From Oceanicola sp. 22II-s10i (GTDB taxonomy: Bacteria; Pseudomonadota; Alphaproteobacteria; Rhodobacterales; Rhodobacteraceae), in contig NZ_AQQU01000002.1 of NCBI RefSeq assembly GCF_002210105.1, positions 186,001 through 250,000 of the forward strand: DNA of 64,000 nt. The letters are read 5' to 3'. The translations under genes were made by a program, and so were the position numbers. This document shows, piece by piece, positions 1 through 64,000 of this stretch. The stretch's first letter is position 1. Each line of letters begins with the position of its first letter. The notes under the pieces are model-generated. The model saw only the letters and a program-made list of their open reading frames with translations. It ran no database searches and was not told the origin of the DNA.

Positions 1-35
1 CGCCGACCCTGTCCGCGAGGACGGGGGAGGCCGCA

Positions 36-176
36 CGTTCTCTTTCATCCGGACTATGACCGTCGGCCCAGGCCTCGCACCTGGTCTGCTGACCCCCGGC
101 ATCCGCCGGGGCGCTCGCGGGCTCGCGGAGAGGGTCCGCATACCGCCGGTGGGGAATTTCGCCCCGCCCTGAGAAC
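36..176 (-). promoter_or_regulatory. FMN riboswitch (RFN element)
   Basis: Read on the minus strand, this stretch has the hallmark RFN blocks in order: GGGCGGGGCGAAATTCCCC, ACCGGCGGTATG, the conserved GTCAGCAGACC segment, and GTCCGGATGAAAGAGAACG at the 3' side. The closing P1 helix pairs GTTCTC (171-176) with GAGAAC (37-42). RFN aptamers bind FMN and repress riboflavin biosynthesis or transport genes by termination or by hiding the ribosome site. The regulated gene lies to the left of position 1, so its identity (ribB-like synthase or transporter) cannot be seen. The expression platform is also mostly outside the window. Confidence 0.95.
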
Positions 177-273
177 GGCGGCAGGTTTTCCGATGGGAAT
201 GGGATTGTCAATTCCGTTTCGCGCCGCCCGCTTTGGGCTGGTCCCGCCGGGGCGGGGCGCTAGGATGCCGGGC

Positions 274-759
274 ATGGCCCGCCTGCTGATCGTCTATCAC
301 ACCCTGACCAACGGATCGCGCCAGATGGCCGAGGCCGCCGCCGAGGCCGCGCGCGGGGAATGCGAGGTCGTGCTCAGGACGGCTGCCGAGGCCGGGCCGG
401 ACGACCTGCTGGAGGCCGAGGGCTATCTGTTCTGCGCGCCCGAGAACCTCGCCGCGATCGCGGGGGTGATGAAGGATTTCTTCGACCGCAGCTATTACCC
501 GGTGCTGGGCCGGATCGAGGGGCGGCCCTATGCCCAGATGGTCTGTGCCGGGTCGGATGGCGAGAACGCGGCGCGCCAGACCGCGCGGATCGCCACCGGC
601 TGGCGGCTGCGCGAGGTGCAGCCACCGCTGATCGTCTGCACCCATGCGCAGACGCCCGAGAAGATCCTGGCCGAGAAGGTCATTCCCGAGAGCGATTTGG
701 AGAAGTGCCGCGAGCTGGGACAGGCGCTTGGCGCCGGGCTGAGCATGGGGGTGTTCTGA
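274..759 (+). CDS. flavodoxin-like / NAD(P)H-dependent FMN reductase family protein
   Basis: A 161-residue protein starting MARLLIVYHT. The N-terminal beta strand followed by a T10-x-T-N-G-S15 loop is the flavodoxin-type phosphate-binding loop for FMN. The middle (YLFCAPENLAAIAGVMKDFFDR) is the usual W/Y-rich flavin-contact and dimer segment of NADPH-dependent FMN reductases. The start at 274 is chosen because AGGA lies 8 bases upstream and because the residues before it look like untranslated leader. It probably acts as a soluble flavoprotein in electron transfer; the partner is unknown. It stands next to the divergent FMN riboswitch, which is suggestive but may be coincidental. Confidence 0.75.
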   Translation: MARLLIVYHTLTNGSRQMAEAAAEAARGECEVVLRTAAEAGPDDLLEAEGYLFCAPENLAAIAGVMKDFFDRSYYPVLGRIEGRPYAQMVCAGSDGENAARQTARIATGWRLREVQPPLIVCTHAQTPEKILAEKVIPESDLEKCRELGQALGAGLSMGVF

Positions 760-823
760 GCCTCGCGCGGGCCCGGATCGGGTTTTGCTTGCCACGACGG
801 CGGACGGGGCATAGCACGTTCCA

Positions 824-1639
824 ATGCGTATACTCTTTCTAGGCGATGTCATGGGCCGCGCGGGGCGGCAGGCGGTGGCGGATCATCTGCCCCGGCTGCG
901 GCAGGACTGGCGGCTGGATTTCGTCGTGGTCAACGGCGAGAACGCGTCGAACGGGGCCGGTTTGACCGGCGATCACGCCAAGGGCATCCTTGCGGCGGGG
1001 GCGGATGTGGTGACGCTGGGCGATCACGCTTTCGACCAGAAGGACATGCTGCAGTTCATCGAGACCGAGCCGCGGATCATCCGGCCCGTGAACTTCGCCA
1101 AGGGCGCGCCGGGCCGCGGCTTTGGCGTGTTCGAGGCGACGCAGGGCCGCAAGGTGCTGGTGACCCAGGTGCTGGGACAGGTCTTCATGAAACGCGCCTT
1201 CGAGGATCCCTTCAGCCACATGGAAGCGGTTCTGAAGCGGCATCCACTGGGCGGGCTGGTGCAGGCGAGCTTCGTCGACGTGCATTGCGAGGCGACGTCG
1301 GAAAAGATGGCCATGGGCCACTGGTGCGACGGGCGGGCGAGCATGGTGGTGGGCACGCACACCCATGTGCCGACCGCCGACGCGATGATCCTGCCGGGCG
1401 GAACGGCTTATCTGTCCGATGCCGGGATGTGCGGCGATTACGACAGCGTCATCGGCATGGACAAGGCCGAGCCGATGCGCCGCTTCGTGACCGGCATGGC
1501 CAAGGCGCGGTTTTCGCCCTCGCTGGGCGAGGCGACGCTGTCGGGGCTCTATGTCGAGACCGACGACCGCACCGGCAAGGCCACGCGGATCGAGATGGTT
1601 CGCCAGGGCGGGCGGCTGGCGCAGGCGGGCCCTGCTTGA
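824..1639 (+). CDS. YmdB family metallophosphoesterase (TIGR00282 type)
   Basis: A 271-residue, full-length member of the YmdB-like calcineurin-fold phosphoesterases. Metal ligands expected for the family are visible: D8 (FLGDVMGR), E39-N40 (NGEN), D67-H68 (GDHAF), the DVHCE segment and HTHVPT near the C-terminus. Characterised members hydrolyse 2',3'-cyclic mononucleotides and affect RNA turnover. The protein is cytoplasmic. The gene lies 64 bases after the flavodoxin-like gene and its stop almost touches the following transporter gene, so they are probably cotranscribed. The family assignment is firm; the physiological substrate here is not known. Confidence 0.88.
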   Translation: MRILFLGDVMGRAGRQAVADHLPRLRQDWRLDFVVVNGENASNGAGLTGDHAKGILAAGADVVTLGDHAFDQKDMLQFIETEPRIIRPVNFAKGAPGRGFGVFEATQGRKVLVTQVLGQVFMKRAFEDPFSHMEAVLKRHPLGGLVQASFVDVHCEATSEKMAMGHWCDGRASMVVGTHTHVPTADAMILPGGTAYLSDAGMCGDYDSVIGMDKAEPMRRFVTGMAKARFSPSLGEATLSGLYVETDDRTGKATRIEMVRQGGRLAQAGPA

Positions 1640-1650
1640 GCGCGAGCGTG

Positions 1651-2571
1651 ATGTCCGAGGGGCGCGAACGGGCTGGACTGGCGCTGGCGCTGGCCGTGAT
1701 GGGGGCCGGTTGGGGGCTGACTCAGCCACTCGGCAAGATTGCGGTGACGGGGGGCCTGGGGCCGCTCGGGATGGTGTTCTGGCAGCTGATCCTGTCGATC
1801 CTGATCCTCGGGGCGATCTGCCTGGCCACGGGCCGGCGGTTATGGCCGCGCGGAGGGGCGCAGGTCGCGATCTGCCTCGCGGTCGCCCTTCTGGGAACGA
1901 TCCTGCCCAATACGGCCTCCTACCACGCCGCCGCGCACCTGCCCTCGGGCGTGCTGTCGGTGCTGGTCTCGCTGGTGCCGCTGATGGCCTTTCCCATGGC
2001 GCTGATGCTGGGGGCGGAGCGCTTCTCTTTCACGCGGCTGGCCGGGCTCGGGCTCGGCTTGTCCGGCGTTCTGCTGCTGGTGGTGCCGGAAGCGAGCTTG
2101 CCGGACCCGGCGATGGCGGTCTGGGTGCCCCTCGGCCTCGTCGCGCCGTTCCTCTATGCCTGCGAGGGCAACGTGGTCGCCCGCTGGGGCACGGCGGGGC
2201 TCGACCCGCTGGAACTGCTCTGCGCGGCCTCGATCCTCGGCGCCGGTCTGGCCCTGCCGCTGTCGCTGATGACGGGCGAATGGGTCGATCCGCGCGGGCC
2301 GTGGGGCGCGCCGGAATGGGCACTGATCGGCTCGTCGCTGATCCATGCCGTGGTCTACACCGGATACGTCTGGATCATCGGCCGGGCCGGGCCCGTCTTC
2401 GCCGTGCAGGTCGGATATTTCGTTACCGGGTTCGGCGTGATCTGGGCGATGCTGATCCTGAACGAGACATATTCGCCCTGGATCTGGACAGCCATGGCGC
2501 TGATCGTGGCTGGAATGCTGCTGGTGCAGCCCCGGCCCAAGGGCGTGCTTGCCCCGTCCGGGGCGGTCTGA
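1651..2571 (+). CDS. DMT superfamily (EamA) transporter
   Basis: About 306 residues with ten predicted hydrophobic helices in two EamA halves, typical of inner-membrane drug/metabolite exporters. The chosen ATG is 11 bases after the preceding stop; a TTG at 1636 overlapping the upstream TGA and a GTG at 1648 are alternative starts in the same frame. A much longer open frame extends upstream, but it lies inside the phosphoesterase gene and is an artefact of high GC. The substrate cannot be predicted. A second EamA transporter of different sequence is at 14897-15802. Confidence 0.85.
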   Translation: MSEGRERAGLALALAVMGAGWGLTQPLGKIAVTGGLGPLGMVFWQLILSILILGAICLATGRRLWPRGGAQVAICLAVALLGTILPNTASYHAAAHLPSGVLSVLVSLVPLMAFPMALMLGAERFSFTRLAGLGLGLSGVLLLVVPEASLPDPAMAVWVPLGLVAPFLYACEGNVVARWGTAGLDPLELLCAASILGAGLALPLSLMTGEWVDPRGPWGAPEWALIGSSLIHAVVYTGYVWIIGRAGPVFAVQVGYFVTGFGVIWAMLILNETYSPWIWTAMALIVAGMLLVQPRPKGVLAPSGAV

Positions 2572-2610
2572 GTAGATAACGCGACTGGCACAGGCGGAAC
2601 TTCGGAACTG

Positions 2611-4395
2611 ATGGGTTTATTTGAACTTTCCCAGACGGGGCAGGCGATCGCGACCCTTGCGGTCGTCGGCGTGATGTTCGCCATGTTCGTGCGGGAATAT
2701 TACCCGACCGAGGTCGTGGCCATCGCGGGCGCCTGCCTGATGCTGGCGCTCGGGCTGCTGCCCTACGACCGGGCGCTGGAGGTTCTGTCGAACCCCGCCC
2801 CATGGACCATCGCGGCGATGTTCATCGTGATGGGGGCGCTGGTGCGGACCGGGGCGCTGGAGGGTTTCACCAAGTCCGCCGAACGGCAGGCGGCGTCGAA
2901 CCCCAAGATGGCGATCGCGGCCCTGATGGTCTTCGTCGTGGCCTGTTCGGCCTTCGTGAACAACACGCCGGTCGTCGTCGTGATGATTCCGGTCTTCGTG
3001 CAGATTTCGCAACGGCTGGGGGTGAAGGCCTCCAAGCTGCTGATCCCGCTCAGCTACGCGGCCATCCTCGGCGGGACGGTTACGCTGATCGGCACCTCGA
3101 CCAACCTGCTGGTCGACGGTGTGGCGCGGGCGCGCGGGCTGGAGCCGTTCAATATCTTCGAGGTCACGCCGCTCGGCCTGATCCTCGTGATCTGGGGCAT
3201 GTTCTACCTCGGTTTCTTCGGCCGCTGGCTGCTGCCCGACCGGTCGAGCATGGCCAACCTGCTGAGCGACCGCAGCCGGATGAAGTTCTTCACCGAGGCG
3301 GTGATCCCGCCGGAATCGAACCTCGTGGGCCGCGAGGTCACGGGGGTGCAGCTCTTCAAGCGCGAGGGCGTGCGGCTGATCGACGTGCTGCGCGGCGACC
3401 TGTCGCTGCGGCGTGACCTGTCGGGCGTCAAGCTGCAGGTCGGCGACCGGGTGGTTCTGCGGACCCAGATGACGGAACTGCTGAGCCTGCAACGGAACAA
3501 GTCGCTGAAACGTGTGGACCAGATCTCGGCGGTCGAGACGACGACGGTCGAGGTGCTGATCACGCCCGACTGCGGCATGGTGGGGCGCTCGCTCGGCTCC
3601 ATGCGCCTGCGCCGCCGGTTCGGGGTCTATCCGCTGGCGGTGCACCGCCGGAACCAGAACATCGGGCGGCAGCTCGATGAGCTGGTGGTGCGGGTCGGCG
3701 ACACGCTGCTGCTGGAAGGCGCGCCGGACGACATCCAGCGGCTGGCGGCCGAGATGAACCTCGTCGACGTGTCCCACCCGACCGCGCGCGCCTTCCGCCG
3801 CAGCCATGCACCGGTCGCCATCGCCGCGCTCTTCGGCGTGGTGCTGCTGGCCGGCCTCGGGATCGCCCCGATCCTGATGCTGTCGGTCTTTGCCGTGGCG
3901 ATCGTCCTGCTGACCCGCTGCATCGACGCGGACGAGGCGTTCAGCCAGGTCGACGGCCGGCTGCTCGCCCTGATCTTCTCGATGCTGACGGTGGGGGCGG
4001 CGCTGGAGCATTCCGGTGCCGTCACCCTGATCGTGGAGGCGGTCGCGCCCTACCTGATGGGCCTGCCGGGCTTCTTCGTGATCTGGGCGATCTACCTGCT
4101 GACCTCGATCCTGACCGAACTTGTGTCCAACAACGCCGTCGCGGTGGTCGTCACACCGATCGCCATCGGCCTCGGCACCTCGATGGGGGTCGATCCGCGC
4201 CCGCTGGTCGTCGCCGTGATGGTCGCCGCCTCGGCCAGCTTCGCCACGCCGATCGGTTACCAGACCAACATGCTGGTCTACGGCCCGGGCGGCTACCGCT
4301 TCACGGATTTCCTCAAGGTCGGCATTCCGCTCAACCTCACCACCGGCCTCCTGGCCTCGGCAATGATCCCGCTGATCTGGCCGCTCACGCCCTGA
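2611..4395 (+). CDS. SLC13 family permease with TrkA-C (RCK_C) domains
   Basis: A 594-residue inner-membrane protein. The N-terminal half of the permease (about residues 1-215) carries the sequence FVNNTPVVVVMIP and the TLIGTSTNLLVDG signature. Two soluble TrkA-C modules follow (about 220-390, including VGREVTG and VGRSLGSMRL). The second permease half ends with VSNNAVAVVV and SFATPIGYQTN. This SNT-type motif pair is the Na+/anion-binding hairpin of the divalent anion:Na+ symporter family, so the substrate is likely sulfate, a dicarboxylate or a similar anion. Its architecture and length match the gene at 6014-7786, which is convergent with it across the Hsp70-like gene. Confidence 0.88.
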   Translation: MGLFELSQTGQAIATLAVVGVMFAMFVREYYPTEVVAIAGACLMLALGLLPYDRALEVLSNPAPWTIAAMFIVMGALVRTGALEGFTKSAERQAASNPKMAIAALMVFVVACSAFVNNTPVVVVMIPVFVQISQRLGVKASKLLIPLSYAAILGGTVTLIGTSTNLLVDGVARARGLEPFNIFEVTPLGLILVIWGMFYLGFFGRWLLPDRSSMANLLSDRSRMKFFTEAVIPPESNLVGREVTGVQLFKREGVRLIDVLRGDLSLRRDLSGVKLQVGDRVVLRTQMTELLSLQRNKSLKRVDQISAVETTTVEVLITPDCGMVGRSLGSMRLRRRFGVYPLAVHRRNQNIGRQLDELVVRVGDTLLLEGAPDDIQRLAAEMNLVDVSHPTARAFRRSHAPVAIAALFGVVLLAGLGIAPILMLSVFAVAIVLLTRCIDADEAFSQVDGRLLALIFSMLTVGAALEHSGAVTLIVEAVAPYLMGLPGFFVIWAIYLLTSILTELVSNNAVAVVVTPIAIGLGTSMGVDPRPLVVAVMVAASASFATPIGYQTNMLVYGPGGYRFTDFLKVGIPLNLTTGLLASAMIPLIWPLTP

Positions 4396-4411
4396 ACCGG
4401 AAGCCGCTCTT

Positions 4412-4528
4412 CACGCCTGCCGGCGTGTCTCGCAGGTCCCCTGCTTCTTCTGGTTCCAAATACTTCGGGGGTCCGGGGGCAGAGCCCCCGGCCTATCCGT
4501 CTGCGCCATCGCTCAAGTTCGATGGCGC
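4412..4528 (-). repeat. gene-end palindromic repeat, copy A
   Basis: Read on the minus strand, this contains a hairpin CCGGGGGC-TCT-GCCCCCGG (4473-4491) followed by the tail CCCCCGAAGTATTTGG, then CCAGAAGAAGCAGGGG. A second hairpin (GCGCCATCG/CGATGGCGC, 4503-4528) adjoins it. Hairpin plus TATTT-rich tail suggests a transcription terminator or RNA-stability element. It lies just after the SLC13 stop and just after the end of the convergent Hsp70-like gene. The segment 4412-4471 is nearly identical, in inverted orientation, to 5937-5997. Confidence 0.85.
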
Positions 4529-4556
4529 GGGGCAGCGCCCCCGGCCTGTCCGCCCC

Positions 4557-5795
4557 TCACTCCGCCGTGGCCAGGGCGAGCCCGTCGACCACGGCGGTGA
4601 ACGCCTCCGACATCCGCACTCCCGCCGAGGGGCACAGAGCGCACATCTCCTCCGAGACCATCCGCATCAGGCTCGACCCGCCGACCAGCACGATCACGGC
4701 CACGTCGCCTGGTGCCACCCCGGCCCGTGAAAGTGTCTCGGCCGCCGCCTCGCGGAGGTCGCCACGGTATCGCTCCAGCGCCGCGTTCAGGCTGGCGGCG
4801 TCGATCTCAGCGGTGAGGCCGCGCTCGATCAGCCCCATCCGTATCCGGGGATCGGCCGCTCCCATGTTGGCGTCGATCTTGCCGCTCTCCACGGCGAAGG
4901 CGAGGTCATGGCCCAGTTCCGCCTCCAGCAGCGTGGCGAGACGGGCAAAGGCGGCGCGGTCGGTGGCCAGCCGCGCCATCGCGGCGACCTCGCGGCGGGT
5001 ATCGGCGGTATAGGCGAACGGGATCCGCGCCCATGTGGCCAGGTCCACGAACAGCGCGTTCGGCACCGGCAGCAGCCCTTCGCCCATCTCGCGCCGCAGG
5101 GTGCCGCCGTAACCCAGGAGCGGCATGGCGTGGCTGAGCGAGACCATGCGGTCGAAATCCGTGCCGCCCAGCCGGATGCCGTGGCTGGCGAGGATCTCGA
5201 CCGAGGCGCCGGCATTGCGGAAGACCGAGAAGTCCGAGGTGCCGCCGCCGATATCGACGATCAGCCCGGTCCCGCCAGTGTCGTTCAGCCCCCGCGCGGC
5301 CAGCGCGGCGGCCTCGGGTTCGTAGAGGAATCGAACCTCCTCGAACCCTGCGGCGGCATAGCAGGCGCGCAGGTCCGCCTCGGCCTGCCGGTCCTTGTCC
5401 GCATCCTTGCTGTGGAACTGCACCGGCCTGCCCGACAGGGCGCGGCTGAAGCGCCGCCCGGTTTCGGCCTCGGCCCTTTCGCGCATGGCGGTCAGGAAGG
5501 CGGTGATGACATCCGACAGGGTGCGGCGCTTCTTCTCGATCAGGCGCTCCTCGTGCAGCAGCGGATCGCCCAGCACGGATTTCAGCGCCCGCATGTAGCG
5601 GCCTTCCTCGCCCGCCGTCAGCGCCCGGCCGGCGGCGGAGCCGATGCGCATCGCGCCGCGGTCCGCCGGGAAAAACACCGCGGTCGGCAGGGTTTCGGAC
5701 CCGGCCTCGACCGGGATGCGGTGCGGGCGGCCGTCCTGCAGGATCGCGGCGGCGGAGTTCGAGGTGCCGAAGTCGATGGCGAGGATGTCGGACAT
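4557..5795 (-). CDS. Hsp70-like (YegD-type) actin-fold ATPase
   Basis: A 412-residue protein with all three nucleotide-binding signatures of the Hsp70/actin superfamily: phosphate 1 DFGTSNS (8-14), phosphate 2 DIGGGTSDF (181-189) and the adenosine motif VLVGGSSLM near residue 372. EPEAAAL (159-165) is the connect motif. It ends shortly after the nucleotide-binding domain, so the substrate-binding beta domain and lid of DnaK are missing, as in E. coli YegD. It is probably a cytosolic ATPase of unknown client. It is a single gene transcribed toward the SLC13 gene at 2611-4395 and away from the one at 6014-7786. Confidence 0.85.
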   Translation of the reverse strand: MSDILAIDFGTSNSAAAILQDGRPHRIPVEAGSETLPTAVFFPADRGAMRIGSAAGRALTAGEEGRYMRALKSVLGDPLLHEERLIEKKRRTLSDVITAFLTAMRERAEAETGRRFSRALSGRPVQFHSKDADKDRQAEADLRACYAAAGFEEVRFLYEPEAAALAARGLNDTGGTGLIVDIGGGTSDFSVFRNAGASVEILASHGIRLGGTDFDRMVSLSHAMPLLGYGGTLRREMGEGLLPVPNALFVDLATWARIPFAYTADTRREVAAMARLATDRAAFARLATLLEAELGHDLAFAVESGKIDANMGAADPRIRMGLIERGLTAEIDAASLNAALERYRGDLREAAAETLSRAGVAPGDVAVIVLVGGSSLMRMVSEEMCALCPSAGVRMSEAFTAVVDGLALATAE

Positions 5796-5892
5796 GGGGG
5801 CCTCCGGTCGCGGTGCGGAAAGGCGCGGGCTATAGCGGCGGCGGGCGGGGGCGGCAAGATGTATGTGGGGGAGCGTGTGCGGTGAGCGGGGT

Positions 5893-5997
5893 GAGGGGGC
5901 TGTCTGCCCCCTCTTGCGGGCTGTGCCCGCAATTCACCCCCGAAAGTATTTGAGACCAGAAGAAGCAGGGGACCTGCGAGACATGCCGTCAGGTGTG
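5893..5997 (+). repeat. gene-end palindromic repeat, copy B
   Basis: Plus-strand hairpins GAGGGGGC-TGTCT-GCCCCCTC (5893-5913) and TGCGGGC-TGT-GCCCGCA (5915-5931) are followed by CCCCCGAAAGTATTTGAG and CCAGAAGAAGCAGGGGACCTG. The 5937-5997 part matches 4412-4471 in inverted orientation with about five mismatches and one indel, including flank sequence (cgagacatgccg) beyond the common repeat core. It lies between the start of the Hsp70-like gene and the 3' end of the SLC13 gene at 6014-7786. Confidence 0.85.
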
Positions 5998-6013
5998 GCC
6001 AGCGGCCGCGGGG

Positions 6014-7786
6014 TCAGAGGGGCCAGAAGATCAGGATGGCGGGGATCGAGACGGCGATGACGAGGATCTCCAGCGGCAGGCCCATGCGCCAGTAGTCGCC
6101 GAAGCGGTAGCCGCCGGGGCCGAGGACCAGCGTGTTGTTCTTGTGGCCGATCGGCGTGAGGAAGGCGGCCGAGGCGGCGACCGCGACGGCCATCAGGAAG
6201 GGATCGGGCGACACCTCGAGCGAGCGGGCCATCTGCACGCCGATGGGGGCCGCGACGATGGCCGTGGCGGTGTTGTTCAGCACGTCCGACAGCGTCATCG
6301 TGACGACCATCAGCGCGGTCAGGATCGCCCATGCCGGCCAGCCGTCGGTCAGCCAGACCAGCCCGTCCGAGATCAGCAGCGTGCCGCCCGAGGTCTCGAG
6401 CGCGGCGCCGAGCGGGATCATCGAGCCGAGCAGGACCACCACGGGCCATTCGACATGGTCGTAGAGTTCCTGCAGCGGCAGGATCTTGAACAGCACGTAG
6501 CCCACCACCACGATGCCGAGCGCGACGGGCAGGTAGAGCAGACCGAGCGAGGCGATCAGCACGGCCGCGCCGAAGAGGCCGATGGCGAGCCAGGTCTTGG
6601 AGTTCTCGGTCACCGTCAGGCCACGGTCCGCGAGGGTCAACCCGCCAATCCATTCGGCGACGTCGGGCCCGGTGTCCTTGGGCACCAGCAGCAGCAGGAT
6701 GTCGCCCGCCTCGATCGAGGTGCGCCGCACCTGCGAGCGGATGCGCGTGCCCTTGCGCGAGATCCCCATCAGGAGCGCCCTTTGACGCCACGACAGGCCG
6801 ACGCCCTGCGCCGAACGTCCCACGAGGCGGCTTTCGGCGGGCACCACGACCTCGAGGATGTCGAGCCCTTCGCCGGTGGCGGTCAGCAGTTCCTCGCGGC
6901 GTTCGTCGGAAAAGGCCAGCGACAGGGCGGTGCGGAATTCGTCCAGCGCCTCGGGCGAGCCTTCGAGGACCAGCGCGTCGCCCGCCTGCAGCACGTTGTT
7001 GCGGGCGTTGCCGTAGAGGCGGCGGTCCTCGCGGATCAGGCCGATGATCGCGATGTCGGCCTTTTCCGCCGTTTCCCACAACTCGCCGACCCGCTTGCCG
7101 ATCTGGTCGTTGCCCTCGGGCAGCGTCAGCTCGGCCACGTATTTCTGGAACTCCGATCCGAGGCCGGTGGCATCCGCACGCTGCGGGATGAGCCGCCAGC
7201 CGACGGTGGCGACGAAGGCGAGGCCCGCGATCGCGGCGACCGCGCCGACAGGGGCGAAGTCGAACATGCGGTAGGGTTCGCCGAGCGCATCGGCGCGGAA
7301 GGTGGCGATGATGATGTTGGGCGGCGTGCCGATCAGCGTGGCCATGCCGCCGAGGATCGTGGCGAAGCTGAGCGGCATCAGCGACAGGCCCGGCGCGCGC
7401 CCGGCCTTCTGCGCGGTCTGGATGTCGACCGGCATCAGCAGCGCCAGCGCGGCCACGTTGTTCATGAAGGCCGACAGGACGCCGCCGATCCCGCCCATCA
7501 GCGCGATATGCGCGCCGAGCGAGCGGGAACTGTCCACAAGCGTCCGGGTGATCAGGTAGACCGCCCCCGACCGCACGAGGCCCGCCGAGACGATCAGCAC
7601 CAGCGCGACCACCAGCGTGGCCGGGTGGCCGAAGCCCGAGAACGCGTCGTCCGCAGGCACGACGCCGAGGACCACCCCGATCAGCAGCGCCGAAAAGGCG
7701 ATGACATCATAGCGGAAGCGGCCCCAGAGGAGCATGGCGAACACGCCGATGAAGAGCGCGAAGAGCGAAATCTGATCGAATGTCAT
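6014..7786 (-). CDS. SLC13 family permease with TrkA-C (RCK_C) domains
   Basis: About 590 residues starting MTFDQISLF; an ATG three codons upstream (7795) is an alternative start and neither has a strong Shine-Dalgarno. Signatures are AFMNNVAALALLMP and TLIGTPPNIII in the first permease half, two TrkA-C modules in the centre (IGKRVGELW, VGRSAQGVGL), and SDVLNNTATA plus FLTPIGHKNN in the second half. This is a Na+-coupled anion symporter with cytoplasmic regulatory domains. It is paralogous in architecture to the gene at 2611-4395, but NTT/SNT details differ (GTPPN instead of GTSTN), so the substrates may differ. Confidence 0.87.
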   Translation of the reverse strand: MTFDQISLFALFIGVFAMLLWGRFRYDVIAFSALLIGVVLGVVPADDAFSGFGHPATLVVALVLIVSAGLVRSGAVYLITRTLVDSSRSLGAHIALMGGIGGVLSAFMNNVAALALLMPVDIQTAQKAGRAPGLSLMPLSFATILGGMATLIGTPPNIIIATFRADALGEPYRMFDFAPVGAVAAIAGLAFVATVGWRLIPQRADATGLGSEFQKYVAELTLPEGNDQIGKRVGELWETAEKADIAIIGLIREDRRLYGNARNNVLQAGDALVLEGSPEALDEFRTALSLAFSDERREELLTATGEGLDILEVVVPAESRLVGRSAQGVGLSWRQRALLMGISRKGTRIRSQVRRTSIEAGDILLLLVPKDTGPDVAEWIGGLTLADRGLTVTENSKTWLAIGLFGAAVLIASLGLLYLPVALGIVVVGYVLFKILPLQELYDHVEWPVVVLLGSMIPLGAALETSGGTLLISDGLVWLTDGWPAWAILTALMVVTMTLSDVLNNTATAIVAAPIGVQMARSLEVSPDPFLMAVAVAASAAFLTPIGHKNNTLVLGPGGYRFGDYWRMGLPLEILVIAVSIPAILIFWPL

Positions 7787-7945
7787 CTGGCACATCTAGC
7801 GCGGGATTGGCCGCGGCTACAGCCGGAACTGAAAAAAGTCAGACACTTGTCCCATGATCGCTTCGGGGCCGGGTTTGTGCGCGGCGGGGCAGGCCACCGC
7901 GTTCGCCTGCGGGTCGCCGCCTGCGCCCGCGATTCACGCGAATTC

Positions 7946-7959
7946 CCCTGTATACAGGG
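7946..7959. promoter_or_regulatory. 14-bp perfect palindrome upstream of the DEAD-box gene
   Basis: CCCTGTATACAGGG is a perfect inverted repeat about 95 bases before the helicase start, within a 268-base gap that otherwise holds no gene. The gap also carries TTGTCC and GTAGGAGGG segments, but no convincing promoter pair can be assigned. The palindrome could be an operator for a dimeric repressor; the CTGT-N2-ACAG core is too short for a classical LexA site. The call is inference from symmetry and position alone. Confidence 0.4.
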
Positions 7960-8054
7960 CCGCGCGACTGCTGTAGGAGGGCGCTTTCCCAACCCTGTCC
8001 CGTCGGACAGCGCGGCCCGCTTGCGCCGCATGCCTAACTCAGATCGGTTTCCCC

Positions 8055-10457
8055 ATGATCCAAGCCCTGTCAGATGCGCTGTCCGAGCGCGGTTACGAGA
8101 CGTTGACCGCCGTGCAGGAGGCGGTGACCGCCCCCGAGCTGCAGGATGCGGACCTCCTCGTGTCCGCGCAGACCGGGTCGGGCAAGACCGTGGGCTTCGG
8201 CCTCGCCATCGGGCACACGCTGCTCGGTGATGACGAGATGATGGGCCCGGCGGGCGCGCCGTTGGCGCTGATCGTGGCCCCGACGCGGGAACTGGCGTTC
8301 CAGGTGATGCGCGAACTCGGCTGGCTCTATGCCAAGGCGGGGGCGCGGGTGACCTCCTGCGTCGGCGGGATGGACATGCGCGACGAACGCCGCGCGCTGG
8401 AGCGGGGGGCGCATATCGTCGTCGGCACGCCCGGCCGCCTGCGCGACCACATCCAGCGCGGATCGCTGGACATGAGCGCCCTGCGCGCCGTGGTTCTGGA
8501 CGAGGCGGACGAGATGCTGGACCTCGGCTTCCGCGAGGATCTGGAGTTCATGCTTGCCGAGGCGCCCGAGGACCGGCGCACGTTGCTGTTCTCGGCCACC
8601 GTGCCGCCGATGATCGCGACGCTGGCGCAGAACTACCAGCGCGACGCCGTGCGCGTGACCACGGTGTCCGAACGGTCGCAGCATGCCGACATCGCCTATC
8701 AGGTGCTGCGCGTGGCGCAGTCGGATGCCGAGAACGCGATCATCAACATGCTGCGCTATCACGATGCGCAGAACGCGATCGTCTTCGCCAACACCCGCGC
8801 GGCGGTGAACCGGCTGATGGCGCGGTTCGCGAACCGGGGCTTTTCCGTCGTCTGCCTGTCGGGCGAGCTGAGCCAGACTGAACGCTCGCATGCCCTGCAG
8901 GCGATGCGGGACGGGCGGGCGCGGGTCTGCGTGGCGACCGATGTCGCGGCGCGGGGGATCGACCTGCCGAACCTCGAACTGGTGATCCACGCGGAACTGC
9001 CGACGAACTCCGAGGGGCTGCTGCACCGGTCCGGGCGGACCGGGCGGGCGGGGCGCAAGGGGATCTCGGCGCTGATAGTCACGCCGAAGATCGTCAAGCG
9101 GGCCGAGCGGCTGCTCAAGATGGCGCGGGTTCAGGCGGAATGGACCACCGCGCCGGGCGCGGACGAGATCCTGCGCCGGGACGAGGAGCGGCTGCTGGCC
9201 GATCCGGTCTGGGAAGAAGAGATCACCGAGGACGCGGCCGTCTTCGCCGACAAGCTGCTGGCGCTGCATACGCCTGAGGTCATCGCGGCGGCCTACCTGC
9301 GGCTCTACCGTGCCAAGCTCTCGGCGCCCGAGGACCTGTCGGACCCGGATACGCGCGAGGAGCGGCGCGAGCGTCCGCCCTTCGGGCCGAGCGTGTGGTT
9401 CGCCCTGTCCGTGGGCCGCAACGACCGGGCCGAGCCGCGCTGGCTGCTGCCGCTGATCTGCAATGCGGGCGGAATGGACAAGGACGCGATCGGCGCGATC
9501 CGCATCCAGCCCAACGAGACCTACGTGCAGATCGCCGAGGCCGCCGCGCCGCTGCTGATGGAAAAGCTGGGCGCGGGTGGCGAGCTGGAAGGCGGCGTGA
9601 AGCTGAAGCTGCTCGACGGCGAGCCGGAACAGCGTATGCCGCAGCGCCGCGAGGACCGGCCAGCCCCGCCCAAGCGGCGGTCTGAGCCGAAGCCGCGGGT
9701 GGAGCCCGAGGCCTTTGCGCCGGAGCGGGGCGATGCGCCCGCCGAGGTCGCCGCGCCCTCCGCCGAGATCGGAGAGATCCCGGCGGTGGAGGACGCGCCG
9801 CGCGAGACCTCCGGGCGGCCCAAGCGGGTGTGGGATGGTGACAAGCCGCGCCGCGAGGATGGCGATGACCGTCCGCGGAAGCCTTATGGCGACAAGCGCG
9901 AGGACGCGCCGCGTCGCGGCAAGAGCGAAGGCTACAAGAGCCACGGTGCCGGGCCGAAACCGCGCGGCGACCGGCCGGGGGGCAAGCCCTACGGTGCGCG
10001 CTCCGATGCGGGCGAAGGCGGACCGCGTCGCGGCAGGAGCGAAGGCTACAAGAGCCATGGCGACGGGCCGAAGCCGCGCGGCGACCGGCCTGCGGGCAAG
10101 CCCTATGGCGCGCGTCCCGACCGGGGCGAGGGCGGACGGCCTGAGGGCGGCAAGGGCGGTTATGCCCGCAAGGAGTCCTCGGGTCCGGGCGGCAAGCCTG
10201 CCCGTGGCGGGTTCAAGGGCGGCGATGCCCGTCCGCAGGGCGCCCCTGCGGCGCGGCGGGCGGATGCCTCCGACACCTCCAAGCGGTTCGAGGCACCGGG
10301 CAAGCCCGGCGGGCGTCCGGCGGGCAAGAGCTTTGGCAAGGGGCCGGGGAAACCCGGTGGCAAACCCTTTGGCAAGGGCCCCGGCAAGCCGGGCGGCAAA
10401 CCCGCCGGCAAGCGCCCGGATGGCGGCATGCAGCCGCCGCGCCGACCCAGGTCGTAA
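8055..10457 (+). CDS. DEAD-box ATP-dependent RNA helicase with disordered basic tail
   Basis: An 800-residue helicase. RecA domain 1 has the Q-motif region LTAVQEAV, Walker A AQTGSGKT (38-45), PTRELA, TPGR, DEAD (149-152) and SAT. RecA domain 2 has ATDVAARGIDLPN and HRSGRTGRAGRKG. A DbpA-like RNA-binding region follows (around residues 450-530). The last ~250 residues are low-complexity, rich in G, K, P and R, with two 38-residue tandem repeats and a GKGPGKPGGKP repeat. The family (CsdA/DeaD/RhlE type) unwinds structured RNA in ribosome assembly and cold adaptation. The tail probably increases RNA affinity or phase separation. The gene is monocistronic. Confidence 0.93.
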   Translation: MIQALSDALSERGYETLTAVQEAVTAPELQDADLLVSAQTGSGKTVGFGLAIGHTLLGDDEMMGPAGAPLALIVAPTRELAFQVMRELGWLYAKAGARVTSCVGGMDMRDERRALERGAHIVVGTPGRLRDHIQRGSLDMSALRAVVLDEADEMLDLGFREDLEFMLAEAPEDRRTLLFSATVPPMIATLAQNYQRDAVRVTTVSERSQHADIAYQVLRVAQSDAENAIINMLRYHDAQNAIVFANTRAAVNRLMARFANRGFSVVCLSGELSQTERSHALQAMRDGRARVCVATDVAARGIDLPNLELVIHAELPTNSEGLLHRSGRTGRAGRKGISALIVTPKIVKRAERLLKMARVQAEWTTAPGADEILRRDEERLLADPVWEEEITEDAAVFADKLLALHTPEVIAAAYLRLYRAKLSAPEDLSDPDTREERRERPPFGPSVWFALSVGRNDRAEPRWLLPLICNAGGMDKDAIGAIRIQPNETYVQIAEAAAPLLMEKLGAGGELEGGVKLKLLDGEPEQRMPQRREDRPAPPKRRSEPKPRVEPEAFAPERGDAPAEVAAPSAEIGEIPAVEDAPRETSGRPKRVWDGDKPRREDGDDRPRKPYGDKREDAPRRGKSEGYKSHGAGPKPRGDRPGGKPYGARSDAGEGGPRRGRSEGYKSHGDGPKPRGDRPAGKPYGARPDRGEGGRPEGGKGGYARKESSGPGGKPARGGFKGGDARPQGAPAARRADASDTSKRFEAPGKPGGRPAGKSFGKGPGKPGGKPFGKGPGKPGGKPAGKRPDGGMQPPRRPRS
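9911..10138 (+). repeat. 114-bp tandem repeat encoding the helicase tail
   Basis: Two in-frame copies (9911-10024 and 10025-10138) encode a 38-residue unit that begins RGKSEGYKSHG in the first copy and RGRSEGYKSHG in the second, and contains GPKPRGDRP and GKPYGAR. The DNA copies differ at scattered third positions, showing that the duplication is not brand new. A shorter duplication of GKGPGKPGGKP lies at about 10337-10400. Such repeats are prone to copy-number change. Confidence 0.85.
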
Positions 10458-10536
10458 CCGCATATCCGGCCATTCGGCGCGGGGACTTGGACCCCGTGCG
10501 GACCGGGGCTAGTGTCCCGGCAGGGGTCGGAGGTGC

Positions 10537-11022
10537 ATGGCAAAGGTCGGGTTTCATTTCACGCAGGCGTTCCTGAGCGGACCGCCCGCCGCCGCGACGG
10601 CGGGGCCGAGCCGCAAAGCGGAGCTCGAGGCCGCGCACCAACGGCTCTACCGCGCCCTGCGCCGGATCGAGCGGGCGGCGGATCCGCGCTGGCTGACGCT
10701 GTCTCATCTCGACGCCGCCGCCCATGTCCGGGCGGGTTATCCGCCGGCGGAATTCGGTGCCTTCCTGTCGGCGCTGGACGCGGGGAAAGACCTCGTGCGG
10801 TTCCGGGACATTGTGGGTCTGAAGGATGCGGACGAGGAGGGCTACCTGACACGATACGCGGGCGCGGGCGACCTGCATTGCGCGGCGCTGTTCACGTGCG
10901 CGCCCTCGGCGCGGATGGTGTTCTTTGCCGTGGACGGCAAGACGGCGATCTCCACCCTGATCGGACAGATGAAATCCGCCGCCGAGGCGCGGAAACTGAT
11001 CGCGGGCGCCCGGCGGCTATAA
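10537..11022 (+). CDS. hypothetical protein, 161 aa
   Basis: This 161-residue cytoplasmic protein is not recognised. It has an R/K- and A-rich helical N-terminal half (about residues 25-60) and a C-terminal half with beta-strand-like LHCAALFTCAPSARMVFFAV. No signal peptide or membrane segment is seen. The start is supported by GGAGG seven bases upstream. Its stop is 11 bases before the promoter of the XRE gene at 11089, so it is likely a separate transcript from that module. Codon use looks like its neighbours'. Confidence 0.6.
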   Translation: MAKVGFHFTQAFLSGPPAAATAGPSRKAELEAAHQRLYRALRRIERAADPRWLTLSHLDAAAHVRAGYPPAEFGAFLSALDAGKDLVRFRDIVGLKDADEEGYLTRYAGAGDLHCAALFTCAPSARMVFFAVDGKTAISTLIGQMKSAAEARKLIAGARRL

Positions 11023-11032
11023 GCTGCTTGCG

Positions 11033-11075
11033 TTGACTTGCAAGGCAACGGACCCTATATGGTGTCTTGCAAGAC
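11033..11075 (+). promoter_or_regulatory. sigma70-type promoter with two palindromic operators
   Basis: TTGACT (11033-11038), a 17-base spacer, and TATATG (11056-11061) form an unusually good -35/-10 pair for this genome. The palindrome CTTGCAAG occurs twice, at 11037-11044 (touching the -35 box) and 11066-11073 (around the expected start site). Each copy is followed by RCAACGGA, giving a direct repeat CTTGCAAGRCAACGGA 29 bases apart, or nearly three helical turns. This arrangement is typical of repressor operators, most simply for the XRE protein encoded immediately downstream. Confidence 0.75.
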
Positions 11076-11088
11076 AACGGAGGATCCC

Positions 11089-11502
11089 ATGGCCTACGCG
11101 GAAACCCACGACAGCGGCAAGACGCCCAAGCCCCGCAAGGGCGCGCGGGGCGGCAAGCGGCAGGAAACGGCGGCCCCGGACGCGGCCAGGCTGATGAAGT
11201 CGGGCGACGCGGCCGGGATGGACGCGGCGTTCGAGGCGATGTCGCCCGAGGCCCGCAAGGAGGTCTTTGACGGCATCGGCAAGGACGTGGCGCGGGTGCT
11301 GGGGGCCGAGGCCCTCGGGCATATGCTGCGCGACAGCGGTATGAGCGGGCGCGAGATCGACGCGCGCTTCGGCTATGACCACGCGGCGCTGTCGCGGACG
11401 GCGAACGGGAAGTCCGTCTCCGGCCCGACGCTGTGGCGGCTCTTCGCGCTGGCCGAGGCGCTCGGCTTCGACATCGAGTTGAAGGTGACCAAGCGCACAT
11501 GA
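11089..11502 (+). CDS. XRE-like helix-turn-helix regulator
   Basis: A 137-residue protein with a basic, probably disordered N-terminal third (KTPKPRKGARGGKRQ) and a C-terminal XRE-like helix-turn-helix (about residues 86-125; GREIDARFGYDHAALSRTANG). The start at 11089 has GGAGGA five bases upstream. Its own promoter carries two CTTGCAAG palindromes, so negative autoregulation is likely. The stop overlaps the ATG of the next small membrane protein (ATGA), indicating translational coupling. It is not recognised as a known antitoxin or phage repressor, although the layout resembles small two-gene regulatory cassettes. Confidence 0.75.
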   Translation: MAYAETHDSGKTPKPRKGARGGKRQETAAPDAARLMKSGDAAGMDAAFEAMSPEARKEVFDGIGKDVARVLGAEALGHMLRDSGMSGREIDARFGYDHAALSRTANGKSVSGPTLWRLFALAEALGFDIELKVTKRT

Positions 11503-11762
11503 CCCGGTCCGAGGCGCTGGCCGCGCTGATCGTCATGATCCCGGCAGTCTGGGGCGCGGCGCATCTGGCGTGGTCCCGCGTGACCGAGATCCGCGCCGAC
11601 CGGCTCGAGGCGCGGCAGGGCGATGCGGCCGAGGTCACGATGCTGCGCCAGCGGGCGCGGACGCTCAAGGATTTCTCGTCGCTGCTGCCCTCGTGGATGC
11701 TGGCGGTGCTGATCGTTGGCCTCGTATGGCGCTGCGGACAGCTGATCGCGGCGCTTCTCTGA
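11499..11762 (+). CDS. small two-helix membrane protein coupled to the XRE gene
   Basis: An 87-residue protein. A hydrophobic helix spans about residues 7-23 (ALAALIVMIPAVWGAAHLAW), a charged Arg/Glu-rich segment follows (about 27-55), and a second hydrophobic helix lies near the C-terminus (LPSWMLAVLIVGLVWRCG). The ATG overlaps the XRE stop codon. No homologue is recognised. A hairpin of two membrane helices next to a DNA-binding partner could be a membrane effector or toxin, a sensor, or an unrelated passenger. The function is not assignable from sequence alone. Confidence 0.65.
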   Translation: MTRSEALAALIVMIPAVWGAAHLAWSRVTEIRADRLEARQGDAAEVTMLRQRARTLKDFSSLLPSWMLAVLIVGLVWRCGQLIAALL

Positions 11763-11772
11763 CCGCCATGGC

Positions 11773-11800
11773 TTGCGGCGCGCGTGTCTCTTGAGATATA
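11773..11800 (+). promoter_or_regulatory. candidate promoter of yebC
   Basis: TTGCGG (11773-11778), a 16-base spacer and GATATA (11795-11800) precede the yebC start by about 46 bases in the only gap between it and the preceding membrane-protein gene. The match is moderate. Confidence 0.4.
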
Positions 11801-11846
11801 GCGGCGCGACCGATCCAGACCCCACTTCAGAACCGAGGAAAGAGCC

Positions 11847-12587
11847 ATGGCAGGCCATTCCAAATGGGCCAACATCCAGCACCGCAAGGGTCGTCAGGAC
11901 GCCGCGCGGTCCAAGCTGTTTTCCAAGCTCTCGAAAGAGATCACCGTCGCCGCCAAGATGGGCGACCCCGATCCCGAGAAGAACCCGCGCCTGCGCCTTG
12001 CGGTGAAGGAAGCCAAGGCGGCCTCCTGCCCGAAGGACGTGATCGAGCGTGCGATCAAGAAATCCGTGCAGGGCGAGGGCGATGAATACGAAGAGATCCG
12101 CTATGAGGGCTATGGCCCCGGCGGCGTCGCCGTCATCGTCGAGGCGATGACCGACAACCGCAACCGCACCGCGTCCAACGTCCGGTCCTACTTTGCCAAG
12201 AACGGCGGCAACCTGGGCGAGACCGGGTCGGTCGGCTTCATGTTCGAGCGCAAGGGCGAGATCGTCTACACGCCGGACGCCGGTGACGCGGACACGGTCA
12301 TGATGGCCGCGATCGAGGCGGGCGCCGAGGATGTCGAGAGCTCGGACGAGGGGCATGTCATCTACTGCGCCGACACCGATCTGAACGAGGTGGCGACGGC
12401 GCTGGAAGGCGAACTGGGCGAGTCGGAATCGACCAAGCTGATCTGGAAGCCGATGACGACGACCGAAATGGACCTCGAAGGCATGCAGAAGCTGATGAAG
12501 CTGATCGACACGCTGGAGGACGACGACGACGTCCAGCGCGTCACGGCGAACTTCGAGGCGGCCGACGAGGTGATGGAGGCGCTCTGA
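11847..12587 (+). CDS. yebC: YebC/PmpR family translation/transcription factor
   Basis: A 246-residue, full-length YebC. The N-terminus [18 protein letters not shown] is the family signature, followed by [15 protein letters not shown], and the [21 protein letters not shown] block begins domain 2. YebC proteins have been described as transcriptional regulators and, more recently, as ribosome-associated factors that help translate difficult (for example proline-rich) stretches. The protein is cytoplasmic. The start has GAGGAAAGAGCC upstream, and a rho-independent terminator follows at 12621, so the gene is probably monocistronic. The family is certain; the role in this organism is inferred. Confidence 0.95.
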
Positions 12588-12620
12588 GGCGCTTGCCGTC
12601 ACGTATCGCGGGCTTAGGGT

Positions 12621-12645
12621 GGGCGGCGCAAGCCGCCCATTTTCG
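12621..12645 (+). terminator. rho-independent terminator of yebC
   Basis: The perfect stem GGGCGGC / GCCGCCC (12621-12627 and 12632-12638) with a GCAA tetraloop is followed by ATTTTC. It lies 33 bases after the yebC stop and before the DinB gene. Confidence 0.85.
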
Positions 12646-12659
12646 TTCCGCGAGGCCCC

Positions 12660-13229
12660 ATGACTCCCGATCCCCGAGATCCCTGCCGCCCGCACCGCCT
12701 GATGGCGCGGCAGAACGCGCTGGCCAATGTCGCGCTGCATGCCGCCTGCGCACAGCTGGCGCCGGGTGAGTGGGAGGCGGAGCGGGTCAGCTTTTTCCCT
12801 TCGATCAGGGAGACGCTGAACCACCTGTGGACGGTCGATGTCTTCTATCTCGACGCGCTGCATGGCGGGACCACCGGCTATGCGCATCGGGACAACCCGG
12901 TGCCCTGGCCGGACCTCGCCGATCTGGCGCGGGAACAGCGCAGGGCGGACCTGTCGCTGGTGGCCTTCTGCGACGCGCTGACGCCGCCCGACCTCGACCG
13001 GGTGGTCGAGGTCCACCGGCCCGGCGGGTTCCAGTATGAGGCGCTGCCGGAACTGCTGCTGCACATCGGCCTGCACGCGGTCCATCACCGGGGGCAGGCC
13101 CATGCGATGCTGGCGGGGACGAGCGTCGCGCCGCCACAGCTGGACGAGTTCATCTGCCGGGGCGAGGGCAATGTCCGCGCCGACCAGATGGCGGTGCTGG
13201 GGTGGAGCGAGGATTACCTCGCCTCGTGA
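12660..13229 (+). CDS. DinB family protein (putative metal-dependent hydrolase fold)
   Basis: A 189-residue DinB/YfiT-like four-helix protein. The three expected metal ligands are visible as H in LNHLW and the H-x-x-H of HAVHHRGQAH. Family members include bacillithiol- or mycothiol-dependent S-transferases and many proteins of unknown role; thiol or stress chemistry is therefore possible but unproven. The protein is cytoplasmic. The gene's last 16 bases overlap the 3' end of the convergent argP gene. Confidence 0.85.
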   Translation: MTPDPRDPCRPHRLMARQNALANVALHAACAQLAPGEWEAERVSFFPSIRETLNHLWTVDVFYLDALHGGTTGYAHRDNPVPWPDLADLAREQRRADLSLVAFCDALTPPDLDRVVEVHRPGGFQYEALPELLLHIGLHAVHHRGQAHAMLAGTSVAPPQLDEFICRGEGNVRADQMAVLGWSEDYLAS

Positions 13230-14122
13230 CGCTCCGCAGGGTGCAGCACCCGCGCTGCCTCCGCCCGGATCGCGGCGGTGACCGGGGCCAGCGCGGGAGC
13301 CATCCGGCGCGAGACCTGCCAGTAGAGCGGCGTGTCGAGATGAGCGTCGGGCAGCAGCGGGACGAGACGTCCCGTGGCGAAGGCATCGCGCAACATGGGT
13401 TCGGGGTTCATGCCCCAGCCGAGACCCGCGCTGGCGGCGTCTATGAAGCCTTCGGTCGAGGGGATGTAGTGCGTTGGCGGCGGCGGCCCCTCGCCGAAAT
13501 GTCGTTGCAGCCAGATGGCTTGCAGGCGGTCCTTCAGGTCATAGGTGAGACAGGGCGCGGCACGCAGCGCGGGGCCGGTCACACCGTCGGGACAGTGCCG
13601 CGCGATCCACGCCGGGCAAGCGGTGGCGAAGTAGCGGATGCTGCCAAGGGGGATCGCGTCGCAGCCGTGCGGCGGTGTCGCGGTGCCGGTGATCGCGGCC
13701 ATGACGGCGCCCCGGCGCAGCCAGTCGGCGGAATGGTCCTGATCGTCCACCACCACGTCGAACAGCAGCCCCGGCTGCGCCGCCTCGGCCTGTGACAGCG
13801 CCGGGATCAGCCAAGCGGCGAGGCTGTCGGCATTCACGGCCAGCCGCAACGTCACCGGGCCCGGCTGGTCCGCGCCGATGTCCGCCAGCGCCCGCGCCTC
13901 CATCAGCGCCACGTCCTCGGCATGGCGGGCGAGGCGGAGGCCGGTTTCCGTCCCGGTGCAGGGGCTGCCGCGCAGGACGAGTGGCTGGCCGACCTGCACC
14001 TCCAGCGCGCGGATACGCTGGGACACGGCGGACTGCGTGATCCCGAGGCGCGCGGCGGCGCCGTCGAAGGAGCCAAGCCGAAGAACGGCGGCGAGGGTGG
14101 CGAGCTGGGCATGGTCTAACAT
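13214..14122 (-). CDS. argP: LysR family regulator ArgP (IciA)
   Basis: A 302-residue LysR-type regulator with N-terminal winged helix-turn-helix (about residues 3-60; GSFDGAAARLGITQSAVSQRIRALE). The effector domain has family-specific segments such as VTLRLAVNADSLAAWLIPAL and ADWLRRGAVMAAIT, which resemble ArgP/LysG. ArgP/LysG activates export of arginine and lysine in response to these amino acids. It is divergent from an ArgO/LysE-type exporter gene 87 bases away, the classic arrangement. The start codon sits inside the inverted repeat TCTAA-CA-TTAGA (14115-14126), and no clear ribosome site precedes it, so translation may be leaderless or autoregulated. Confidence 0.88.
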   Translation of the reverse strand: MLDHAQLATLAAVLRLGSFDGAAARLGITQSAVSQRIRALEVQVGQPLVLRGSPCTGTETGLRLARHAEDVALMEARALADIGADQPGPVTLRLAVNADSLAAWLIPALSQAEAAQPGLLFDVVVDDQDHSADWLRRGAVMAAITGTATPPHGCDAIPLGSIRYFATACPAWIARHCPDGVTGPALRAAPCLTYDLKDRLQAIWLQRHFGEGPPPPTHYIPSTEGFIDAASAGLGWGMNPEPMLRDAFATGRLVPLLPDAHLDTPLYWQVSRRMAPALAPVTAAIRAEAARVLHPAERHEAR

Positions 14123-14209
14123 TAGAGGTGCTTATGCAGGGCAAGAGTTTCGCGTTTGTCTAATGGATAGGGCGCGGCTAGTCACCCTCTGAACGACATG
14201 AGGCAGACC

Positions 14210-14827
14210 ATGCAGGACGCAACCATCGCCGCCGCGACGGCGGGCTTCACGCTCGGCTTTTCGCTGATCCTCGCGATCGGGGCGCAGAACGCTTTCGTGC
14301 TGCGGCAGGGGATCCGGCGCGAGCATGTCGGCCCGGTCGTCGCGCTCTGTGCGCTGTCGGACGCGCTGCTGATCTCGGCGGGGGTGCTGGGCTTCGGCGC
14401 GCTGACCGCGCGGCTGCCCTGGCTGGAGCCGGTGTTCCGCTACGGCGGCGCGGCGTTCCTGGTCTTATACGGGGCGATGGCGCTGCGATCGGCCCTGCGC
14501 GGCAGCGGGGCGCTGACGGCGGCCGAGGGGGCGGAGCGGCAGCCGCTGGCGCGGGTGCTGCTGATCTGCGCGGCGCTGACATGGGGCAACCCGCATGTCT
14601 ACCTCGACACGCTGGTGCTGATGGGGGCCGTCAGCGCGCAATGGCAGGCGAAGGGCGCCTTCGCGGCGGGGGGCATGACTGCCAGCCTGATCTTCTTCAC
14701 CCTGCTCGGTTACGGCGCGCGCCTGCTGGCGCCGCTCTTCGCGCGACCCGCCGCGTGGCGGGTGCTGGACGGCATCGTCACGGCGGTGATGTGGAGCATC
14801 GCGGGACGGCTGATCCTGGGCTTCTGA
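14210..14827 (+). CDS. argO: LysE/ArgO family amino acid exporter
   Basis: A 205-residue inner-membrane protein with six predicted helices. ILAIGAQNAFVLRQGIRREHV is the diagnostic LysE/ArgO motif, and LTWGNPHVYLDT is the second one. It exports arginine, lysine or related basic amino acids, protecting against excess from peptides. The start at 14210 is preferred because GAGG lies six bases upstream; an ATG four codons earlier (14198) is possible. It is divergent from argP, which most likely activates it. The length agrees with E. coli ArgO. Confidence 0.88.
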   Translation: MQDATIAAATAGFTLGFSLILAIGAQNAFVLRQGIRREHVGPVVALCALSDALLISAGVLGFGALTARLPWLEPVFRYGGAAFLVLYGAMALRSALRGSGALTAAEGAERQPLARVLLICAALTWGNPHVYLDTLVLMGAVSAQWQAKGAFAAGGMTASLIFFTLLGYGARLLAPLFARPAAWRVLDGIVTAVMWSIAGRLILGF

Positions 14828-14843
14828 CGTTTTGCGCAAACGT
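14827..14843. promoter_or_regulatory. 17-bp inverted repeat between argO and the EamA gene
   Basis: ACGTTT-TGCGC-AAACGT is a perfect inverted repeat starting at the last base of the argO stop. It is short and lacks a T-run, so it is more like an operator for the following transporter gene than a terminator. No regulator can be named. Confidence 0.35.
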
Positions 14844-14896
14844 GCAGATGACCGGTCGCCACTTGCCGACCGGCAGGCTTCATGCTTGGTGGAGAT

Positions 14897-15802
14897 ATGA
14901 ACGACATTGCGTCCAACCGCCCGGTTGCCGGCATCCTCTACATGGTCGCGGCGGGCATCATGTTCGTCGGCGTGAATGCCGGGGTCAAATACCTCGGCCC
15001 GCGCGTGCCCGCGCCCGAGGCGGCCTTCCTGCGCTATTCGCTGGGCCTCGTCCTGCTGATCCCCACGATCCGTCCGATCTTCGCCGCGCGGCTGACCGGC
15101 CGGCAATGGCGCATGGTCGGCATGCGGGGGCTGTTGCACGGGATGGGCGTGGGGCTGTGGTTCTTTGCCATGGCGCGGATCGAGATCGCGGACGTGACGG
15201 CGATCAACTACCTGTCGCCGATCTTCGTCGCCATCGGTGCGGCGCTGTTTCTCGGCGAAAAGCTGGCCTTCCGCCGGATCGCGGCCATCGTGATCGGCCT
15301 GCTCGGGGCGCTGGTGATCCTCAGGCCCGGCGTGCGCGAGGTGGGGCTGGGCCATTACGCGATGATCGGCGCGGCCTTCGTGTTCGCGATTTCCTACATG
15401 ATCGCCAAGCAGTTGTCGGACGAACTTCCCCCGATGGTCGTGGTCGCGCTGCTGTCGATCTCGGTCGCCATCGTGCTGGCCCCCGCCGCCATCGCGCAAT
15501 GGGTCATGCCCGATCTGGAGACGATCGTGGTCCTGTTCCTCGTCGCCTGCGTGGCCACCACAGGGCACTACCTGATGACACGCGGGCTCAGTTGCGCACC
15601 CATAACCGTGACGCAGCCGGTGACGTTCCTGCAGCTTCTGTGGGCGGTGATGCTGGGGGCCATGGCCTTTGGCGAACCCGTGGATCCCTACGTCATCCTT
15701 GGCGGCGGGATGATCATCGCCGCCGTCAGCTTCATCACGTGGCGTGAGGCGCAGGTGCGCAAGCAGGTGCTGACGCCGCCGCCGAACGCGACCAAGCTGT
15801 GA
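14897..15802 (+). CDS. DMT superfamily (EamA) transporter
   Basis: About 301 residues, ten hydrophobic helices in two EamA domains (INYLSPIFVAIGAALFLGEKLAFRR in the first; TVTQPVTFLQLLWAVMLGAMAFGEP in the second). This is the subgroup near S-adenosylmethionine and riboflavin-type exporters, but the substrate is not predictable. The start at 14897 has GGAG five bases upstream; an ATG five codons earlier lies upstream of this ribosome site. The stop codon overlaps the GTG start of the hemerythrin-like gene, indicating a two-gene operon. Confidence 0.85.
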   Translation: MNDIASNRPVAGILYMVAAGIMFVGVNAGVKYLGPRVPAPEAAFLRYSLGLVLLIPTIRPIFAARLTGRQWRMVGMRGLLHGMGVGLWFFAMARIEIADVTAINYLSPIFVAIGAALFLGEKLAFRRIAAIVIGLLGALVILRPGVREVGLGHYAMIGAAFVFAISYMIAKQLSDELPPMVVVALLSISVAIVLAPAAIAQWVMPDLETIVVLFLVACVATTGHYLMTRGLSCAPITVTQPVTFLQLLWAVMLGAMAFGEPVDPYVILGGGMIIAAVSFITWREAQVRKQVLTPPPNATKL

Positions 15803-16362
15803 CCGCTCCGCTGGCGCTCGAAACCCGCAAGGGACTGCCCGAGGAACTGCGCGTCCTCGTGAAGCAGTATCCCCGCGAGATGTGGCAGGGGCATGCGAAT
15901 TTCGGCGGGCTGACGGCGTTCTGGCTGGACCGGCACATGATGTTCCGGGGGCTGATCGACAAGCTGGTCGAGGGCTCCGAGATCCGGCTGGACCGGGGCG
16001 ATCCGCGCTTCGGTCCGGAACTGTCGCGCTACACCGGGTTCTTCCTGAACCAGCTGCACCATCACCACATGATCGAGGACCAGCATTACTTCCCCCAGTT
16101 CATCCCGCTGGATGCGCGGCTGGAGCGGGGGTTCGAGATCCTCGACCACGATCACCATGCGCTGGACGGCCATATCCACGCGCTGGCCGAGGGGACGAAT
16201 GCCGTGCTGGGGCTGATCGCCGAGCGGCGGGACGAGAAGGACGAAGTCGCGCGGCTGCTCGCGGCGCAGCGGGATTTCCGGCGCTTCCTCGACCGGCATC
16301 TGGAGGACGAGGAAGAGCTGATCGTGCCGGTGATCCTCGAATACGGGGTGGACGACGGCTGA
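15799..16362 (+). CDS. hemerythrin-like domain protein
   Basis: A 187-residue helical-bundle protein beginning with GTG in the sequence GTGA, which overlaps the previous stop. Histidine and acid ligands for a di-iron centre are spread as expected: HANFGG, HHHHMIEDQHYFP, EILDHDHHALDGH, and HLEDEEE near the C-terminus. Bacterial hemerythrin-like proteins bind O2 or NO, or store and sense iron. The protein is cytoplasmic. Coupling to the EamA transporter suggests a joint function (for example export of a redox-active metabolite), but that is speculative. Confidence 0.82.
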   Translation: MTAPLALETRKGLPEELRVLVKQYPREMWQGHANFGGLTAFWLDRHMMFRGLIDKLVEGSEIRLDRGDPRFGPELSRYTGFFLNQLHHHHMIEDQHYFPQFIPLDARLERGFEILDHDHHALDGHIHALAEGTNAVLGLIAERRDEKDEVARLLAAQRDFRRFLDRHLEDEEELIVPVILEYGVDDG

Positions 16363-16370
16363 GACCGACG

Positions 16371-16431
16371 GCCGCGGGGGCCAGCCCCCGCACCCCCGGA
16401 GTTTATCCGGCCAGATGAAGCAGGGGATCGG
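16371..16431 (+). repeat. gene-end palindromic repeat, copy C
   Basis: The hairpin GCGGGGGC-CA-GCCCCCGC (16374-16391) is followed by ACCCCCGGAGTTTATCCGG and CCAGATGAAGCAGGGG. It lies between the convergent hemerythrin-like and cytochrome c genes, where it can act as a terminator. Confidence 0.85.
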
Positions 16432-16446
16432 GCCCTTTCGGGGCCG

Positions 16447-16863
16447 TCAGCTCTGGATGCTTTTCAGGTAGGCCAGCAGCCCGGCCAGTTCGCGGGGCGT
16501 CGGGGTCCAGATGCCGTCGATCTTGACGGGGACGGTGTCCTCGGCCATCTCCGCGCCGAACTCGGGCATGACGCGGGCGAGGTGGCCCTGTCCCGGTCCG
16601 CCGTAGATATAGGCCAGCGCCTTGGCGTCGGGGAAAGTGCCGCCGTTCCGGCGGCTGAGGCGCGTCAGGTCGGGCGGCGGCTTGGGCAGTCCGCTGGCCG
16701 CCGGGCCGTCGCCGCGCGCGGTGTCGCCGTGGCAGGCGGTGCAGTTTTCCGCAAAGAACGCCGCCCCGTCGCGGCGGTCGGGCATCGGTGCGGGTTCGTT
16801 GCAGGCCGCGAGGGTCAGTGTCGCCGCCAGTGCGAGGGTCGCCTTGATGATGGGTCTGCTCAT
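16447..16863 (-). CDS. c-type cytochrome lipoprotein
   Basis: A 138-residue precursor. The signal sequence ends in a lipobox with Cys at residue 21 (TLAAC), so the mature protein is lipid-anchored on the periplasmic side. The haem is attached at C41-T-A-C-H45; Met99 in ARVMPEFG is the likely sixth ligand, making this a class I cytochrome c. The start at 16863 is chosen because it begins the signal peptide and has GAGG upstream; a longer frame adds unlikely residues. It probably shuttles electrons in the periplasm. The gene follows dnaE2 in the same direction but has its own leader and is probably independent. Confidence 0.88.
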   Translation of the reverse strand: MSRPIIKATLALAATLTLAACNEPAPMPDRRDGAAFFAENCTACHGDTARGDGPAASGLPKPPPDLTRLSRRNGGTFPDAKALAYIYGGPGQGHLARVMPEFGAEMAEDTVPVKIDGIWTPTPRELAGLLAYLKSIQS

Positions 16864-16939
16864 GTCGTCCTCTGTCGCCGTTCCGGAACCTTGTGACATG
16901 CCGAGGGCAGCTGGCGACATGATGTAGCTCAAGGCGCGA

Positions 16940-19900
16940 TCAGGCCGGAGGATCCCCGCCGTCCCGCCGCGCGGTCCCCATGCCCGGCGTCAGCACGTGT
17001 CGCAGCAGCGCCACGGGATGCGCCTTGAGCGACAGGCGGGTGGCGACGAAATCCTCCACCACCTCCTCGCCCAGTGTCATCCGGGGCAGGGCGGCGGCGG
17101 GTTCGACGATCCCCTCGCCATCCATGTCGCCCGCGAAGAGCGGCAGCTCGCGCCCCGGCGCCAGCGCCTTGGCCTCCCACAACGCCTCGCGCCGGGTCAG
17201 GCCGAGCGAGGCGAAGGCGTCCGCCTCGGCCAGCCGTTCGAGGATATGCGGCGGGATGCCCGCCCGCCGCCAGACATCGGCCACCGAGCGGTAGCCGTTG
17301 CCGCGCGCCGCCGCGATCCAGTCCGCCTCCTCGGACGCCAGCCCCCGGATCTGGCGGAACCCGAGCCGCAGCGCCAGTTCGCCCGAGCCGGCGCGCTCCA
17401 TCACGTTGTCCCAGTAGGAGGCCGAGATATCGACCGGCAGCACCGTGACCCCGTGTTCGCGGGCGTCGCGCACGATCTGGGCGGGGGCGTAGAAGCCCAT
17501 GGGCTGGGAATTCAGCAGCGCGCAGGCGAAGATGCCGGGGTAATGCCGCTTGATCCACGCGCTGGCATAGACCAGCAGGGCAAAGCTCGCGGCGTGGGAT
17601 TCCGGGAAGCCGTAGCTGCCGAAGCCCTCGATCTGGGAGAAGCAGCGGGCCGAGAATTCCTCGTCATAGCCGTTGCGCTTCATCCCGCGCATGAAACGCT
17701 CGCGGAATTCACTGACATTGCCGTGCTTCTTGAAGGTGGCGAGCGCCCGGCGCAGGCGGTCGGCCTCGTCCGGGGTGAAGCCCGCGCCGATGATCGCGAT
17801 CTGCATCGCCTGTTCCTGGAACAGCGGCACGCCGAGGGTCTTGGCCAGCACGGCCCCCAGTTCGTCCGAGGGGAATTCCACCTTCTCCTCGCCGTTGCGG
17901 CGGCGGATGTAGGGGTGCACCATGTCGCCCTGGATCGGGCCGGGGCGGATGATCGCCACCTCGATCACCAGGTCGTAGAACTGGCGCGGGCGCATCCGGG
18001 GCAGGAAGTTCATCTGGGCCCGGCTTTCGACCTGAAAGACGCCGATGGTGTCGGCGCGGCAGAGCATGTCGTAGACACGGGCATCCTCGGGCGGGATCGT
18101 CGCCAGCGTGTGATCGGCGCCCTCGTGCTGCGACAACAGGTCAAAGGCCTTGCGGATGCAGGTCAGCATCCCGAGCGCCAGCACATCGACCTTGAGGATC
18201 CCCAGCGTGTCGATGTCGTCCTTGTCCCAGCAGATGACCGTCCGGTCCTCCATCGTCGCGTTCTCGATCGGGACCAGTTCGTCGAGTCGGCCTTCGGTGA
18301 TGACGAAGCCGCCGACATGCTGGCTGAGGTGCCGGGGAAAGCCCTCGATCTCGTAGACCAGTTGCATGGTCTGGCGCAGGCGCGGGTCGCGCGGGTCGAG
18401 GCCGATCTCGCGGAACCGCTCCTCGGCCACCGCATCGGCCGAGAAGAAGCCCCAGAGCTGGGAGGACATGGCGCTGATCGTGTCCTGCGTCAGCCCCATG
18501 GCCGCGCCGACCTCGCGGATCGCGCGCTTGCCGCGGTAGTGGATGACCGTGGCGCAGAGGCCCGCGCGGTGGCGGCCGTAACGCTCGTAGATGTGCTGGA
18601 TAACCTCCTCGCGCCGCTCGTGTTCGAAATCGACGTCGATGTCGGGCGGCTCGTCGCGGGCCTCGGACACGAAGCGTTCGAAGACCATGGTGCCGATCTC
18701 GGGGGAAACCTCGGTCACGCCGAGGCAGTAGCAGACGACGGAATTCGCCGCTGAGCCGCGCCCCTGGCAGAGGATGTCGCGGGATCGGGCGAACTGCACG
18801 ATGTCGTGGACGGTGAGGAAGTAGGGTTCGTATTTCAGCTTGCCGATCAGGTTGAGTTCGTGGGCCAGCAGGCCCTTCACCTTGTCCGGCGCGCCATGCG
18901 GGTAGCGCCAGGCGAGACCGGCACGCGAGAGCCGGGCGAGCCGCTCGGCCGGGGTTTCGCCGGGCGAGATCTCCGACGGGTATTCGTAGCGCAGCTCGTC
19001 CAGCGAAAAGGTGCAGCGGGCGGCGAGCGCCGTGGCGTTGGCGATCGCCTCGGGCTGGTCGCGGAAGATGCGGGCCAGTTCGGCGGGGCCGCGCAGGCGC
19101 TGTTCGGCATTGGCGAGCGCCGCCCGGCCGAGCGCGTCGACACGGGTCCCGGTGCGGATCGCGGTCAGCACGTCGGCCATCCGGCGCCGCGCGCCGTGGT
19201 GCATCAGAGGGCGGGCCGAGGCGAGAGTGGGCAGACCGAGATGCGCGGCCAGCCGGGTGAGGGCGGCGAAGCGCGACGGGTCCTCGCCGTCGTAGCGCGG
19301 GGAGAGGACGAGGTGCAGGCGGCCGGGAAAGAGCGCGTGCAGGCGGCGGGCGTGGGGGAGCCATGCCTGACGTCGCTCCAGGCTGCCGATGCCGGGGGCT
19401 GACCCGACCGTCCCCTCCGGACCGCTCGCGGTCCGGATCGTGCCAGACCCCCAGGGCGGGCGCGATCCGGCGAGAACCGCGCCACCTTCGCTCCGCTGAT
19501 GCTTTTGAGAACCGGCCGTGCCAGGTTCCACGCCGCCCTCGGGGCCGGGCGCGATCCCGCCTCGCTCAGCCAGCGCGCCTCTCCGCAGCGTCCCGGCCCC
19601 TTCCGGCCCGTGCAGCACCCCTTGCAATCCTTCCGTCCCGATCTCGGCCAGATCGCCGATCCGCAGCAGGCAGGTGCCCTTCTCCGCCCTCAGCCGCCCG
19701 CGCGAGATCAGGCGGCAGAGGCGGCCCCAGCCGGCGCGGGTCTCGGCCAGCAGGGTGACGGCCACCCCCTCCTCGAACACCATTCGCGCGCCCGCGATCA
19801 GGCGGGGCGTCACCCAGTCGTGCGGCGGCGGGCTGCCCGGCGGGGCGGGGGGGCCGATAAGGCCGTGCGCCGCGTCGAAGGCCCGCCGTTCGGCCACCTG

Positions 19901-20074
19901 CCGCGCGATCTCGCGCGCGGCGGCATGGGCGCGGACGATCCCGGCGACCGAGTTCTCGTCGGTCACCGCCAGCGCGCCGATGCCGAGCTCGGCCGCGCGC
20001 GCGACGAACTCCTCGGGGTGCGAGGCCCCGGTGAGGAAGGTGAAGTTCGAGGTGATGCAGAGCTCGGCGGTCAT
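16940..20074 (-). CDS. dnaE2: error-prone DNA polymerase DnaE2
   Basis: A 1044-residue C-family polymerase. The PHP domain is N-terminal (residues 1 to about 300, LCITSNFTFLTGASHPEE). The polymerase core includes CQGRGSAANSVVCYCLG and the active-site acidic triplet of PPDIDVDF (D478, D480, D482), and a C-terminal helix-hairpin-helix/OB region follows. DnaE2 performs SOS-induced mutagenic translesion synthesis, normally with ImuA and ImuB. The start at 20074 gives the canonical MTAELCITSNFTFL N-terminus. A LexA-like box lies 15 bases upstream. About 75 extra residues (157-235) interrupt the PHP domain. No imuA or imuB lies in the window. Confidence 0.94.
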   Translation of the reverse strand: MTAELCITSNFTFLTGASHPEEFVARAAELGIGALAVTDENSVAGIVRAHAAAREIARQVAERRAFDAAHGLIGPPAPPGSPPPHDWVTPRLIAGARMVFEEGVAVTLLAETRAGWGRLCRLISRGRLRAEKGTCLLRIGDLAEIGTEGLQGVLHGPEGAGTLRRGALAERGGIAPGPEGGVEPGTAGSQKHQRSEGGAVLAGSRPPWGSGTIRTASGPEGTVGSAPGIGSLERRQAWLPHARRLHALFPGRLHLVLSPRYDGEDPSRFAALTRLAAHLGLPTLASARPLMHHGARRRMADVLTAIRTGTRVDALGRAALANAEQRLRGPAELARIFRDQPEAIANATALAARCTFSLDELRYEYPSEISPGETPAERLARLSRAGLAWRYPHGAPDKVKGLLAHELNLIGKLKYEPYFLTVHDIVQFARSRDILCQGRGSAANSVVCYCLGVTEVSPEIGTMVFERFVSEARDEPPDIDVDFEHERREEVIQHIYERYGRHRAGLCATVIHYRGKRAIREVGAAMGLTQDTISAMSSQLWGFFSADAVAEERFREIGLDPRDPRLRQTMQLVYEIEGFPRHLSQHVGGFVITEGRLDELVPIENATMEDRTVICWDKDDIDTLGILKVDVLALGMLTCIRKAFDLLSQHEGADHTLATIPPEDARVYDMLCRADTIGVFQVESRAQMNFLPRMRPRQFYDLVIEVAIIRPGPIQGDMVHPYIRRRNGEEKVEFPSDELGAVLAKTLGVPLFQEQAMQIAIIGAGFTPDEADRLRRALATFKKHGNVSEFRERFMRGMKRNGYDEEFSARCFSQIEGFGSYGFPESHAASFALLVYASAWIKRHYPGIFACALLNSQPMGFYAPAQIVRDAREHGVTVLPVDISASYWDNVMERAGSGELALRLGFRQIRGLASEEADWIAAARGNGYRSVADVWRRAGIPPHILERLAEADAFASLGLTRREALWEAKALAPGRELPLFAGDMDGEGIVEPAAALPRMTLGEEVVEDFVATRLSLKAHPVALLRHVLTPGMGTARRDGGDPPA
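19372..19606 (-). other. in-frame palindromic insertion inside dnaE2
   Basis: Residues 157-235 of DnaE2 are a low-complexity G/P/R/E-rich segment (EGAGTLRRGALAERGG, GGAVLAGSRPPWGS) between GRLRAEKGTCLLRIGDLAE and the resumed PHP sequence LPHARRLHALFPGRLHLVLS. The DNA contains a perfect hairpin CCGGACCG-CTCG-CGGTCCGG (19417-19436) and a second inverted repeat GGATCG...CGATCC (19435-19468). The reading frame stays open throughout. This looks like a palindromic element that entered the gene in frame, but a lineage-specific linker is an alternative. Confidence 0.6.
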
Positions 20075-20088
20075 GGTGGGGGCAGTAT

Positions 20089-20103
20089 ATTCACGTTTTG
20101 TTC
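20089..20103 (-). promoter_or_regulatory. LexA (SOS) box of dnaE2
   Basis: ATTC-ACGTTTT-GTTC matches the alphaproteobacterial LexA consensus GTTC-N7-GTTC with one mismatch. It ends 15 bases upstream of the dnaE2 start codon in an AT-rich patch, where bound LexA would block the promoter. DnaE2 is a known SOS gene in this group, so the position supports the call. Confidence 0.75.
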
Positions 20104-20138
20104 TTTTTTGGAGTCCCGACGTGGCGCCAGTGGAGAGG

Positions 20139-20204
20139 CCGGGGGGCTGTCTGCCCCCCGGACCCCCCGAAAGTATTTTTGACCAGAAGAAGCAGGGGAC
20201 CTGG
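20139..20204 (+). repeat. gene-end palindromic repeat, copy D
   Basis: The hairpin CCGGGGGGC-TGTCT-GCCCCCCGG (20139-20161) is followed by ACCCCCCGAAAGTATTTTTG and CCAGAAGAAGCAGGGGACCTG. It stands between the start of dnaE2 and the 3' end of the DUF1028 gene. Its orientation is opposite to the DUF1028 transcript, as with copies A and B relative to the SLC13 genes. Confidence 0.85.
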
Positions 20205-20241
20205 GCGCGATCCGGCAGGGCGGGGCGGTCGTCAGGCGGCG

Positions 20242-20949
20242 TCAGGCCTTGGAGGAGGCCTGTTCCGCCACGACCTCCATCTCGTCGGGCTGCGGGGCGC
20301 GGAAGGGGTCGCTGAACGTGGGGACCACGTCGCACCAGCCGGCGTAGGGCTGGCTCTGCGACCGTTCGTAGAGCGCGCGGAGTGCGGCGAGGGGGCGGTC
20401 GGACATGTCGATCCGCAGGGTCAGGGGGGCCATGTCGGACCCGAGGATCAGCAGCGCGGCGGATTGCAGGCCGCGGGAATCACTGCCCGCCGCGGCCCCC
20501 GCGTCGAGCGCGGCGAGCAGGCGTTCGGCGAAGGGCAGGGTGCTGCCCGAATAAGCGGCGAGCGCGGCGTCGAGGACCTCTTCGCCCGTCAGGAGGTTGC
20601 CCGCGACGATGGCGCCGGGTTCGGACCGGTGCGAGGCGGCGGGCACGGAATGCGCGCCGGTGAAGGCCCCGGTGCCGCCCGAAAGGTCCAGCGCGGAGAG
20701 CTGGCGGTAGTCGCGGCCCGCATCCGGGGAAACCGTTGACGCAACGGCACTTTCCGCCGTCTCGCCCGCCTGCATCCGGTCCAGCACCGCATCGCCCCAG
20801 AGCGTCGAGGGCGCGGTGCCCTGGCTGGCGGACATGCCGGCGCCGACGCGCCCGCGCAGCACCCAGCCACCGACGCAGAGCGACCCGGTCGCCGCAGCGC
20901 CGCCGAGGATGCCCGTTTCGGCGTCACGGGCGAGGATGGAATAGGTCAT
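20242..20949 (-). CDS. DUF1028 family protein
   Basis: A 235-residue DUF1028 protein beginning MTYSILARDAETGILGGAAATG, with the family features GSLCVGGWVLRGRVGAGMSASQG and RSEPGAIVAGNLLTGEEVLDA. DUF1028 has an Ntn-hydrolase-like fold and is often encoded next to peptide transporters and amidohydrolases, but no enzyme activity is firmly established. The protein is cytoplasmic, with no signal peptide. It is divergent from the peptide-type ABC operon at 21054, and the shared upstream region holds a repeated operator-like motif, so joint regulation is likely. Confidence 0.85.
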   Translation of the reverse strand: MTYSILARDAETGILGGAAATGSLCVGGWVLRGRVGAGMSASQGTAPSTLWGDAVLDRMQAGETAESAVASTVSPDAGRDYRQLSALDLSGGTGAFTGAHSVPAASHRSEPGAIVAGNLLTGEEVLDAALAAYSGSTLPFAERLLAALDAGAAAGSDSRGLQSAALLILGSDMAPLTLRIDMSDRPLAALRALYERSQSQPYAGWCDVVPTFSDPFRAPQPDEMEVVAEQASSKA

Positions 20950-20976
20950 GGGCGGTCTCCGTCTTTCTTGGACTTG

Positions 20977-21016
20977 AATTTATCATGAAAATTTGCCCTC
21001 ATTCAATTTATCATGA
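20977..21016. promoter_or_regulatory. duplicated AATTTATCATGA operator-like motif
   Basis: The 12-mer AATTTATCATGA occurs exactly twice (20977-20988 and 21005-21016), 28 bases apart start to start, in the AT-rich gap between DUF1028 and the ABC operon. Each copy is the core of an imperfect palindrome (ATTTATCATGATGAAT for the second). The pattern fits a dimeric regulator of the GntR or similar type that controls both divergent units. No regulator gene is adjacent. Confidence 0.65.
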
Positions 21017-21053
21017 TGAATAAAGTGAAGAGCCTGCTGCAAAGGAGAGGCCG

Positions 21054-22637
21054 ATGAAACAGGGTATGCTCAACTGGACCCGCCGTGGCGTTCTGGCCGC
21101 CGGGGTCGCCATGACGATGGCCCTCGGGGCCACGATGCCCGCCGGGGCGCAGACGCCGCCGGGGGTTCTGATCGTCGGCCAGATCGCGGAGCCGAAGGCG
21201 CTCGACCCCGCCGCGGTGACCGCCGTCAACGACTTCCGCATCCTGATGAACGTCTACGACGGGCTGGTGCGCTACAAGTCCGGCACGCTGGAGGTGGAGC
21301 CCGCGCTGGCCGAAAGCTGGGAGATCAGCGAGGACGGCAGCGTCTATACCTTCAAGCTGCGCGAGGGGGTGACCTTTCACGACGGCTCCGACTTCAACGC
21401 CGAGGCGGTGAAGTTCAACTTTGACCGGATGCTGAACGAGGATCACCCGTTCCACGACACCGGTCCGTTTCCGCTGGCCTTCTTCTTCTCGGCCGTGGAA
21501 AGCACCGAGGTGGTCGACGATTACACGGTGAAGTTCACGCTGAACGGCCCCTATGCGCCGTTCCTGTCGAACCTCGCCTATCCGACCGGGCTGATCGTGT
21601 CGCCCGCCGCCGTGGAACAGCACGGCGCGGATTTCGGCCGCAACCCCTCGGGCACCGGGCCGTTCAAATTCGCCGAGTGGCGGTCGAACGAGGCCGTGGT
21701 GGTGGAGAAGAACGCCGATTACTGGGACGGCGCGCCGTCGCTGGAGGCCGTGGTCTTCCGCCCGATCACCGACGCCAACACCCGCACCGCCGAGATGCTG
21801 GCGGGCGGGATCGACGTGATGGTCGAGGTGCCGCCCGTCGCGCTGTCGGAATTCCAGGGCGACACCTTCGAGGTGCTGGAACAGGCCGGACCGCATGTCT
21901 GGTTCCTGATCCTGAACGCCAAGGAAGGCCCCTTTGCCGACAAGAAGGTCCGGCAGGCCGCGAACTACGCGATCAACAAGTCGGCGCTGGTCGACAACGT
22001 GCTGGAGGGCACCGCCGACGTGGCCGCCGGGCCGACGCCGCCGGCCTTCGCATGGGCCTACAACGAGAGCCTGGAACCCTATCCCTACGATCCGGACAAG
22101 GCCAAGGCGCTGCTGGCCGAGGCCGGGGCAGAGGGGGCGGAGCTGACCTTCTACGTCACCGAAGGGGGCTCGGGCATGCTCGACCCGATCGCCATGGGCA
22201 CCGCGATCCAGGCGGATCTGGAGGCGGTCGGCTTCGATGTGAAGATCGAGACCTACGAGTGGAACACCTTCCTCGGGCAGGTGAACCCCGGTCTGGAGGG
22301 CAAGGCCGACATGGCCGAGATGGCGTGGATGACGAACGATCCGGACACGCTGCCCTATCTCGCGCTGCGCACGGATGCCTGGCCGGACAAGGGCGGGTTC
22401 AACTCGGGCTACTATTCGAACCCCGAGGTGGACACCCTGCTGGAAGAGGCGCGCGTCGCGACCGACCAGGACAAGCGCGCGGAGCTCTACAAGCAGATGC
22501 AGACCATCGTGCAGGACGACGCCCCCTGGGTTTTCGTCGCGAACTGGAAGCAGAATGCGGTGATGTCCGACCGGGTGGAGGGGTTCACGCTCGAGCCGTC
22601 GTTCTTCCTGCTGCTCGACGATGTCGTGAAGAACTGA
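21054..22637 (+). CDS. peptide-type ABC transporter substrate-binding protein (SBP family 5)
   Basis: A 527-residue precursor with a signal peptide (LNWTRRGVLAAGVAMTMALGATMPAGAQ, cleavage near residue 33; the RRGVL start could also use Tat). The mature part has SBP_bac_5 landmarks: PKALDPA, FKLREGVTFHDGSDFNAEAVKFNFDR, NPSGTGPFKF. It binds a small peptide, opine, glycoside or similar ligand in the periplasm and delivers it to the permease encoded next. It is the first gene of the operon and is separated from the permease by repeat copy E. Ligand identity is not deducible. Confidence 0.92.
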   Translation: MKQGMLNWTRRGVLAAGVAMTMALGATMPAGAQTPPGVLIVGQIAEPKALDPAAVTAVNDFRILMNVYDGLVRYKSGTLEVEPALAESWEISEDGSVYTFKLREGVTFHDGSDFNAEAVKFNFDRMLNEDHPFHDTGPFPLAFFFSAVESTEVVDDYTVKFTLNGPYAPFLSNLAYPTGLIVSPAAVEQHGADFGRNPSGTGPFKFAEWRSNEAVVVEKNADYWDGAPSLEAVVFRPITDANTRTAEMLAGGIDVMVEVPPVALSEFQGDTFEVLEQAGPHVWFLILNAKEGPFADKKVRQAANYAINKSALVDNVLEGTADVAAGPTPPAFAWAYNESLEPYPYDPDKAKALLAEAGAEGAELTFYVTEGGSGMLDPIAMGTAIQADLEAVGFDVKIETYEWNTFLGQVNPGLEGKADMAEMAWMTNDPDTLPYLALRTDAWPDKGGFNSGYYSNPEVDTLLEEARVATDQDKRAELYKQMQTIVQDDAPWVFVANWKQNAVMSDRVEGFTLEPSFFLLLDDVVKN

Positions 22638-22644
22638 AGGGTTC

Positions 22645-22736
22645 GGGCCGCCGGGGGCGGCCCGACCAGCGCGCCGGCCTGCGGCCGGCGCGTGCCTCCG
22701 GCGGGCATATTTCCGGCAAGATGAAGCCGGAGGCCC
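22645..22736 (+). repeat. gene-end palindromic repeat, copy E (inside the ABC operon)
   Basis: Two strong hairpins, GGGCCGCC-GGG-GGCGGCCC (22645-22663) and CGCGCCGGCC-TGC-GGCCGGCGCG (22670-22692), are followed by the repeat tail CGGCGGGCATATTTCCGGC and AAGATGAAG. They lie between the binding-protein gene and its permease gene. Here the element probably works as a partial terminator or mRNA stabiliser that keeps the binding protein in excess over the membrane parts. Confidence 0.75.
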
Positions 22737-22772
22737 GCGCCAGTGAGACGCCAGCTTCCTGGAGGGACCGGC

Positions 22773-23720
22773 ATGACTGGATATATTCTGAAAAGACTGA
22801 TCTCGGCGATCCCGGTGCTGTTCGGCATCACGGTGATCGTGTTCCTGATCATGGCGATGATCCCCGGCGATCCGGCGACCGCGATCCTCGGGTCCTACGC
22901 CACGCCCGAGAATGTCGAGAAGCTGAACCGTGATCTCGGCCTCGATCAGCCGCTTGTGGCGCGGTATTTCATCTGGCTCGGCAACATGCTGCAGGGGGAC
23001 TTCGGGCGCAGTTTCGCGCTGAACCGCCCCGTTCTGGACGAGGTGCTGGACCGCTTTTCGGCCACGCTGATCCTTGCGGGGACGTCCTTCGTGCTCTGCG
23101 CCGTCTTCGGGATCGCCGCCGGGGTCGTGTCCGCGGCGCGGCAGTACGGGTTCGCGGACAAGGCGATCACCTTCGCCGTCCTGCTGGGGATTTCGATCCC
23201 CTCGTTCTTCCTCGGGATGATGATGATCCTGATCTTCGCGGTGAACCTGAAGTGGCTGCCGGTGTCGGGGATGTACGCGATCTATGGCGGGGGCGACCTG
23301 CCGGACCTGTTCTGGCACCTGCTGATGCCCGCGCTGGCGCTCGCCGTGGTGGCCACGGGAGTTGTGGCGCGGCTGTCGCGCTCGGCCATGCTGGAGGTGC
23401 TGCGGCAGGACTTCATCCGCACCGCGCGCGCCAAGGGCGTGAACGAGCGGCGGGTCGTCTGGCGGCACGCGCTGAAGGCTGCGATGGTCAGCATCATCCC
23501 CGTGCTGGGGATCCAGGCGGGCTTCGTGCTGTCGGGGGCCGTCTATATCGAGATGGTGTTCCAGTGGCCCGGCGTGGGGCGGATGCTGGTGGATGCCATC
23601 CTCAAGCGGGACATCCTGCTGGTGCAGGGGGGCGTGGTGTTCGTCGCCGCCTGCTACGTGCTGTTCAACATCGCGGTGGACGTGGCGCAATCGCTGCTCG
23701 ACCCGCGGATCAAGACGTGA
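22773..23720 (+). CDS. ABC transporter permease, DppB type
   Basis: A 315-residue inner-membrane permease with six helices. The N-terminal MTGYILKRLISAIPVLFGIT and GDPATAILG are typical for DppB/OppB. The EAA loop (ARAKGVNERRVVWRHALKAA) contacts the ATPase. The start at 22773 has GGAGGGA upstream. It forms the heterodimeric channel with the permease half of the next protein. The gene order matches peptide/nickel-type importers. Confidence 0.92.
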   Translation: MTGYILKRLISAIPVLFGITVIVFLIMAMIPGDPATAILGSYATPENVEKLNRDLGLDQPLVARYFIWLGNMLQGDFGRSFALNRPVLDEVLDRFSATLILAGTSFVLCAVFGIAAGVVSAARQYGFADKAITFAVLLGISIPSFFLGMMMILIFAVNLKWLPVSGMYAIYGGGDLPDLFWHLLMPALALAVVATGVVARLSRSAMLEVLRQDFIRTARAKGVNERRVVWRHALKAAMVSIIPVLGIQAGFVLSGAVYIEMVFQWPGVGRMLVDAILKRDILLVQGGVVFVAACYVLFNIAVDVAQSLLDPRIKT

Positions 23721-23745
23721 GGGCCCCGGACATGGAGGTCACGGC

Positions 23746-25629
23746 ATGAAGAAGTTCTTCCAACTCCTCATCCGCAATCGCCTGGCCGCCGCCGGGGGCG
23801 TGGCGCTGAGCATCGTGGTGCTGCTGGCGCTGCTGACGCCGATCCTGCCGCTGCAGGAGCCGAACGTCACCAACACCGCCAACCGCTTCGTGAAGCCGTT
23901 TTCCGAAGGGCATCTGCTGGGCACCGACCACCTTGGGCGCGACATGCTCTCGCGGCTGCTCTGGGGGACGCGGCTGAGCCTCGCCGTCGGGTTCGCGGCG
24001 GCGATCTTTGCGGCTTTCTTCGGGGCGGCGATCGGGATCGTCGCGGGCTATTTCGGCGGGCGCACGGACAACATCATCATGCGCGGCGTCGACATGCTGA
24101 TGGCCTTTCCCTACATCCTGCTGGCGCTGGCCATCGTCGCGGCGCTCGGGCCCGGTCTGGTCAATGCGCTGATCGCGGTGGCGGCCGTGAACGTGCCGTT
24201 CTTTGCCCGGAATATCCGGGGCGTGACGGTTGGGATCGCGCACAAGGAATTCGTGGACGCGGCCCGGCTGGCGGGCCTGTCGAACACGCGGATCATCCTG
24301 ACCGAGATCCTGCCGAACGTGATCCCGGTGATCGTGATCGCCATGTCGACCACCATCGGCTGGATGATCCTCGAGACGGCGGGGCTGTCGTTCCTCGGTC
24401 TCGGCTCTCAGCCGCCGCAGGCGGACCTCGGGTCGATGCTGGGCGAGGCGCGGTCGGCGCTGATCACCAACCCGCATACCTCGGTCGTGCCGGGCGTGAT
24501 GATCCTGATAATCGTCATGGGCATCAACCTGCTGGGCGACGGCGTGCGCGATGCGCTGGACCCGCGCCTGCGGTCCGGGGCGCTGACCCGGCCGATGGCG
24601 GCCACGGTGGTCGAGCGCGAGAGCCAGCCGCCCGCCGCCCATGCCGAGGGCGTGCTGACGATGACCGACCTGGAAACGCAGTTCCACGTCGGCGAGCGGG
24701 TCTACAAGGCGGTCAACAAGGTGTCGCTGAACGTGGCGCCGGGCGAATGCCTCGGCGTGATCGGGGAGAGCGGGTCGGGCAAATCCGTCACTGCGCTGTC
24801 GGTCATGGGGCTTGTCGCCTCGCCGCCGGGGGTGATCGTCGGCGGGTCCGTGCGCTACAAGGATGCGGAGCTGATCGGGATGAAATACGGCCGCCTGCGC
24901 GAGCTGCGCGGCGACCGGGTGGCCTATATCTTCCAGGACCCGCTGGCGACGCTGCACCCGCTCTACAAGGTGGGCGACCAGCTGGTCGAGGCGATACAGG
25001 TGCACCACAAGGTGGGCCGCGCCGAGGCGTGGAAGCGGGCGGTCGACCTGCTGAAACAGGTCCGCATCCCGAACGCCGAGAGCCGGGCCGAGAGTTATCC
25101 GCACGAGATGTCGGGCGGGATGCGGCAGCGGGTCGGGATCGCGATGTCGCTGGCCAACGATCCGGACGTCATCATCGCGGACGAGCCGACGACGGCGCTG
25201 GACGTGACCGTGCAGGCGCAGATCCTGTCGCTGCTGAATGACCTCAGGCGCGAGCGCGGGTTGGCGATCATCTTCATCACCCATGATTTCGGCGTGGTGG
25301 CGCAGCTCTGCGACCGGGTGGCGGTGATGTATGCGGGCCGGATCGTCGAGGAAGGGCCGACGCAGGCCGTGCTCGACGCGCCAGCGCATCCCTACACCAA
25401 GCGGCTGATCGCCTGCGTGCCGGAACTGGGCGAGGGACGGCGCAGGCTGGAGGCCATTCCGGGCCTGCCGCCCGCCGTCGACCGGCTCGACCCCGGCTGC
25501 GCCTTCGCGCCGCGCTGTCTGAAGAAGGAGGCGGCCTGCGTCACGCGCGAGATCGAGCTGGCCCGTGTCGGGGGCCGCGCGGTGCGCTGCCTCTATCCCG
25601 AAACCGATCTGAAGGAGGCGGCGGAATGA
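23746..25629 (+). CDS. fused ABC permease (DppC type) and ATP-binding protein (DppD type)
   Basis: A single 627-residue reading frame. Residues 1 to about 290 form a DppC-like permease (LLGTDHLGRDMLSRLLWGTR; EAA loop DAARLAGLSNTRIILTEILP). A linker of about 20 residues (ATVVERESQPPAAHAEG) leads to an ATPase (about 305-627) with Walker A GESGSGKS, the signature SGGMRQR, Walker B DVIIADEPTTALD and the C-terminal cysteine-bearing peptide-ABC motif (CAFAPRC). Normally these are two genes; here no stop or start signal separates them. The fusion gives a fixed 1:1 ratio. The preceding GTG-to-ATG spacing and the ATGA overlap with the next gene support one operon. Confidence 0.92.
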   Translation: MKKFFQLLIRNRLAAAGGVALSIVVLLALLTPILPLQEPNVTNTANRFVKPFSEGHLLGTDHLGRDMLSRLLWGTRLSLAVGFAAAIFAAFFGAAIGIVAGYFGGRTDNIIMRGVDMLMAFPYILLALAIVAALGPGLVNALIAVAAVNVPFFARNIRGVTVGIAHKEFVDAARLAGLSNTRIILTEILPNVIPVIVIAMSTTIGWMILETAGLSFLGLGSQPPQADLGSMLGEARSALITNPHTSVVPGVMILIIVMGINLLGDGVRDALDPRLRSGALTRPMAATVVERESQPPAAHAEGVLTMTDLETQFHVGERVYKAVNKVSLNVAPGECLGVIGESGSGKSVTALSVMGLVASPPGVIVGGSVRYKDAELIGMKYGRLRELRGDRVAYIFQDPLATLHPLYKVGDQLVEAIQVHHKVGRAEAWKRAVDLLKQVRIPNAESRAESYPHEMSGGMRQRVGIAMSLANDPDVIIADEPTTALDVTVQAQILSLLNDLRRERGLAIIFITHDFGVVAQLCDRVAVMYAGRIVEEGPTQAVLDAPAHPYTKRLIACVPELGEGRRRLEAIPGLPPAVDRLDPGCAFAPRCLKKEAACVTREIELARVGGRAVRCLYPETDLKEAAE

Positions 25630-26588
25630 GCGCGGCGCTGAAACTGGAGAACCTGTCCAAGGCCTTCCCGGTCGGCAAGCGCCTGTTCGGCGCGCCCAAG
25701 GGGATCGTCCATGCGGTCCAGCCCGTCGATCTGGTGGTCGAGGAGGGCGAGACGCTGGGGATCGTCGGCGAGAGCGGCTGCGGGAAGTCGACGCTGGCGC
25801 GGATGCTGGTCGGGCTGCTGCCCGCGAGCACCGGGTCGATCGAGATCGGCGGCAAGCCCCTGAACAACGCGGACCCGGCGGAGTTCGGCAAGCGGATCCA
25901 ATATGTCTTTCAGGACCCGATTTCCTCGCTCAACCCGCGCAAGACGATCCGGCAGGTGATGGAAGCGCCGCTGAAGCGGCTGCACGGAATGGGCAAGGCC
26001 GACCGGGACCGGCGGATCGCCGAGATCTTCGACAGCGTGAACCTGCGGCAGGAATTCCTGGAGCGCTATCCGCACGAATTCTCAGGCGGGCAGGCGCAGC
26101 GGATCGGCATCGCGCGGGCGCTGGCGGCGGAGGCGAAGATCCTGATCCTCGACGAGCCGGTCTCGGCGCTGGACGTCTCGGTGCAGGCGCAGGTGCTGAA
26201 CCTGCTGGCCGATCTGAAGGCGAAGCTGGGGCTGACCTATCTCTTCATCTCGCACGATCTGGCGGTGGTCGAGGCGGTGTCGGACCGGGTGGCGGTGCTC
26301 TATTTCGGCTCGGTGGTCGAGGTGGGGCGGGCCGAGGACATCTTCCGCGCGCCGAAGCATCCCTACACCCGCCTGCTGGCCAACTCTGCGCCTGTCGTGG
26401 GCCGGCCGCTGACGGCGCCGGAGGGGCGCGAGACGGAACTGCCGGACCCGCTGAACCCGCCGCCCGGCTGTCCGTTCAAGCCGCGCTGTCCGCGGGCGAC
26501 AGACGAGTGTGCGGCGGCGCGGCCGGGACTGTTGCCGGACGAGGGGCACCGGGTGGCCTGTATTCATCCGTTAGGGGCGGGTGACTGA
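25626..26588 (+). CDS. ABC transporter ATP-binding protein, DppF type
   Basis: A 320-residue ATPase with Walker A GESGCGKST, the signature SGGQAQRIGIARAL and Walker B ILILDEPVSALD; the C-terminal oligo_HPY region contains CPFKPRC. It is the partner of the ATPase half of the preceding fusion protein in a peptide-type importer. ATGA overlap with the preceding gene shows translational coupling. The operon ends at repeat copy F. Confidence 0.92.
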   Translation: MSAALKLENLSKAFPVGKRLFGAPKGIVHAVQPVDLVVEEGETLGIVGESGCGKSTLARMLVGLLPASTGSIEIGGKPLNNADPAEFGKRIQYVFQDPISSLNPRKTIRQVMEAPLKRLHGMGKADRDRRIAEIFDSVNLRQEFLERYPHEFSGGQAQRIGIARALAAEAKILILDEPVSALDVSVQAQVLNLLADLKAKLGLTYLFISHDLAVVEAVSDRVAVLYFGSVVEVGRAEDIFRAPKHPYTRLLANSAPVVGRPLTAPEGRETELPDPLNPPPGCPFKPRCPRATDECAAARPGLLPDEGHRVACIHPLGAGD

Positions 26589-26595
26589 GGCCGGA

Positions 26596-26656
26596 CCGGG
26601 GGCTCTGCCCCCGGACCCCCGGCATATTTTTGGCAAGATGAAGCAGGGGAACCTGC
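26596..26656 (+). repeat. gene-end palindromic repeat, copy F
   Basis: The hairpin CCGGGGGC-TCT-GCCCCCGG (26596-26614) is followed by ACCCCCGGCATATTTTTGG and CAAGATGAAGCAGGGG. It lies between the convergent ABC ATPase and enolase-superfamily genes and can terminate the ABC operon. Confidence 0.88.
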
Positions 26657-26657
26657 G

Positions 26658-27770
26658 CTAGAAGGTTTCCGTGAGGCGCGAGACCGTGGCGTCGTCCAGC
26701 GTCATGCCGAGGCCCGGGGCGTCGGGGAGGTCGAGCCAGCCGTTGACGGGCGCGAGCGGCGGGGTGGCGACGATGTTGTCGCGGGCCAGTTGCCACATGA
26801 TCTGGTTGCCGTCGTCGAGGTTGGGGATCATCCGGGCGATCTGGTGTTCTGCCGCCGTGGTGATGCCGGTGGTGAAGCTCGAATGGATGCAGATCGACAG
26901 GCCCGCCGCCTCGGCCACGGCGGCGGCCTTGAGCATGGGCTGGATGCCCCCGACCTCGCGCGGACCGATGCAGATCATGTCGGCGGCGCGCATCCGGGCG
27001 ATCTCGTAGACGTCGAAGAGGGTGAAGGCGGCCTGATCCGCGACGATGGGGATGCCGACCCTTTCTTTCACGTGACGCAGCGCCTCGAGCGAGTAGGAGG
27101 GCGTGGGCTGTTCGATGAAGTCGATGTCGAAGGGCTCCAGCCGCCGGCACATGGCGATGGCGCGGTAGGGATCCCAGCCCTCGTTCGCGTCGAGGCGCAG
27201 GCGGGCGCTTCCGATCTCGGCCCTTACGGCGCGGACGATGTCGATGTCGCGGTCCATGTCGGGGCGGCCGACCTTGAGGTAGAAGACCCGTTCGCCCGCC
27301 GCCATGCCCTCGGCGGCGTGGGCCGCCAGTTCCTCGGGCGTGTCGCCCTGCAGGAAGAAGAAGTAGCCGACCTTGCGCCTGCAGGCCCCGCCGAGCAGCG
27401 CTGTGACCGGGCGGCCCGCCAGCTTGCCCTGCGCATCCCAGAGCGCGAAGTCGAGGCCCGAGAGCATCTGGTTCGCCGCCCGGATCGTGTTCGCGCCGAA
27501 GGCCATGTAGCTCTGCGACAGGATACGGTCGCGCAGGACGGCGGCGTCGAAGACGCTCTCGCCGATCAGCTTCTGTGCCAGCCGTTTCAGGATCAGGACC
27601 GAGGCCTGCTGGTCCGGCGCGACCGTCGCCTCGCCGATGCCGATGGTGCCGTCGGCCAGCTCCAGCTCGATCAGGTTGACGGAGAAGCTGTCGCGCACGC
27701 CCTGCGTCCAGTGGTAGGGCTGGGCGAGGGGCAGGGTCAGCGGGCGGATGCGGAGATCGGTGATTTTCAT
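26658..27770 (-). CDS. mandelate racemase / muconate-lactonizing enzyme family protein
   Basis: A 370-residue enolase-superfamily protein. Metal ligands are D194 (DANEGW), E220 (IEQP) and D245 (ADQAAF). Lys166 in YLKVG matches the second lysine of the KxK base motif, whose first lysine is Tyr here. The opposite-face lysine of MLE enzymes is not evident (ICIGPREVGG), while H296 in CIHSSFTTG could supply a base. Members racemise, epimerise or dehydrate carboxylate substrates such as dipeptides, hydroxyproline or sugar acids. The gene converges with a peptide-type ABC operon, so it may process the imported ligand. The start has the expected MKITDLRIRPL N-terminus. Confidence 0.85.
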   Translation of the reverse strand: MKITDLRIRPLTLPLAQPYHWTQGVRDSFSVNLIELELADGTIGIGEATVAPDQQASVLILKRLAQKLIGESVFDAAVLRDRILSQSYMAFGANTIRAANQMLSGLDFALWDAQGKLAGRPVTALLGGACRRKVGYFFFLQGDTPEELAAHAAEGMAAGERVFYLKVGRPDMDRDIDIVRAVRAEIGSARLRLDANEGWDPYRAIAMCRRLEPFDIDFIEQPTPSYSLEALRHVKERVGIPIVADQAAFTLFDVYEIARMRAADMICIGPREVGGIQPMLKAAAVAEAAGLSICIHSSFTTGITTAAEHQIARMIPNLDDGNQIMWQLARDNIVATPPLAPVNGWLDLPDAPGLGMTLDDATVSRLTETF

Positions 27771-27922
27771 GGCCGCATCGCAGCATGTCATCTGCGCAAC
27801 CGCTTGCCGGATCGCGACATCCGCAGGCCGCATTGCGCCGCGCGCGGGTTGATCCGTGTCAAGGAGCGGCGCGGGCGACTCGTCGATAAGGGGCGCAGCG
27901 ACAGTGTAAACGGAGACGCCTC

Positions 27923-28174
27923 ATGGCCCACGCACCCCACGAACTACACGAAGACTTCCCCGGCTACGCCGAGACCATCACCGCGCTGAAGACCTCGGAC
28001 GCGCATTTCGCCCGGATCGCGGCGGAGTATCACGAGGTGAACAGCACGATCCACCGCGCCGAGACCAACGTGGAGCCGATGGACGACCTCGCCATCATCG
28101 AGCTGCGCAAGGACCGCGCGCGGCTGAAGGACGAGATCTTTGCCGCGTTGAAGGCCGCTCAGCCGACCTCGTAA
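27923..28174 (+). CDS. YdcH family protein (DUF465)
   Basis: An 83-residue, mostly helical, coiled-coil-prone protein. The segments HEDFPGYAETITALKTSDAHF and LRKDRARLKDEIFAAL match DUF465/YdcH small proteins, whose function is unknown. The upstream GGAGACGCCTC serves as ribosome site. Its last 16 bases overlap the 3' end of the convergent pccR gene. Confidence 0.85.
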   Translation: MAHAPHELHEDFPGYAETITALKTSDAHFARIAAEYHEVNSTIHRAETNVEPMDDLAIIELRKDRARLKDEIFAALKAAQPTS

Positions 28175-29556
28175 GGCAGCACGCCCCGCGCGTCGGGGTC
28201 GATGGTCAGCCGCCGCTCCAGCGGCGGCACCGACCTCTGGTGGCAGTCGACCCGCTCGCAGATACGGCAGGAGATACCGATCGGTTCGAACGCCTTGGGG
28301 CGGGTCAGGTCCAGATCGTCCGCATAGACCAGCGCATCGGCATGGGCGACCTCGCAGCCGAGCGCGATGGCAAACCGCAGGGTCGGCGCGCCGAAGGCGC
28401 CGCCCGGTTTCGACACGTCGCGGGCCAGGCTGATGTAGCGCACGCCGTCCGGCGTTTCGGCCAGCTGGCGCAGGAAGCGGCCCGGTGTCTCGAACGCGCG
28501 GTGCACGTTCCACAGCGGGCAGGCGCCACCGAAACGGGCGAACTGCAGCCGGGTGGCGGAGTGGCGTTTCGTGATCGTCCCGGCCTGGTCGACGCGGACG
28601 AAGAAGAACGGGATCCCCTTGGCGCCGGGGCGCTGGAGCGTCGATAGCCGGTGCGCGACCTGTTCGATCGAGGCGCCGAAGCGGGTGGCGAGGATTTCCA
28701 GGTCGTGGCGCGTCTCCTGCGCGGCGTTCAGGAAGGCGGTGTAGGGCATCAGCGCCGCACCGGCGAAGTAGTTCGCAAGGCCGATCTTGGCGATGGCGCG
28801 GGCGGCGTCGGACTGGAAGCGGGCGAAGTCCAGCGTCGCTTCAAGCAGCTTGTCCTGCGTCAGCAGCGCGACCTGCAGGAGCAACTGGAAGGTCTGGGTT
28901 TCGGGCGCGGCGCGCAGGGACAGTGTCAGGCGGTCCGCCTGCCGGTCGAAGTGGCGCAGGCGGCGGGTGTCGTCGAAACTGACCGTGACACCGAGGTTGC
29001 CGAGGGCCGAGACGGCCTTGACGCGGATGTTGGTTTCCTCGCGCACCGGCTGGGCAAAGCGTTCGGCGGCGCGGTCGACGGCGTCGATGTAGTTGTCGCA
29101 GTAGTGGAAGAAGTCGCGCACCTCGTCCCATGGCGAGGGCTGGGTGCTGGCGTCGGCACGGCCGAGCGCCTCGTCCAGCGAGGCGAGGCGTTCGTGGGTC
29201 TGCCGGTAGGCCTGGTGCAGGTGCAGGAAGGCGCGGGCGAGGGCGGGGGCGTTCGAGGCGGTCAGGCGCAGGTCGGCGAGGGGCGGGGCGACATCGGCGA
29301 GGACCGGGTCGGCCATCACCTCGCGCAGGTCGCTGACGAGGCGTTCGCTGTCGCCGGTCGACAGCTCGGTCACGTCGAAGCCGAATTCGTTGGCGAGGGC
29401 CAGCACGACGGTGGTGGAGACCGGGCGGTTGTTGTTCTCCATCTGGTTCAGGTAGGGCAGGGACACGCCGAGCTTGCCCGCGAAATCCTTCTGCGTCAGG
29501 GCAAGACGCTGCCGCGTCTCGCGCAGTTTCGCACCGGCGTAGAGCTTCTGGGCCAA
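28159..29556 (-). CDS. pccR: PccR/ScfR-type short-chain acyl-CoA regulator (XRE plus IrrE-like)
   Basis: A 465-residue regulator. An XRE helix-turn-helix is N-terminal (about 9-63; LTQKDFAGKLGVSLPYLNQME), a long helical and IrrE-like middle follows, and the C-terminal domain ends with a cysteine cluster, C-x2-C-x4-C (ISCRICERVDC). Characterised homologues (PccR of Rhodobacter sphaeroides, RamB, ScfR) sense propionyl- or acetyl-level acyl-CoA and control propionyl-CoA carboxylase or glyoxylate-cycle genes. The start is TTG at 29556, with GGGAGGA four bases upstream; no in-frame ATG fits. Two TTTGCAAA boxes lie just upstream, suggesting autoregulation. pccB is nearby. Confidence 0.9.
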   Translation of the reverse strand: MAQKLYAGAKLRETRQRLALTQKDFAGKLGVSLPYLNQMENNNRPVSTTVVLALANEFGFDVTELSTGDSERLVSDLREVMADPVLADVAPPLADLRLTASNAPALARAFLHLHQAYRQTHERLASLDEALGRADASTQPSPWDEVRDFFHYCDNYIDAVDRAAERFAQPVREETNIRVKAVSALGNLGVTVSFDDTRRLRHFDRQADRLTLSLRAAPETQTFQLLLQVALLTQDKLLEATLDFARFQSDAARAIAKIGLANYFAGAALMPYTAFLNAAQETRHDLEILATRFGASIEQVAHRLSTLQRPGAKGIPFFFVRVDQAGTITKRHSATRLQFARFGGACPLWNVHRAFETPGRFLRQLAETPDGVRYISLARDVSKPGGAFGAPTLRFAIALGCEVAHADALVYADDLDLTRPKAFEPIGISCRICERVDCHQRSVPPLERRLTIDPDARGVLPYEVG

Positions 29557-29570
29557 GGCGTCCTCCCATG

Positions 29571-29609
29571 GTTTGCAAAGTTTCCCGCATCATCGGTAAC
29601 TTTGCAAAA
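29571..29609. promoter_or_regulatory. PccR operator pair upstream of pccR
   Basis: Two perfect TTTGCAAA palindromes (29572-29579 and 29601-29608) form the arms of a larger inverted repeat, GTTTGCAAAGTT and AACTTTGCAAAAC. They sit 15-52 bases before the pccR start. TTTGCAAA is the half-site I recall for R. sphaeroides PccR. The spacing here is wider than the published N4 arrangement, so the exact binding geometry is inference. Confidence 0.8.
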
Positions 29610-29628
29610 CGGCGTTAACAAGGGGTGA

Positions 29629-30852
29629 CTATCGGCGGCCGAGACCCAGCCTGCGTTCCCGGCGCACGACCATCAGGATGACGAACAGACCCGACACCGC
29701 GGTCGAGATCATCAGCCACATCAGCGCGGTTTCGTCCCGTCCCGGCCCGAGGACAAGGCCCGCCGTCGCCGACAGCGCCGCGCCAAAGCCAACCATCATC
29801 GCCCCGCCGAGGCCCGAGGCGGTGCCTGCCAGATGCGGGCGGACAGACAGCATTCCCGACGTCGCCGAGGGCATCGTCATGCCGTTGCCCCAGGCGACGA
29901 AGAACATGCCGCCGAAGAACACGATCGGCCCGCCGTATCCCGCATAGGACACGGCGAGGGCCCCGGCGATTCCGAGCGCGGTGGTGGTTGTGCCCAGCAC
30001 GACCATGCGGTTGATCCCGAGTCGCGCGGCCACCAGCCCGGTCATGAAATTGCCCATGAAATAGCCAACGCCCGGCATCGCGGTCCACAGGCCGAACTGA
30101 GTGGGGGACAGGCCGAACACGGTGCCGGCCACGTAGGGACTGCCGCCGAGATAGGCAAAGAAGGCACCGGACGACAGCGCCGAGGCCATGCAGTAGCCCC
30201 AGAACCGCGGCGATCGCAGCAGTTCGGGATACTCCGCGAACTGCGCAAGGATGGTGCGGTCGCTCTGCGGTCCGGTTTCGCCGAGGTCGGCCCAGATCAG
30301 TGCAAAGACCAGCAGGCCGAGGATGAAGAGCATCCAGAACGGTCCCTGCCAGCCGACCGTTTCGTCCAGCCATCCGCCGAAAGCGGGCGCCACCATCGGC
30401 ACCAGGGCCATGCCCATGGTGACGTAACCGATCCGCGCCGCCGCCTCGTCGGCGGGATACATGTCGCGGACGATGGCGCGGCCAAGGGCGAGGCCGACGA
30501 CAATTGCGGCTTGTATCGTCCTGAAAAACAGGAAGACTCCGATGGTGGGCGCAAATAGGCAGCCCAGTGTCGCAAGGCAGAAGATGGCCAGCCCGATCAG
30601 CAGGACCGGGCGGCGTCCGAACTTGTCGGCCAGCGGACCGATGAAGATCTGCAGCACCGCGTTGGCCGCCATGTATCCCGCGATGGCCAGCTGGACGAGC
30701 GCATAGGGCGCGTCGAAATAGCTGGCGATGCGGGGCAGCGAGGGCAGGAACAGCGTCATCGACATGGCGCTGAGCCCGGTCAGCACAACCAGCGTCACCG
30801 TCCGCGGCGGCGTGCGCCGGTCGAGGAATCTGATCTCAGGCGTCTGGCTCAT
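29629..30852 (-). CDS. Bcr/CflA family MFS multidrug transporter
   Basis: A 407-residue inner-membrane protein with twelve predicted helices. The motif [16 protein letters not shown] is MFS motif A, and [26 protein letters not shown] is typical of Bcr/CflA drug:H+ antiporters. It starts [13 protein letters not shown]. The gene is divergent from pccB across a region with TTTGCAA boxes and is directly upstream of pccR, so it may belong to the propionate regulon. A role in exporting organic acids or drugs is not decidable. Confidence 0.88.
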
Positions 30853-30912
30853 GTTCTGGCGGTAGGATGGCGGCGTGGGATTGTCCATTGGCGGCGGGGT
30901 CGGATCTGCGGC

Positions 30913-30995
30913 TTTGCAATTTGCAGATCGACGCTTGCCAACTATTTGCAAATTTGCCGGATTCTGCTTGTTCCGTCACCGCATTTCCCTATGGT
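30913..30995 (+). promoter_or_regulatory. PccR operator and promoter region of pccB
   Basis: TTTGCAAT (30913-30920) with adjoining TTTGCAG, and the perfect TTTGCAAA (30945-30952) followed by TTTGCC, make a cluster of PccR-like half-sites. A candidate promoter TTGTTC-16-TATGGT (30968-30995) lies just downstream, 36 bases before the pccB ATG. The cluster is between the divergent MFS and pccB genes and could control both. Confidence 0.75.
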
Positions 30996-31031
30996 CCGCT
31001 CAGATCCAGGGCTAGGACAGGGGACGCGACA

Positions 31032-32564
31032 ATGAAGGATATTCTTCAGGAACTCGACAGCCGGCGCAAGGTCGCGCGGCTCGGGGGTGGCGAGAAACGG
31101 ATCGCGGCACAGCACGCCAAGGGCAAGCTGACGGCACGCGAGCGGATCGAGCTGCTGCTGGACGCGGACAGTTTCGAAGAGTTCGACATGTTCGTCGCGC
31201 ACCGCTGCACCGATTTCGGGATGGAGCAGGACCGCCCCTACGGCGACGGCGTGGTGACCGGCTGGGGCACGATCAACGGTCGAATGGTCTATGTCTTCAG
31301 CCAGGACTTCACCGTTTTCGGCGGCTCGCTGTCGGAAACCCATGCCCAGAAAATCTGCAAGATCATGGATATGGCCATGCAGAACGGCGCGCCTGTCATC
31401 GGTCTGAACGACTCCGGCGGTGCCCGCATCCAGGAAGGCGTTGCCTCGCTCGCCGGTTACGCGGACGTGTTCCAGCGCAACATCATGGCCTCGGGCGTGG
31501 TGCCGCAGATCTCCGTCATCATGGGCCCCTGCGCGGGCGGCGCGGTCTATTCCCCCGCGATGACCGACTTCATCTTCATGGTGAAGGACAGCTCCTACAT
31601 GTTCGTGACCGGCCCCGACGTGGTCAAGACCGTGACGAACGAGGTGGTGACCGCCGAGGAACTGGGCGGCGCGTCGACTCACACCCGGAAGTCCTCGGTT
31701 GCCGACGGCGCGTTCGAGAACGACGTGGAGGCTTTGGCCGAGGTCCGGCGCCTTGTCGACTTCCTGCCGCTGAACAACCGCGAAAAGCCGCCCGTCCGGC
31801 CGTTCTTCGACGACCCGGCGCGGATCGAGGACAGCCTCGACACGCTGGTGCCCGACAACGCCAACACGCCCTATGACATGAAGGAACTGATCCTCAAGCT
31901 GGCGGACGAAGGCGATTTCTACGAGATCCAGCAGGATTACGCCAAGAACATCATCACCGGTTTCATACGGATCGAGGGCCGGAGCGTGGGCGTCGTTGCG
32001 AACCAGCCGATGGTTCTGGCGGGCTGTCTCGACATCGACTCCAGCCGCAAGGCCGCGCGTTTCGTGCGCTTCTGCGACTGTTTCGAGATCCCGATCCTGA
32101 CGCTGGTCGACGTGCCCGGCTTCCTGCCCGGCACCGGTCAGGAATACGGCGGCGTCATCAAGCACGGCGCGAAACTGCTGTTCGCCTATGGCGAAGCGAC
32201 CGTGCCCAAGGTCACGGTCATCACCCGCAAGGCCTATGGCGGCGCCTATGACGTGATGAGCTCCAAGCACATCCGCGGCGATTTCAACTACGCCTGGCCG
32301 ACCGCCGAAATCGCGGTGATGGGCGCCAAGGGCGCGACCGAGATCCTGTATCGCTCCGAACTGGGCGACAAGGAGAAGATCGCGCAGCGGACCAAGGACT
32401 ACGAAGACCGTTTCGCGAACCCGTTCGTGGCGGCCGAGAAGGGCTTCATCGACGAGGTGATCCAGCCCCACTCGACCCGCAAGCGGGTGGCGCGGGCCTT
32501 TGCGAGCCTCCGGAACAAGAAGCTCGAGAATCCCTGGAAGAAGCACGACAACATCCCGCTGTGA
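31032..32564 (+). CDS. pccB: propionyl-CoA carboxylase beta subunit (carboxyltransferase)
   Basis: A 510-residue carboxyltransferase of normal length, with two crotonase-like halves. Acyl-CoA and carboxybiotin site signatures are [20 protein letters not shown] in the N-half and [19 protein letters not shown] plus [12 protein letters not shown] in the C-half. It transfers CO2 from biotin (on PccA) to propionyl-CoA to make methylmalonyl-CoA. The ATG at 31032 begins the usual [12 protein letters not shown]; the preceding open frame is the PccR operator region. With pccA at 34476 and the mutase at 38228 it makes the methylmalonyl-CoA pathway. Confidence 0.96.
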
Positions 32565-32586
32565 TCACGTGATCGGGAGAGGGCAG

Positions 32587-32979
32587 ATGACCAGGCTTGC
32601 GGCATTCGTCGCGATCGGAGGGGTGCTTTGCGGCGCCGCGACCACGGTAACGGGGCAGGAGGGGGCCCCGGCCGTGCCCTCCGGTATCGTGCTCAGCCTG
32701 CAGGACGTGCTGATCGAGGAGGACGCGCACCTTGCGCGGTTCCGCTATGTCGCGCCGGACCTGGAGAGCTTCGGCTTCGCGGGGGTCGAGAACGACTTTC
32801 CCGACCTCTGCGCCAAGCAGGCGGTGCCATGGGTGCGCGAAGGTCACGATGCGATCCGCCGCGTCGTGATCTCGATGGCGTCCGCGCCCGTGGAGTTCGG
32901 TGTGGCCAGCCCTGACGTCACCCAGTTCTTCGAGATGTTCCGCATCGAGGACAGCGCCTGCATCTGGGAGGGATTGTGA
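32587..32979 (+). CDS. secreted hypothetical protein, 130 aa
   Basis: A 130-residue protein with a likely Sec signal peptide (MTRLAAFVAIGGVLCGAATTVTG). The mature part has IVLSLQDVLIEEDAHLARFRYVAP and two cysteines (DLCAKQ, SACIWEG) that could form a disulfide in the periplasm. It is not recognised with confidence; it resembles conserved Rhodobacteraceae proteins found near pccB (possibly the DUF6497 family). It begins 22 bases after the pccB stop and is probably cotranscribed. Confidence 0.65.
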   Translation: MTRLAAFVAIGGVLCGAATTVTGQEGAPAVPSGIVLSLQDVLIEEDAHLARFRYVAPDLESFGFAGVENDFPDLCAKQAVPWVREGHDAIRRVVISMASAPVEFGVASPDVTQFFEMFRIEDSACIWEGL

Positions 32980-33193
32980 CTATGGCACAATATCTTGCGG
33001 GCGATTCCTGTGGCGGATTCGGGTTTGAGGCTTTCGAGTCACAAACCCCGCGCGCGGATGTGGCCAGATGTTTTTCGAACCCTAGTTCCTGTATTGTGAG
33101 CACTGGTTGCCTTCCGGCGGCCGACTTCAGGCAGGCCGAAAGCCGGGACGACAACCGGGCCGGACCGGCCTGTCAACGAGACAGGAGAAGCAG

Positions 33194-33334
33194 ATGTCCA
33201 AGACCGTCAAGAGCGTACTCGCGCTCGGCCTCGTCGCGTTCCTCGCGGCATGCGCCGAGAAAGAGGAAGCATATGTCGTGGTCGAGCCTGAGCCGATTTC
33301 TCAGGAACCCGTCTACACCGGCAAATACAAGTAA
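33194..33334 (+). CDS. small lipoprotein, 46 aa
   Basis: A 46-residue lipoprotein precursor: a hydrophobic signal segment ends in LAAC (about residue 20), leaving a 26-residue acidic mature peptide that ends PVYTGKYK. AGGAGAAG precedes the ATG. Small proteins with this ending recur next to pccB genes in the Rhodobacteraceae as far as I recall; no function is known. It is directly followed by a strong terminator, and hence closes the pccB transcript or forms its own small one. Confidence 0.7.
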   Translation: MSKTVKSVLALGLVAFLAACAEKEEAYVVVEPEPISQEPVYTGKYK

Positions 33335-33352
33335 GCCGCAGACATCGACCTG

Positions 33353-33381
33353 GGGTCCGGCCCACGGGCCGGACCCTTTTT
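33353..33381 (+). terminator. rho-independent terminator after the small lipoprotein
   Basis: The perfect 11-bp stem GGGTCCGGCCC / GGGCCGGACCC (33353-33363 and 33366-33376) with a two-base loop is followed by TTTTT. It is among the strongest terminators in the window. Confidence 0.93.
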
Positions 33382-33406
33382 CGTGCCTGCCGGACCGGAG
33401 GCACCC

Positions 33407-33757
33407 ATGCTGAAGCACCGCGGCTTTCCGGGCCGTCTGCCCGGCACCGATTTCCAGTTCACCATCCGCCGCGCCAATCCCAAGGGCGTGACCCCGCTGA
33501 CCCGGCGCGAACGGTTCCGCGACCGTAAATCCGTGGACCGCAAGGCGGACGAGATGTTCCTGCTTGCCCTGTGGGAACATTTCGGAGAGGAGCCCTTCGA
33601 GCGCGGCAACCTCGATGCAGGACGGCTGAGCTGGCTGTTCGGGCGCGAGGTGATTCCGGCCGAGGACCCCTTCGATCCCGCGAGTTACGACGCCCTGCTG
33701 ATGCTGGATATGAAGGCGATTCAGGCGGGTTTCCCCGGCCTGGTCGAGGAGGGATAG
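33407..33757 (+). CDS. conserved hypothetical protein, 116 aa
   Basis: A 116-residue, charged cytoplasmic protein starting MLKHRGFPGRLPGTDFQFTI. No membrane segment or catalytic motif is visible. CCGGAGG lies six bases upstream of the ATG. It is encoded between pccB and pccA, after a terminator, so it should have its own promoter or arise by read-through. No known family is recognised. Confidence 0.6.
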   Translation: MLKHRGFPGRLPGTDFQFTIRRANPKGVTPLTRRERFRDRKSVDRKADEMFLLALWEHFGEEPFERGNLDAGRLSWLFGREVIPAEDPFDPASYDALLMLDMKAIQAGFPGLVEEG

Positions 33758-34127
33758 GCGTGAATTTGCCGTCACACCTCCAGATTGCGCGGCAAGACGC
33801 CCAAAATCGCAAAGCGCGTGCAATCCGCTTGGCGGATCACGGCGCAGGGCACAGCATCGTGATCGTTGGACCGTATGGCGATGAGCTGTCCGGTCCGGCG
33901 TGTCTATACCGTTACCCTTCCCCTAAAGGGCGGTCGGCCCTCCCCAACGGGCGACCGCCCGCTTTTTTCCGTCACACGCCCCAAGCGTCTGAGACTCGGC
34001 GGTTTTCTGCCGTTTTCCGGCGTTGCGTTGCAGTCACGGTTCCGCACGGAAATGAGAGCTTGCGGGAACATGCCGGTCTGGCGGATGTTGGCCCCAGCAG
34101 TCAACAGAATGTCAGGGGAACGACATC
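33758..34127 (+). other. 370-bp non-coding gap with a strong internal terminator
   Basis: No credible gene is seen, although one plus-strand frame is open for about 300 codons across it and both neighbours (GC artefact). A strong rho-independent terminator (stem GGGCGGTCG / CGACCGCCC, 33928-33936 and 33952-33960, then GCTTTTTT) lies in the middle, 170 bases after the preceding stop. TCTATACC (33904-33911) just before it is promoter-like. The layout could mean a long 3' UTR of the preceding gene or a small RNA ending at 33968. The segment 33970-34127 carries the leader of the next lipoprotein gene. Confidence 0.6.
33928..33968 (+). terminator. rho-independent terminator
   Basis: The stem GGGCGGTCG / CGACCGCCC is extended internally by GCCC / GGGC and followed by GCTTTTTT. 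It is well separated (170 bases) from any stop codon. Confidence 0.92.
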
Positions 34128-34334
34128 ATGCTCATCCGTAACTTTGCCCTCGCAGCAGCCCTCTTCGGCGGACTTGCGGCCTGCGGGCAGAACTTTGGCG
34201 AACAGGCCGTCATCGGCGCCGGCGGCGGCGCGCTCACCTCTGCCGCGGTCGGCGGCAGCGTCGCGACCGGCGCGGTCGTGGGGGCAGCGGCCAACGTCGT
34301 CTATTGCCGCAGCTATCCGAGCCGCTGCAACTGA
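34128..34334 (+). CDS. small glycine/alanine-rich lipoprotein, 68 aa
   Basis: A 68-residue precursor with signal segment and lipobox LAAC (Cys at residue 19). The mature part is a glycine/alanine/valine-rich hydrophobic stretch (VIGAGGGALTSAAVGGSVATGAVVGAAA) resembling glycine-zipper peptides, ending in CRSYPSRCN, whose two cysteines may pair. GTCAGGGGAACG precedes the ATG. It is probably an envelope lipoprotein of unknown role. It ends at a terminator at 34385 before pccA. Confidence 0.7.
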   Translation: MLIRNFALAAALFGGLAACGQNFGEQAVIGAGGGALTSAAVGGSVATGAVVGAAANVVYCRSYPSRCN

Positions 34335-34384
34335 TAGGGCACGTCCCGCGCGGCTGACCGCGCAGGCGGACACTGGACTTCACG

Positions 34385-34424
34385 GAACCATTCCGGCGGA
34401 CAGCCGGGGTGGTTCTTTTGTTTT
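34385..34424 (+). terminator. rho-independent terminator before pccA
   Basis: The stem GAACCA / TGGTTC (34385-34390, 34410-34415), extended by TCCGGC / GCCGGG, is followed by TTTTGTTTTG. It closes the small lipoprotein transcript, so pccA needs a promoter within the following ~50 bases or partial read-through. Confidence 0.85.
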
Positions 34425-34475
34425 GAAATCACCGGCGGCAGGAACGACCGCCGGAGGACGGGAAAGGGACAGCTG

Positions 34476-36521
34476 ATGTTCAAGAAGATCCTGATCGCCA
34501 ACCGGGGCGAGATCGCCTGCCGGGTCATCAAGACGGCGCGCAAGATGGGCATTTCGACGGTGGCGATCTATTCGGACGCCGACCGCAACGCGCTGCACGT
34601 CAAGATGGCGGACGAGGCGGTCCACATCGGTCCGCCCCCCGCGAACCAGTCCTATATCGTGATCGACAAGGTCATGGCTGCGATCAAGGAAAGCGGCGCC
34701 GAGGCGGTGCACCCCGGTTACGGCTTCCTGTCCGAGAACCCGAAATTCGCGCAGGCGCTCGAGGCAGCCGGCGTGGCCTTCGTCGGCCCCCCGGTCGGGG
34801 CGATCGAGGCCATGGGCGACAAGATCACCTCGAAGAAGATCGCGCAGGAGGCGGGCGTTTCGACCGTTCCCGGCTACATGGGCCTGATCGAGGATGCGGA
34901 CGAAGCGGTCAAGATCTCGGGCGAGATCGGCTACCCCGTGATGATTAAGGCCAGCGCCGGCGGCGGCGGCAAGGGGATGCGGATCGCGTGGAACGATCAG
35001 GAGGCGCGCGAGGGTTTCCAGTCGTCCAAGAACGAGGCCGCGAACAGCTTTGGCGACGACCGGATCTTCATCGAGAAGTTCGTGACCCAGCCCCGGCACA
35101 TCGAGATCCAGGTGCTCTGCGACAGCCACGGCAACGGCATCTACCTGGGCGAGCGGGAATGCTCGATCCAGCGCCGGAACCAGAAGGTGGTCGAAGAGGC
35201 GCCGAGCCCGTTCCTCGACGAAGCGACCCGCAAGGCCATGGGCGAGCAGGCCGTGGCCCTGGCCAAGGCCGTCGGCTACGCCAGCGCCGGCACGGTGGAA
35301 TTCATCGTGGACGGGTCGAAGAACTTCTACTTCCTCGAGATGAACACCCGTCTTCAGGTGGAACACCCCGTCACCGAACTGATCACCGGGATCGACCTTG
35401 TCGAACAGATGATCCGCGTGGCCAACGGCGAAAAGCTGACCATCACGCAGGATGACGTCAAGCTGACCGGCTGGGCCATCGAGAACCGGCTCTATGCCGA
35501 GGATCCCTATCGCAACTTCCTGCCGTCGATCGGCCGCCTGACCGCCTATCGCCCGCCGATGGAGGTGGCCGCCGGGCCGCTGCTGACCAACGGCAAGTGG
35601 CAGGGCGCCGCGCCCGAGGGCAAGACGGCCGTGCGCAACGACACCGGCGTCTACGAAGGCGGCGAGATCTCGATGTATTACGACCCGATGATCGCCAAGC
35701 TCTGCACCTGGGCCCCGACGCGGGCCGAGGCGATCGAGGCGATGCGCGTGGCGCTGGATACCTTCGAGGTCGAGGGGATCGGCCACAACCTGCCCTTCGT
35801 CGCCGCCGTGATGGATCATCCGAAGTTCGTGAACGGCGAGATGACGACGGCCTTCATCGCCGAGGAGTATCCCGAGGGCTTCGAGGGCGTCGAACTGCCC
35901 GAAACCTCGCTGCGTGGCATCGCCGCGGCATGCGCCGCGATGAACCGGGTCAGCGAAATCCGCCGCGCCCGGATCTCGGGCACCATGGACAACCACGAAC
36001 GCATGGTCGGCGACGAATGGGTCGTCACTCTGCAGGGCGTAGACTTCCCGGTGACCGTGAAAGCCGACCACGATGGGTCGATGGTCAAGTTTGACGACGG
36101 CGCCAGCCTGCGGGTCGAGGGCGACTGGACCCCCGGCAAGTCGCTGGCCACGATGACAGTCGATGGCGCGCCGTTGGTGATCAAGGTCGGCAAGATCTCG
36201 GGCGGGTTCCGTGTCCGGTCGCGTGGCGCGGACCTCAAGGTCCATGTCCGCAACCCGCGTCAGGCCGAGCTGGCCAAGCTGATGCCGGAAAAGCTGCCGC
36301 CCGACACCTCCAAGATGCTGCTCTGCCCGATGCCCGGTCTGGTCGTGAAGATCGACGTCCAGGTCGGCGACGAGGTGCAGGAGGGGCAGGCGCTGTGCAC
36401 CATCGAGGCGATGAAGATGGAAAACATCCTCCGCGCCGAAAAGAAGGCCGTCGTGTCCAAGATCAACGCCGAGCCGGGGTCGAGCCTGGCCGTCGACGAG
36501 ATCATCATGGAGTTCGAATGA
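34476..36521 (+). CDS. pccA: propionyl-CoA carboxylase alpha subunit (biotin carboxylase / BCCP)
   Basis: A 681-residue protein. The N-terminal biotin carboxylase domain (1 to about 450) carries the ATP-grasp glycine loop SAGGGGKGMR and the ERECSIQRRNQK and EMNTRLQVEHPVTE blocks. A BT linker domain follows, then the C-terminal biotinyl domain, with the biotin attached at Lys647 (EAMKMEN). It carboxylates its own biotin using ATP and bicarbonate, then PccB transfers the carboxyl to propionyl-CoA. Length and domain order are normal. It is separated from pccB by about 1.9 kb of small genes, a common layout in this bacterial group. Confidence 0.96.
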   Translation: MFKKILIANRGEIACRVIKTARKMGISTVAIYSDADRNALHVKMADEAVHIGPPPANQSYIVIDKVMAAIKESGAEAVHPGYGFLSENPKFAQALEAAGVAFVGPPVGAIEAMGDKITSKKIAQEAGVSTVPGYMGLIEDADEAVKISGEIGYPVMIKASAGGGGKGMRIAWNDQEAREGFQSSKNEAANSFGDDRIFIEKFVTQPRHIEIQVLCDSHGNGIYLGERECSIQRRNQKVVEEAPSPFLDEATRKAMGEQAVALAKAVGYASAGTVEFIVDGSKNFYFLEMNTRLQVEHPVTELITGIDLVEQMIRVANGEKLTITQDDVKLTGWAIENRLYAEDPYRNFLPSIGRLTAYRPPMEVAAGPLLTNGKWQGAAPEGKTAVRNDTGVYEGGEISMYYDPMIAKLCTWAPTRAEAIEAMRVALDTFEVEGIGHNLPFVAAVMDHPKFVNGEMTTAFIAEEYPEGFEGVELPETSLRGIAAACAAMNRVSEIRRARISGTMDNHERMVGDEWVVTLQGVDFPVTVKADHDGSMVKFDDGASLRVEGDWTPGKSLATMTVDGAPLVIKVGKISGGFRVRSRGADLKVHVRNPRQAELAKLMPEKLPPDTSKMLLCPMPGLVVKIDVQVGDEVQEGQALCTIEAMKMENILRAEKKAVVSKINAEPGSSLAVDEIIMEFE

Positions 36522-36674
36522 CGTGACCCTGCCGGGCGCGGATATCTTCCGGACTGTCGAGCGGGGCGGGCGCCATGGCGTCCGTCACCTGCCGCGCTTG
36601 GCCGGATGTTCCGCAACCGGAGACCACTCGTCCTACGTCGCAACCCGGCAGGGCGGGCGCGCCGTCGCCCGTGC

Positions 36675-37127
36675 TTACCGGGCGGGCGCGGCGCGGCGCT
36701 CCAGGATTTCGTCCTGCCGCAGCGGGAACTTGTCGATCGAGCGCGAGATTTCCCGGACATCCCAGGGCTGCGGCTTGCGCATCTTGACCTGCCCGTCCTT
36801 GCCGACGATCACCAGCATGAATCCCCGCGGACGCAGTGCGCGGCGGATCGGGCTGGACGCGCGCGGATCGGTGTCGGTGATGACGACGACATCGCGCAGG
36901 CGCAGGTCGTCGGGCCGGTCTCTGAGCGCGTTCATCTGCATCTGGAACCGGGGATCCGCCGGGGTGTCCGCAAAGACGATAACCGGCCGTTTGAGCCACA
37001 GGAACTCGTCCAGCGTCAGCTCCCCGGCCTCCATGAACAGGGGCGTTTCCTCGGGTTCCGTCGCGGCCACGGCCGTGGCGGGCCAGGCCAGAAGGGCGAT
37101 CAGTGCGATCCGCAGCATGGGCGTCAT
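36675..37127 (-). CDS. DUF4174 family periplasmic protein
   Basis: A 150-residue precursor with a Sec signal peptide (MLRIALIALLAWPATAVA). The mature part has the thioredoxin-like pattern of DUF4174: LDEFLWLKRPVIVFADTPADPRF, VVVITDTDP, GFMLVIVGKDGQVKMRKPQPW. No CxxC is present, so it is not a thiol oxidoreductase. The start at 37127 is supported by GGAGG; a second ATG three codons later is possible. It is convergent with pccA and divergent from the sulfotransferase-like gene. The function is unknown. Confidence 0.8.
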   Translation of the reverse strand: MTPMLRIALIALLAWPATAVAATEPEETPLFMEAGELTLDEFLWLKRPVIVFADTPADPRFQMQMNALRDRPDDLRLRDVVVITDTDPRASSPIRRALRPRGFMLVIVGKDGQVKMRKPQPWDVREISRSIDKFPLRQDEILERRAAPAR

Positions 37128-38227
37128 CTGTCCTCCAGTCCCGTTCAATATAGGCGGCACCGGCCCGGCATTCACCTGCGTTCCGCAAATATTTTCAGCA
37201 AATCCGCAGCTTAACCACATGGTCACGGAGGGCTTGCAATGATGCGTCGCACAGCCCTCGCCCCGCGCAGCCGCGCGGCGGCCGGCGTGAACCATGCGGG
37301 GAGCCGCGCACATGGACGTTATCCTGCACCTCGGGGCGCACCGTACCGCCTCGACCTCGTTCCAGGCCTATATGCGGGGCAACACGCGGGTCCTGCAGGG
37401 GCAGGGGATCGGCTTCTGGGGGCCGCAGCGCACGCGCGGGGGGCTGCTGACCGGGGTGATCCCGGTCCGGGGCGCGGGCCCTGCCGAACGTCAGTACCTG
37501 CGGGCCTCGGGGCGGATCGCGCTGGCCTGCGAGAAATCGGCGCGGGCCGGTATCCGGCAGCTGGTGGTCAGCGACGAGAACATGATCGGCGCGCCGCGGG
37601 CCAACCTCAGGGCCGACAGCCTCTATCCGCAGGCGGGCGCGCGGGTGCGGCGCTATCTGGACGCCTTCGGCGGGGGCGTGACGCAGATCGCGCTCTCGAT
37701 CCGCTCGCCGGAGCTATACTGGGCCTCGTGCTTTGCCTTCGCGGTGATGCGCGGCCATGCGGTGCCCTCGGCCGCGACGCTGAACCGGCTGACCGACAGC
37801 CCGCGCGGCTGGCGCGAGGTGATCGCGGACATCGCCTGTGCCGCGCCGGGCGTGCCGCTGATGATCCTCACGCACGAGGAATTCGGCAGCCTGCCGGAGC
37901 TCAGGCTGTGGCACATGACCGGACGGCGGGCGGACCCGCCGGACACCCATGCGCGGGAATGGCTGAACCGGTCGCCGGGCCTCGGCGCGCTCCGGGCGTT
38001 CCTGGGCGAACGGGGCGAGGATCCGGATCTGCTGCCCGAGGGAACGGGCAGGTGGATGCCGTTTGCCCGCGCCGCACAGGCCGAACTGAAGGAACGCTAT
38101 GCGGACGATCTGTTCTGGCTGCGCGCCGGGGCGGACGGGCTGGCACGGCTGGCCGACACGACAGGATGGAACAGCGGGCAGGACGGGACACAGCCGCCGC
38201 CCGGTATTGGTGAGAGAGGACGACGAA

Positions 38228-40360
<2,133 letters not shown>

Positions 40361-40371
40361 CCGCTCGTCCC

Positions 40372-40411
40372 GCCCTGACGCGCGGGCCTCGCGAGCCGCG
40401 CGCGTCAGGGC
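40372..40411 (+). terminator. long stem-loop after the mutase gene
   Basis: GCCCTGACGCGCG (40372-40384) pairs with CGCGCGTCAGGGC (40399-40411) over 13 bp, 12 bases after the mutase stop. There is no T-run, so it may be a terminator only in combination with repeat copy G that follows, or a 3'-end stability hairpin. Confidence 0.7.
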
Positions 40412-40440
40412 GCGGAGAGCGCCCGGTGGCGGACCGGGTC

Positions 40441-40515
40441 GGGGGGCCGTCTGCCCCCCGTCGCCCGTTCGGGCGCCTCCCCCCGAGGATATTTGCGGCC
40501 AGGGGAAGCAGGCGG
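40441..40515 (+). repeat. gene-end palindromic repeat, copy G
   Basis: The hairpin GGGGGGC-CGTCT-GCCCCCC (40441-40459) is followed by CGCCCGTTCGGGCG (second hairpin), CCCCCCGAGGATATTTGCGG and CCAGGGGAAGCAGG. It is the most diverged copy of the family, downstream of the mutase gene. Confidence 0.8.
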
Positions 40516-40579
40516 TCCGGTGCCCCTTGCCAATGGCGCGCGAAGCGGGAAAGTCGGGCAGAACCGTGTGCGAGGGGCG

Positions 40580-41077
40580 ATGTCCGGCTTTTCCATCCGG
40601 CCCGTTGTGGCCGCTGATCATCCGCAGATACTGGCGTTCTGGAATCCGATCTTTCGCGACACGCTGGTGACCTTCGCCAGTGTCGAGAAGACGCCTGAGA
40701 CGCTGGCCGACTATGTCGACGGGCGGGTGGCGAAGGGACGCGCGTTTCTCGTCGCGGTCGACGGCGACACCGTGCTGGGCTTTGCCACCTACGACCAGTT
40801 CCGGGGCGGCGATGGATATGTCCATGCCATGGAACACACCGTCATCCTGGCCGAAGCGGCGCGGGGGCGGGGTGTCGGCCGGGCGCTGATGACGGCGATC
40901 GAGGATCATGCCCGCGCGGCAGGCGCGCATACGATGGTGGCGGGCATTTCAGGGGCCAATCCGGCCGCCGTCGCCTTTCACGCGGCCATCGGATACGCCG
41001 CCTGCGGGCGTATGCCGCAGTCCGGGCGCAAGTTCGGACAGTGGATCGACCTGATCCTGATGCAGAAACTCCTGTGA
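40580..41077 (+). CDS. GNAT family N-acetyltransferase (phosphinothricin/methionine-sulfoximine type)
   Basis: A 165-residue acetyltransferase. The acetyl-CoA-binding loop ARGRGVGRALM (R/Q-x-x-G-x-G/A) and the segment HTMVAGISGANPAAVAFHAAIGYAACG with final GRKFGQWIDLILMQ match the Pat/YwnH group, which acetylates phosphinothricin and methionine sulfone-type amino acids. The ATG at 40580 is preceded by CGAGGGG. The protein is cytoplasmic and monocistronic or with the following gene. Confidence 0.85.
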   Translation: MSGFSIRPVVAADHPQILAFWNPIFRDTLVTFASVEKTPETLADYVDGRVAKGRAFLVAVDGDTVLGFATYDQFRGGDGYVHAMEHTVILAEAARGRGVGRALMTAIEDHARAAGAHTMVAGISGANPAAVAFHAAIGYAACGRMPQSGRKFGQWIDLILMQKLL

Positions 41078-41108
41078 TTCCGCGCCGCAGCGGATAGAGT
41101 GCGCGCGC

Positions 41109-41798
41109 ATGTCGATATGGACCCGCATCGCCGAAGCCATCGCCGCCCTCGCCAAGGGCGAGGGGCTGGCGGCCGTCTTCGACAAGCTGCGCGGCCCGCG
41201 CGAGCAGAGCGTCGGTTTCGCCATCGCCGTCATTGCGCTCGGCGCCAAGATGGCCAAGGCGGACGGCACTGTCAGCCGCATCGAGGTCCGTGCCTTCCGC
41301 GAGGTTTTCCAGATCGCGCCCGAGGACGAGCGCGAGGCCGCGCGGGTCTTCAACCTCGCCCGGCAGGACGTCGCGGGCTTCGAGGTCTATGCCGAACGGG
41401 TCGTTAAGATGTTCGGGCAGAACCCCGGCATGCTCTGCAACCTGATCGAGGGCCTGTTCTACATCGCGATGGCGGATGGCGAGTTTCATCCGGCCGAGGA
41501 CGCCTTCCTGCAGCGCGTGGCCGAGATCTTCGGCCTCGACGACCGGGCCTTCCGGCGGCTGCGGGCGCGTTTCGTCCCCGAGGCGGAACACGATCCTTAT
41601 GACGTGCTGGGGGTCGAGCGCGATGCGGCGATGGACGACATCCGTTCGGCCTATCGCGCGGCGGTGCGCGAGAGCCATCCGGACCGCCTGATCGCGCAGG
41701 GGTTGCCCGAAGAGGCGGTGAAGATGGCCGAGAAGCGGATGGCGGACATCAACCGGGCGTGGGAGGAAATCCGCGTGGACCGGGGCGCGGCGGCCTGA
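41109..41798 (+). CDS. TerB/DjlA-like protein with C-terminal J domain
   Basis: A 229-residue protein. A TerB-type helical, acidic metal-binding domain (about 25-150; AKMAKADGTVSRIEVRAF, ADGEFHPAEDAFL, two repeated acidic loops) is followed by a DnaJ domain (about 160-228) with the HPD tripeptide in ESHPDRLIAQG. It resembles DjlA without its membrane segment, and likely recruits an Hsp70. DnaK itself is not in the window, but an Hsp70-like protein lies at 4557-5795. The stop codon overlaps the start of the next gene. Confidence 0.85.
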   Translation: MSIWTRIAEAIAALAKGEGLAAVFDKLRGPREQSVGFAIAVIALGAKMAKADGTVSRIEVRAFREVFQIAPEDEREAARVFNLARQDVAGFEVYAERVVKMFGQNPGMLCNLIEGLFYIAMADGEFHPAEDAFLQRVAEIFGLDDRAFRRLRARFVPEAEHDPYDVLGVERDAAMDDIRSAYRAAVRESHPDRLIAQGLPEEAVKMAEKRMADINRAWEEIRVDRGAAA

Positions 41799-42823
41799 TG
41801 CGGCTCGCGACCTGGAACGTCGAGTGGTTCAACTCGCTGTTCGACGATGCCGGTCAGCTCTACATGGATGACCGCTGGTCGGCGCGGCGCGACATCACGC
41901 GGTCGCAGCAGTCCGAGGCGATCGCGACCGTCATGACCGCGCTCGATCCGGACGGGATCATGATCATCGAGGCGCCGGACCACAACGGGCGCCGGGCGAC
42001 CGTGCCGGCGCTGGAGGGCTTTGCCGTGGCCTTCGGGCTGAGGGCGCGGCGGGCGCTGATCGGTTTCCCGAACGACACCCAGCAGGAGATCGCCTTTCTC
42101 TACGATCCGGACCGGCTGACCGTCCGGCACGATCCGCAGGGCGATCCGACCGGCAAGAAGGGGTCCGGCGCCGCGCCGCGGTTCGACGGGGTGTTCCGCA
42201 TCGACCTCGACATCGACGCGACCGAGGACCTCGTGCGGTTTTCCAAGCCGCCGCTCGAGCTTGCGATATCGACGGCAAAGGGCTTCGCCTTTCGCGTGAT
42301 CGGCGCGCATCTGAAGTCGAAGGCCCCGCATGGCGCGACGGGCCGGGACGAGATCATGCGCCTGTCCATCGCCAACCGGCGCAAGCAGCTGGCGCAGGCG
42401 ATCTGGCTGCGCGAGCGGCTGACGGCGCATCTGGAGGCGGGCGAGCCGCTGATCCTGATGGGCGATCTGAACGACGGTCCGGGGCTGGATGAATACGAGC
42501 ACCTGTTCGGGCGGTCCTCGGTCGAGATCATCATGGGCGGCGAGGGCGAGGTGCCGCTGACCGACCCTCATGCCATGCAGGCGCTCAGCAGCAAGCTGGC
42601 GGCCGCGCCGACCTCGGCCCGGTTCCTGATCGGGCCGCAGGGGCGGTATCTGCAGGCGCTGCTGGATTACATCCTCGTGTCGCCCGACATCGCCGCGCGG
42701 GCGCCAGTCTGGCGCATCTGGCATCCGTTCGACGACCCGGCCTGCTGGGAGAAGCCGGAACTGAGGGACGCCTTGCTGACGGCGTCGGACCACTTCCCGG
42801 TGACCATCGACATCGACTTGTGA
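41798..42823 (+). CDS. endonuclease/exonuclease/phosphatase family protein
   Basis: A 341-residue DNase I-like fold protein. Catalytic residues expected for the superfamily are seen at the N-terminus (TWNVEWFN, N7 and E9), in MGDLNDGPG, and in SDHFPVT at the C-terminus. No signal peptide is seen. The substrate may be nucleic acid or a phosphoester. The ATG overlaps the preceding TGA (TGATG), so it is translationally coupled to the TerB/J protein gene. Confidence 0.85.
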   Translation: MRLATWNVEWFNSLFDDAGQLYMDDRWSARRDITRSQQSEAIATVMTALDPDGIMIIEAPDHNGRRATVPALEGFAVAFGLRARRALIGFPNDTQQEIAFLYDPDRLTVRHDPQGDPTGKKGSGAAPRFDGVFRIDLDIDATEDLVRFSKPPLELAISTAKGFAFRVIGAHLKSKAPHGATGRDEIMRLSIANRRKQLAQAIWLRERLTAHLEAGEPLILMGDLNDGPGLDEYEHLFGRSSVEIIMGGEGEVPLTDPHAMQALSSKLAAAPTSARFLIGPQGRYLQALLDYILVSPDIAARAPVWRIWHPFDDPACWEKPELRDALLTASDHFPVTIDIDL

Positions 42824-42859
42824 TTTGGGCTGCGCCGACCGATCGCCTATATTGACGTC

Positions 42860-43234
42860 ATGTTACGCGTTCTGCTGCCCCTTGTCCTGACACTGTCCCT
42901 TGCCGCGCCGGTACCGGTCGCGGCCCAGGACGAGGGCGGGCGCAGCCTTATGGAGCGCGGGGCGGAATTGTTCTTTCGCGGTCTGATGTCCGAGATGGAG
43001 CCGGCGCTGAGGGACCTCGGCGAAATGGCGGAGGAGGTCGGGCCGGCGCTGCGCAGCTTCGTCCGGGAAATGGGACCGGCGCTGAGCGATCTGATGAAGG
43101 AAATCAAGGACTTCAGCGCCTACCACCCGCCCGAGATCCTGCCGAACGGCGACATCATCATGCGGCGGAAAGAGCCTCTGCCACCCGACGCGACGCCGGA
43201 AACGGTCGAACCGGGAACCGAAATCGAGATCTGA
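42860..43234 (+). CDS. secreted helical hypothetical protein, 124 aa
   Basis: A 124-residue precursor with a clear signal peptide (LLPLVLTLSLAAPVPVAAQ, cleavage near residue 22). The mature part is helical, with repeated EMxPALxxLxxEM-like segments (MEPALRDLGEMAEEVGPALRS and MGPALSDLMKEI), and ends acidic. It is conserved-looking in Rhodobacteraceae, but no function is known. It is 36 bases after the nuclease-fold gene and convergent with the ppx gene. Confidence 0.7.
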   Translation: MLRVLLPLVLTLSLAAPVPVAAQDEGGRSLMERGAELFFRGLMSEMEPALRDLGEMAEEVGPALRSFVREMGPALSDLMKEIKDFSAYHPPEILPNGDIIMRRKEPLPPDATPETVEPGTEIEI

Positions 43235-43273
43235 ACCGGGCTGGACTCCGGCGCGGTCGCCGCAGAGTGACGA

Positions 43274-44818
43274 TCAGGCGCGCAGGCGGATGTCGGTCTG
43301 CGCACCGAGCGATGCGGCAAGCGATGCAAAGCGCGACGCTGCGACCTCGCCGAAGAGCGGCCATGCGGCTTCGGTCAGGCGCAGTTCCAGCACCTTCTTC
43401 TTCGGGAACCAGCGCAATTCGCCGATATCGGCGTTCCGGTCAAGCCACAGCATCGCGCCGAACCGCATCGCCTTGCCCAGCACCTCGGCCTGAAGCTGGT
43501 CCTCGGGCGGGATCAGGTCGTAGAGGTCCTCGAAATGGGTGCCCTCGCGCTTGTTGCGGTAGCGGTGCAGCAGGGCGAGCCCGAGGAAGACGCGTTCCGA
43601 ATGCTTGAGCCCGCCGAGGTTGGCGCGCGTGGCGTTGTCGAAGCAGACCTCGGCCCGGTAGTCGGGATGCGCGCGCCACGTCACGTCGTGCAGCAGGCAG
43701 GCCGCCTTGACCAGCCGGATGCGTTCCGGCTTTGCCGAGCGGAACAGCGGCTGGATGAACTCGTAGAGCGTCCGGCCGAAGCCGGGCAGGCGGGCGTCCT
43801 TGCGTTCGGCAAAGCGGCAGGCCTCGATCAGCGGATCGCGGTCGCGCAGTTTCTGCGGCATCTGGCGATAGAGCATGCCCTCGCGGATGCCGTAGGACGA
43901 CACGGCGATGTCGTGGGGGCGGAAGCTGCGGACGACCTCGGTCAGCACCTCGGAGGCGAGCGGGACCAGCGACATCCGGTCCTTGGAGATGCCGCAGCGG
44001 GCGCGCAGCGCATCCGGGTCCTGTTCGGCGATATAGGCGGCGGTGTCGCGGATCGCCTTGGCGGACATGCGGTATTCGTGCAGCACGTGCAGCGGGTATC
44101 CCAGCCGGTCCATGTCGATCCGGGCGATGGCGCGCCACGACCCGCCGACGAGGAACAGGCGGTTGCGCTGTTCGCCCAGCTTCTCGTGCAGCTTGGCGAC
44201 GTGTTCCTTGATGAACGCCTTGCGGCCCTTCTTGCCGCCCGGCACATCCGCGAGCTTCAGCGGCCCGAGCGGCGAGGTCTCGCGCTTGCCCACGGTGCCG
44301 CCCGCGATCTCGGCCAGTTCCATGGAGGAGCCGCCGATGTCGCAGACCAGCCCGTAGGAGCCCGGCCAGCCGAGCAGCACGCCCTGCGCGGACAGCAGGG
44401 CTTCCTGATTGCCCTCGATGACGTGGATCTTGAGCCCCGTGACACGTTCGACATCGGCCACGAATTCCGCGCCGTCCTCGGCCTCGCGCACGGCGGCGGT
44501 GGCGACCGCGGTCAGCGGTGTCGCCTCCATCCCGTGGGCCAGCAGCTGAAAGCGGTGGATGGCGGCCAGCGCGCGTTTGCGGCCCTCGGGGTTCAGGCGG
44601 CCGGTGTCGGACAGGCCCTTGCCGAGCGCGCACATGATCTTTTCGTTGTAGAAATAGGCCGGGCTGCGCGCCGCGCCGTCGAAGACGACAAGCCGGACGG
44701 AGTTGGAGCCGACGTCAACGACGCCGACACGGCTGAGCGCGCGCGCCTCCGGGTCCTCGAACAGCGGGCGGCCAAAGGGGCCCCAGTCAGGCGCTTCGGC
44801 GTCGGGTGTGGCGTCCAT
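43274..44818 (-). CDS. ppx: Ppx/GppA family exopolyphosphatase
   Basis: A 514-residue actin-fold phosphatase. The N-terminal phosphate-binding loop VDVGSNSVRLV and the second DIGGSSMELAE motif are the Ppx/GppA hallmarks. The C-terminal HD-like helical region includes CLLHDVTWRAH. It removes terminal phosphate from polyphosphate or pppGpp. The ATG at 44818 is preferred over an in-frame TTG seven codons upstream. It follows ppk1 in the same direction with an 83-base gap, a standard polyphosphate synthesis/degradation pair. Confidence 0.92.
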   Translation of the reverse strand: MDATPDAEAPDWGPFGRPLFEDPEARALSRVGVVDVGSNSVRLVVFDGAARSPAYFYNEKIMCALGKGLSDTGRLNPEGRKRALAAIHRFQLLAHGMEATPLTAVATAAVREAEDGAEFVADVERVTGLKIHVIEGNQEALLSAQGVLLGWPGSYGLVCDIGGSSMELAEIAGGTVGKRETSPLGPLKLADVPGGKKGRKAFIKEHVAKLHEKLGEQRNRLFLVGGSWRAIARIDMDRLGYPLHVLHEYRMSAKAIRDTAAYIAEQDPDALRARCGISKDRMSLVPLASEVLTEVVRSFRPHDIAVSSYGIREGMLYRQMPQKLRDRDPLIEACRFAERKDARLPGFGRTLYEFIQPLFRSAKPERIRLVKAACLLHDVTWRAHPDYRAEVCFDNATRANLGGLKHSERVFLGLALLHRYRNKREGTHFEDLYDLIPPEDQLQAEVLGKAMRFGAMLWLDRNADIGELRWFPKKKVLELRLTEAAWPLFGEVAASRFASLAASLGAQTDIRLRA

Positions 44819-44901
44819 GAGCTCTGCTTGCGGCTGCAACTTCCGCGCCTTTATTTGCAGCGCTGCGGGGCAGCGTCAACCTTCGACCGGTTCACGTGGC
44901 G

Positions 44902-47079
44902 TCACTGGCTGTCGTCGTGGGTCAGTTCCGGCACGTCTTTCGCGCCTGCCGACCCCCGGCCCGAGAGCGACGGATTCTCCATGAAGAACCGGTGGCAGTT
45001 GAACGCGGGGCCATCGGCGGGCAGCGTCGCGCGCAGGAACCGTCCGTTCGGCTGCATCACCCAGCTCTGCGCCGTATCGGCGAGGTTCGCGGCCATGATC
45101 TGGCGCACGATCTGCGCCTTGACGGTCGCGTTCTCGATCGGGACCAGCGTCTCGACCCGGCGGTTCAGGTTGCGGCTCATCCAGTCGGCGGACGAGATGA
45201 AGACGCGGGCCTTGTCGTGGGGCAGGCCGTGCCCGTTGCCGAGACAGACGATGCGCGAATGTTCCAGGAACCGGCCGATGATCGACTTGACGCGGATGTT
45301 CTCGGACAGGCCCTTGATGCCGGGGCGCAGCCCGCAGATGCCGCGCACGACAAGGTCGATCCGCACGCCCGCCTGGCTGGCGGCATAGAGCGCGTCGATC
45401 ACCTCGGGTTCGATCAGCGAATTCATCTTGGCCCAGATCCGCGCCGGACGGCCCGCGCGGGCATGCTCCGCCTCGGCCTCGAACATGCGGATCAGGTCGG
45501 CCTTGAGCCAGTGGGGCGAGATCGACAGCTTTTCCAGTTCCTCCGGCATGGCGTAGCCGGACAGGTAGTTGAACACCTTGGTCGCGTCGCGCCCCAGCCC
45601 CGCATCGCAGGTGAAATAGCTCAGATCGGTGTAGATGCGGGCGGTGATCGGGTGATAGTTGCCGGTCCCGAAATGGGTGTAGGTCACCAGCCGGTCGCCC
45701 TCGCGGCGCACCACGGTCGAGATCTTGGCGTGGGTCTTCCAGTCGACGAAGCCATAGACCACGTGCGCGCCGGACCGTTCCAGCCGCCGCGACTGGTGGA
45801 TGTTCGCGGCCTCGTCGAAACGGGCCTTGAGTTCGACCAGCGCGGTGACCGACTTGCCTTCCTCGGCCGCCTCGCACAGCGCCTCGACGATGGGCGAATT
45901 GCGCGAGGTGCGATAGAGCGTCTGCTTGATCGCCACGACGTTCGGATCGACGGCGGCCTGCTTGAGGAAGCGGACGACCATGTCGAAGGTCTCGTAGGGA
46001 TGATGCAGCAGCATGTCCTTCTGGCGGATCGCGGCGAACATGTCGCCGTCGTGATCCTGCACCCGTTCCGGCACGCGCGGGCTGAAGGACGGCCAGAGCA
46101 GGTCGGGACGTTCGTCCAGCACCAGTTCGGACAGGGCGGAAATGCCGATCAGCCCCTCGACCTCGATCACCTCGTCGCCGCGGATGTGCAGCTCGCGCTC
46201 GATCACCTCGCGCAGCGCCCTTGGCGCGCCGGTGGAGATCTTCATCCGCACGACCTCGCCGCGGCGGCGGCGTTTCAGGGCGGTCTCGAATTCGCGGACG
46301 AGGTCCTCGGCCTCTTCCTCGACCTCCAGATCGCTGTCGCGCAGCACGCGGAAGGTGCAGTGCCCGATGGTGCGGTAGCCGGGGAAGAGCCTTTCGATAT
46401 GCACCAGCAGCAGTTCCTCGAGCGGCAGGAAGCGGACGTTGCCGGGGGTCGAGGGCAGGCGGACGAAGCGGGCGATCTGGTGCGGGATCGGCAGCAGCGC
46501 CATCAGCGTGCGCCGGTCCTTCTTGCGCTCCAGCATCAGGGCCAGCGAAAAGCCGAGGTTCGGGATGAACGGAAACGGATGCGCCGGGTCGACGGCCAGC
46601 GGCGACAGCACGGGAAAGACCTGGTCCAGGAACACTTCGCCGAGGTGGTCGAGGTCGGCTTCGGTCAGGTCTGCGCCGTTCAGGATCGAGATCCCGGCCG
46701 TCTGCATCTCGGCCGTCAGCGTGCCGAGGACGCGCTGCTGATGTTCCATCAGGCGGCGGGCGTCGTCGTTGATCAGGACCAGCTGATCGGCGGGGCTGAG
46801 GCCGTCGGCGGCGGGGGTGGTGTTGCCTTCCTTCGCCAGCTCGCGCAGGCCGGCGACGCGGACGGTATAGAACTCGTCCAGGTTGGTGGCGCTGATCGAC
46901 AGGAACCGCAGGCGTTCCAGCAGGGGCACGCGGGTGTTCTCGGCCTCCTCCAGCACGCGCCAGTTGAAGCCGAGCCAGCTGAGCTCGCGGTTGAAGAAGC
47001 GTGCGGGGCCGGTGAGGTCCAGATCGGGGAGATCCTGACCCGAGTCGGGTTCCGAGTGGAGAAAGTCAGCCTGTGTCAT
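44902..47079 (-). CDS. ppk1: polyphosphate kinase 1
   Basis: A 725-residue Ppk1. The N-terminal [20 protein letters not shown] is the N-domain signature. The two catalytic phospholipase-D-like segments are visible as KTHAKIS with the following [10 protein letters not shown], and [23 protein letters not shown]. The first histidine of these is autophosphorylated while polymerising ATP phosphate into polyP. The ATG at 47079 is preceded by AAGG; an ATG eight codons earlier (47103) is possible. It is in a minus-strand series hdaA-ppk1-ppx. Confidence 0.94.
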
Positions 47080-47136
47080 GGCTGCCTTTTCGTGTGTGTT
47101 CATGACAACCTGATGACGGTTTCGGCCCGTATCAGT

Positions 47137-47826
47137 CTACGTGTCTTCGCCCCGCGCTTCCAGTTCCGTAAGTGCCCTTGCGGCAAGCGGTCGGGTGATT
47201 GTGCGGCGTTCCGCCAGCGACAGGTCGTCGATCCGCGCCACCACATCGCGCGCGGCGGCAAAGGACCGGTCCATCCGCGTCAGCAGGTAGGGGATCACGT
47301 CCGGCGCGGGGGTGATCTGGCGGTCGACGAAGTGCTTGGCCAGCACTGCCGTCAGCAGCTGGTCGTCGGGCGGGTCGATGGCGACAGAGGTGGCGGCCTG
47401 CATCCGGCTCAGCAGGTCGGGCAGGGCGGTGCCCCAGCGTGAGGCCGGGCGGTCCGCGGTGATGAGCAGCGACGCGCCCTCGGCCAGAACGTGGTTGTGC
47501 AGGTGGAACAGTGCCGTTTCCAGCGCGCGGTTCCCGGCGACCTGCTGCGCGTCCTCGACCGCGACGCAGCCGGTCGCCAGCGCGTCGATATCCGCCGTGT
47601 CCAGCGTCCGGGCGGGCACGATCCGGGCGTCGGACCTGGCGGCCCAGACATGGGCGAGGTGGGTCTTGCCCGCACCGGCCGGGCCGGTGATCATCAGCTT
47701 GCCGCCGGGCCAGTCCGGCCAGCGGTCGACGGCGGCCAGCGCCACGGCGTTGGCGGGCGCGGCATAGAAATCCTCGCGCCCGAGCGCCGGGCGGGCCGGA
47801 AGCTGGAAGCTGAGCTGCTGTGCCAT
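47137..47826 (-). CDS. hdaA: HdaA-type DnaA regulatory inactivator (AAA+)
   Basis: A 229-residue AAA+ protein resembling the ATPase domain of DnaA without the DNA-binding domain. The clamp-binding motif is at the N-terminus (QLSFQLP), Walker A is GPAGAGKTH, Walker B VAVEDAQ, and sensor-type LLITADRPAS and LSRMQAA follow. HdaA with the beta clamp stimulates DnaA-ATP hydrolysis to prevent re-initiation. It is 9 bases downstream of the AI-2E-type gene and upstream of ppk1, a gene order known in other alphaproteobacteria. Confidence 0.88.
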   Translation of the reverse strand: MAQQLSFQLPARPALGREDFYAAPANAVALAAVDRWPDWPGGKLMITGPAGAGKTHLAHVWAARSDARIVPARTLDTADIDALATGCVAVEDAQQVAGNRALETALFHLHNHVLAEGASLLITADRPASRWGTALPDLLSRMQAATSVAIDPPDDQLLTAVLAKHFVDRQITPAPDVIPYLLTRMDRSFAAARDVVARIDDLSLAERRTITRPLAARALTELEARGEDT

Positions 47827-47835
47827 GACGGGCCT

Positions 47836-48927
47836 TCAGTCGTCCCCGATCGAGGCTTCGATCCGCGTCATCTCGGTCGGATCGCCCCGGTAGAGGCGGC
47901 TGTCCTTGTAGCTGGCGATCACGAAGCGCGCGATCACGCCGAGCGCTGCGGCGACCGGAACCGCGACCAGCATGCCCACGAAGCCGAAGAGCGAGCCGAA
48001 GACCGACAGGGCGAAGATCAGCCAGACCGGGTGCAGCCCGACGCTGTTGCCGACCAGCTTGGGGGTCAGCACGTTGCCCTCGATCACCTGTCCCAGCACG
48101 AAGATGCCTGCGACCAGCCCGATCGACACCCAGTCCCCCCAGAACTGGAACAGGGCTAGGCCGATGGCCAGCGCCCCGCCGAAGACCGCCCCGACATAGG
48201 GGATGAAGGTCACGAGTCCGGCGATCGCACCCACGATCAGGCCGAACTGCAGCCCGACGATCATCAGCGCGACGGCGTAATAGGCGCCGAGGATCAGGCA
48301 CACGGTGCCCATGCCCCGGATGAAGCTGGCCAGCGTCTGGTCGATTTCGGATGCCAGCCGCCGGATCGTCGGCGCGTGTTCGCGCGGCAGCAGTTCGTCG
48401 ACCTGCGCGACCATCCGGTCCCAGTCGTAGAGCAGGTAGAAGGCAACCACCGGCACGATGACGAACAGCATCACGATGTTGATCAGCGTCGCGGCGGAAC
48501 TGAGCGCGGTGTTCAGCAACTCTCCGCCCTTGGCCTGGATCGTCTCTCCGACCGCCGTCAGAGACTGGCGCAGGGTCGACCCCTGGTCGAGCAGTTCGGG
48601 GAAGCGGGCCGTCAGGAAGGCCTGCAGATCCTTGAACACCTGCGGCGCGATGTCGAACAGCGCGACCGCCTGGTTGATCAGGGTCGGCACCACCAGCAGG
48701 GCCATCAGGATGAAGATCAGGATCGCGGAAAGCGTGATGGTCGCCGTCGCCGCCGCCCGGCTGAAGCCCGCCCGTTCCAGCCGGTCGGCCACGGGATCGA
48801 GGAAATAGGCCACGGCCCCGCCCAGCACGAAGGGCAGGATGACATCGCCCAGCCACCACAGCGTCAGCAGAAAGATCGCCGCCGCGATCCCCCAGTATTT
48901 CAGTTGGTCGCGAACCGGCAGGGTCAT
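47836..48927 (-). CDS. AI-2E family transporter (PerM-like)
   Basis: A 363-residue inner-membrane protein with about seven helices. VAYFLDPVADRLERAGFSRAAAT and GLVTFIPYVGAVFGG are the family signatures (the IPYxG motif). Family members export or conduct AI-2, Na+ or other solutes; PerM-like members next to hdaA have no settled function. The start MTLPVRDQLKYWG is chosen over a much longer upstream frame that overlaps the divergent LuxR gene. Cotranscribed with hdaA. Confidence 0.88.
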   Translation of the reverse strand: MTLPVRDQLKYWGIAAAIFLLTLWWLGDVILPFVLGGAVAYFLDPVADRLERAGFSRAAATATITLSAILIFILMALLVVPTLINQAVALFDIAPQVFKDLQAFLTARFPELLDQGSTLRQSLTAVGETIQAKGGELLNTALSSAATLINIVMLFVIVPVVAFYLLYDWDRMVAQVDELLPREHAPTIRRLASEIDQTLASFIRGMGTVCLILGAYYAVALMIVGLQFGLIVGAIAGLVTFIPYVGAVFGGALAIGLALFQFWGDWVSIGLVAGIFVLGQVIEGNVLTPKLVGNSVGLHPVWLIFALSVFGSLFGFVGMLVAVPVAAALGVIARFVIASYKDSRLYRGDPTEMTRIEASIGDD

Positions 48928-49063
48928 GCGCTTATCCCGTGTTTCCCTGCCTATCTCGCGCCCGCGGCGATGAAATTCAAGTCCCCAGCATCGTCTCGAC
49001 ACCCGCGCGCCGCCGGTCCAGAGTGACTGCCACGATCGGAAGGAGCATGATCTGCAAGACCGA

Positions 49064-49912
49064 ATGCCACCGCGCGGGCCGATGCCGATGCCGGATCGGG
49101 ACGTAGCGCCCACCGTCCGCAGGGCCGCCCCGCATCCGGACGACGACGCCGTGATGCAGGCGCTGTGCCGGATCCCCGAGGCTGCGACGGTGCAGGAGGT
49201 GTGGGATCTGCTGACCCGGATGCTGGCCGGGTTCGGGTTCGAGCGGGTCAATTATGGATACACCCGGTTCCGGTCCGGTCCGTCGATCGGTGACCCCGAC
49301 GATGTCCTGTTCCTGTCGACTCATGCGCTCGACCGGGTCCGGGCCTTTCACGAAAGCGGTGTCTACCTGCGCAGCGCCGACTACCGCTGGGTGCGCGAGA
49401 ACGTGGGCGCATGTCCGTGGGACTGGGTCTGGAAAGAGCGCGCGGCGGGGCGGCTGTCGGCCGAGGAATGCCGGACCCTCGAAGAGATGGGAACGGGCCG
49501 GGGCAGGGCGGGCTACACGATCTCGTTCCCCGAAGGCGCGCCGCGTTCCAAGGGGGCCATGGGGCTCGCCGCCGGTCCGGATGTGACGCAGGCCCAATGC
49601 GATGTCCTCTGGGAGGTGTCTGGCACGCGGATCATGGCGCTGGCGCATGCGGCCCATGCCCGGCTGACGCACCTGCCGGTGCCCTCGGCCCGCGCGGCGC
49701 TGACGGTCCGGCAGCGCGAACTGCTGGAATGGATCGCCGACGGCAAGACGTTGCAGGACATCGGGGTCATCACCGGGCGGTCCGTCTCCGCGATAGAAAA
49801 GACCCTGCGCCGGGCGCGCGAGGCGCTGATGGTCGAGACGACGGCGCAGGCGGTGGCCAAGGCGGCTTTCCTGAACCAGATCTTCGTGCGCGGCTGCTTC
49901 GAGGCCGAGTGA
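49064..49912 (+). CDS. LuxR-type regulator with autoinducer-binding domain (no LuxI nearby)
   Basis: About 282 residues. The N-terminal autoinducer-binding domain (about 40-195) includes W/Y-rich FERVNYGYTRF, YRWVRENVGACPWDW and GRAGYTISFPEG. The C-terminal LuxR helix-turn-helix (about 210-270; LTVRQRELLEWIADGKTLQDIG and SVSAIEKTLRRAREAL) ends the protein. It would bind an acyl-homoserine lactone or a related signal and regulate transcription. No synthase gene is in the window, so it is an orphan (solo). Several ATGs (49064, 49082, 49088) are possible starts. The 248 bases after it, up to 50160, hold only GC-rich hairpin-prone DNA. Confidence 0.82.
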   Translation: MPPRGPMPMPDRDVAPTVRRAAPHPDDDAVMQALCRIPEAATVQEVWDLLTRMLAGFGFERVNYGYTRFRSGPSIGDPDDVLFLSTHALDRVRAFHESGVYLRSADYRWVRENVGACPWDWVWKERAAGRLSAEECRTLEEMGTGRGRAGYTISFPEGAPRSKGAMGLAAGPDVTQAQCDVLWEVSGTRIMALAHAAHARLTHLPVPSARAALTVRQRELLEWIADGKTLQDIGVITGRSVSAIEKTLRRAREALMVETTAQAVAKAAFLNQIFVRGCFEAE

Positions 49913-50160
49913 TCCGGGCAACAGGTGCGGGTTTCCGCACTTTCCGCGCGACGCGCGGCGGTGCAGGGTCCGGCAACCCCGGACCGGTTCTGCCCGGACC
50001 GGGGCAGGGTTCGTCCGGGTCGCGATTTCGGCCGCACGGGCAGTCCGGTCCGCGCGCGGGTGATTTCGCCCCGTGCGATCCCCGGTCGGCACAGTATCCC
50101 CATACGCCGGCCGGTCCGGGGTGGCGGTCGCGGTCTCGCGCCGGGCCGCCGCCCCATTCG

Positions 50161-51528
50161 CTAGTGAATGCGCACGCCCTGCCGGGTCAGTTCGGCCTGC
50201 ACCGCGCCGATGTCGACCGCGTCCGCATCCCGCCCCGTCTTGACCGCCAGTGCCGCCGCCACGCCCGCGCCCTGTCCGGCCACGGCGCAGCAGGACATGT
50301 TGCGCGTCGCCGCATGCGCGATCCGGTCTCCGCCGGTGGACCGGCCCGCGACCAGCAGGTTCCTGACCCCCTTCGGCAGCATCGACCGATAGGGGATGTG
50401 CATGTAGCGCCCGGTCGTCGGCAGGATCAGCACGCCGTAGCCGTCGATGAACTCCGGGTAGATGCCGATGCTGTCGTCGAAACGGCCCTCGTGGCGGACA
50501 TCCTCTTCGGTCATGTTGTAGATCGCGTCGATCTTGCGGGTGTCGCGGATGCCGATGGTCATGCCGAAGTTGCGCAGTCGCGCGCCCTCGCAGCCCGGCG
50601 TGAAGGCCTTGAGCGCCTCGATCGCGTGCATCGCCTGCCTGCGGCCCTCGATCTCGAACTTCGTCAGGCTGTCGGGGTCGGTGCCGTCGCAGCCGTCGAG
50701 GTGGATGACGTTCATGTAGGTCAGCTCGCCCGAATCGTGCATCGCGCCCCATGTGCCCGCGATGGTCTTGAGATGGGCGGGGATCAGCCCCTCGTCGCGG
50801 GCGCGGGCGAAGGGCTTGGCGAGGAACGGCGAGAACATCGCGTCCTCTTTGCCGTCCGTCTCGACGTTCCATTCGCCCGAGCCGCGCCAGTCGGCATAGG
50901 TCTGCGGATCCTGCCGGATGCCCTCGAGGAACTTCGCCTTGTCGACGCCCGCCATGTGGAACATGACCGACGCGCCCTGCATGTGCTCGACCGGGGTCTT
51001 GCGGGTTGGCGCGCCCGCCCGGTGCGCGACGTCGGCATCGCCGGTGGCGTCGATCACCACGCGGGCGAGGATCGCCTCGCGCCCGGCTTTGGATTCCACG
51101 ATCACGCCGGTGATCGCGTCACCGTCGAGGATGGGGGCGGCAAACTGGCGGTGCAGCATAGGGTGGATGCCCGCCTCCTCGATCAGCCGGTCGGCGACCA
51201 GCTTGAAGCCCTCGCTGTCCAGCTCGTAGCTGAGCGACTGGCTCTCGGGGACCGCCGCGCCCATTTCCTTCGCGCGATCCTCGAACTCGCGCCCGATGCC
51301 GCCGGCCTCGACTGTCTGCTCGTGGCGATACCATGCGAAGCCCTCGACCCCGACGGCGGTGATATTGCCGCCGAAGCAGCCGAACCGTTCCACCAGCGCG
51401 ACCCGGACACCGGCCCGCGCGGCGGCCAGCGCGGCGGACAGCCCGCCGGGGCCGGAGCCCACGACGAGCACGTCGGTCTCGTGGATCACGGGGGTCTGGC
51501 GGGCGGGTTCGGAGATCGAGCGGGTCAT
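50161..51528 (-). CDS. FAD-dependent oxidoreductase (FAD_oxidored family)
   Basis: A 455-residue flavoprotein. The dinucleotide-binding GxGxxG is at the N-terminus (VLVVGSGPGGLSAALAAARAG), followed by FGCFGGNIT, which is typical of the PF12831 family. VVIDATGDADVAHRAGAP is the ATG motif for FAD, and NLLVAGRSTGGDRIAHAATRNM near the end binds the cofactor again. No signal peptide is seen. The start at 51528 has GAGG upstream. Substrate unknown. The gene is convergent with the LuxR gene and its promoter lies in the repeat region to the right. Confidence 0.85.
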   Translation of the reverse strand: MTRSISEPARQTPVIHETDVLVVGSGPGGLSAALAAARAGVRVALVERFGCFGGNITAVGVEGFAWYRHEQTVEAGGIGREFEDRAKEMGAAVPESQSLSYELDSEGFKLVADRLIEEAGIHPMLHRQFAAPILDGDAITGVIVESKAGREAILARVVIDATGDADVAHRAGAPTRKTPVEHMQGASVMFHMAGVDKAKFLEGIRQDPQTYADWRGSGEWNVETDGKEDAMFSPFLAKPFARARDEGLIPAHLKTIAGTWGAMHDSGELTYMNVIHLDGCDGTDPDSLTKFEIEGRRQAMHAIEALKAFTPGCEGARLRNFGMTIGIRDTRKIDAIYNMTEEDVRHEGRFDDSIGIYPEFIDGYGVLILPTTGRYMHIPYRSMLPKGVRNLLVAGRSTGGDRIAHAATRNMSCCAVAGQGAGVAAALAVKTGRDADAVDIGAVQAELTRQGVRIH

Positions 51529-51614
51529 CGTGGCCTCGGCGGTTGCGGTCGCGCGACGCTGCGCCGGGGGTGGGGGTGTCGTCAATCTGTTACGTTCGGG
51601 TCGGGGTGGGCGCG

Positions 51615-52055
51615 CGCGCCCTGGCCGGGCAAGCCTGCCCGTGGGGAGGCGCGCGGAACGACTGAACGGTGTGATTTATGCCGGGCACATACCGCTTCTG
51701 CCACAGGTCTGCGCGCGGGTGACAAAGCGCCTGCCCTCGGGACGGGCAGGCGCTGCGCGGCGGGCTTCGCCCTTGATTCCGCGCGGTCGGGGCAGGGGAC
51801 GCGGCCGGGAAGGGCGACCGGGATAAGGTTGCGGCGTCGGAGAAGGCACGCGGTCGCGCCCTGGCCCTTCACCGCAAGCGCACAGGCCGGGCAAGCGTGC
51901 CCGTGGGTGGGCGCAGCCGCCGATGGAACGGCGCGCTTGATCCCGGCCACATACATCTTCTGCCCAAGGTCAGGGCGCGGGTGACACAGCGCCTACCCGC
52001 CGGGACGGGCAGGCGCTCGGCGCGGCGGCTTCGCCTTGACTCCGCGCCGGGTCGG
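51615..52055. repeat. two direct copies of a ~170-bp structured non-coding element
   Basis: The 648-base gap between the FAD oxidoreductase and proS contains two imperfect direct copies (51624-51790 and 51886-52055), 262 bases apart. Each has the palindromic segment GCCGGGCAAG, a hairpin GCGCCTGCCC/GGGCAGGCGC (51727-51753; in copy 2 51989-52016, with one G-to-A change), and a second compound hairpin (GCGCGG..CCGCGC with inner GGGC..GCCC in copy 1; CGGCGCGG..CCGCGCCG with inner GGC..GCC in copy 2). Stem changes on both sides are matched, as expected for a structured RNA. The strand is unknown. No convincing gene is present. Confidence 0.7.
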
Positions 52056-52176
52056 ACAAAGCACCCTGCGGGGTCACAGCCACCCGCAGCACGGCCCAAC
52101 CGCGCAACCCCGATTGCCTGCCCGCACCGTTTCGCCTAAACCGCCCGAAACGCCGCAATCCACAGCAAGGTCCGCA

Positions 52177-53514
52177 ATGCGCCTGTCCCGCTACTTCCTG
52201 CCCGTTCTCAAGGAAACCCCCGCCGAGGCGCAGATCGCCAGCCACCGGCTGATGCTGCGCGCCGGGATGATCAAGCAGCAGTCGGCGGGCATCTATTCCT
52301 GGCTGCCGCTCGGCTTCAAGGTTCTCAAGAACATCGAACGGATCGTGCACGAGGAACAGCAGCGCGCGGGCCATATCCCGCTGCTGATGCCGACCCTGCA
52401 ATCCGCCGACCTCTGGCGCGAGAGCGGGCGCTACGATGCCTATGGTCCCGAGATGCTGCGCATCCGCGACCGGCACGACCGCGACATGCTGTTCGGCCCG
52501 ACCAACGAAGAGATGATCACCGACATCTTCCGGTCCTACGTGAAAAGCTACAAGGACCTGCCGCTGACCCTCTACCACATCCAGTGGAAGTTCCGTGACG
52601 AGGTCCGCCCCCGTTTCGGCGTGATGCGCGGCCGCGAATTCCTGATGAAGGACGGCTACAACTTCGACCTGACCAAGGAAGACGCGCTGCACGCCTACAA
52701 CCGGCACCTCGTCAGCTACCTGCGCACCTACGAACGGATGGGCCTGCAGGCGATCCCGATGCGCGCGGACAGCGGCCCGATCGGCGGCGACGACACCCAC
52801 GAGTTCCTCGTGCTGGCCGATACGGGCGAGAGCGAGGTGTTCTACGACAGCGCGGTGACGGACATCAGCCTTGGCAAGCGGGACATCGACTATGACGACG
52901 TCGCCCAGTGCCAGGCGGTGCTGGAGGAATTCACCTCGCTCTACGCCCGCACGGACGAGACGCATGACGAGGCGGTCTTCAACCAGATCCCCGAAGAGCG
53001 CCGCCGCGTGGCGCGGGGGATCGAGGTGGGGCAGATCTTCTACTTCGGCACCAAGTATTCCGAGCCCATGGGCGCGACCGTTCAGGGCCCGGACGGCAAG
53101 CAGACCCCGGTTCACATGGGCTCGCACGGGATCGGCGTGTCGCGTCTGCTGGGCGCGATCATCGAGGCGAGCCACGACGACAAGGGCATCATCTGGCCCG
53201 AGGGCGTCACGCCCTTCCACGTCGGCATCGTGAACCTGCGGCAGGGCGATGCCGAGGTCGATGCGGCCTGTGATGCGCTCTACAAGAGCTTCACCGCGCT
53301 CGGGCTGGAGCCGCTCTATGACGACACCGACGAGCGGGCAGGGGGCAAGTTCGCGTCGATGGACCTGATCGGCCTGCCGTGGCGGATCACCGTGGGCCCG
53401 CGCGGGCTGAAGAACGGGGTGGTCGAACTGACCTCGCGCCGCACCGGCGAGAGCGAGGAGATGACGCCCGAGGATGCCGTCGCCCGGATCGCGGCGATCT
53501 ACGCGGACCACTGA
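52177..53514 (+). CDS. proS: prolyl-tRNA synthetase (short, insertion-free type)
   Basis: A 445-residue class II synthetase. [20 protein letters not shown] is motif 1-related, [22 protein letters not shown] is motif 2, and [15 protein letters not shown] is motif 3. The anticodon-binding domain is C-terminal (about 340-445). The ~180-residue editing insertion of E. coli ProRS is absent, as is usual for alphaproteobacterial ProRS. It charges tRNA-Pro. The start at 52177 is preceded by AAGG. It is downstream of the duplicated structured element. Confidence 0.95.
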
Positions 53515-53523
53515 CATGCGAAT

Positions 53524-53600
53524 GGCGGAGGGGGTGACCCGCTCCGCCTGATCTGTATTCTCTGGCGCCCGACGGCACCGGGATCGCAGGCCCCGGTGCC
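53524..53600 (+). terminator. hairpins between proS and the SnoaL-like gene
   Basis: GGCGGAG...CTCCGCC (53524-53548) and GGCACCGGG...CCCCGGTGCC (53574-53600) are two stem-loops in the convergent gap. Neither has a good T-run, but together they can end both transcripts. Confidence 0.65.
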
Positions 53601-53614
53601 AGCCGGGGTCCGGC

Positions 53615-54172
53615 TTATTCGGCCAGACCGATCTGGCGATAGAACGTCTGGTTGTCCCAGAACAGGTATTCCTCGTCCATCACGCCCTCTGCGGTCCAGT
53701 GGCCCACGGTGGCCATGGTCAGCTTGTAGGCCTTGCCGGTCGGTTCGATGACCTGGCCGTTGCCGATGTTCATCGGCTGCGAGAAGGTGCCTTCGATCAC
53801 GCCGACCACGCCGGTCCATTCGCCCTGACCAATGCGGATCGGGTGGGTCTCGATCCGGGTGTCGGGGGCGAAGGAGAAGAAGAACTTCAGATCGTCGATA
53901 TGCGTGTCCAGCCCTTCGCTGACGCGGCCGTCGGGCCAGTGGACCTTGATGTCGTCGGCATGGCTCTCGTGCAGGCGGTCCCATTGCTGGCCGGTGAAGA
54001 CCTCGAAGTCGAGCGTGTCGAAGGTGTCGAGGTTCCTGGCGATGCGCGCGTCCTCGGCCTGCCGGGTGGCGAGTTCCGAGAGGGCGGCGGTCACGGCGGC
54101 GTTGTCCTGCGCCATGAGCGGGGTGGACATCACGGCGGCGAGGGCCGTGGCGAGCAGGGTGGTGCGGGTCAT
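53615..54172 (-). CDS. secreted SnoaL-like (NTF2-fold) protein
   Basis: A 185-residue precursor with a signal peptide (TTLLATALAAVMSTPLMAQ, cleavage near residue 22). The mature domain has the cone-shaped NTF2/SnoaL pattern: LHESHADDIKVHWPDGRVSEG, HPIRIGQGEWTGVVGVIEGTF, GVMDEEYLFWDN. SnoaL-like proteins act as polyketide cyclases or ester cyclases or simply bind small molecules. AAGGAG lies eight bases upstream. The gene is in the same direction as, and 120 bases after, the LysR gene, and shares an upstream motif with the divergent detoxification operon. Confidence 0.8.
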   Translation of the reverse strand: MTRTTLLATALAAVMSTPLMAQDNAAVTAALSELATRQAEDARIARNLDTFDTLDFEVFTGQQWDRLHESHADDIKVHWPDGRVSEGLDTHIDDLKFFFSFAPDTRIETHPIRIGQGEWTGVVGVIEGTFSQPMNIGNGQVIEPTGKAYKLTMATVGHWTAEGVMDEEYLFWDNQTFYRQIGLAE

Positions 54173-54229
54173 TGCGGTGTCTCCTTCTGATCCCTCAGCG
54201 CGGGGATGCGCTGTGATGGGCTCAAGCTA

Positions 54230-54242
54230 GGAGGGATTTATT
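54230..54242 (-). promoter_or_regulatory. AATAAATCCCTCC motif before the SnoaL-like gene
   Basis: On the minus strand, AATAAATCCCTCC lies 58 bases before the SnoaL-like start. It is almost identical to AATAAATCCTCC (55246-55257), which begins the inverted repeat in the LysR/operon intergenic region. The shared word suggests control by the same LysR protein. Confidence 0.4.
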
Positions 54243-54292
54243 TTCTGCGAAATGTTGGTTTTATGGAGTGAATTTCGTCAAAATGTTCTTAA

Positions 54293-55195
54293 TCACTGAT
54301 CCAGAACGCAGGTCGCCCGGATGTCCGCCAAAGCGAAGTCGATTAGCGTGCGGATCTTGCGCGGGACCGACCGCCCTTCGAGATAGACGGCGCTGACCGG
54401 TCCGGTCTCGCTTTCGTAATCGGGCAGGACGGGCACCAGTTCGCCGCTGTCGAGCCGCTCGCCGATCGCGAAGCGCGGCGCGTAGGCGATGCCGAGGCCG
54501 GCCGAGGCCAGTTCAAGCGCCGCGCGGGCGGAGTTCACGCGGAACCGGCCGTCGACCGTCACGGCGTGTTCCGTGTCGCCCTGACGAAAGGTCCAGCGCC
54601 GGGGGACGCGCCGGTTGGTGTCGACGATGCAGGCGTGTCCGGTCAGGTCCTGCGGCGTCGCCGGGCCGCCATGCGCCGCGATATAGGCCGGGCTGGCGAC
54701 GGCGACCGAGGCGAACCGCCCCAGCCTGCGGGACTTGAGCGACAGCATCTCAGACTGGCCCAGCCGGAAGGCGAGATCGATGCCGTCGCGCGCGAGGTCG
54801 ACATAACTGTCGGACAGGCGCAGGTCGATCTTGAGGCCGGGATGCGCGGCGGCGAACCGGCCCAGCATTCCGGCGAGGTAGAGTTCGCCGAAGGTGATCG
54901 AGGCCGAAACCCGGATCACGCCCGACAGTTCGCGTTCCTCGGCGGCGACGCCGCTCAGCAGGTCGTCGAGGTCGTCCAGCAGGGCGGGGGCGCGGGCCAG
55001 CAGGTCTTCGCCCGCCGGGGTCAGGCCGACGCGGCGGGTGGTGCGCTGGAACAGGCGGACACCCAGCCGGGCTTCGAGTTCGGCGACGTATTTCGACGTC
55101 AGCCGGTTCGACATGCCCAGCTGATCGGCGGCGGCGGTGAAGGAGCCTGTCTGTGCCGTGGCCACGAAAGCCCTGAGTTCGTCGACGATGTCCAT
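54293..55195 (-). CDS. LysR family regulator of the detoxification operon
   Basis: A 300-residue LysR-type regulator: winged HTH (about 2-60; GSFTAAADQLGMSNRLTSKYVAELE) and a periplasmic-binding-like effector domain (VIRVSASITFGELYLAG, IDLAFRLGQ, GLGIAYAPRFAIGE). It belongs to the large CrgA/DsdC-like group. It is divergent from the gene at 55338 across 142 bases with a symmetrical AT-rich repeat, so it very probably controls that five-gene operon and itself. The inducer may be a quinone or an aromatic compound, by inference from the target genes. Confidence 0.87.
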   Translation of the reverse strand: MDIVDELRAFVATAQTGSFTAAADQLGMSNRLTSKYVAELEARLGVRLFQRTTRRVGLTPAGEDLLARAPALLDDLDDLLSGVAAEERELSGVIRVSASITFGELYLAGMLGRFAAAHPGLKIDLRLSDSYVDLARDGIDLAFRLGQSEMLSLKSRRLGRFASVAVASPAYIAAHGGPATPQDLTGHACIVDTNRRVPRRWTFRQGDTEHAVTVDGRFRVNSARAALELASAGLGIAYAPRFAIGERLDSGELVPVLPDYESETGPVSAVYLEGRSVPRKIRTLIDFALADIRATCVLDQ

Positions 55196-55246
55196 GCGGG
55201 TGTCCGTGCCTGCGTCAATTGAGAACGTATCGGAGATAGTGACTGA

Positions 55247-55263
55247 ATAAATCCTCCATTTAT
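55247..55263. promoter_or_regulatory. candidate LysR operator ATAAAT-N5-ATTTAT
   Basis: A 17-bp perfect inverted repeat, ATAAAT-CCTCC-ATTTAT, is placed 52 bases from the LysR start and 75 bases from the divergent reductase gene. LysR proteins bind inverted repeats of about this size and A/T-rich arms. It is the most AT-rich point of this intergenic region. Confidence 0.65.
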
Positions 55264-55337
55264 GGCGGTAATGGCAAGCCCTAGATTGGCTCCAGACAAC
55301 ACAACGGCCGCCACGTTGCGGCAGAACTGGAAAAGCC

Positions 55338-55913
55338 ATGAAACTCACCATCATCGGAAACGGAAACATCGGATCCGGCCTTGCCGGTGCCCTCGCCGGG
55401 GCCGGCCACAATGTCACGACGGTCGATCAGGGCGACGACATCGCCGCCGCCGTCGCAGGCGCAGAGGTCGTGATCCTCGCCACCCCCTATGGCGCCGCGG
55501 CGGACATCGCCGGGCTGGCCGATTTCGCGGGCAAGACCGTCGTGGACGTGTCGAACCCGATCACCGCCGATTTCTCGGGCCTGCTGGTCGGCCACGACAC
55601 CTCGGCCGCCGAAAGCATCGCAGCGCTGCTGCCGGGCGCGACGGTGGTCAAGGCCTTCAACACGGTCTTCGCCCAGCACTACGCCTCGGGCCTCAAGGTC
55701 GCGGGGACGCCGATCCAGACCTATGTCGCCGCAGACGACGACGCGGCGCGGGACACGGTGATGGCGCTGGCCAAGGACATCGGCCTCGCCCCCGTCAGCG
55801 CCGGGCCGCTGAAGAACGCCCGTTACCTCGAACCGCTCGGCTTCATGAACATCCAGTTCGGCTACGTGCTGGGCATGGGCCCGACCGTCGCACCGCAATG
55901 GCTTGCCGCCTGA
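55338..55913 (+). CDS. NADP-binding reductase (F420-reductase-like)
   Basis: A 191-residue Rossmann protein. MKLTIIGNGNIGSGLAGALAGAGH is the dinucleotide-binding GxGxxG. The later segments VVDVSNPI, VVKAFNTVFAQ and GPLKNARYLEPLGFMNIQFGY match NADPH:F420 reductase-like proteins, which in bacteria lacking F420 use other acceptors (often quinone or flavin). It is cytoplasmic. First gene of a probable five-gene operon with close spacing, divergent from the LysR gene. Confidence 0.85.
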   Translation: MKLTIIGNGNIGSGLAGALAGAGHNVTTVDQGDDIAAAVAGAEVVILATPYGAAADIAGLADFAGKTVVDVSNPITADFSGLLVGHDTSAAESIAALLPGATVVKAFNTVFAQHYASGLKVAGTPIQTYVAADDDAARDTVMALAKDIGLAPVSAGPLKNARYLEPLGFMNIQFGYVLGMGPTVAPQWLAA

Positions 55914-55934
55914 CATCCTGAAAGGACCTGACCG

Positions 55935-56354
55935 ATGAACACCACCAGCACCGACTTCGCCGCCTTCCTGCTCCGCGTCAGCACGGGCATCCTGTTCCTC
56001 GCGCACGGGCTGATGAAGGTCATGGTCTTCACCGTCCCCGGCACCGTCGGCTTTTTCGAAAGCCTCGGCCTGCCGGGTGTGCTGGCCTACCTCGTGATCC
56101 TGGCCGAGATCGGCGGCGGTCTGCTGCTGATCCTCGGGGTCGCGACCCGGCTGGTGGCGATCGCGCTGATCCCCGTCCTGCTGGGCGCCACATGGGCGCA
56201 TGGCGGCAACGGCTGGAGCTTCTCGGGCGCGGGCGGTGGCTGGGAATACCCGGTGTTCTGGACCGTCGCGCAGGTTTCTGTCGCGCTTCTGGGTGCAGGG
56301 GCCTTTGCCCTGCGCATTCCGGTGGTGCAGAACACCCTTGGCAAGTTCGCGTAA
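55935..56354 (+). CDS. DoxX family membrane protein
   Basis: A 139-residue protein with four predicted membrane helices. LLRVSTGILFLAHGLMKVMVF and LVILAEIGGGLLLILGVATRLVAIALIP are typical of DoxX/CatD proteins. Homologues include CatD of Bacillus subtilis, encoded with a catechol dioxygenase, and subunits of thiosulfate:quinone oxidoreductase; a redox role at the membrane is likely. It follows the reductase gene by 21 bases (AAAGGACCTGACCG ribosome site). Confidence 0.88.
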   Translation: MNTTSTDFAAFLLRVSTGILFLAHGLMKVMVFTVPGTVGFFESLGLPGVLAYLVILAEIGGGLLLILGVATRLVAIALIPVLLGATWAHGGNGWSFSGAGGGWEYPVFWTVAQVSVALLGAGAFALRIPVVQNTLGKFA

Positions 56355-56402
56355 CCCTCCGGGCCGCGCCTGACGGCGCGGCCCCCTTCAAGGACAACGG
56401 AC

Positions 56403-57227
56403 ATGAGTATCGCACACGACCTGCAGAGCCTGCGTGCCCGGCTGGCGCCCTCCGACAGGATGCCGCTGGTCTTTCTCGGGCATGGCAGCCCGATGAACGC
56501 CATCGAGGACACCGCCTTCAGCCGCGCGTGGTCCGATCTTGGCAAATCCCTGCCGCGGCCCAAGGCGATCCTCGTCGTCTCGGCCCACTGGATGACGCGG
56601 GGCACGACGCTGGTCGATGTCTCGGCCATGCCGAAGACGATCCACGATTTCTACGGCTTCCCGCAGGAGCTTTACGACCAGACCTATCCGGCGCATGGCG
56701 ATCCCGACCTCGCGCGGACGGTGGCAACCCTGCTGGCCAGCCACCATTCCGACGTGGACGACACCTGGGGTCTCGACCACGGGGCGTGGACGGTGCTCAA
56801 GTTCCTCTACCCCGAGGCCGACGTGCCGGTGTTCCAGATCTCGATCGACATGGGCCGCGACCTCGCGCACCAGCTTGAGATCGGGCGCACTTTGTCCGAA
56901 CTGCGCGACCGCGGGGTGCTGATCCTCGGCTCGGGTAACGTCGTGCACAACCTGCGCGCCATGCGGCCCGGCGGGCGGCCCCAAGACTTCGCGCTGGAGT
57001 TCGACCGGCTGTTCACCGACCGGCTTGAGGCGCGTGATCTCGCGGCGCTGGCGGACCGGCCCAAGCTGGGATCGCTGCTGCAGATGGCGCATCCGTCGGT
57101 CGATCACTACATGCCCGCGCTGACCGTGGCTGGCGCGTCTGACGCCCGTGACGAGCTGACCTTCATGACCGACGCCATCGACCTCGGGTCGGTGTCCATG
57201 CGGTCCTACGTGTTCCACGCGGCCTGA
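56403..57227 (+). CDS. ygiD: DODA-type extradiol aromatic ring-opening dioxygenase (YgiD)
   Basis: A 274-residue class III extradiol dioxygenase. FLGHGSPMNAI, SAHWMTRG, HDFYGFP and YPAHGD provide the histidine ligands and HGAWTVLKFLYPEADVPVFQISID the family core; GSGNVVHNLR follows. E. coli YgiD oxidatively cleaves L-DOPA and related catechols. The protein is cytoplasmic. Next to a quinone reductase and a DoxX protein it suggests removal of catechols. It is 12 bases before the glutathionyl-hydroquinone reductase gene. Confidence 0.9.
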   Translation: MSIAHDLQSLRARLAPSDRMPLVFLGHGSPMNAIEDTAFSRAWSDLGKSLPRPKAILVVSAHWMTRGTTLVDVSAMPKTIHDFYGFPQELYDQTYPAHGDPDLARTVATLLASHHSDVDDTWGLDHGAWTVLKFLYPEADVPVFQISIDMGRDLAHQLEIGRTLSELRDRGVLILGSGNVVHNLRAMRPGGRPQDFALEFDRLFTDRLEARDLAALADRPKLGSLLQMAHPSVDHYMPALTVAGASDARDELTFMTDAIDLGSVSMRSYVFHAA

Positions 57228-57239
57228 GGAGGGACGACG

Positions 57240-58205
57240 ATGCTGGTCGACGGTAAGTGGTCCAGGAACTGGGACCCGGTGCAGAAGGCGGACGAGAAGG
57301 GGCGCTTCGTCCGCCAGGTCTCGACCTTCCGCAACTGGGTGACGCCCGACGGCGCGCCCGGCCCGACGGGCGAGGGCGGGTTCAAGGCCGAGGCCGGGCG
57401 CTACCGGCTCTACGTCGCCTTCATCTGCCCCTGGGCCTCGCGCACGCTGATCGCGCGCAGCCTCAAGGGGCTGACGGAGGTGATTCCGGTGACGGTCGTG
57501 AACCCGGTTCTGGATGACGAGGGCTGGTCCTTCGGCGGCTATCCGGGCGCGGACGAGGATCCGCTGTTCGGGGTGCGGCATATCCACGAGCTCTACACGC
57601 GGGCCGATCCGCATGTGTCGGGCCGGGCCACGGTTCCGGTGCTCTGGGACGAAAAGACCGGGACGATCGTGAACAACGAAAGCGCCGACATCCTGCGGAT
57701 GCTCGATACGGCGTTCGAGGGGATCGTGCCGTCGGACCTGCGGCTCTATCCCGCCGACCTGGCCGCGGAGATCGACGCGCTGAACCCGCGCATCTACGAC
57801 CTGCTGAACAACGGCGTCTACAAGGCCGGGTTCGCCTCGACGCAGGAGGCCTATGACGAGGCCAACGCGGGCGTCTTCGCGATGCTGGACGAGCTTGAGG
57901 CGATGCTGACCGGCGATTTCCTGTTCGGCGACCGGCTGACCGAGACCGACATCCGCACCTTCGTCACCCTGATCCGCTTCGACGCGGCCTATCACGGGCT
58001 GTTCAAGACCAACCGCCGCCAGATCGCGGACTATCCCCGGCTGCAGGCGTATATGGAGCGGATCTATCGCCTGCCGGGCGTGGCCGGGACCGTGAACATG
58101 GATCACATCACGCGCGGCTACTATTCGATCAAGGCGCTGAACCCCAAGCGCATCCGGCCCGAGGGGCCGGGCCATATCCTGAAGCTGCTGGAGACCGCCG
58201 CATGA
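57240..58205 (+). CDS. yqjG: glutathionyl-hydroquinone reductase (YqjG/ECM4 type)
   Basis: A 321-residue omega/Xi-class glutathione transferase. The catalytic cysteine is in FICPWASR (CPWA motif). The C-terminal helical GST domain ends with ITRGYYSIKALNPKRIRPEGP. Enzymes of this class reduce glutathionyl-hydroquinones to free hydroquinones and are part of quinone detoxification and aromatic degradation. The preceding AGGAGGGACGACG is a strong ribosome site. The stop overlaps the next gene (ATGA). Confidence 0.92.
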   Translation: MLVDGKWSRNWDPVQKADEKGRFVRQVSTFRNWVTPDGAPGPTGEGGFKAEAGRYRLYVAFICPWASRTLIARSLKGLTEVIPVTVVNPVLDDEGWSFGGYPGADEDPLFGVRHIHELYTRADPHVSGRATVPVLWDEKTGTIVNNESADILRMLDTAFEGIVPSDLRLYPADLAAEIDALNPRIYDLLNNGVYKAGFASTQEAYDEANAGVFAMLDELEAMLTGDFLFGDRLTETDIRTFVTLIRFDAAYHGLFKTNRRQIADYPRLQAYMERIYRLPGVAGTVNMDHITRGYYSIKALNPKRIRPEGPGHILKLLETAA

Positions 58206-59119
58206 ACCGCAGACACGAGGCCGCCGCGCAGGACGGGGCGTGGGGCAGGCTGATACACCGCCGCACGTTGCTGAAGGGGGCGGGTGCCATGGCGCTGGCC
58301 ACGGGCCTGCCGCGTGCCGCCGCTGCCGCCAACGCGCTGCCGATGTCCGCGCCGATCCACATCGGGACGGTGGGGCTCAAGGTGCGGGACGCGGAACGGG
58401 TGTCGCGCTGGTACCAGACCGCCGTCGGCCTGCGCGAACTGTCGCGCGACGGCGCGGTAATCCGGCTGGGCGCGGGGGACGTGCCCCTGCTGACGCTGAC
58501 CCAGCAGGAGGGGCTGCTGCTGGCCTCGCGTGGCGAGGCGGGGCTGTTCCACACGGCCTTCCTGCTGCCGTCGCGGCAGGACCTCGCGCGGTGGATCGAC
58601 ATGGCCATCGACGAGGAGGTGCCGGTGGACGGCGTCGCGGACCACCTGGTGAGCGAGGCGATCTACCTGACCGATCCCGAGGGCAACGGCGTGGAAATCT
58701 ACGCCGACACCCCGCAGGAGACGTGGCAATGGCGCGGCGGGCAGGTCGAGATGGCGACCGATCCGCTGGACGTGGAGGGTATCCTCGGCACGCTCGGCCC
58801 CATCCGGCTGCCGTGGACCGGCGCACCTGCGGGCACGGTCGTCGGGCATGTGCACCTGAAGGTGGGCGAGGCCGAGCGCGCGGCGCGGTGGTGGGTGGAC
58901 ACGCTGGGGTTCGATCCCGTCCGGTCGCGTGGGCAGGCGGTGTTCCTGTCCACCGGCGGCTACCATCACCACATCGCCGTCAACGAATGGATGAGCGCGG
59001 GGGCCGGGCGGCGGTCCGAGGGGGCGACGGGGCTCGACTTCGTCGAACTGCGCCGAAGCGGCGGCGGTGCGCCGGGGCGGTGGACCGACGACTGGGGCAC
59101 CGAGATCCGGATAGTCTGA
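58202..59119 (+). CDS. two-domain VOC family protein (CatE-like catechol 2,3-dioxygenase family)
   Basis: A 305-residue protein with a basic N-terminal region (LIHRRTLLKGAGAMALATGLP, a twin-Arg-free RR-L pattern that could be a Tat/Sec signal) and two VOC modules (about 40-165 and 200-300). The first begins IHIGTVGLKVRDAERVSRWY; the second carries GHVHLKVGEAERAARWW and YHHHIAVNEW. Metal ligands (H, H, E) are plausible as in CatE. It likely opens or isomerises an aromatic or quinone product. ATGA overlap with the preceding gene shows coupling. The N-terminal extension is unusual for CatE. Confidence 0.82.
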   Translation: MNRRHEAAAQDGAWGRLIHRRTLLKGAGAMALATGLPRAAAAANALPMSAPIHIGTVGLKVRDAERVSRWYQTAVGLRELSRDGAVIRLGAGDVPLLTLTQQEGLLLASRGEAGLFHTAFLLPSRQDLARWIDMAIDEEVPVDGVADHLVSEAIYLTDPEGNGVEIYADTPQETWQWRGGQVEMATDPLDVEGILGTLGPIRLPWTGAPAGTVVGHVHLKVGEAERAARWWVDTLGFDPVRSRGQAVFLSTGGYHHHIAVNEWMSAGAGRRSEGATGLDFVELRRSGGGAPGRWTDDWGTEIRIV

Positions 59120-59128
59120 CAAGGTGGC

Positions 59129-59151
59129 GAGGGGACGGGTTCCGTCCCCTC
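59129..59151. terminator. bidirectional terminator between the VOC and TRAP genes
   Basis: GAGGGGACGG-GTT-CCGTCCCCTC is a perfect 10-bp stem in the 45-base gap between the two convergent genes. The plus side is followed by ATTCGTT, so the T-run is weak. Confidence 0.8.
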
Positions 59152-59164
59152 ATTCGTTCCGGGC

Positions 59165-60556
59165 CTAGCCCGCGAAGACCCTCGGCAGCCATGTGACGAT
59201 GCCGGGGAAGGCGAAGAGCAGGGCGATCGCCACGAGCTGCAGCATCACGAAGGGGATGATCCCCTTGTAGATCGCCGAGGTCGGCATGTCGTCCGGGGCC
59301 ACCCCGCGCAGGTAGAACAGCGCGAAGCCGAAGGGTGGCGTCAGGAACGACGTCTGCAGGTTCACCCCCACGATCACGCCCAGCCAGACCGGGTCGATAT
59401 CCAGCGCCAGCAGAACCGGCGCGGTGATCGGGATCACGATGAAGATGATCTCGAACGTGTCGAGGATGAAGCCGAGGAAGAACATGATCAGCATCACGAC
59501 GGCGACGGCGGCCAGACGCCCGCCGGGCAGGCTGGACAGGAATTCGTGCACGAGGTTGTCGCCGCCCATCATCCGGAAGACGACGGAAAAGACCGAGGCG
59601 CCCAGCAGGATGACGAAGACCATGCTGGTGATGGTCGCGGTCGAGATGACGGTGGATTTCAGCACCTCGAAGCTGAGCCGCAGCCGCAGGGCTGCGAGGA
59701 TCATCGCACCGACCGCGCCGACGGAGGCCGCCTCGGTCGGGGTGGCGATGCCGCCGAGGATCGAGCCGAGCACGGCGAGGATCAGCAGCAGCGGCGGGAC
59801 GAGGGCGACCAGCACCTCGCGCCACAGCGTCTTGCGGTCCTCGGGGGCCACGGGGGTGGCGGGGCAGGATTGCGGATCGGTGGCCGCCTTGAAGATCACC
59901 CAGCCGAGATAGAGCGCGACCAGCAGCACGCCCGGCAGCAGCGCGCCCGCGAAGAGGTCGCCGACCGAGACGGGGACGGGGGCGAAGTTGCCCTTGGCCA
60001 TCTGGACCTGGCTGTTGATGCCGGACAGCATGTCGCCCATGAAGATCAGCACGGTCGAGGGCGGCACGATCTGGCCCAGCGTCCCGCTGGCGCAGATTAC
60101 GCCTGTGGCCAGCTTGGGATCATAGCCCGCCCGCAGCATCGCGGGCAGCGAGATCAGGCCCATCGTGACGACGGTCGCGCCGACCACGCCGGTCGAGGCC
60201 GCGAGCATCGCGCCGACGAGGATCACCGAGATGCCGAGCCCGCCGCGCAGGTTGCCAAAGAGCTTGCCCATGGTCATCAGCAGCTGTTCGGCGATCTGGC
60301 TGCGTTCCAGCATCACCCCCATGAAGATGAAGAGCGGCACGGCGACCAGCACCTCGTTCGTCATGAAGCCGATGTAGCGGTTCGGAAGCGAGCCGAAGTT
60401 GGAGGGGTCGAACACCCCGAACCACATGCCCGCCGCCCCGAACAGCAGCGACACGCCGGCCAGCGAGAAGGCGACCGGGAAGCCGATCAGCAGGAAGCCG
60501 ATCACGCCGAAGAACATCAGGGCGGACAGAATCTCGCCAAGCAGGACGGGATCCAT
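59165..60556 (-). CDS. dctM: TRAP transporter large permease (DctM)
   Basis: A 463-residue inner-membrane protein with 12 or 13 helices. VPLFIFMGVMLERSQIAEQL, GVICASGTLGQIVPPSTVLIFMG and ASVGAVGAMILAAL are typical DctM/TRAP-large signatures. It forms the Na+-coupled channel with the small subunit. The ATG overlaps the stop of the small permease gene (60556). Likely substrates are small organic acids, judging from the binding protein. Confidence 0.94.
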   Translation of the reverse strand: MDPVLLGEILSALMFFGVIGFLLIGFPVAFSLAGVSLLFGAAGMWFGVFDPSNFGSLPNRYIGFMTNEVLVAVPLFIFMGVMLERSQIAEQLLMTMGKLFGNLRGGLGISVILVGAMLAASTGVVGATVVTMGLISLPAMLRAGYDPKLATGVICASGTLGQIVPPSTVLIFMGDMLSGINSQVQMAKGNFAPVPVSVGDLFAGALLPGVLLVALYLGWVIFKAATDPQSCPATPVAPEDRKTLWREVLVALVPPLLLILAVLGSILGGIATPTEAASVGAVGAMILAALRLRLSFEVLKSTVISTATITSMVFVILLGASVFSVVFRMMGGDNLVHEFLSSLPGGRLAAVAVVMLIMFFLGFILDTFEIIFIVIPITAPVLLALDIDPVWLGVIVGVNLQTSFLTPPFGFALFYLRGVAPDDMPTSAIYKGIIPFVMLQLVAIALLFAFPGIVTWLPRVFAG

Positions 60557-61134
60557 CAGACGGCCTCCTCTGGGGTGCCGACCGGGGTCTTGTCGGGCGA
60601 ATAGCGGATCGGCTCGGGCACCAGATCGGCGCGGCCGGACAGGACAAGGATCGACCGGATGGCCATCGCGATCCCCTGCAGGGCGATCAGGACGGCAAAG
60701 GCGATGATGAAGGTCTTGAGGATGTAGAGCCCCGGCATCCCGCCCACGTTGGCCGACGCCTCGCCATAGCCCCAGGCCCGTTTCACGAAGGGGATGGAAT
60801 AGGTAAAGACGACCCAGCAGAAGGGCAGCAGGAACAGGACCACGCCCAGCAGGTCGGCCATCGCCCGCGTGCGCTGACGCGCCGGGCGGTAAAATATGTC
60901 AACGCGAACGTGATCGTCACGCAGCAGGGCAAAGCCCGCGACCGCCGTGAACATCGCGCCGTTCATCCAGATGTAGAGGTCCTGCATCCAGACGTAGCTG
61001 ATCGAGAAGACGTAGCGCTGGACGACGACGGTGAAGCAGACCAGCACGATGCCGAGGGCGAGCCACGAGAACACCTTGCCGATCACAAGGTTCAGACCGC
61101 AGATCAGGGCGGCCACCCTGGCTAGAACGCGCAT
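60556..61134 (-). CDS. dctQ: TRAP transporter small permease (DctQ)
   Basis: A 192-residue protein with four hydrophobic helices. SYVWMQDLYIWMNGAMFTAVAGF and DDHVRVDIFYRP are the DctQ signatures. It binds the large permease and the substrate-binding protein. It is coupled to dctM by a one-base overlap and lies 150 bases after the binding-protein gene, with a hairpin in between. Confidence 0.93.
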   Translation of the reverse strand: MRVLARVAALICGLNLVIGKVFSWLALGIVLVCFTVVVQRYVFSISYVWMQDLYIWMNGAMFTAVAGFALLRDDHVRVDIFYRPARQRTRAMADLLGVVLFLLPFCWVVFTYSIPFVKRAWGYGEASANVGGMPGLYILKTFIIAFAVLIALQGIAMAIRSILVLSGRADLVPEPIRYSPDKTPVGTPEEAV

Positions 61135-61239
61135 CGCTTCTCCCTTTCCTGCGGCTGTCTCGTGATCCCGCGCTGTCCCGCCGGGCCGCGATGGCCGCGT
61201 CGCGGGGCAGGGGATATCGCAGCCCTATAGAATGCGGAA

Positions 61240-61264
61240 TGGCCCGGACGCAATCGCCGGGCCA
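61240..61264 (-). terminator. intra-operon hairpin between dctP and dctQ
   Basis: On the minus strand TGGCCCGG (61257-61264) pairs with CCGGGCCA (61240-61247) over 8 bp, 20 bases after the binding-protein stop. It lacks a T-run. Such hairpins commonly lower downstream permease expression relative to the abundant binding protein. Confidence 0.65.
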
Positions 61265-61284
61265 CACGCATCGATCTTCGACGA

Positions 61285-62379
61285 TCAGATCGTGAAGAAC
61301 TTCTCGCGGGCCTGGACAAAGGCGCCGTCGGTGTCGCGGGAGCGGGTCCGCACGATGTTGAGCGACGAGATGAAGCTCTCGGCCGTCTTCTTCACCAGCG
61401 GATCGTCCGAATCGCGCAGGCCCGTCATGATTTCCTTGGCGGCTTCTGCACCGGCCTGCAGGATTTCCTCGGGGAACTGCATAACGTTGACGCCGTGATC
61501 GTTGATCAGGGTCTGCAGCGCGCGCGGGTCGTTGGCGTAGAAATCGGACGCGACCTGGTCGTATTCGGCCTGGCAGATGTCCTTGACCAGCGCCTGCAGG
61601 TCGGACGGCAGGGCCTGGTACTTGGCCTTGTCGACGACCAGCTCGGTGGCCAGCCCCGGCTCCACGAAGGAGGGGAAATAGTAATTCTTGGCAACCTGGT
61701 AGAAGCCGAGCGCGAGGTCGTTGTAGGGCCCCACGAATTCGGCCGCGTCGAGCGTGCCGGACTGCAGCGCCTGGAAGATCTCGCCCGCGGCCATGTTGGT
61801 CACGGTGGCGCCCAGTTTCTCCCACACACGGCCGCCCAGCCCGGGGGTGCGGAAGCGCAGGCCCTGCACGTCGGCCACGCCGGTCAATTCGTTGCGGAAC
61901 CAGCCGCCGGCCTGCGTGCCGGTGTCGCCGGACAGGAAGCCCTGCACGCCGAACTGGTCATAGATCTCGTCCCAGATTTCCTGGCCGCCCATGTAGCGGA
62001 CCCATGCGGTCAGCTCGCGCGAGGTCATGCCGAAGGGCACGCCGGTGAAGAACGACAGCGCCTGCGACTTGTTCTGCCAGTAGTAGGCGGCGCCGTGGCT
62101 CATCTCGGCGGTGCCGTCGATCACGGCGTCCAGCGACTGCAGCGGCGGAACCATCTCGCCTGCGGAATAGACCTGAACGGTCAGGCGGCCGCCCGAAGCG
62201 GCGGTGATGCGGTCGGCCAGACGCTGCGCGCCGACGCCGAGGCCGGGGAAGTTCTTGGGCCAGGTGGTGACCATGCGCCAGGTGACATTGCCTTGCGCGA
62301 TCGCGGGTGCGGCCAGCGTGCTGGCGGCTGCACCGGCACCGAGCGTGCCAGCCGTGCGAATGAATGAACGGCGATCCAT
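61285..62379 (-). CDS. dctP: TRAP transporter substrate-binding protein (TakP-like DctP)
   Basis: A 364-residue precursor with a twin-arginine signal (MDRRSFIRTAGTLGAG, RRSFI) cleaved near residue 29. The mature protein shares TakP landmarks: VFSAGE-like VYSAGEMVPPLQSLDAV, GGWFRNELTGVADVQGLRFR, and a FVGPYND segment in place of WVGPYDD. TakP of R. sphaeroides binds alpha-keto acids with Na+, so a keto acid, lactate or similar ligand is likely here. GGAGGATATCT lies upstream. It is first in the operon dctP-dctQ-dctM. Confidence 0.92.
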   Translation of the reverse strand: MDRRSFIRTAGTLGAGAAASTLAAPAIAQGNVTWRMVTTWPKNFPGLGVGAQRLADRITAASGGRLTVQVYSAGEMVPPLQSLDAVIDGTAEMSHGAAYYWQNKSQALSFFTGVPFGMTSRELTAWVRYMGGQEIWDEIYDQFGVQGFLSGDTGTQAGGWFRNELTGVADVQGLRFRTPGLGGRVWEKLGATVTNMAAGEIFQALQSGTLDAAEFVGPYNDLALGFYQVAKNYYFPSFVEPGLATELVVDKAKYQALPSDLQALVKDICQAEYDQVASDFYANDPRALQTLINDHGVNVMQFPEEILQAGAEAAKEIMTGLRDSDDPLVKKTAESFISSLNIVRTRSRDTDGAFVQAREKFFTI

Positions 62380-62404
62380 AGATATCCTCCCCTTGGTGTT
62401 CGTC

Positions 62405-62484
62405 CTGTCGCGACAGTCGAAAGACAGTCGTCCGCAGCGCACGTACTGGGGCGGAAAGCCGAAAGTCCATGCAACATCGTTGCA
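62405..62484. promoter_or_regulatory. palindromes in the dctP leader
   Basis: The perfect 12-bp palindrome CTGTCGCGACAG (62405-62416) and the inverted repeat TGCAAC-ATC-GTTGCA (62470-62484) lie 26 and 91 bases upstream of the dctP start. They are candidate operators. The remaining gap up to 62635 is AT-richer (TTGATCGTGGCAATCAATTTT) and probably holds the promoter; no clear -35/-10 pair is assigned. Confidence 0.5.
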
Positions 62485-62635
62485 AAGGTGAACTGTTGAT
62501 CGTGGCAATCAATTTTTCGCGGGGAGGGGTTGCAATCCTGCCCGCGAAATTTCCTTTCCTACCCGATTTTGGGGTTGCCGCTGGGTCAGCGACTCGGCCC
62601 GCGCAAGCGCGCCGGGCCGCCCTGGTGGCGCGTGC

Positions 62636-63100
62636 TCATGCCGCCTCGGCCGCCGCGCGCATGGCGGCGACGTCAATCTTGACCATCTGCATCATGGCCG
62701 CCATCGCGGCCTGTGCCCCGGCATTGCCGCGCGACATCAGCGTGACGGCCTCGGCCGGGACGATCTGCCAGGACAGGCCCCAGCGGTCACGGATCCAGCC
62801 GCACTGCACCTCGGTTCCGCCGGCGGCGAGGATGGCCGCCCATATCCGGTCGGTCTCGGCCTGATCCTCGGTGGTGATGCAGATCGAGGCGGCCTCGGTA
62901 TGGGGAAACTGCGGGCCGCCGTTCAGGATCTGGTAGGGCGCGCCCATCAGGGTGAACTCCACGATCAGCGGCGGCTTTGTCGGGTCGGGGGCGAAGCGTC
63001 CCCGTATCTCGCTGTCGGGCAGGAGCGAGACGTAGAACTCCGCCGCCTCGTGCCCGTCGTTGTCATACCACAGGCAGGTCCGTATCGCGTTGGGTTGCAC
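62636..63100 (-). CDS. VOC family protein (PhnB/3-demethylubiquinone-methyltransferase-like)
   Basis: A 154-residue VOC protein. RTCLWYDNDGHEAAEFYVSLLPDSEI and LNGGPQFPHTEAASICI are the PF06983 signatures; the C-terminal GWIRDRWGLSWQIVP is the conserved end strand. The function of this group is unknown; many occur as antibiotic- or stress-related proteins. The start is a GTG (63100) with GGAGGAGTGAGG upstream, four bases after the stop of the DHFR-fold gene. Together with that gene it forms a minus-strand operon with a TetR regulator. Confidence 0.82.
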   Translation of the reverse strand: MQPNAIRTCLWYDNDGHEAAEFYVSLLPDSEIRGRFAPDPTKPPLIVEFTLMGAPYQILNGGPQFPHTEAASICITTEDQAETDRIWAAILAAGGTEVQCGWIRDRWGLSWQIVPAEAVTLMSRGNAGAQAAMAAMMQMVKIDVAAMRAAAEAA

Positions 63101-63104
63101 GGCC

Positions 63105-63719
63105 TCACTCCTCCAGCCGGAAGGTGCCGATCGGAACCTCGCCCGCCGGTTCGTAGACATTCATCTGAACCCCGGTCCCCGAGGTGGCGCTGTCGGTAAG
63201 CCTGAGCGCGCCGGGTTTGGCGACATCGCCGAAGAACCGCTTGCCGCGGCCCAGCAGGACCGGGAAGTGCCAGACCTGCATCGTGTCCCAGATCCCGGCG
63301 TTCAGGATCAGCTGCGTCATGGTCGAGCTGCCCTGCACCAGCAGCGGCGGACCGTCCTCGGCCTTGAGCGCGCTGAGCCGCGCGACGGGATCATCGCCGA
63401 GCGCCTCGGCCGGGCCCCAGTCCAGCGTGTCGGCATGGTGGGTCGCCACGTATTTCGTCGCGCCGTTGATCAGCTTGCCCATCGGGTCGTCCGGCACCTT
63501 GGGCCAGTGCGCGGCGAAGATGTCGTAGGTCTTGCGCCCCAGGACGAGGTCGAAGGGCTGGCCCATCTTTGAGCCCATCTTGCCCATCATGACCTCGTCC
63601 CAGAAGGTGACGGACCAGCCTTCGTGGGCAAAGCCGCCATCGGGGTCTTCCCCGGGGCCGCCGGGGGCCTGCATGACGCCGTCGAGCGACAGGAAAACGG
63701 CAAGATCCAGAGTGCGCAT
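63105..63719 (-). CDS. dihydrofolate reductase-fold (RibD C-terminal domain) family protein
   Basis: A 204-residue YwjB/RibD-C-type protein. LDLAVFLSLDGVMQAPGGPGEDP, FDLVLGRKTYDIFAAHWP and LLVQGSSTMTQLILNAG with VLLGRGKRFFG are the family signatures. These bind NADPH; activity is generally unassigned (not housekeeping DHFR). The ATG overlaps the stop of the upstream TetR gene (TGATG) and its stop is next to the following VOC gene, so the three form an operon. Confidence 0.88.
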   Translation of the reverse strand: MRTLDLAVFLSLDGVMQAPGGPGEDPDGGFAHEGWSVTFWDEVMMGKMGSKMGQPFDLVLGRKTYDIFAAHWPKVPDDPMGKLINGATKYVATHHADTLDWGPAEALGDDPVARLSALKAEDGPPLLVQGSSTMTQLILNAGIWDTMQVWHFPVLLGRGKRFFGDVAKPGALRLTDSATSGTGVQMNVYEPAGEVPIGTFRLEE

Positions 63720-64000
63720 CAGTTTTCTCCCTGTGATGCGGGCTGTCCAAAGAGCAACCGCGTGTAACGGATGAGGTGGTCGATCGTCTCGGCGGCGATC
63801 GCGGTGTCGTTCTTCGCCTTGGCGAGGATGAAGGCGCCCTGGATCACCGCCTGGGTGTGCAGGGCAAAGCTTTCGGGCGTGATCCCGGTCACCCCATGCG
63901 CGGCCATCGCGGCGGCGATGTCCGGCTCCAGCGTGGCGGCATGCGCGGTGATGCCGGTGTGGCAGGCGGCGCGAATCGCCGGGCTGTCGGCATAGGTTTC
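63719..64000 (-). CDS. TetR/AcrR family regulator, C-terminal part (truncated by window edge)
   Basis: Ninety-three C-terminal residues are visible, including ITAHAATLEPDIAAAMAAHG, QAVIQGAFILAKAKND and HLIRYTRLLFGQP. This matches the ligand-binding C-terminal domain of TetR/AcrR regulators. The DNA-binding N-terminus lies beyond position 64000. It probably represses the coupled DHFR-fold and VOC genes. The stop overlaps the next ATG by TGATG. Confidence 0.82.
   Translation of the reverse strand, partial: ETYADSPAIRAACHTGITAHAATLEPDIAAAMAAHGVTGITPESFALHTQAVIQGAFILAKAKNDTAIAAETIDHLIRYTRLLFGQPASQGEN

Follow-up and report, generated by a model that had tools for sequence, protein, structure and literature searches.

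The window, by which we mean the whole 64-kb stretch of DNA analyzed here (G000:C12:186001–250000, from a host genome of 5.1 Mb), carries a LysR gene and a divergent five-gene operon that probably make up a LysR-ruled defense regulon directed at catechols, hydroquinones, and their quinone products; the substrates, the induction, and the enzyme activities proposed below are those suggested by protein family and gene context. The five plus-strand genes lie in a row with gaps of 21, 48, 12, and −4 bases, and the coordinates thus confirm the coupled arrangement that an earlier sequence-only reading had described. The bounds given there, 54230–59119, capture this gene set but start 63 bases past the stop codon of the LysR gene, and the SnoaL-like gene at 53615–54172, which shares the operator, was omitted. 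The features are as follows.

53615–54172, minus strand: SnoaL-like protein P0007 with an N-terminal export signal recognized by eye (Pfam SnoaL 36.7 bits, cut-off 28.4); operator in front
54222–54297, minus strand: putative LysR operator before the SnoaL-like gene (28.1 bits, 76-column model from 29 other promoters)
54293–55195, minus strand: LysR-type regulator (HTH_1 and LysR_substrate, both over cut-off)
55214–55289, plus strand: putative LysR operator at the divergent promoter of the operon (top-scoring site of the window, 44.7 bits)
55338–55913, plus strand: FNO/STEAP-like NADP-binding reductase (PF03807 F420_oxidored 35.9 bits, cut-off 21.6)
55935–56354, plus strand: DoxX-family membrane protein (PF07681 76.7 bits, cut-off 23.6)
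56403–57227, plus strand: DODA, a YgiD-type LigB extradiol dioxygenase (LigB 98.3 bits, cut-off 26.3; NCBIfam NF007914, 4,5-DOPA-extradiol-dioxygenase, 277.5 bits, curated cut-off 233)
57240–58205, plus strand: glutathionyl-hydroquinone reductase (GHR), a YqjG-like GST (GST_N_2 and GST_C_2 over cut-off)
58202–59119, plus strand: two-domain VOC protein P0005 with a Tat-like leader (Glyoxalase/VOC 46.9 bits, cut-off 20.6)

The operator at 54222–54297 shares five bases with the 3′ end of the LysR gene. To the left of the set, by eye, are a FAD-dependent oxidoreductase-like frame (50161–51585, minus strand) and a prolyl-tRNA synthetase-like frame (52036–53514, plus strand); to the right, a three-gene TRAP-transporter-like set (59165–62508, minus strand, by eye) faces the operon and is not counted as a member.

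The family names proposed earlier are borne out by Pfam and NCBIfam, with the exception of GHR, which is named by no NCBIfam model and takes its name from its similarity to YqjG. This protein is 52% identical to Escherichia coli YqjG over 313 positions, matches the solved YqjG structure 3r3e with E = 6.4e-99, and harbors a CPWA motif at residue 63, and so combines the full-length similarity and the cysteine motif by which YqjG-like GSTs were recognized. Residues 15–268 of DODA align with E. coli YgiD (2pw6; E = 1.8e-68). The solved relatives of the NADP-reductase are 2raf, F420:NADP oxidoreductases, and the reductase domains of STEAP proteins; its score of 58.9 against the F420-dependent NADP reductase model TIGR01915 is below the curated cut-off of 149.8.

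The stretch between the LysR gene and the first gene of the operon is conserved in an alignment of 30 promoters. Its center in G097 (L179) is the palindrome TTCAACAAA-N8-TTTGTTGAA, the arms of which are poor in the window. We modeled the putative operator with 76 columns from the 29 other promoters, the window excluded, and scanned the 64-kb window, which yielded 44.7 at 55214 (plus strand), 28.1 at 54222 (minus strand), and then −52.1; three base-shuffled windows gave −41.8 at best. Leave-one-out scores of the 30 promoters extend from 40.4 to 95.7, so that at 44.7 the window operator is among the weakest. Loci outside the training set that score above 0 are L076, L079, L081, L082, Shewanella L083 and L084, L174, and the SnoaL locus L197, together with re-fetched copies of training loci; scores below 0 were obtained for L163, L183, L184, E. 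coli L173, and those VOC clusters whose LysR is less similar (L166–L168, L170, L104, L105, L110, and L114). A pattern search for the operator returned eight matches in 7 of 120 genomes, and 25 matches in 21 of 394 family genomes (these 120 included), with no match for the reversed control. Genes of this set adjoin 24 of the 25 matches: 21 mark a promoter of the set next to a LysR ortholog, one lies before a DODA-GHR pair, one before GHR alone, and one before an unlinked SnoaL ortholog; the one in L190 is beside unrelated genes. Neither the window nor many of the true promoters are caught by this pattern, so that 21 in 394 is a minimum. A second pattern, derived from the two sites of the window, was run on the genome to which the window belongs and matches only these two within three mismatches. 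The operators are thus conserved sequence, to which the LysR protein may bind in response to a phenolic inducer, and they support the single operon-like unit under LysR control proposed in the sequence-only reading. Such an operator would let members of the regulon be recognized from genome sequence alone. As to other layouts, in Shewanella salipaludis (L084) a reductase-DoxX-DODA-GHR set is flanked by an operator on each side (5874 and 10086), of which the second adjoins a LysR gene at the far end of the set, and in L213 (G159) a DODA-GHR pair has an operator, across which lie flavin-reductase-like frames (by eye), with no LysR match in the stretch examined.

The SnoaL-like gene follows the LysR gene in the same orientation, with the second operator before it. 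This LysR-SnoaL layout recurs in G349 (L211), where the second site before SnoaL scores 39.9 bits; in G097 the SnoaL ortholog (72% identity) is unlinked to the cluster, yet has the operator. We found a SnoaL match in 2 of 120 family genomes (the window's own and G097) and one further ortholog, of 83%, in L211; with so few family genomes matching, SnoaL is an occasional member. More distant relatives are present in 9 of the best 80 reductase loci described below, and an export leader is seen by eye in 8 of 10 SnoaL relatives examined, those of L099 and L105 having none in the stretch examined.

We surveyed 120 family genomes, the window's own included, for DODA and used 69% identity as the ortholog threshold. 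A DODA ortholog at or above this value is found in 14 genomes; a DODA copy of G007 that is in pieces, at 60–67%, was left out of the 14. GHR lies within 3 kb of DODA in 10 of the 14 (about 0.03 expected) and a LysR ortholog is beside DODA in 12 (no LysR match is near DODA in G046 and G042), a proximity far above expectation, and the linkage is not a matter of chance. DoxX is in the cluster in 9 of the 14 and the NADP-reductase, an optional member, in 5; VOC accompanies DODA in the window only, although in G070, where the contig stops inside GHR, a VOC gene may lie beyond that point. From these counts, LysR and DODA, usually with GHR and DoxX, form the core and the rest varies. Within the genus, a close DODA is found in 5 of 21 other genomes, with the LysR gene beside it in four; neither reductase nor DoxX is detected there in the five at E = 1e-5. 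The expectation that the five genes would co-occur in relatives therefore holds in part for four of them but not for all five together, a set seen in the window only, and the VOC gene does not belong to the conserved set. Two relatives show incomplete genes. DODA and GHR lie in pieces across several frames in G007 (C44:18041–19528), and the cluster therefore looks broken in that genome; in L178 (G051), a short frame between LysR and DODA looks by eye like the two termini of the NADP-reductase, as though the gene had lost the bulk of its length by deletion.

A scan of genome contigs with a reductase alignment found at least 562 loci, the best 80 of which, from named genomes, were examined for all seven proteins; among the matches listed, the nearest named reductase relatives are Marivita, Heliomarina, Gemmobacter, Roseovarius, and the like. 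The comparison of the position occupied by DODA or VOC covers 108 loci, comprising the window, these 80, and 27 others. A LysR match of more than 120 residues is present in 96 of the 108 and reaches at least 55% identity in 32; LysR orthologs in 31 other loci carrying genes of this set are 58–74% identical. Those 32 same-LysR loci contain DODA only (22), VOC only (8), both (1, the window), or neither (1), and seven of the eight VOC loci have the order LysR, reductase, DoxX, VOC, GHR, with no GHR seen in the eighth (L073). In the remaining 64 loci, DODA is found in 16, VOC in 11, and both in none. The hypergeometric value for DODA/VOC exclusion among the 32 loci, 7e-6, ignores kinship and the choice of loci and overstates the case, given that loci were entered by reductase, DODA, or VOC and that several VOC loci are closely related. 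There are also VOC clusters whose LysR is further removed (34–42%), several with DoxX and GHR. Since VOC replaces DODA in relatives, the constant function of this slot is most likely ring opening, and the exchange of one for the other while the regulator stays the same predicts that the two enzymes act on a common type of ring. The VOC of the window itself falls outside the slot-VOC group in a 16-row tree, on a long branch of unsure position.

Within the genus, an ortholog of the window VOC gene, of 64–69% identity, is present in 5 of 21 other genomes. The leader of the window protein contains HRRTLLKGAGAMALATG and scores 20.2 bits against Pfam TAT_signal, below the cut-off of 22.7; a twin-arginine leader is apparent by eye in all five sister orthologs, and Pfam, run on three of them, lists TAT for one, at 21.6, also below cut-off. 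By eye, GGAG precedes the ATG at 58202 and nothing comparable precedes 58343, and the base composition of 58202–58342 by codon position resembles that of the coding parts; a start at 58343 was judged unlikely for want of a ribosome site, given the GGAG before 58202 and the leaders kept in relatives. In three of the five sister genomes (L220, L222, and L223), a DoxX-like frame overlaps the VOC start by one base; that of L222, the only one of the three so checked, was confirmed as DoxX by Pfam. These sister VOC proteins are 67–68% identical to that of the window and keep the twin-arginine leader, and they differ from it in overlapping a DoxX gene and in having no such operator (−46.3 at best in the five sister stretches). 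The pair and the DODA cluster are on separate contigs in G124 and G129, and no DODA match is found in G122. On the simplest interpretation, a sister-type VOC gene was joined to the operon in the window, with its new start at the stop codon of GHR.

A close functional parallel is found in E. coli. There, hydroquinone, catechol, and other compounds no longer induce yqjF in a yhaJ mutant, and the LysR-type regulator YhaJ is likewise required for ygiD to be induced by hydroquinone (PMC5031710). The YhaJ regulon comprises yqjF, ygiD, yhaK, ybiJ, yhhW, and yceP, and yqjG goes unmentioned in that paper (PMC5031710). In the E. coli RefSeq annotation, yqjF is DoxX, yqjG, on the same strand after a gap of 69 bases, is GHR, and ygiD is 4,5-DOPA dioxygenase extradiol. 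The two systems thus share a LysR-type regulator, a DoxX target with an adjoining GHR gene, and a YgiD-type dioxygenase. They differ in that the E. coli genes are scattered, whereas those of the window form one operon, in that none of the YhaJ targets listed in the section of PMC5031710 consulted is an FNO-like reductase, SnoaL, or VOC, and in that no pirin is among the window genes named. The window LysR was considered as YhaJ and this was dropped, with 28% identity over 279 positions and an operator unlike; the best curated LysR model for it is YafC, where its 183.9 bits fall short of the cut-off of 470. The 76-column model gives −21.7 at best in the E. coli yqjF-yhaK region, the ygiD promoter lying outside the scan. 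Because the LysR proteins are only 28% identical and that region has no matching operator, the likeness concerns function and does not extend to the descent of the regulator. In Pseudomonas fluorescens In5, LigB, YqjG, DoxX, and pirin genes are raised against Rhizoctonia solani (PMC5557065), a hint that such genes act together.

In the catDE operon of Bacillus subtilis, a DoxX gene, which we take catD to be, is presumably followed directly by that of the VOC dioxygenase CatE, an arrangement matched by the Tat-VOC gene in the three sister genomes; CatE is not known to have a Tat leader. Like the window, catDE sets a DoxX protein (CatD, on this assumption) and a catechol 2,3-dioxygenase (CatE) against catechol; unlike it, catDE has no DODA or GHR and is under a MarR/DUF24-type CatR with YodB and Fur, in place of a LysR gene and its operator, and in the window two genes separate DoxX and VOC. 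The catechol 2,3-dioxygenase encoded by catDE is catechol-induced under CatR, YodB, and Fur, and CatDE protects B. subtilis from siderophore catechols (PMC6212828). The sequence-only reading had compared the window with this MarR-ruled system alone. Its proposal of LysR control is supported by the gene and operator in the window, but its view that the combination is new in kind does not stand beside the need for YhaJ in yqjF and ygiD induction (PMC5031710). With YhaJ and catDE as parallels, the working idea is already known; what is new is its form as an operon, the clade of its regulator, the operator, the link to SnoaL, and the Tat-VOC protein. Among the papers that literature searches listed, no title or abstract opening describes this operon, which does not imply its absence from print. 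The observation is confirmed, the function likely right, and the novelty overstated.

In the mechanism proposed, the LysR protein would occupy two operators, one separating its gene from the operon and one before the SnoaL-like gene, and would activate both the operon and the SnoaL-like gene upon encountering a phenolic inducer. GHR would return glutathione-reacted quinones to hydroquinones, DODA would ring-open ortho-diphenols, and the NADP-reductase may keep quinones or ring-opened products reduced, with DoxX acting, presumably, at the membrane; the SnoaL-like and Tat-VOC proteins would be exported to handle phenols or their products outside the cytoplasm. The theme of catechol and hydroquinone detoxification appears well supported by context. 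A more specific form seems doubtful, namely a two-compartment phenol defense under one LysR switch, in which ring opening and glutathione recycling in the cytoplasm are paired with an exported SnoaL-like protein and a Tat-exported ring-opening VOC, and the FNO/STEAP-like reductase and DoxX pass NADPH electrons to quinones at the membrane. The defense regulon would tie DoxX, the YgiD-type dioxygenase, FNO-like reductases, and exported SnoaL, all poorly understood, to one regulator and one operator, a link that spans many alphaproteobacteria and two Shewanella genomes.

Alternatively, the set could serve to consume a particular catechol, such as a lignin or algal phenol, the ring-opened carbon of which would feed metabolism. 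DODA and VOC come from ring-cleaving superfamilies, and LysR regulators of aromatic catabolism are common; however, no downstream-pathway gene was recognized by eye in the frames adjoining the set, GHR and DoxX fit detoxification, and the parts are freely mixed between relatives, and we consider a catabolic regulon unlikely. The set may also be dedicated to a single metabolite, either a catecholate siderophore or a compound resembling DOPA or a pigment, rather than to a general stress response. The DODA family is named after 4,5-DOPA cleavage, and the guard that CatDE provides against siderophore catechols (PMC6212828) is a precedent, but the window neighbors (the proS-like frame and the TRAP transporter) look unrelated by eye, and this reading strikes us as improbable. 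That the five genes are an accidental juxtaposition without shared control is hardly credible: the exact five-gene set was found once and VOC pairs with another DoxX elsewhere, but the other genes are linked far above chance and share an operator, evidence that disfavors accident for all except the VOC gene alone.

The last domain of the VOC protein is short, and the idea of a decayed copy was abandoned once this short form was found in sister genomes too. A scan of genome contigs with the window VOC gave no match, and its score against the nearest curated model, catechol 2,3-dioxygenase TIGR03211, is 50.7, below the cut-off of 320.2. Type I extradiol dioxygenases of the VOC superfamily bind their metal through a His-His-Glu site. 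The candidate ligands are split in the window protein, with H117 and E165 in the first domain and H216/H218 in the second, and the usual triad is incomplete in either domain alone. Many family genomes encode a shorter VOC protein (e.g., G006:C41), the first half of which resembles the second domain of the window protein and the second half the first, as if the halves were permuted relative to it.
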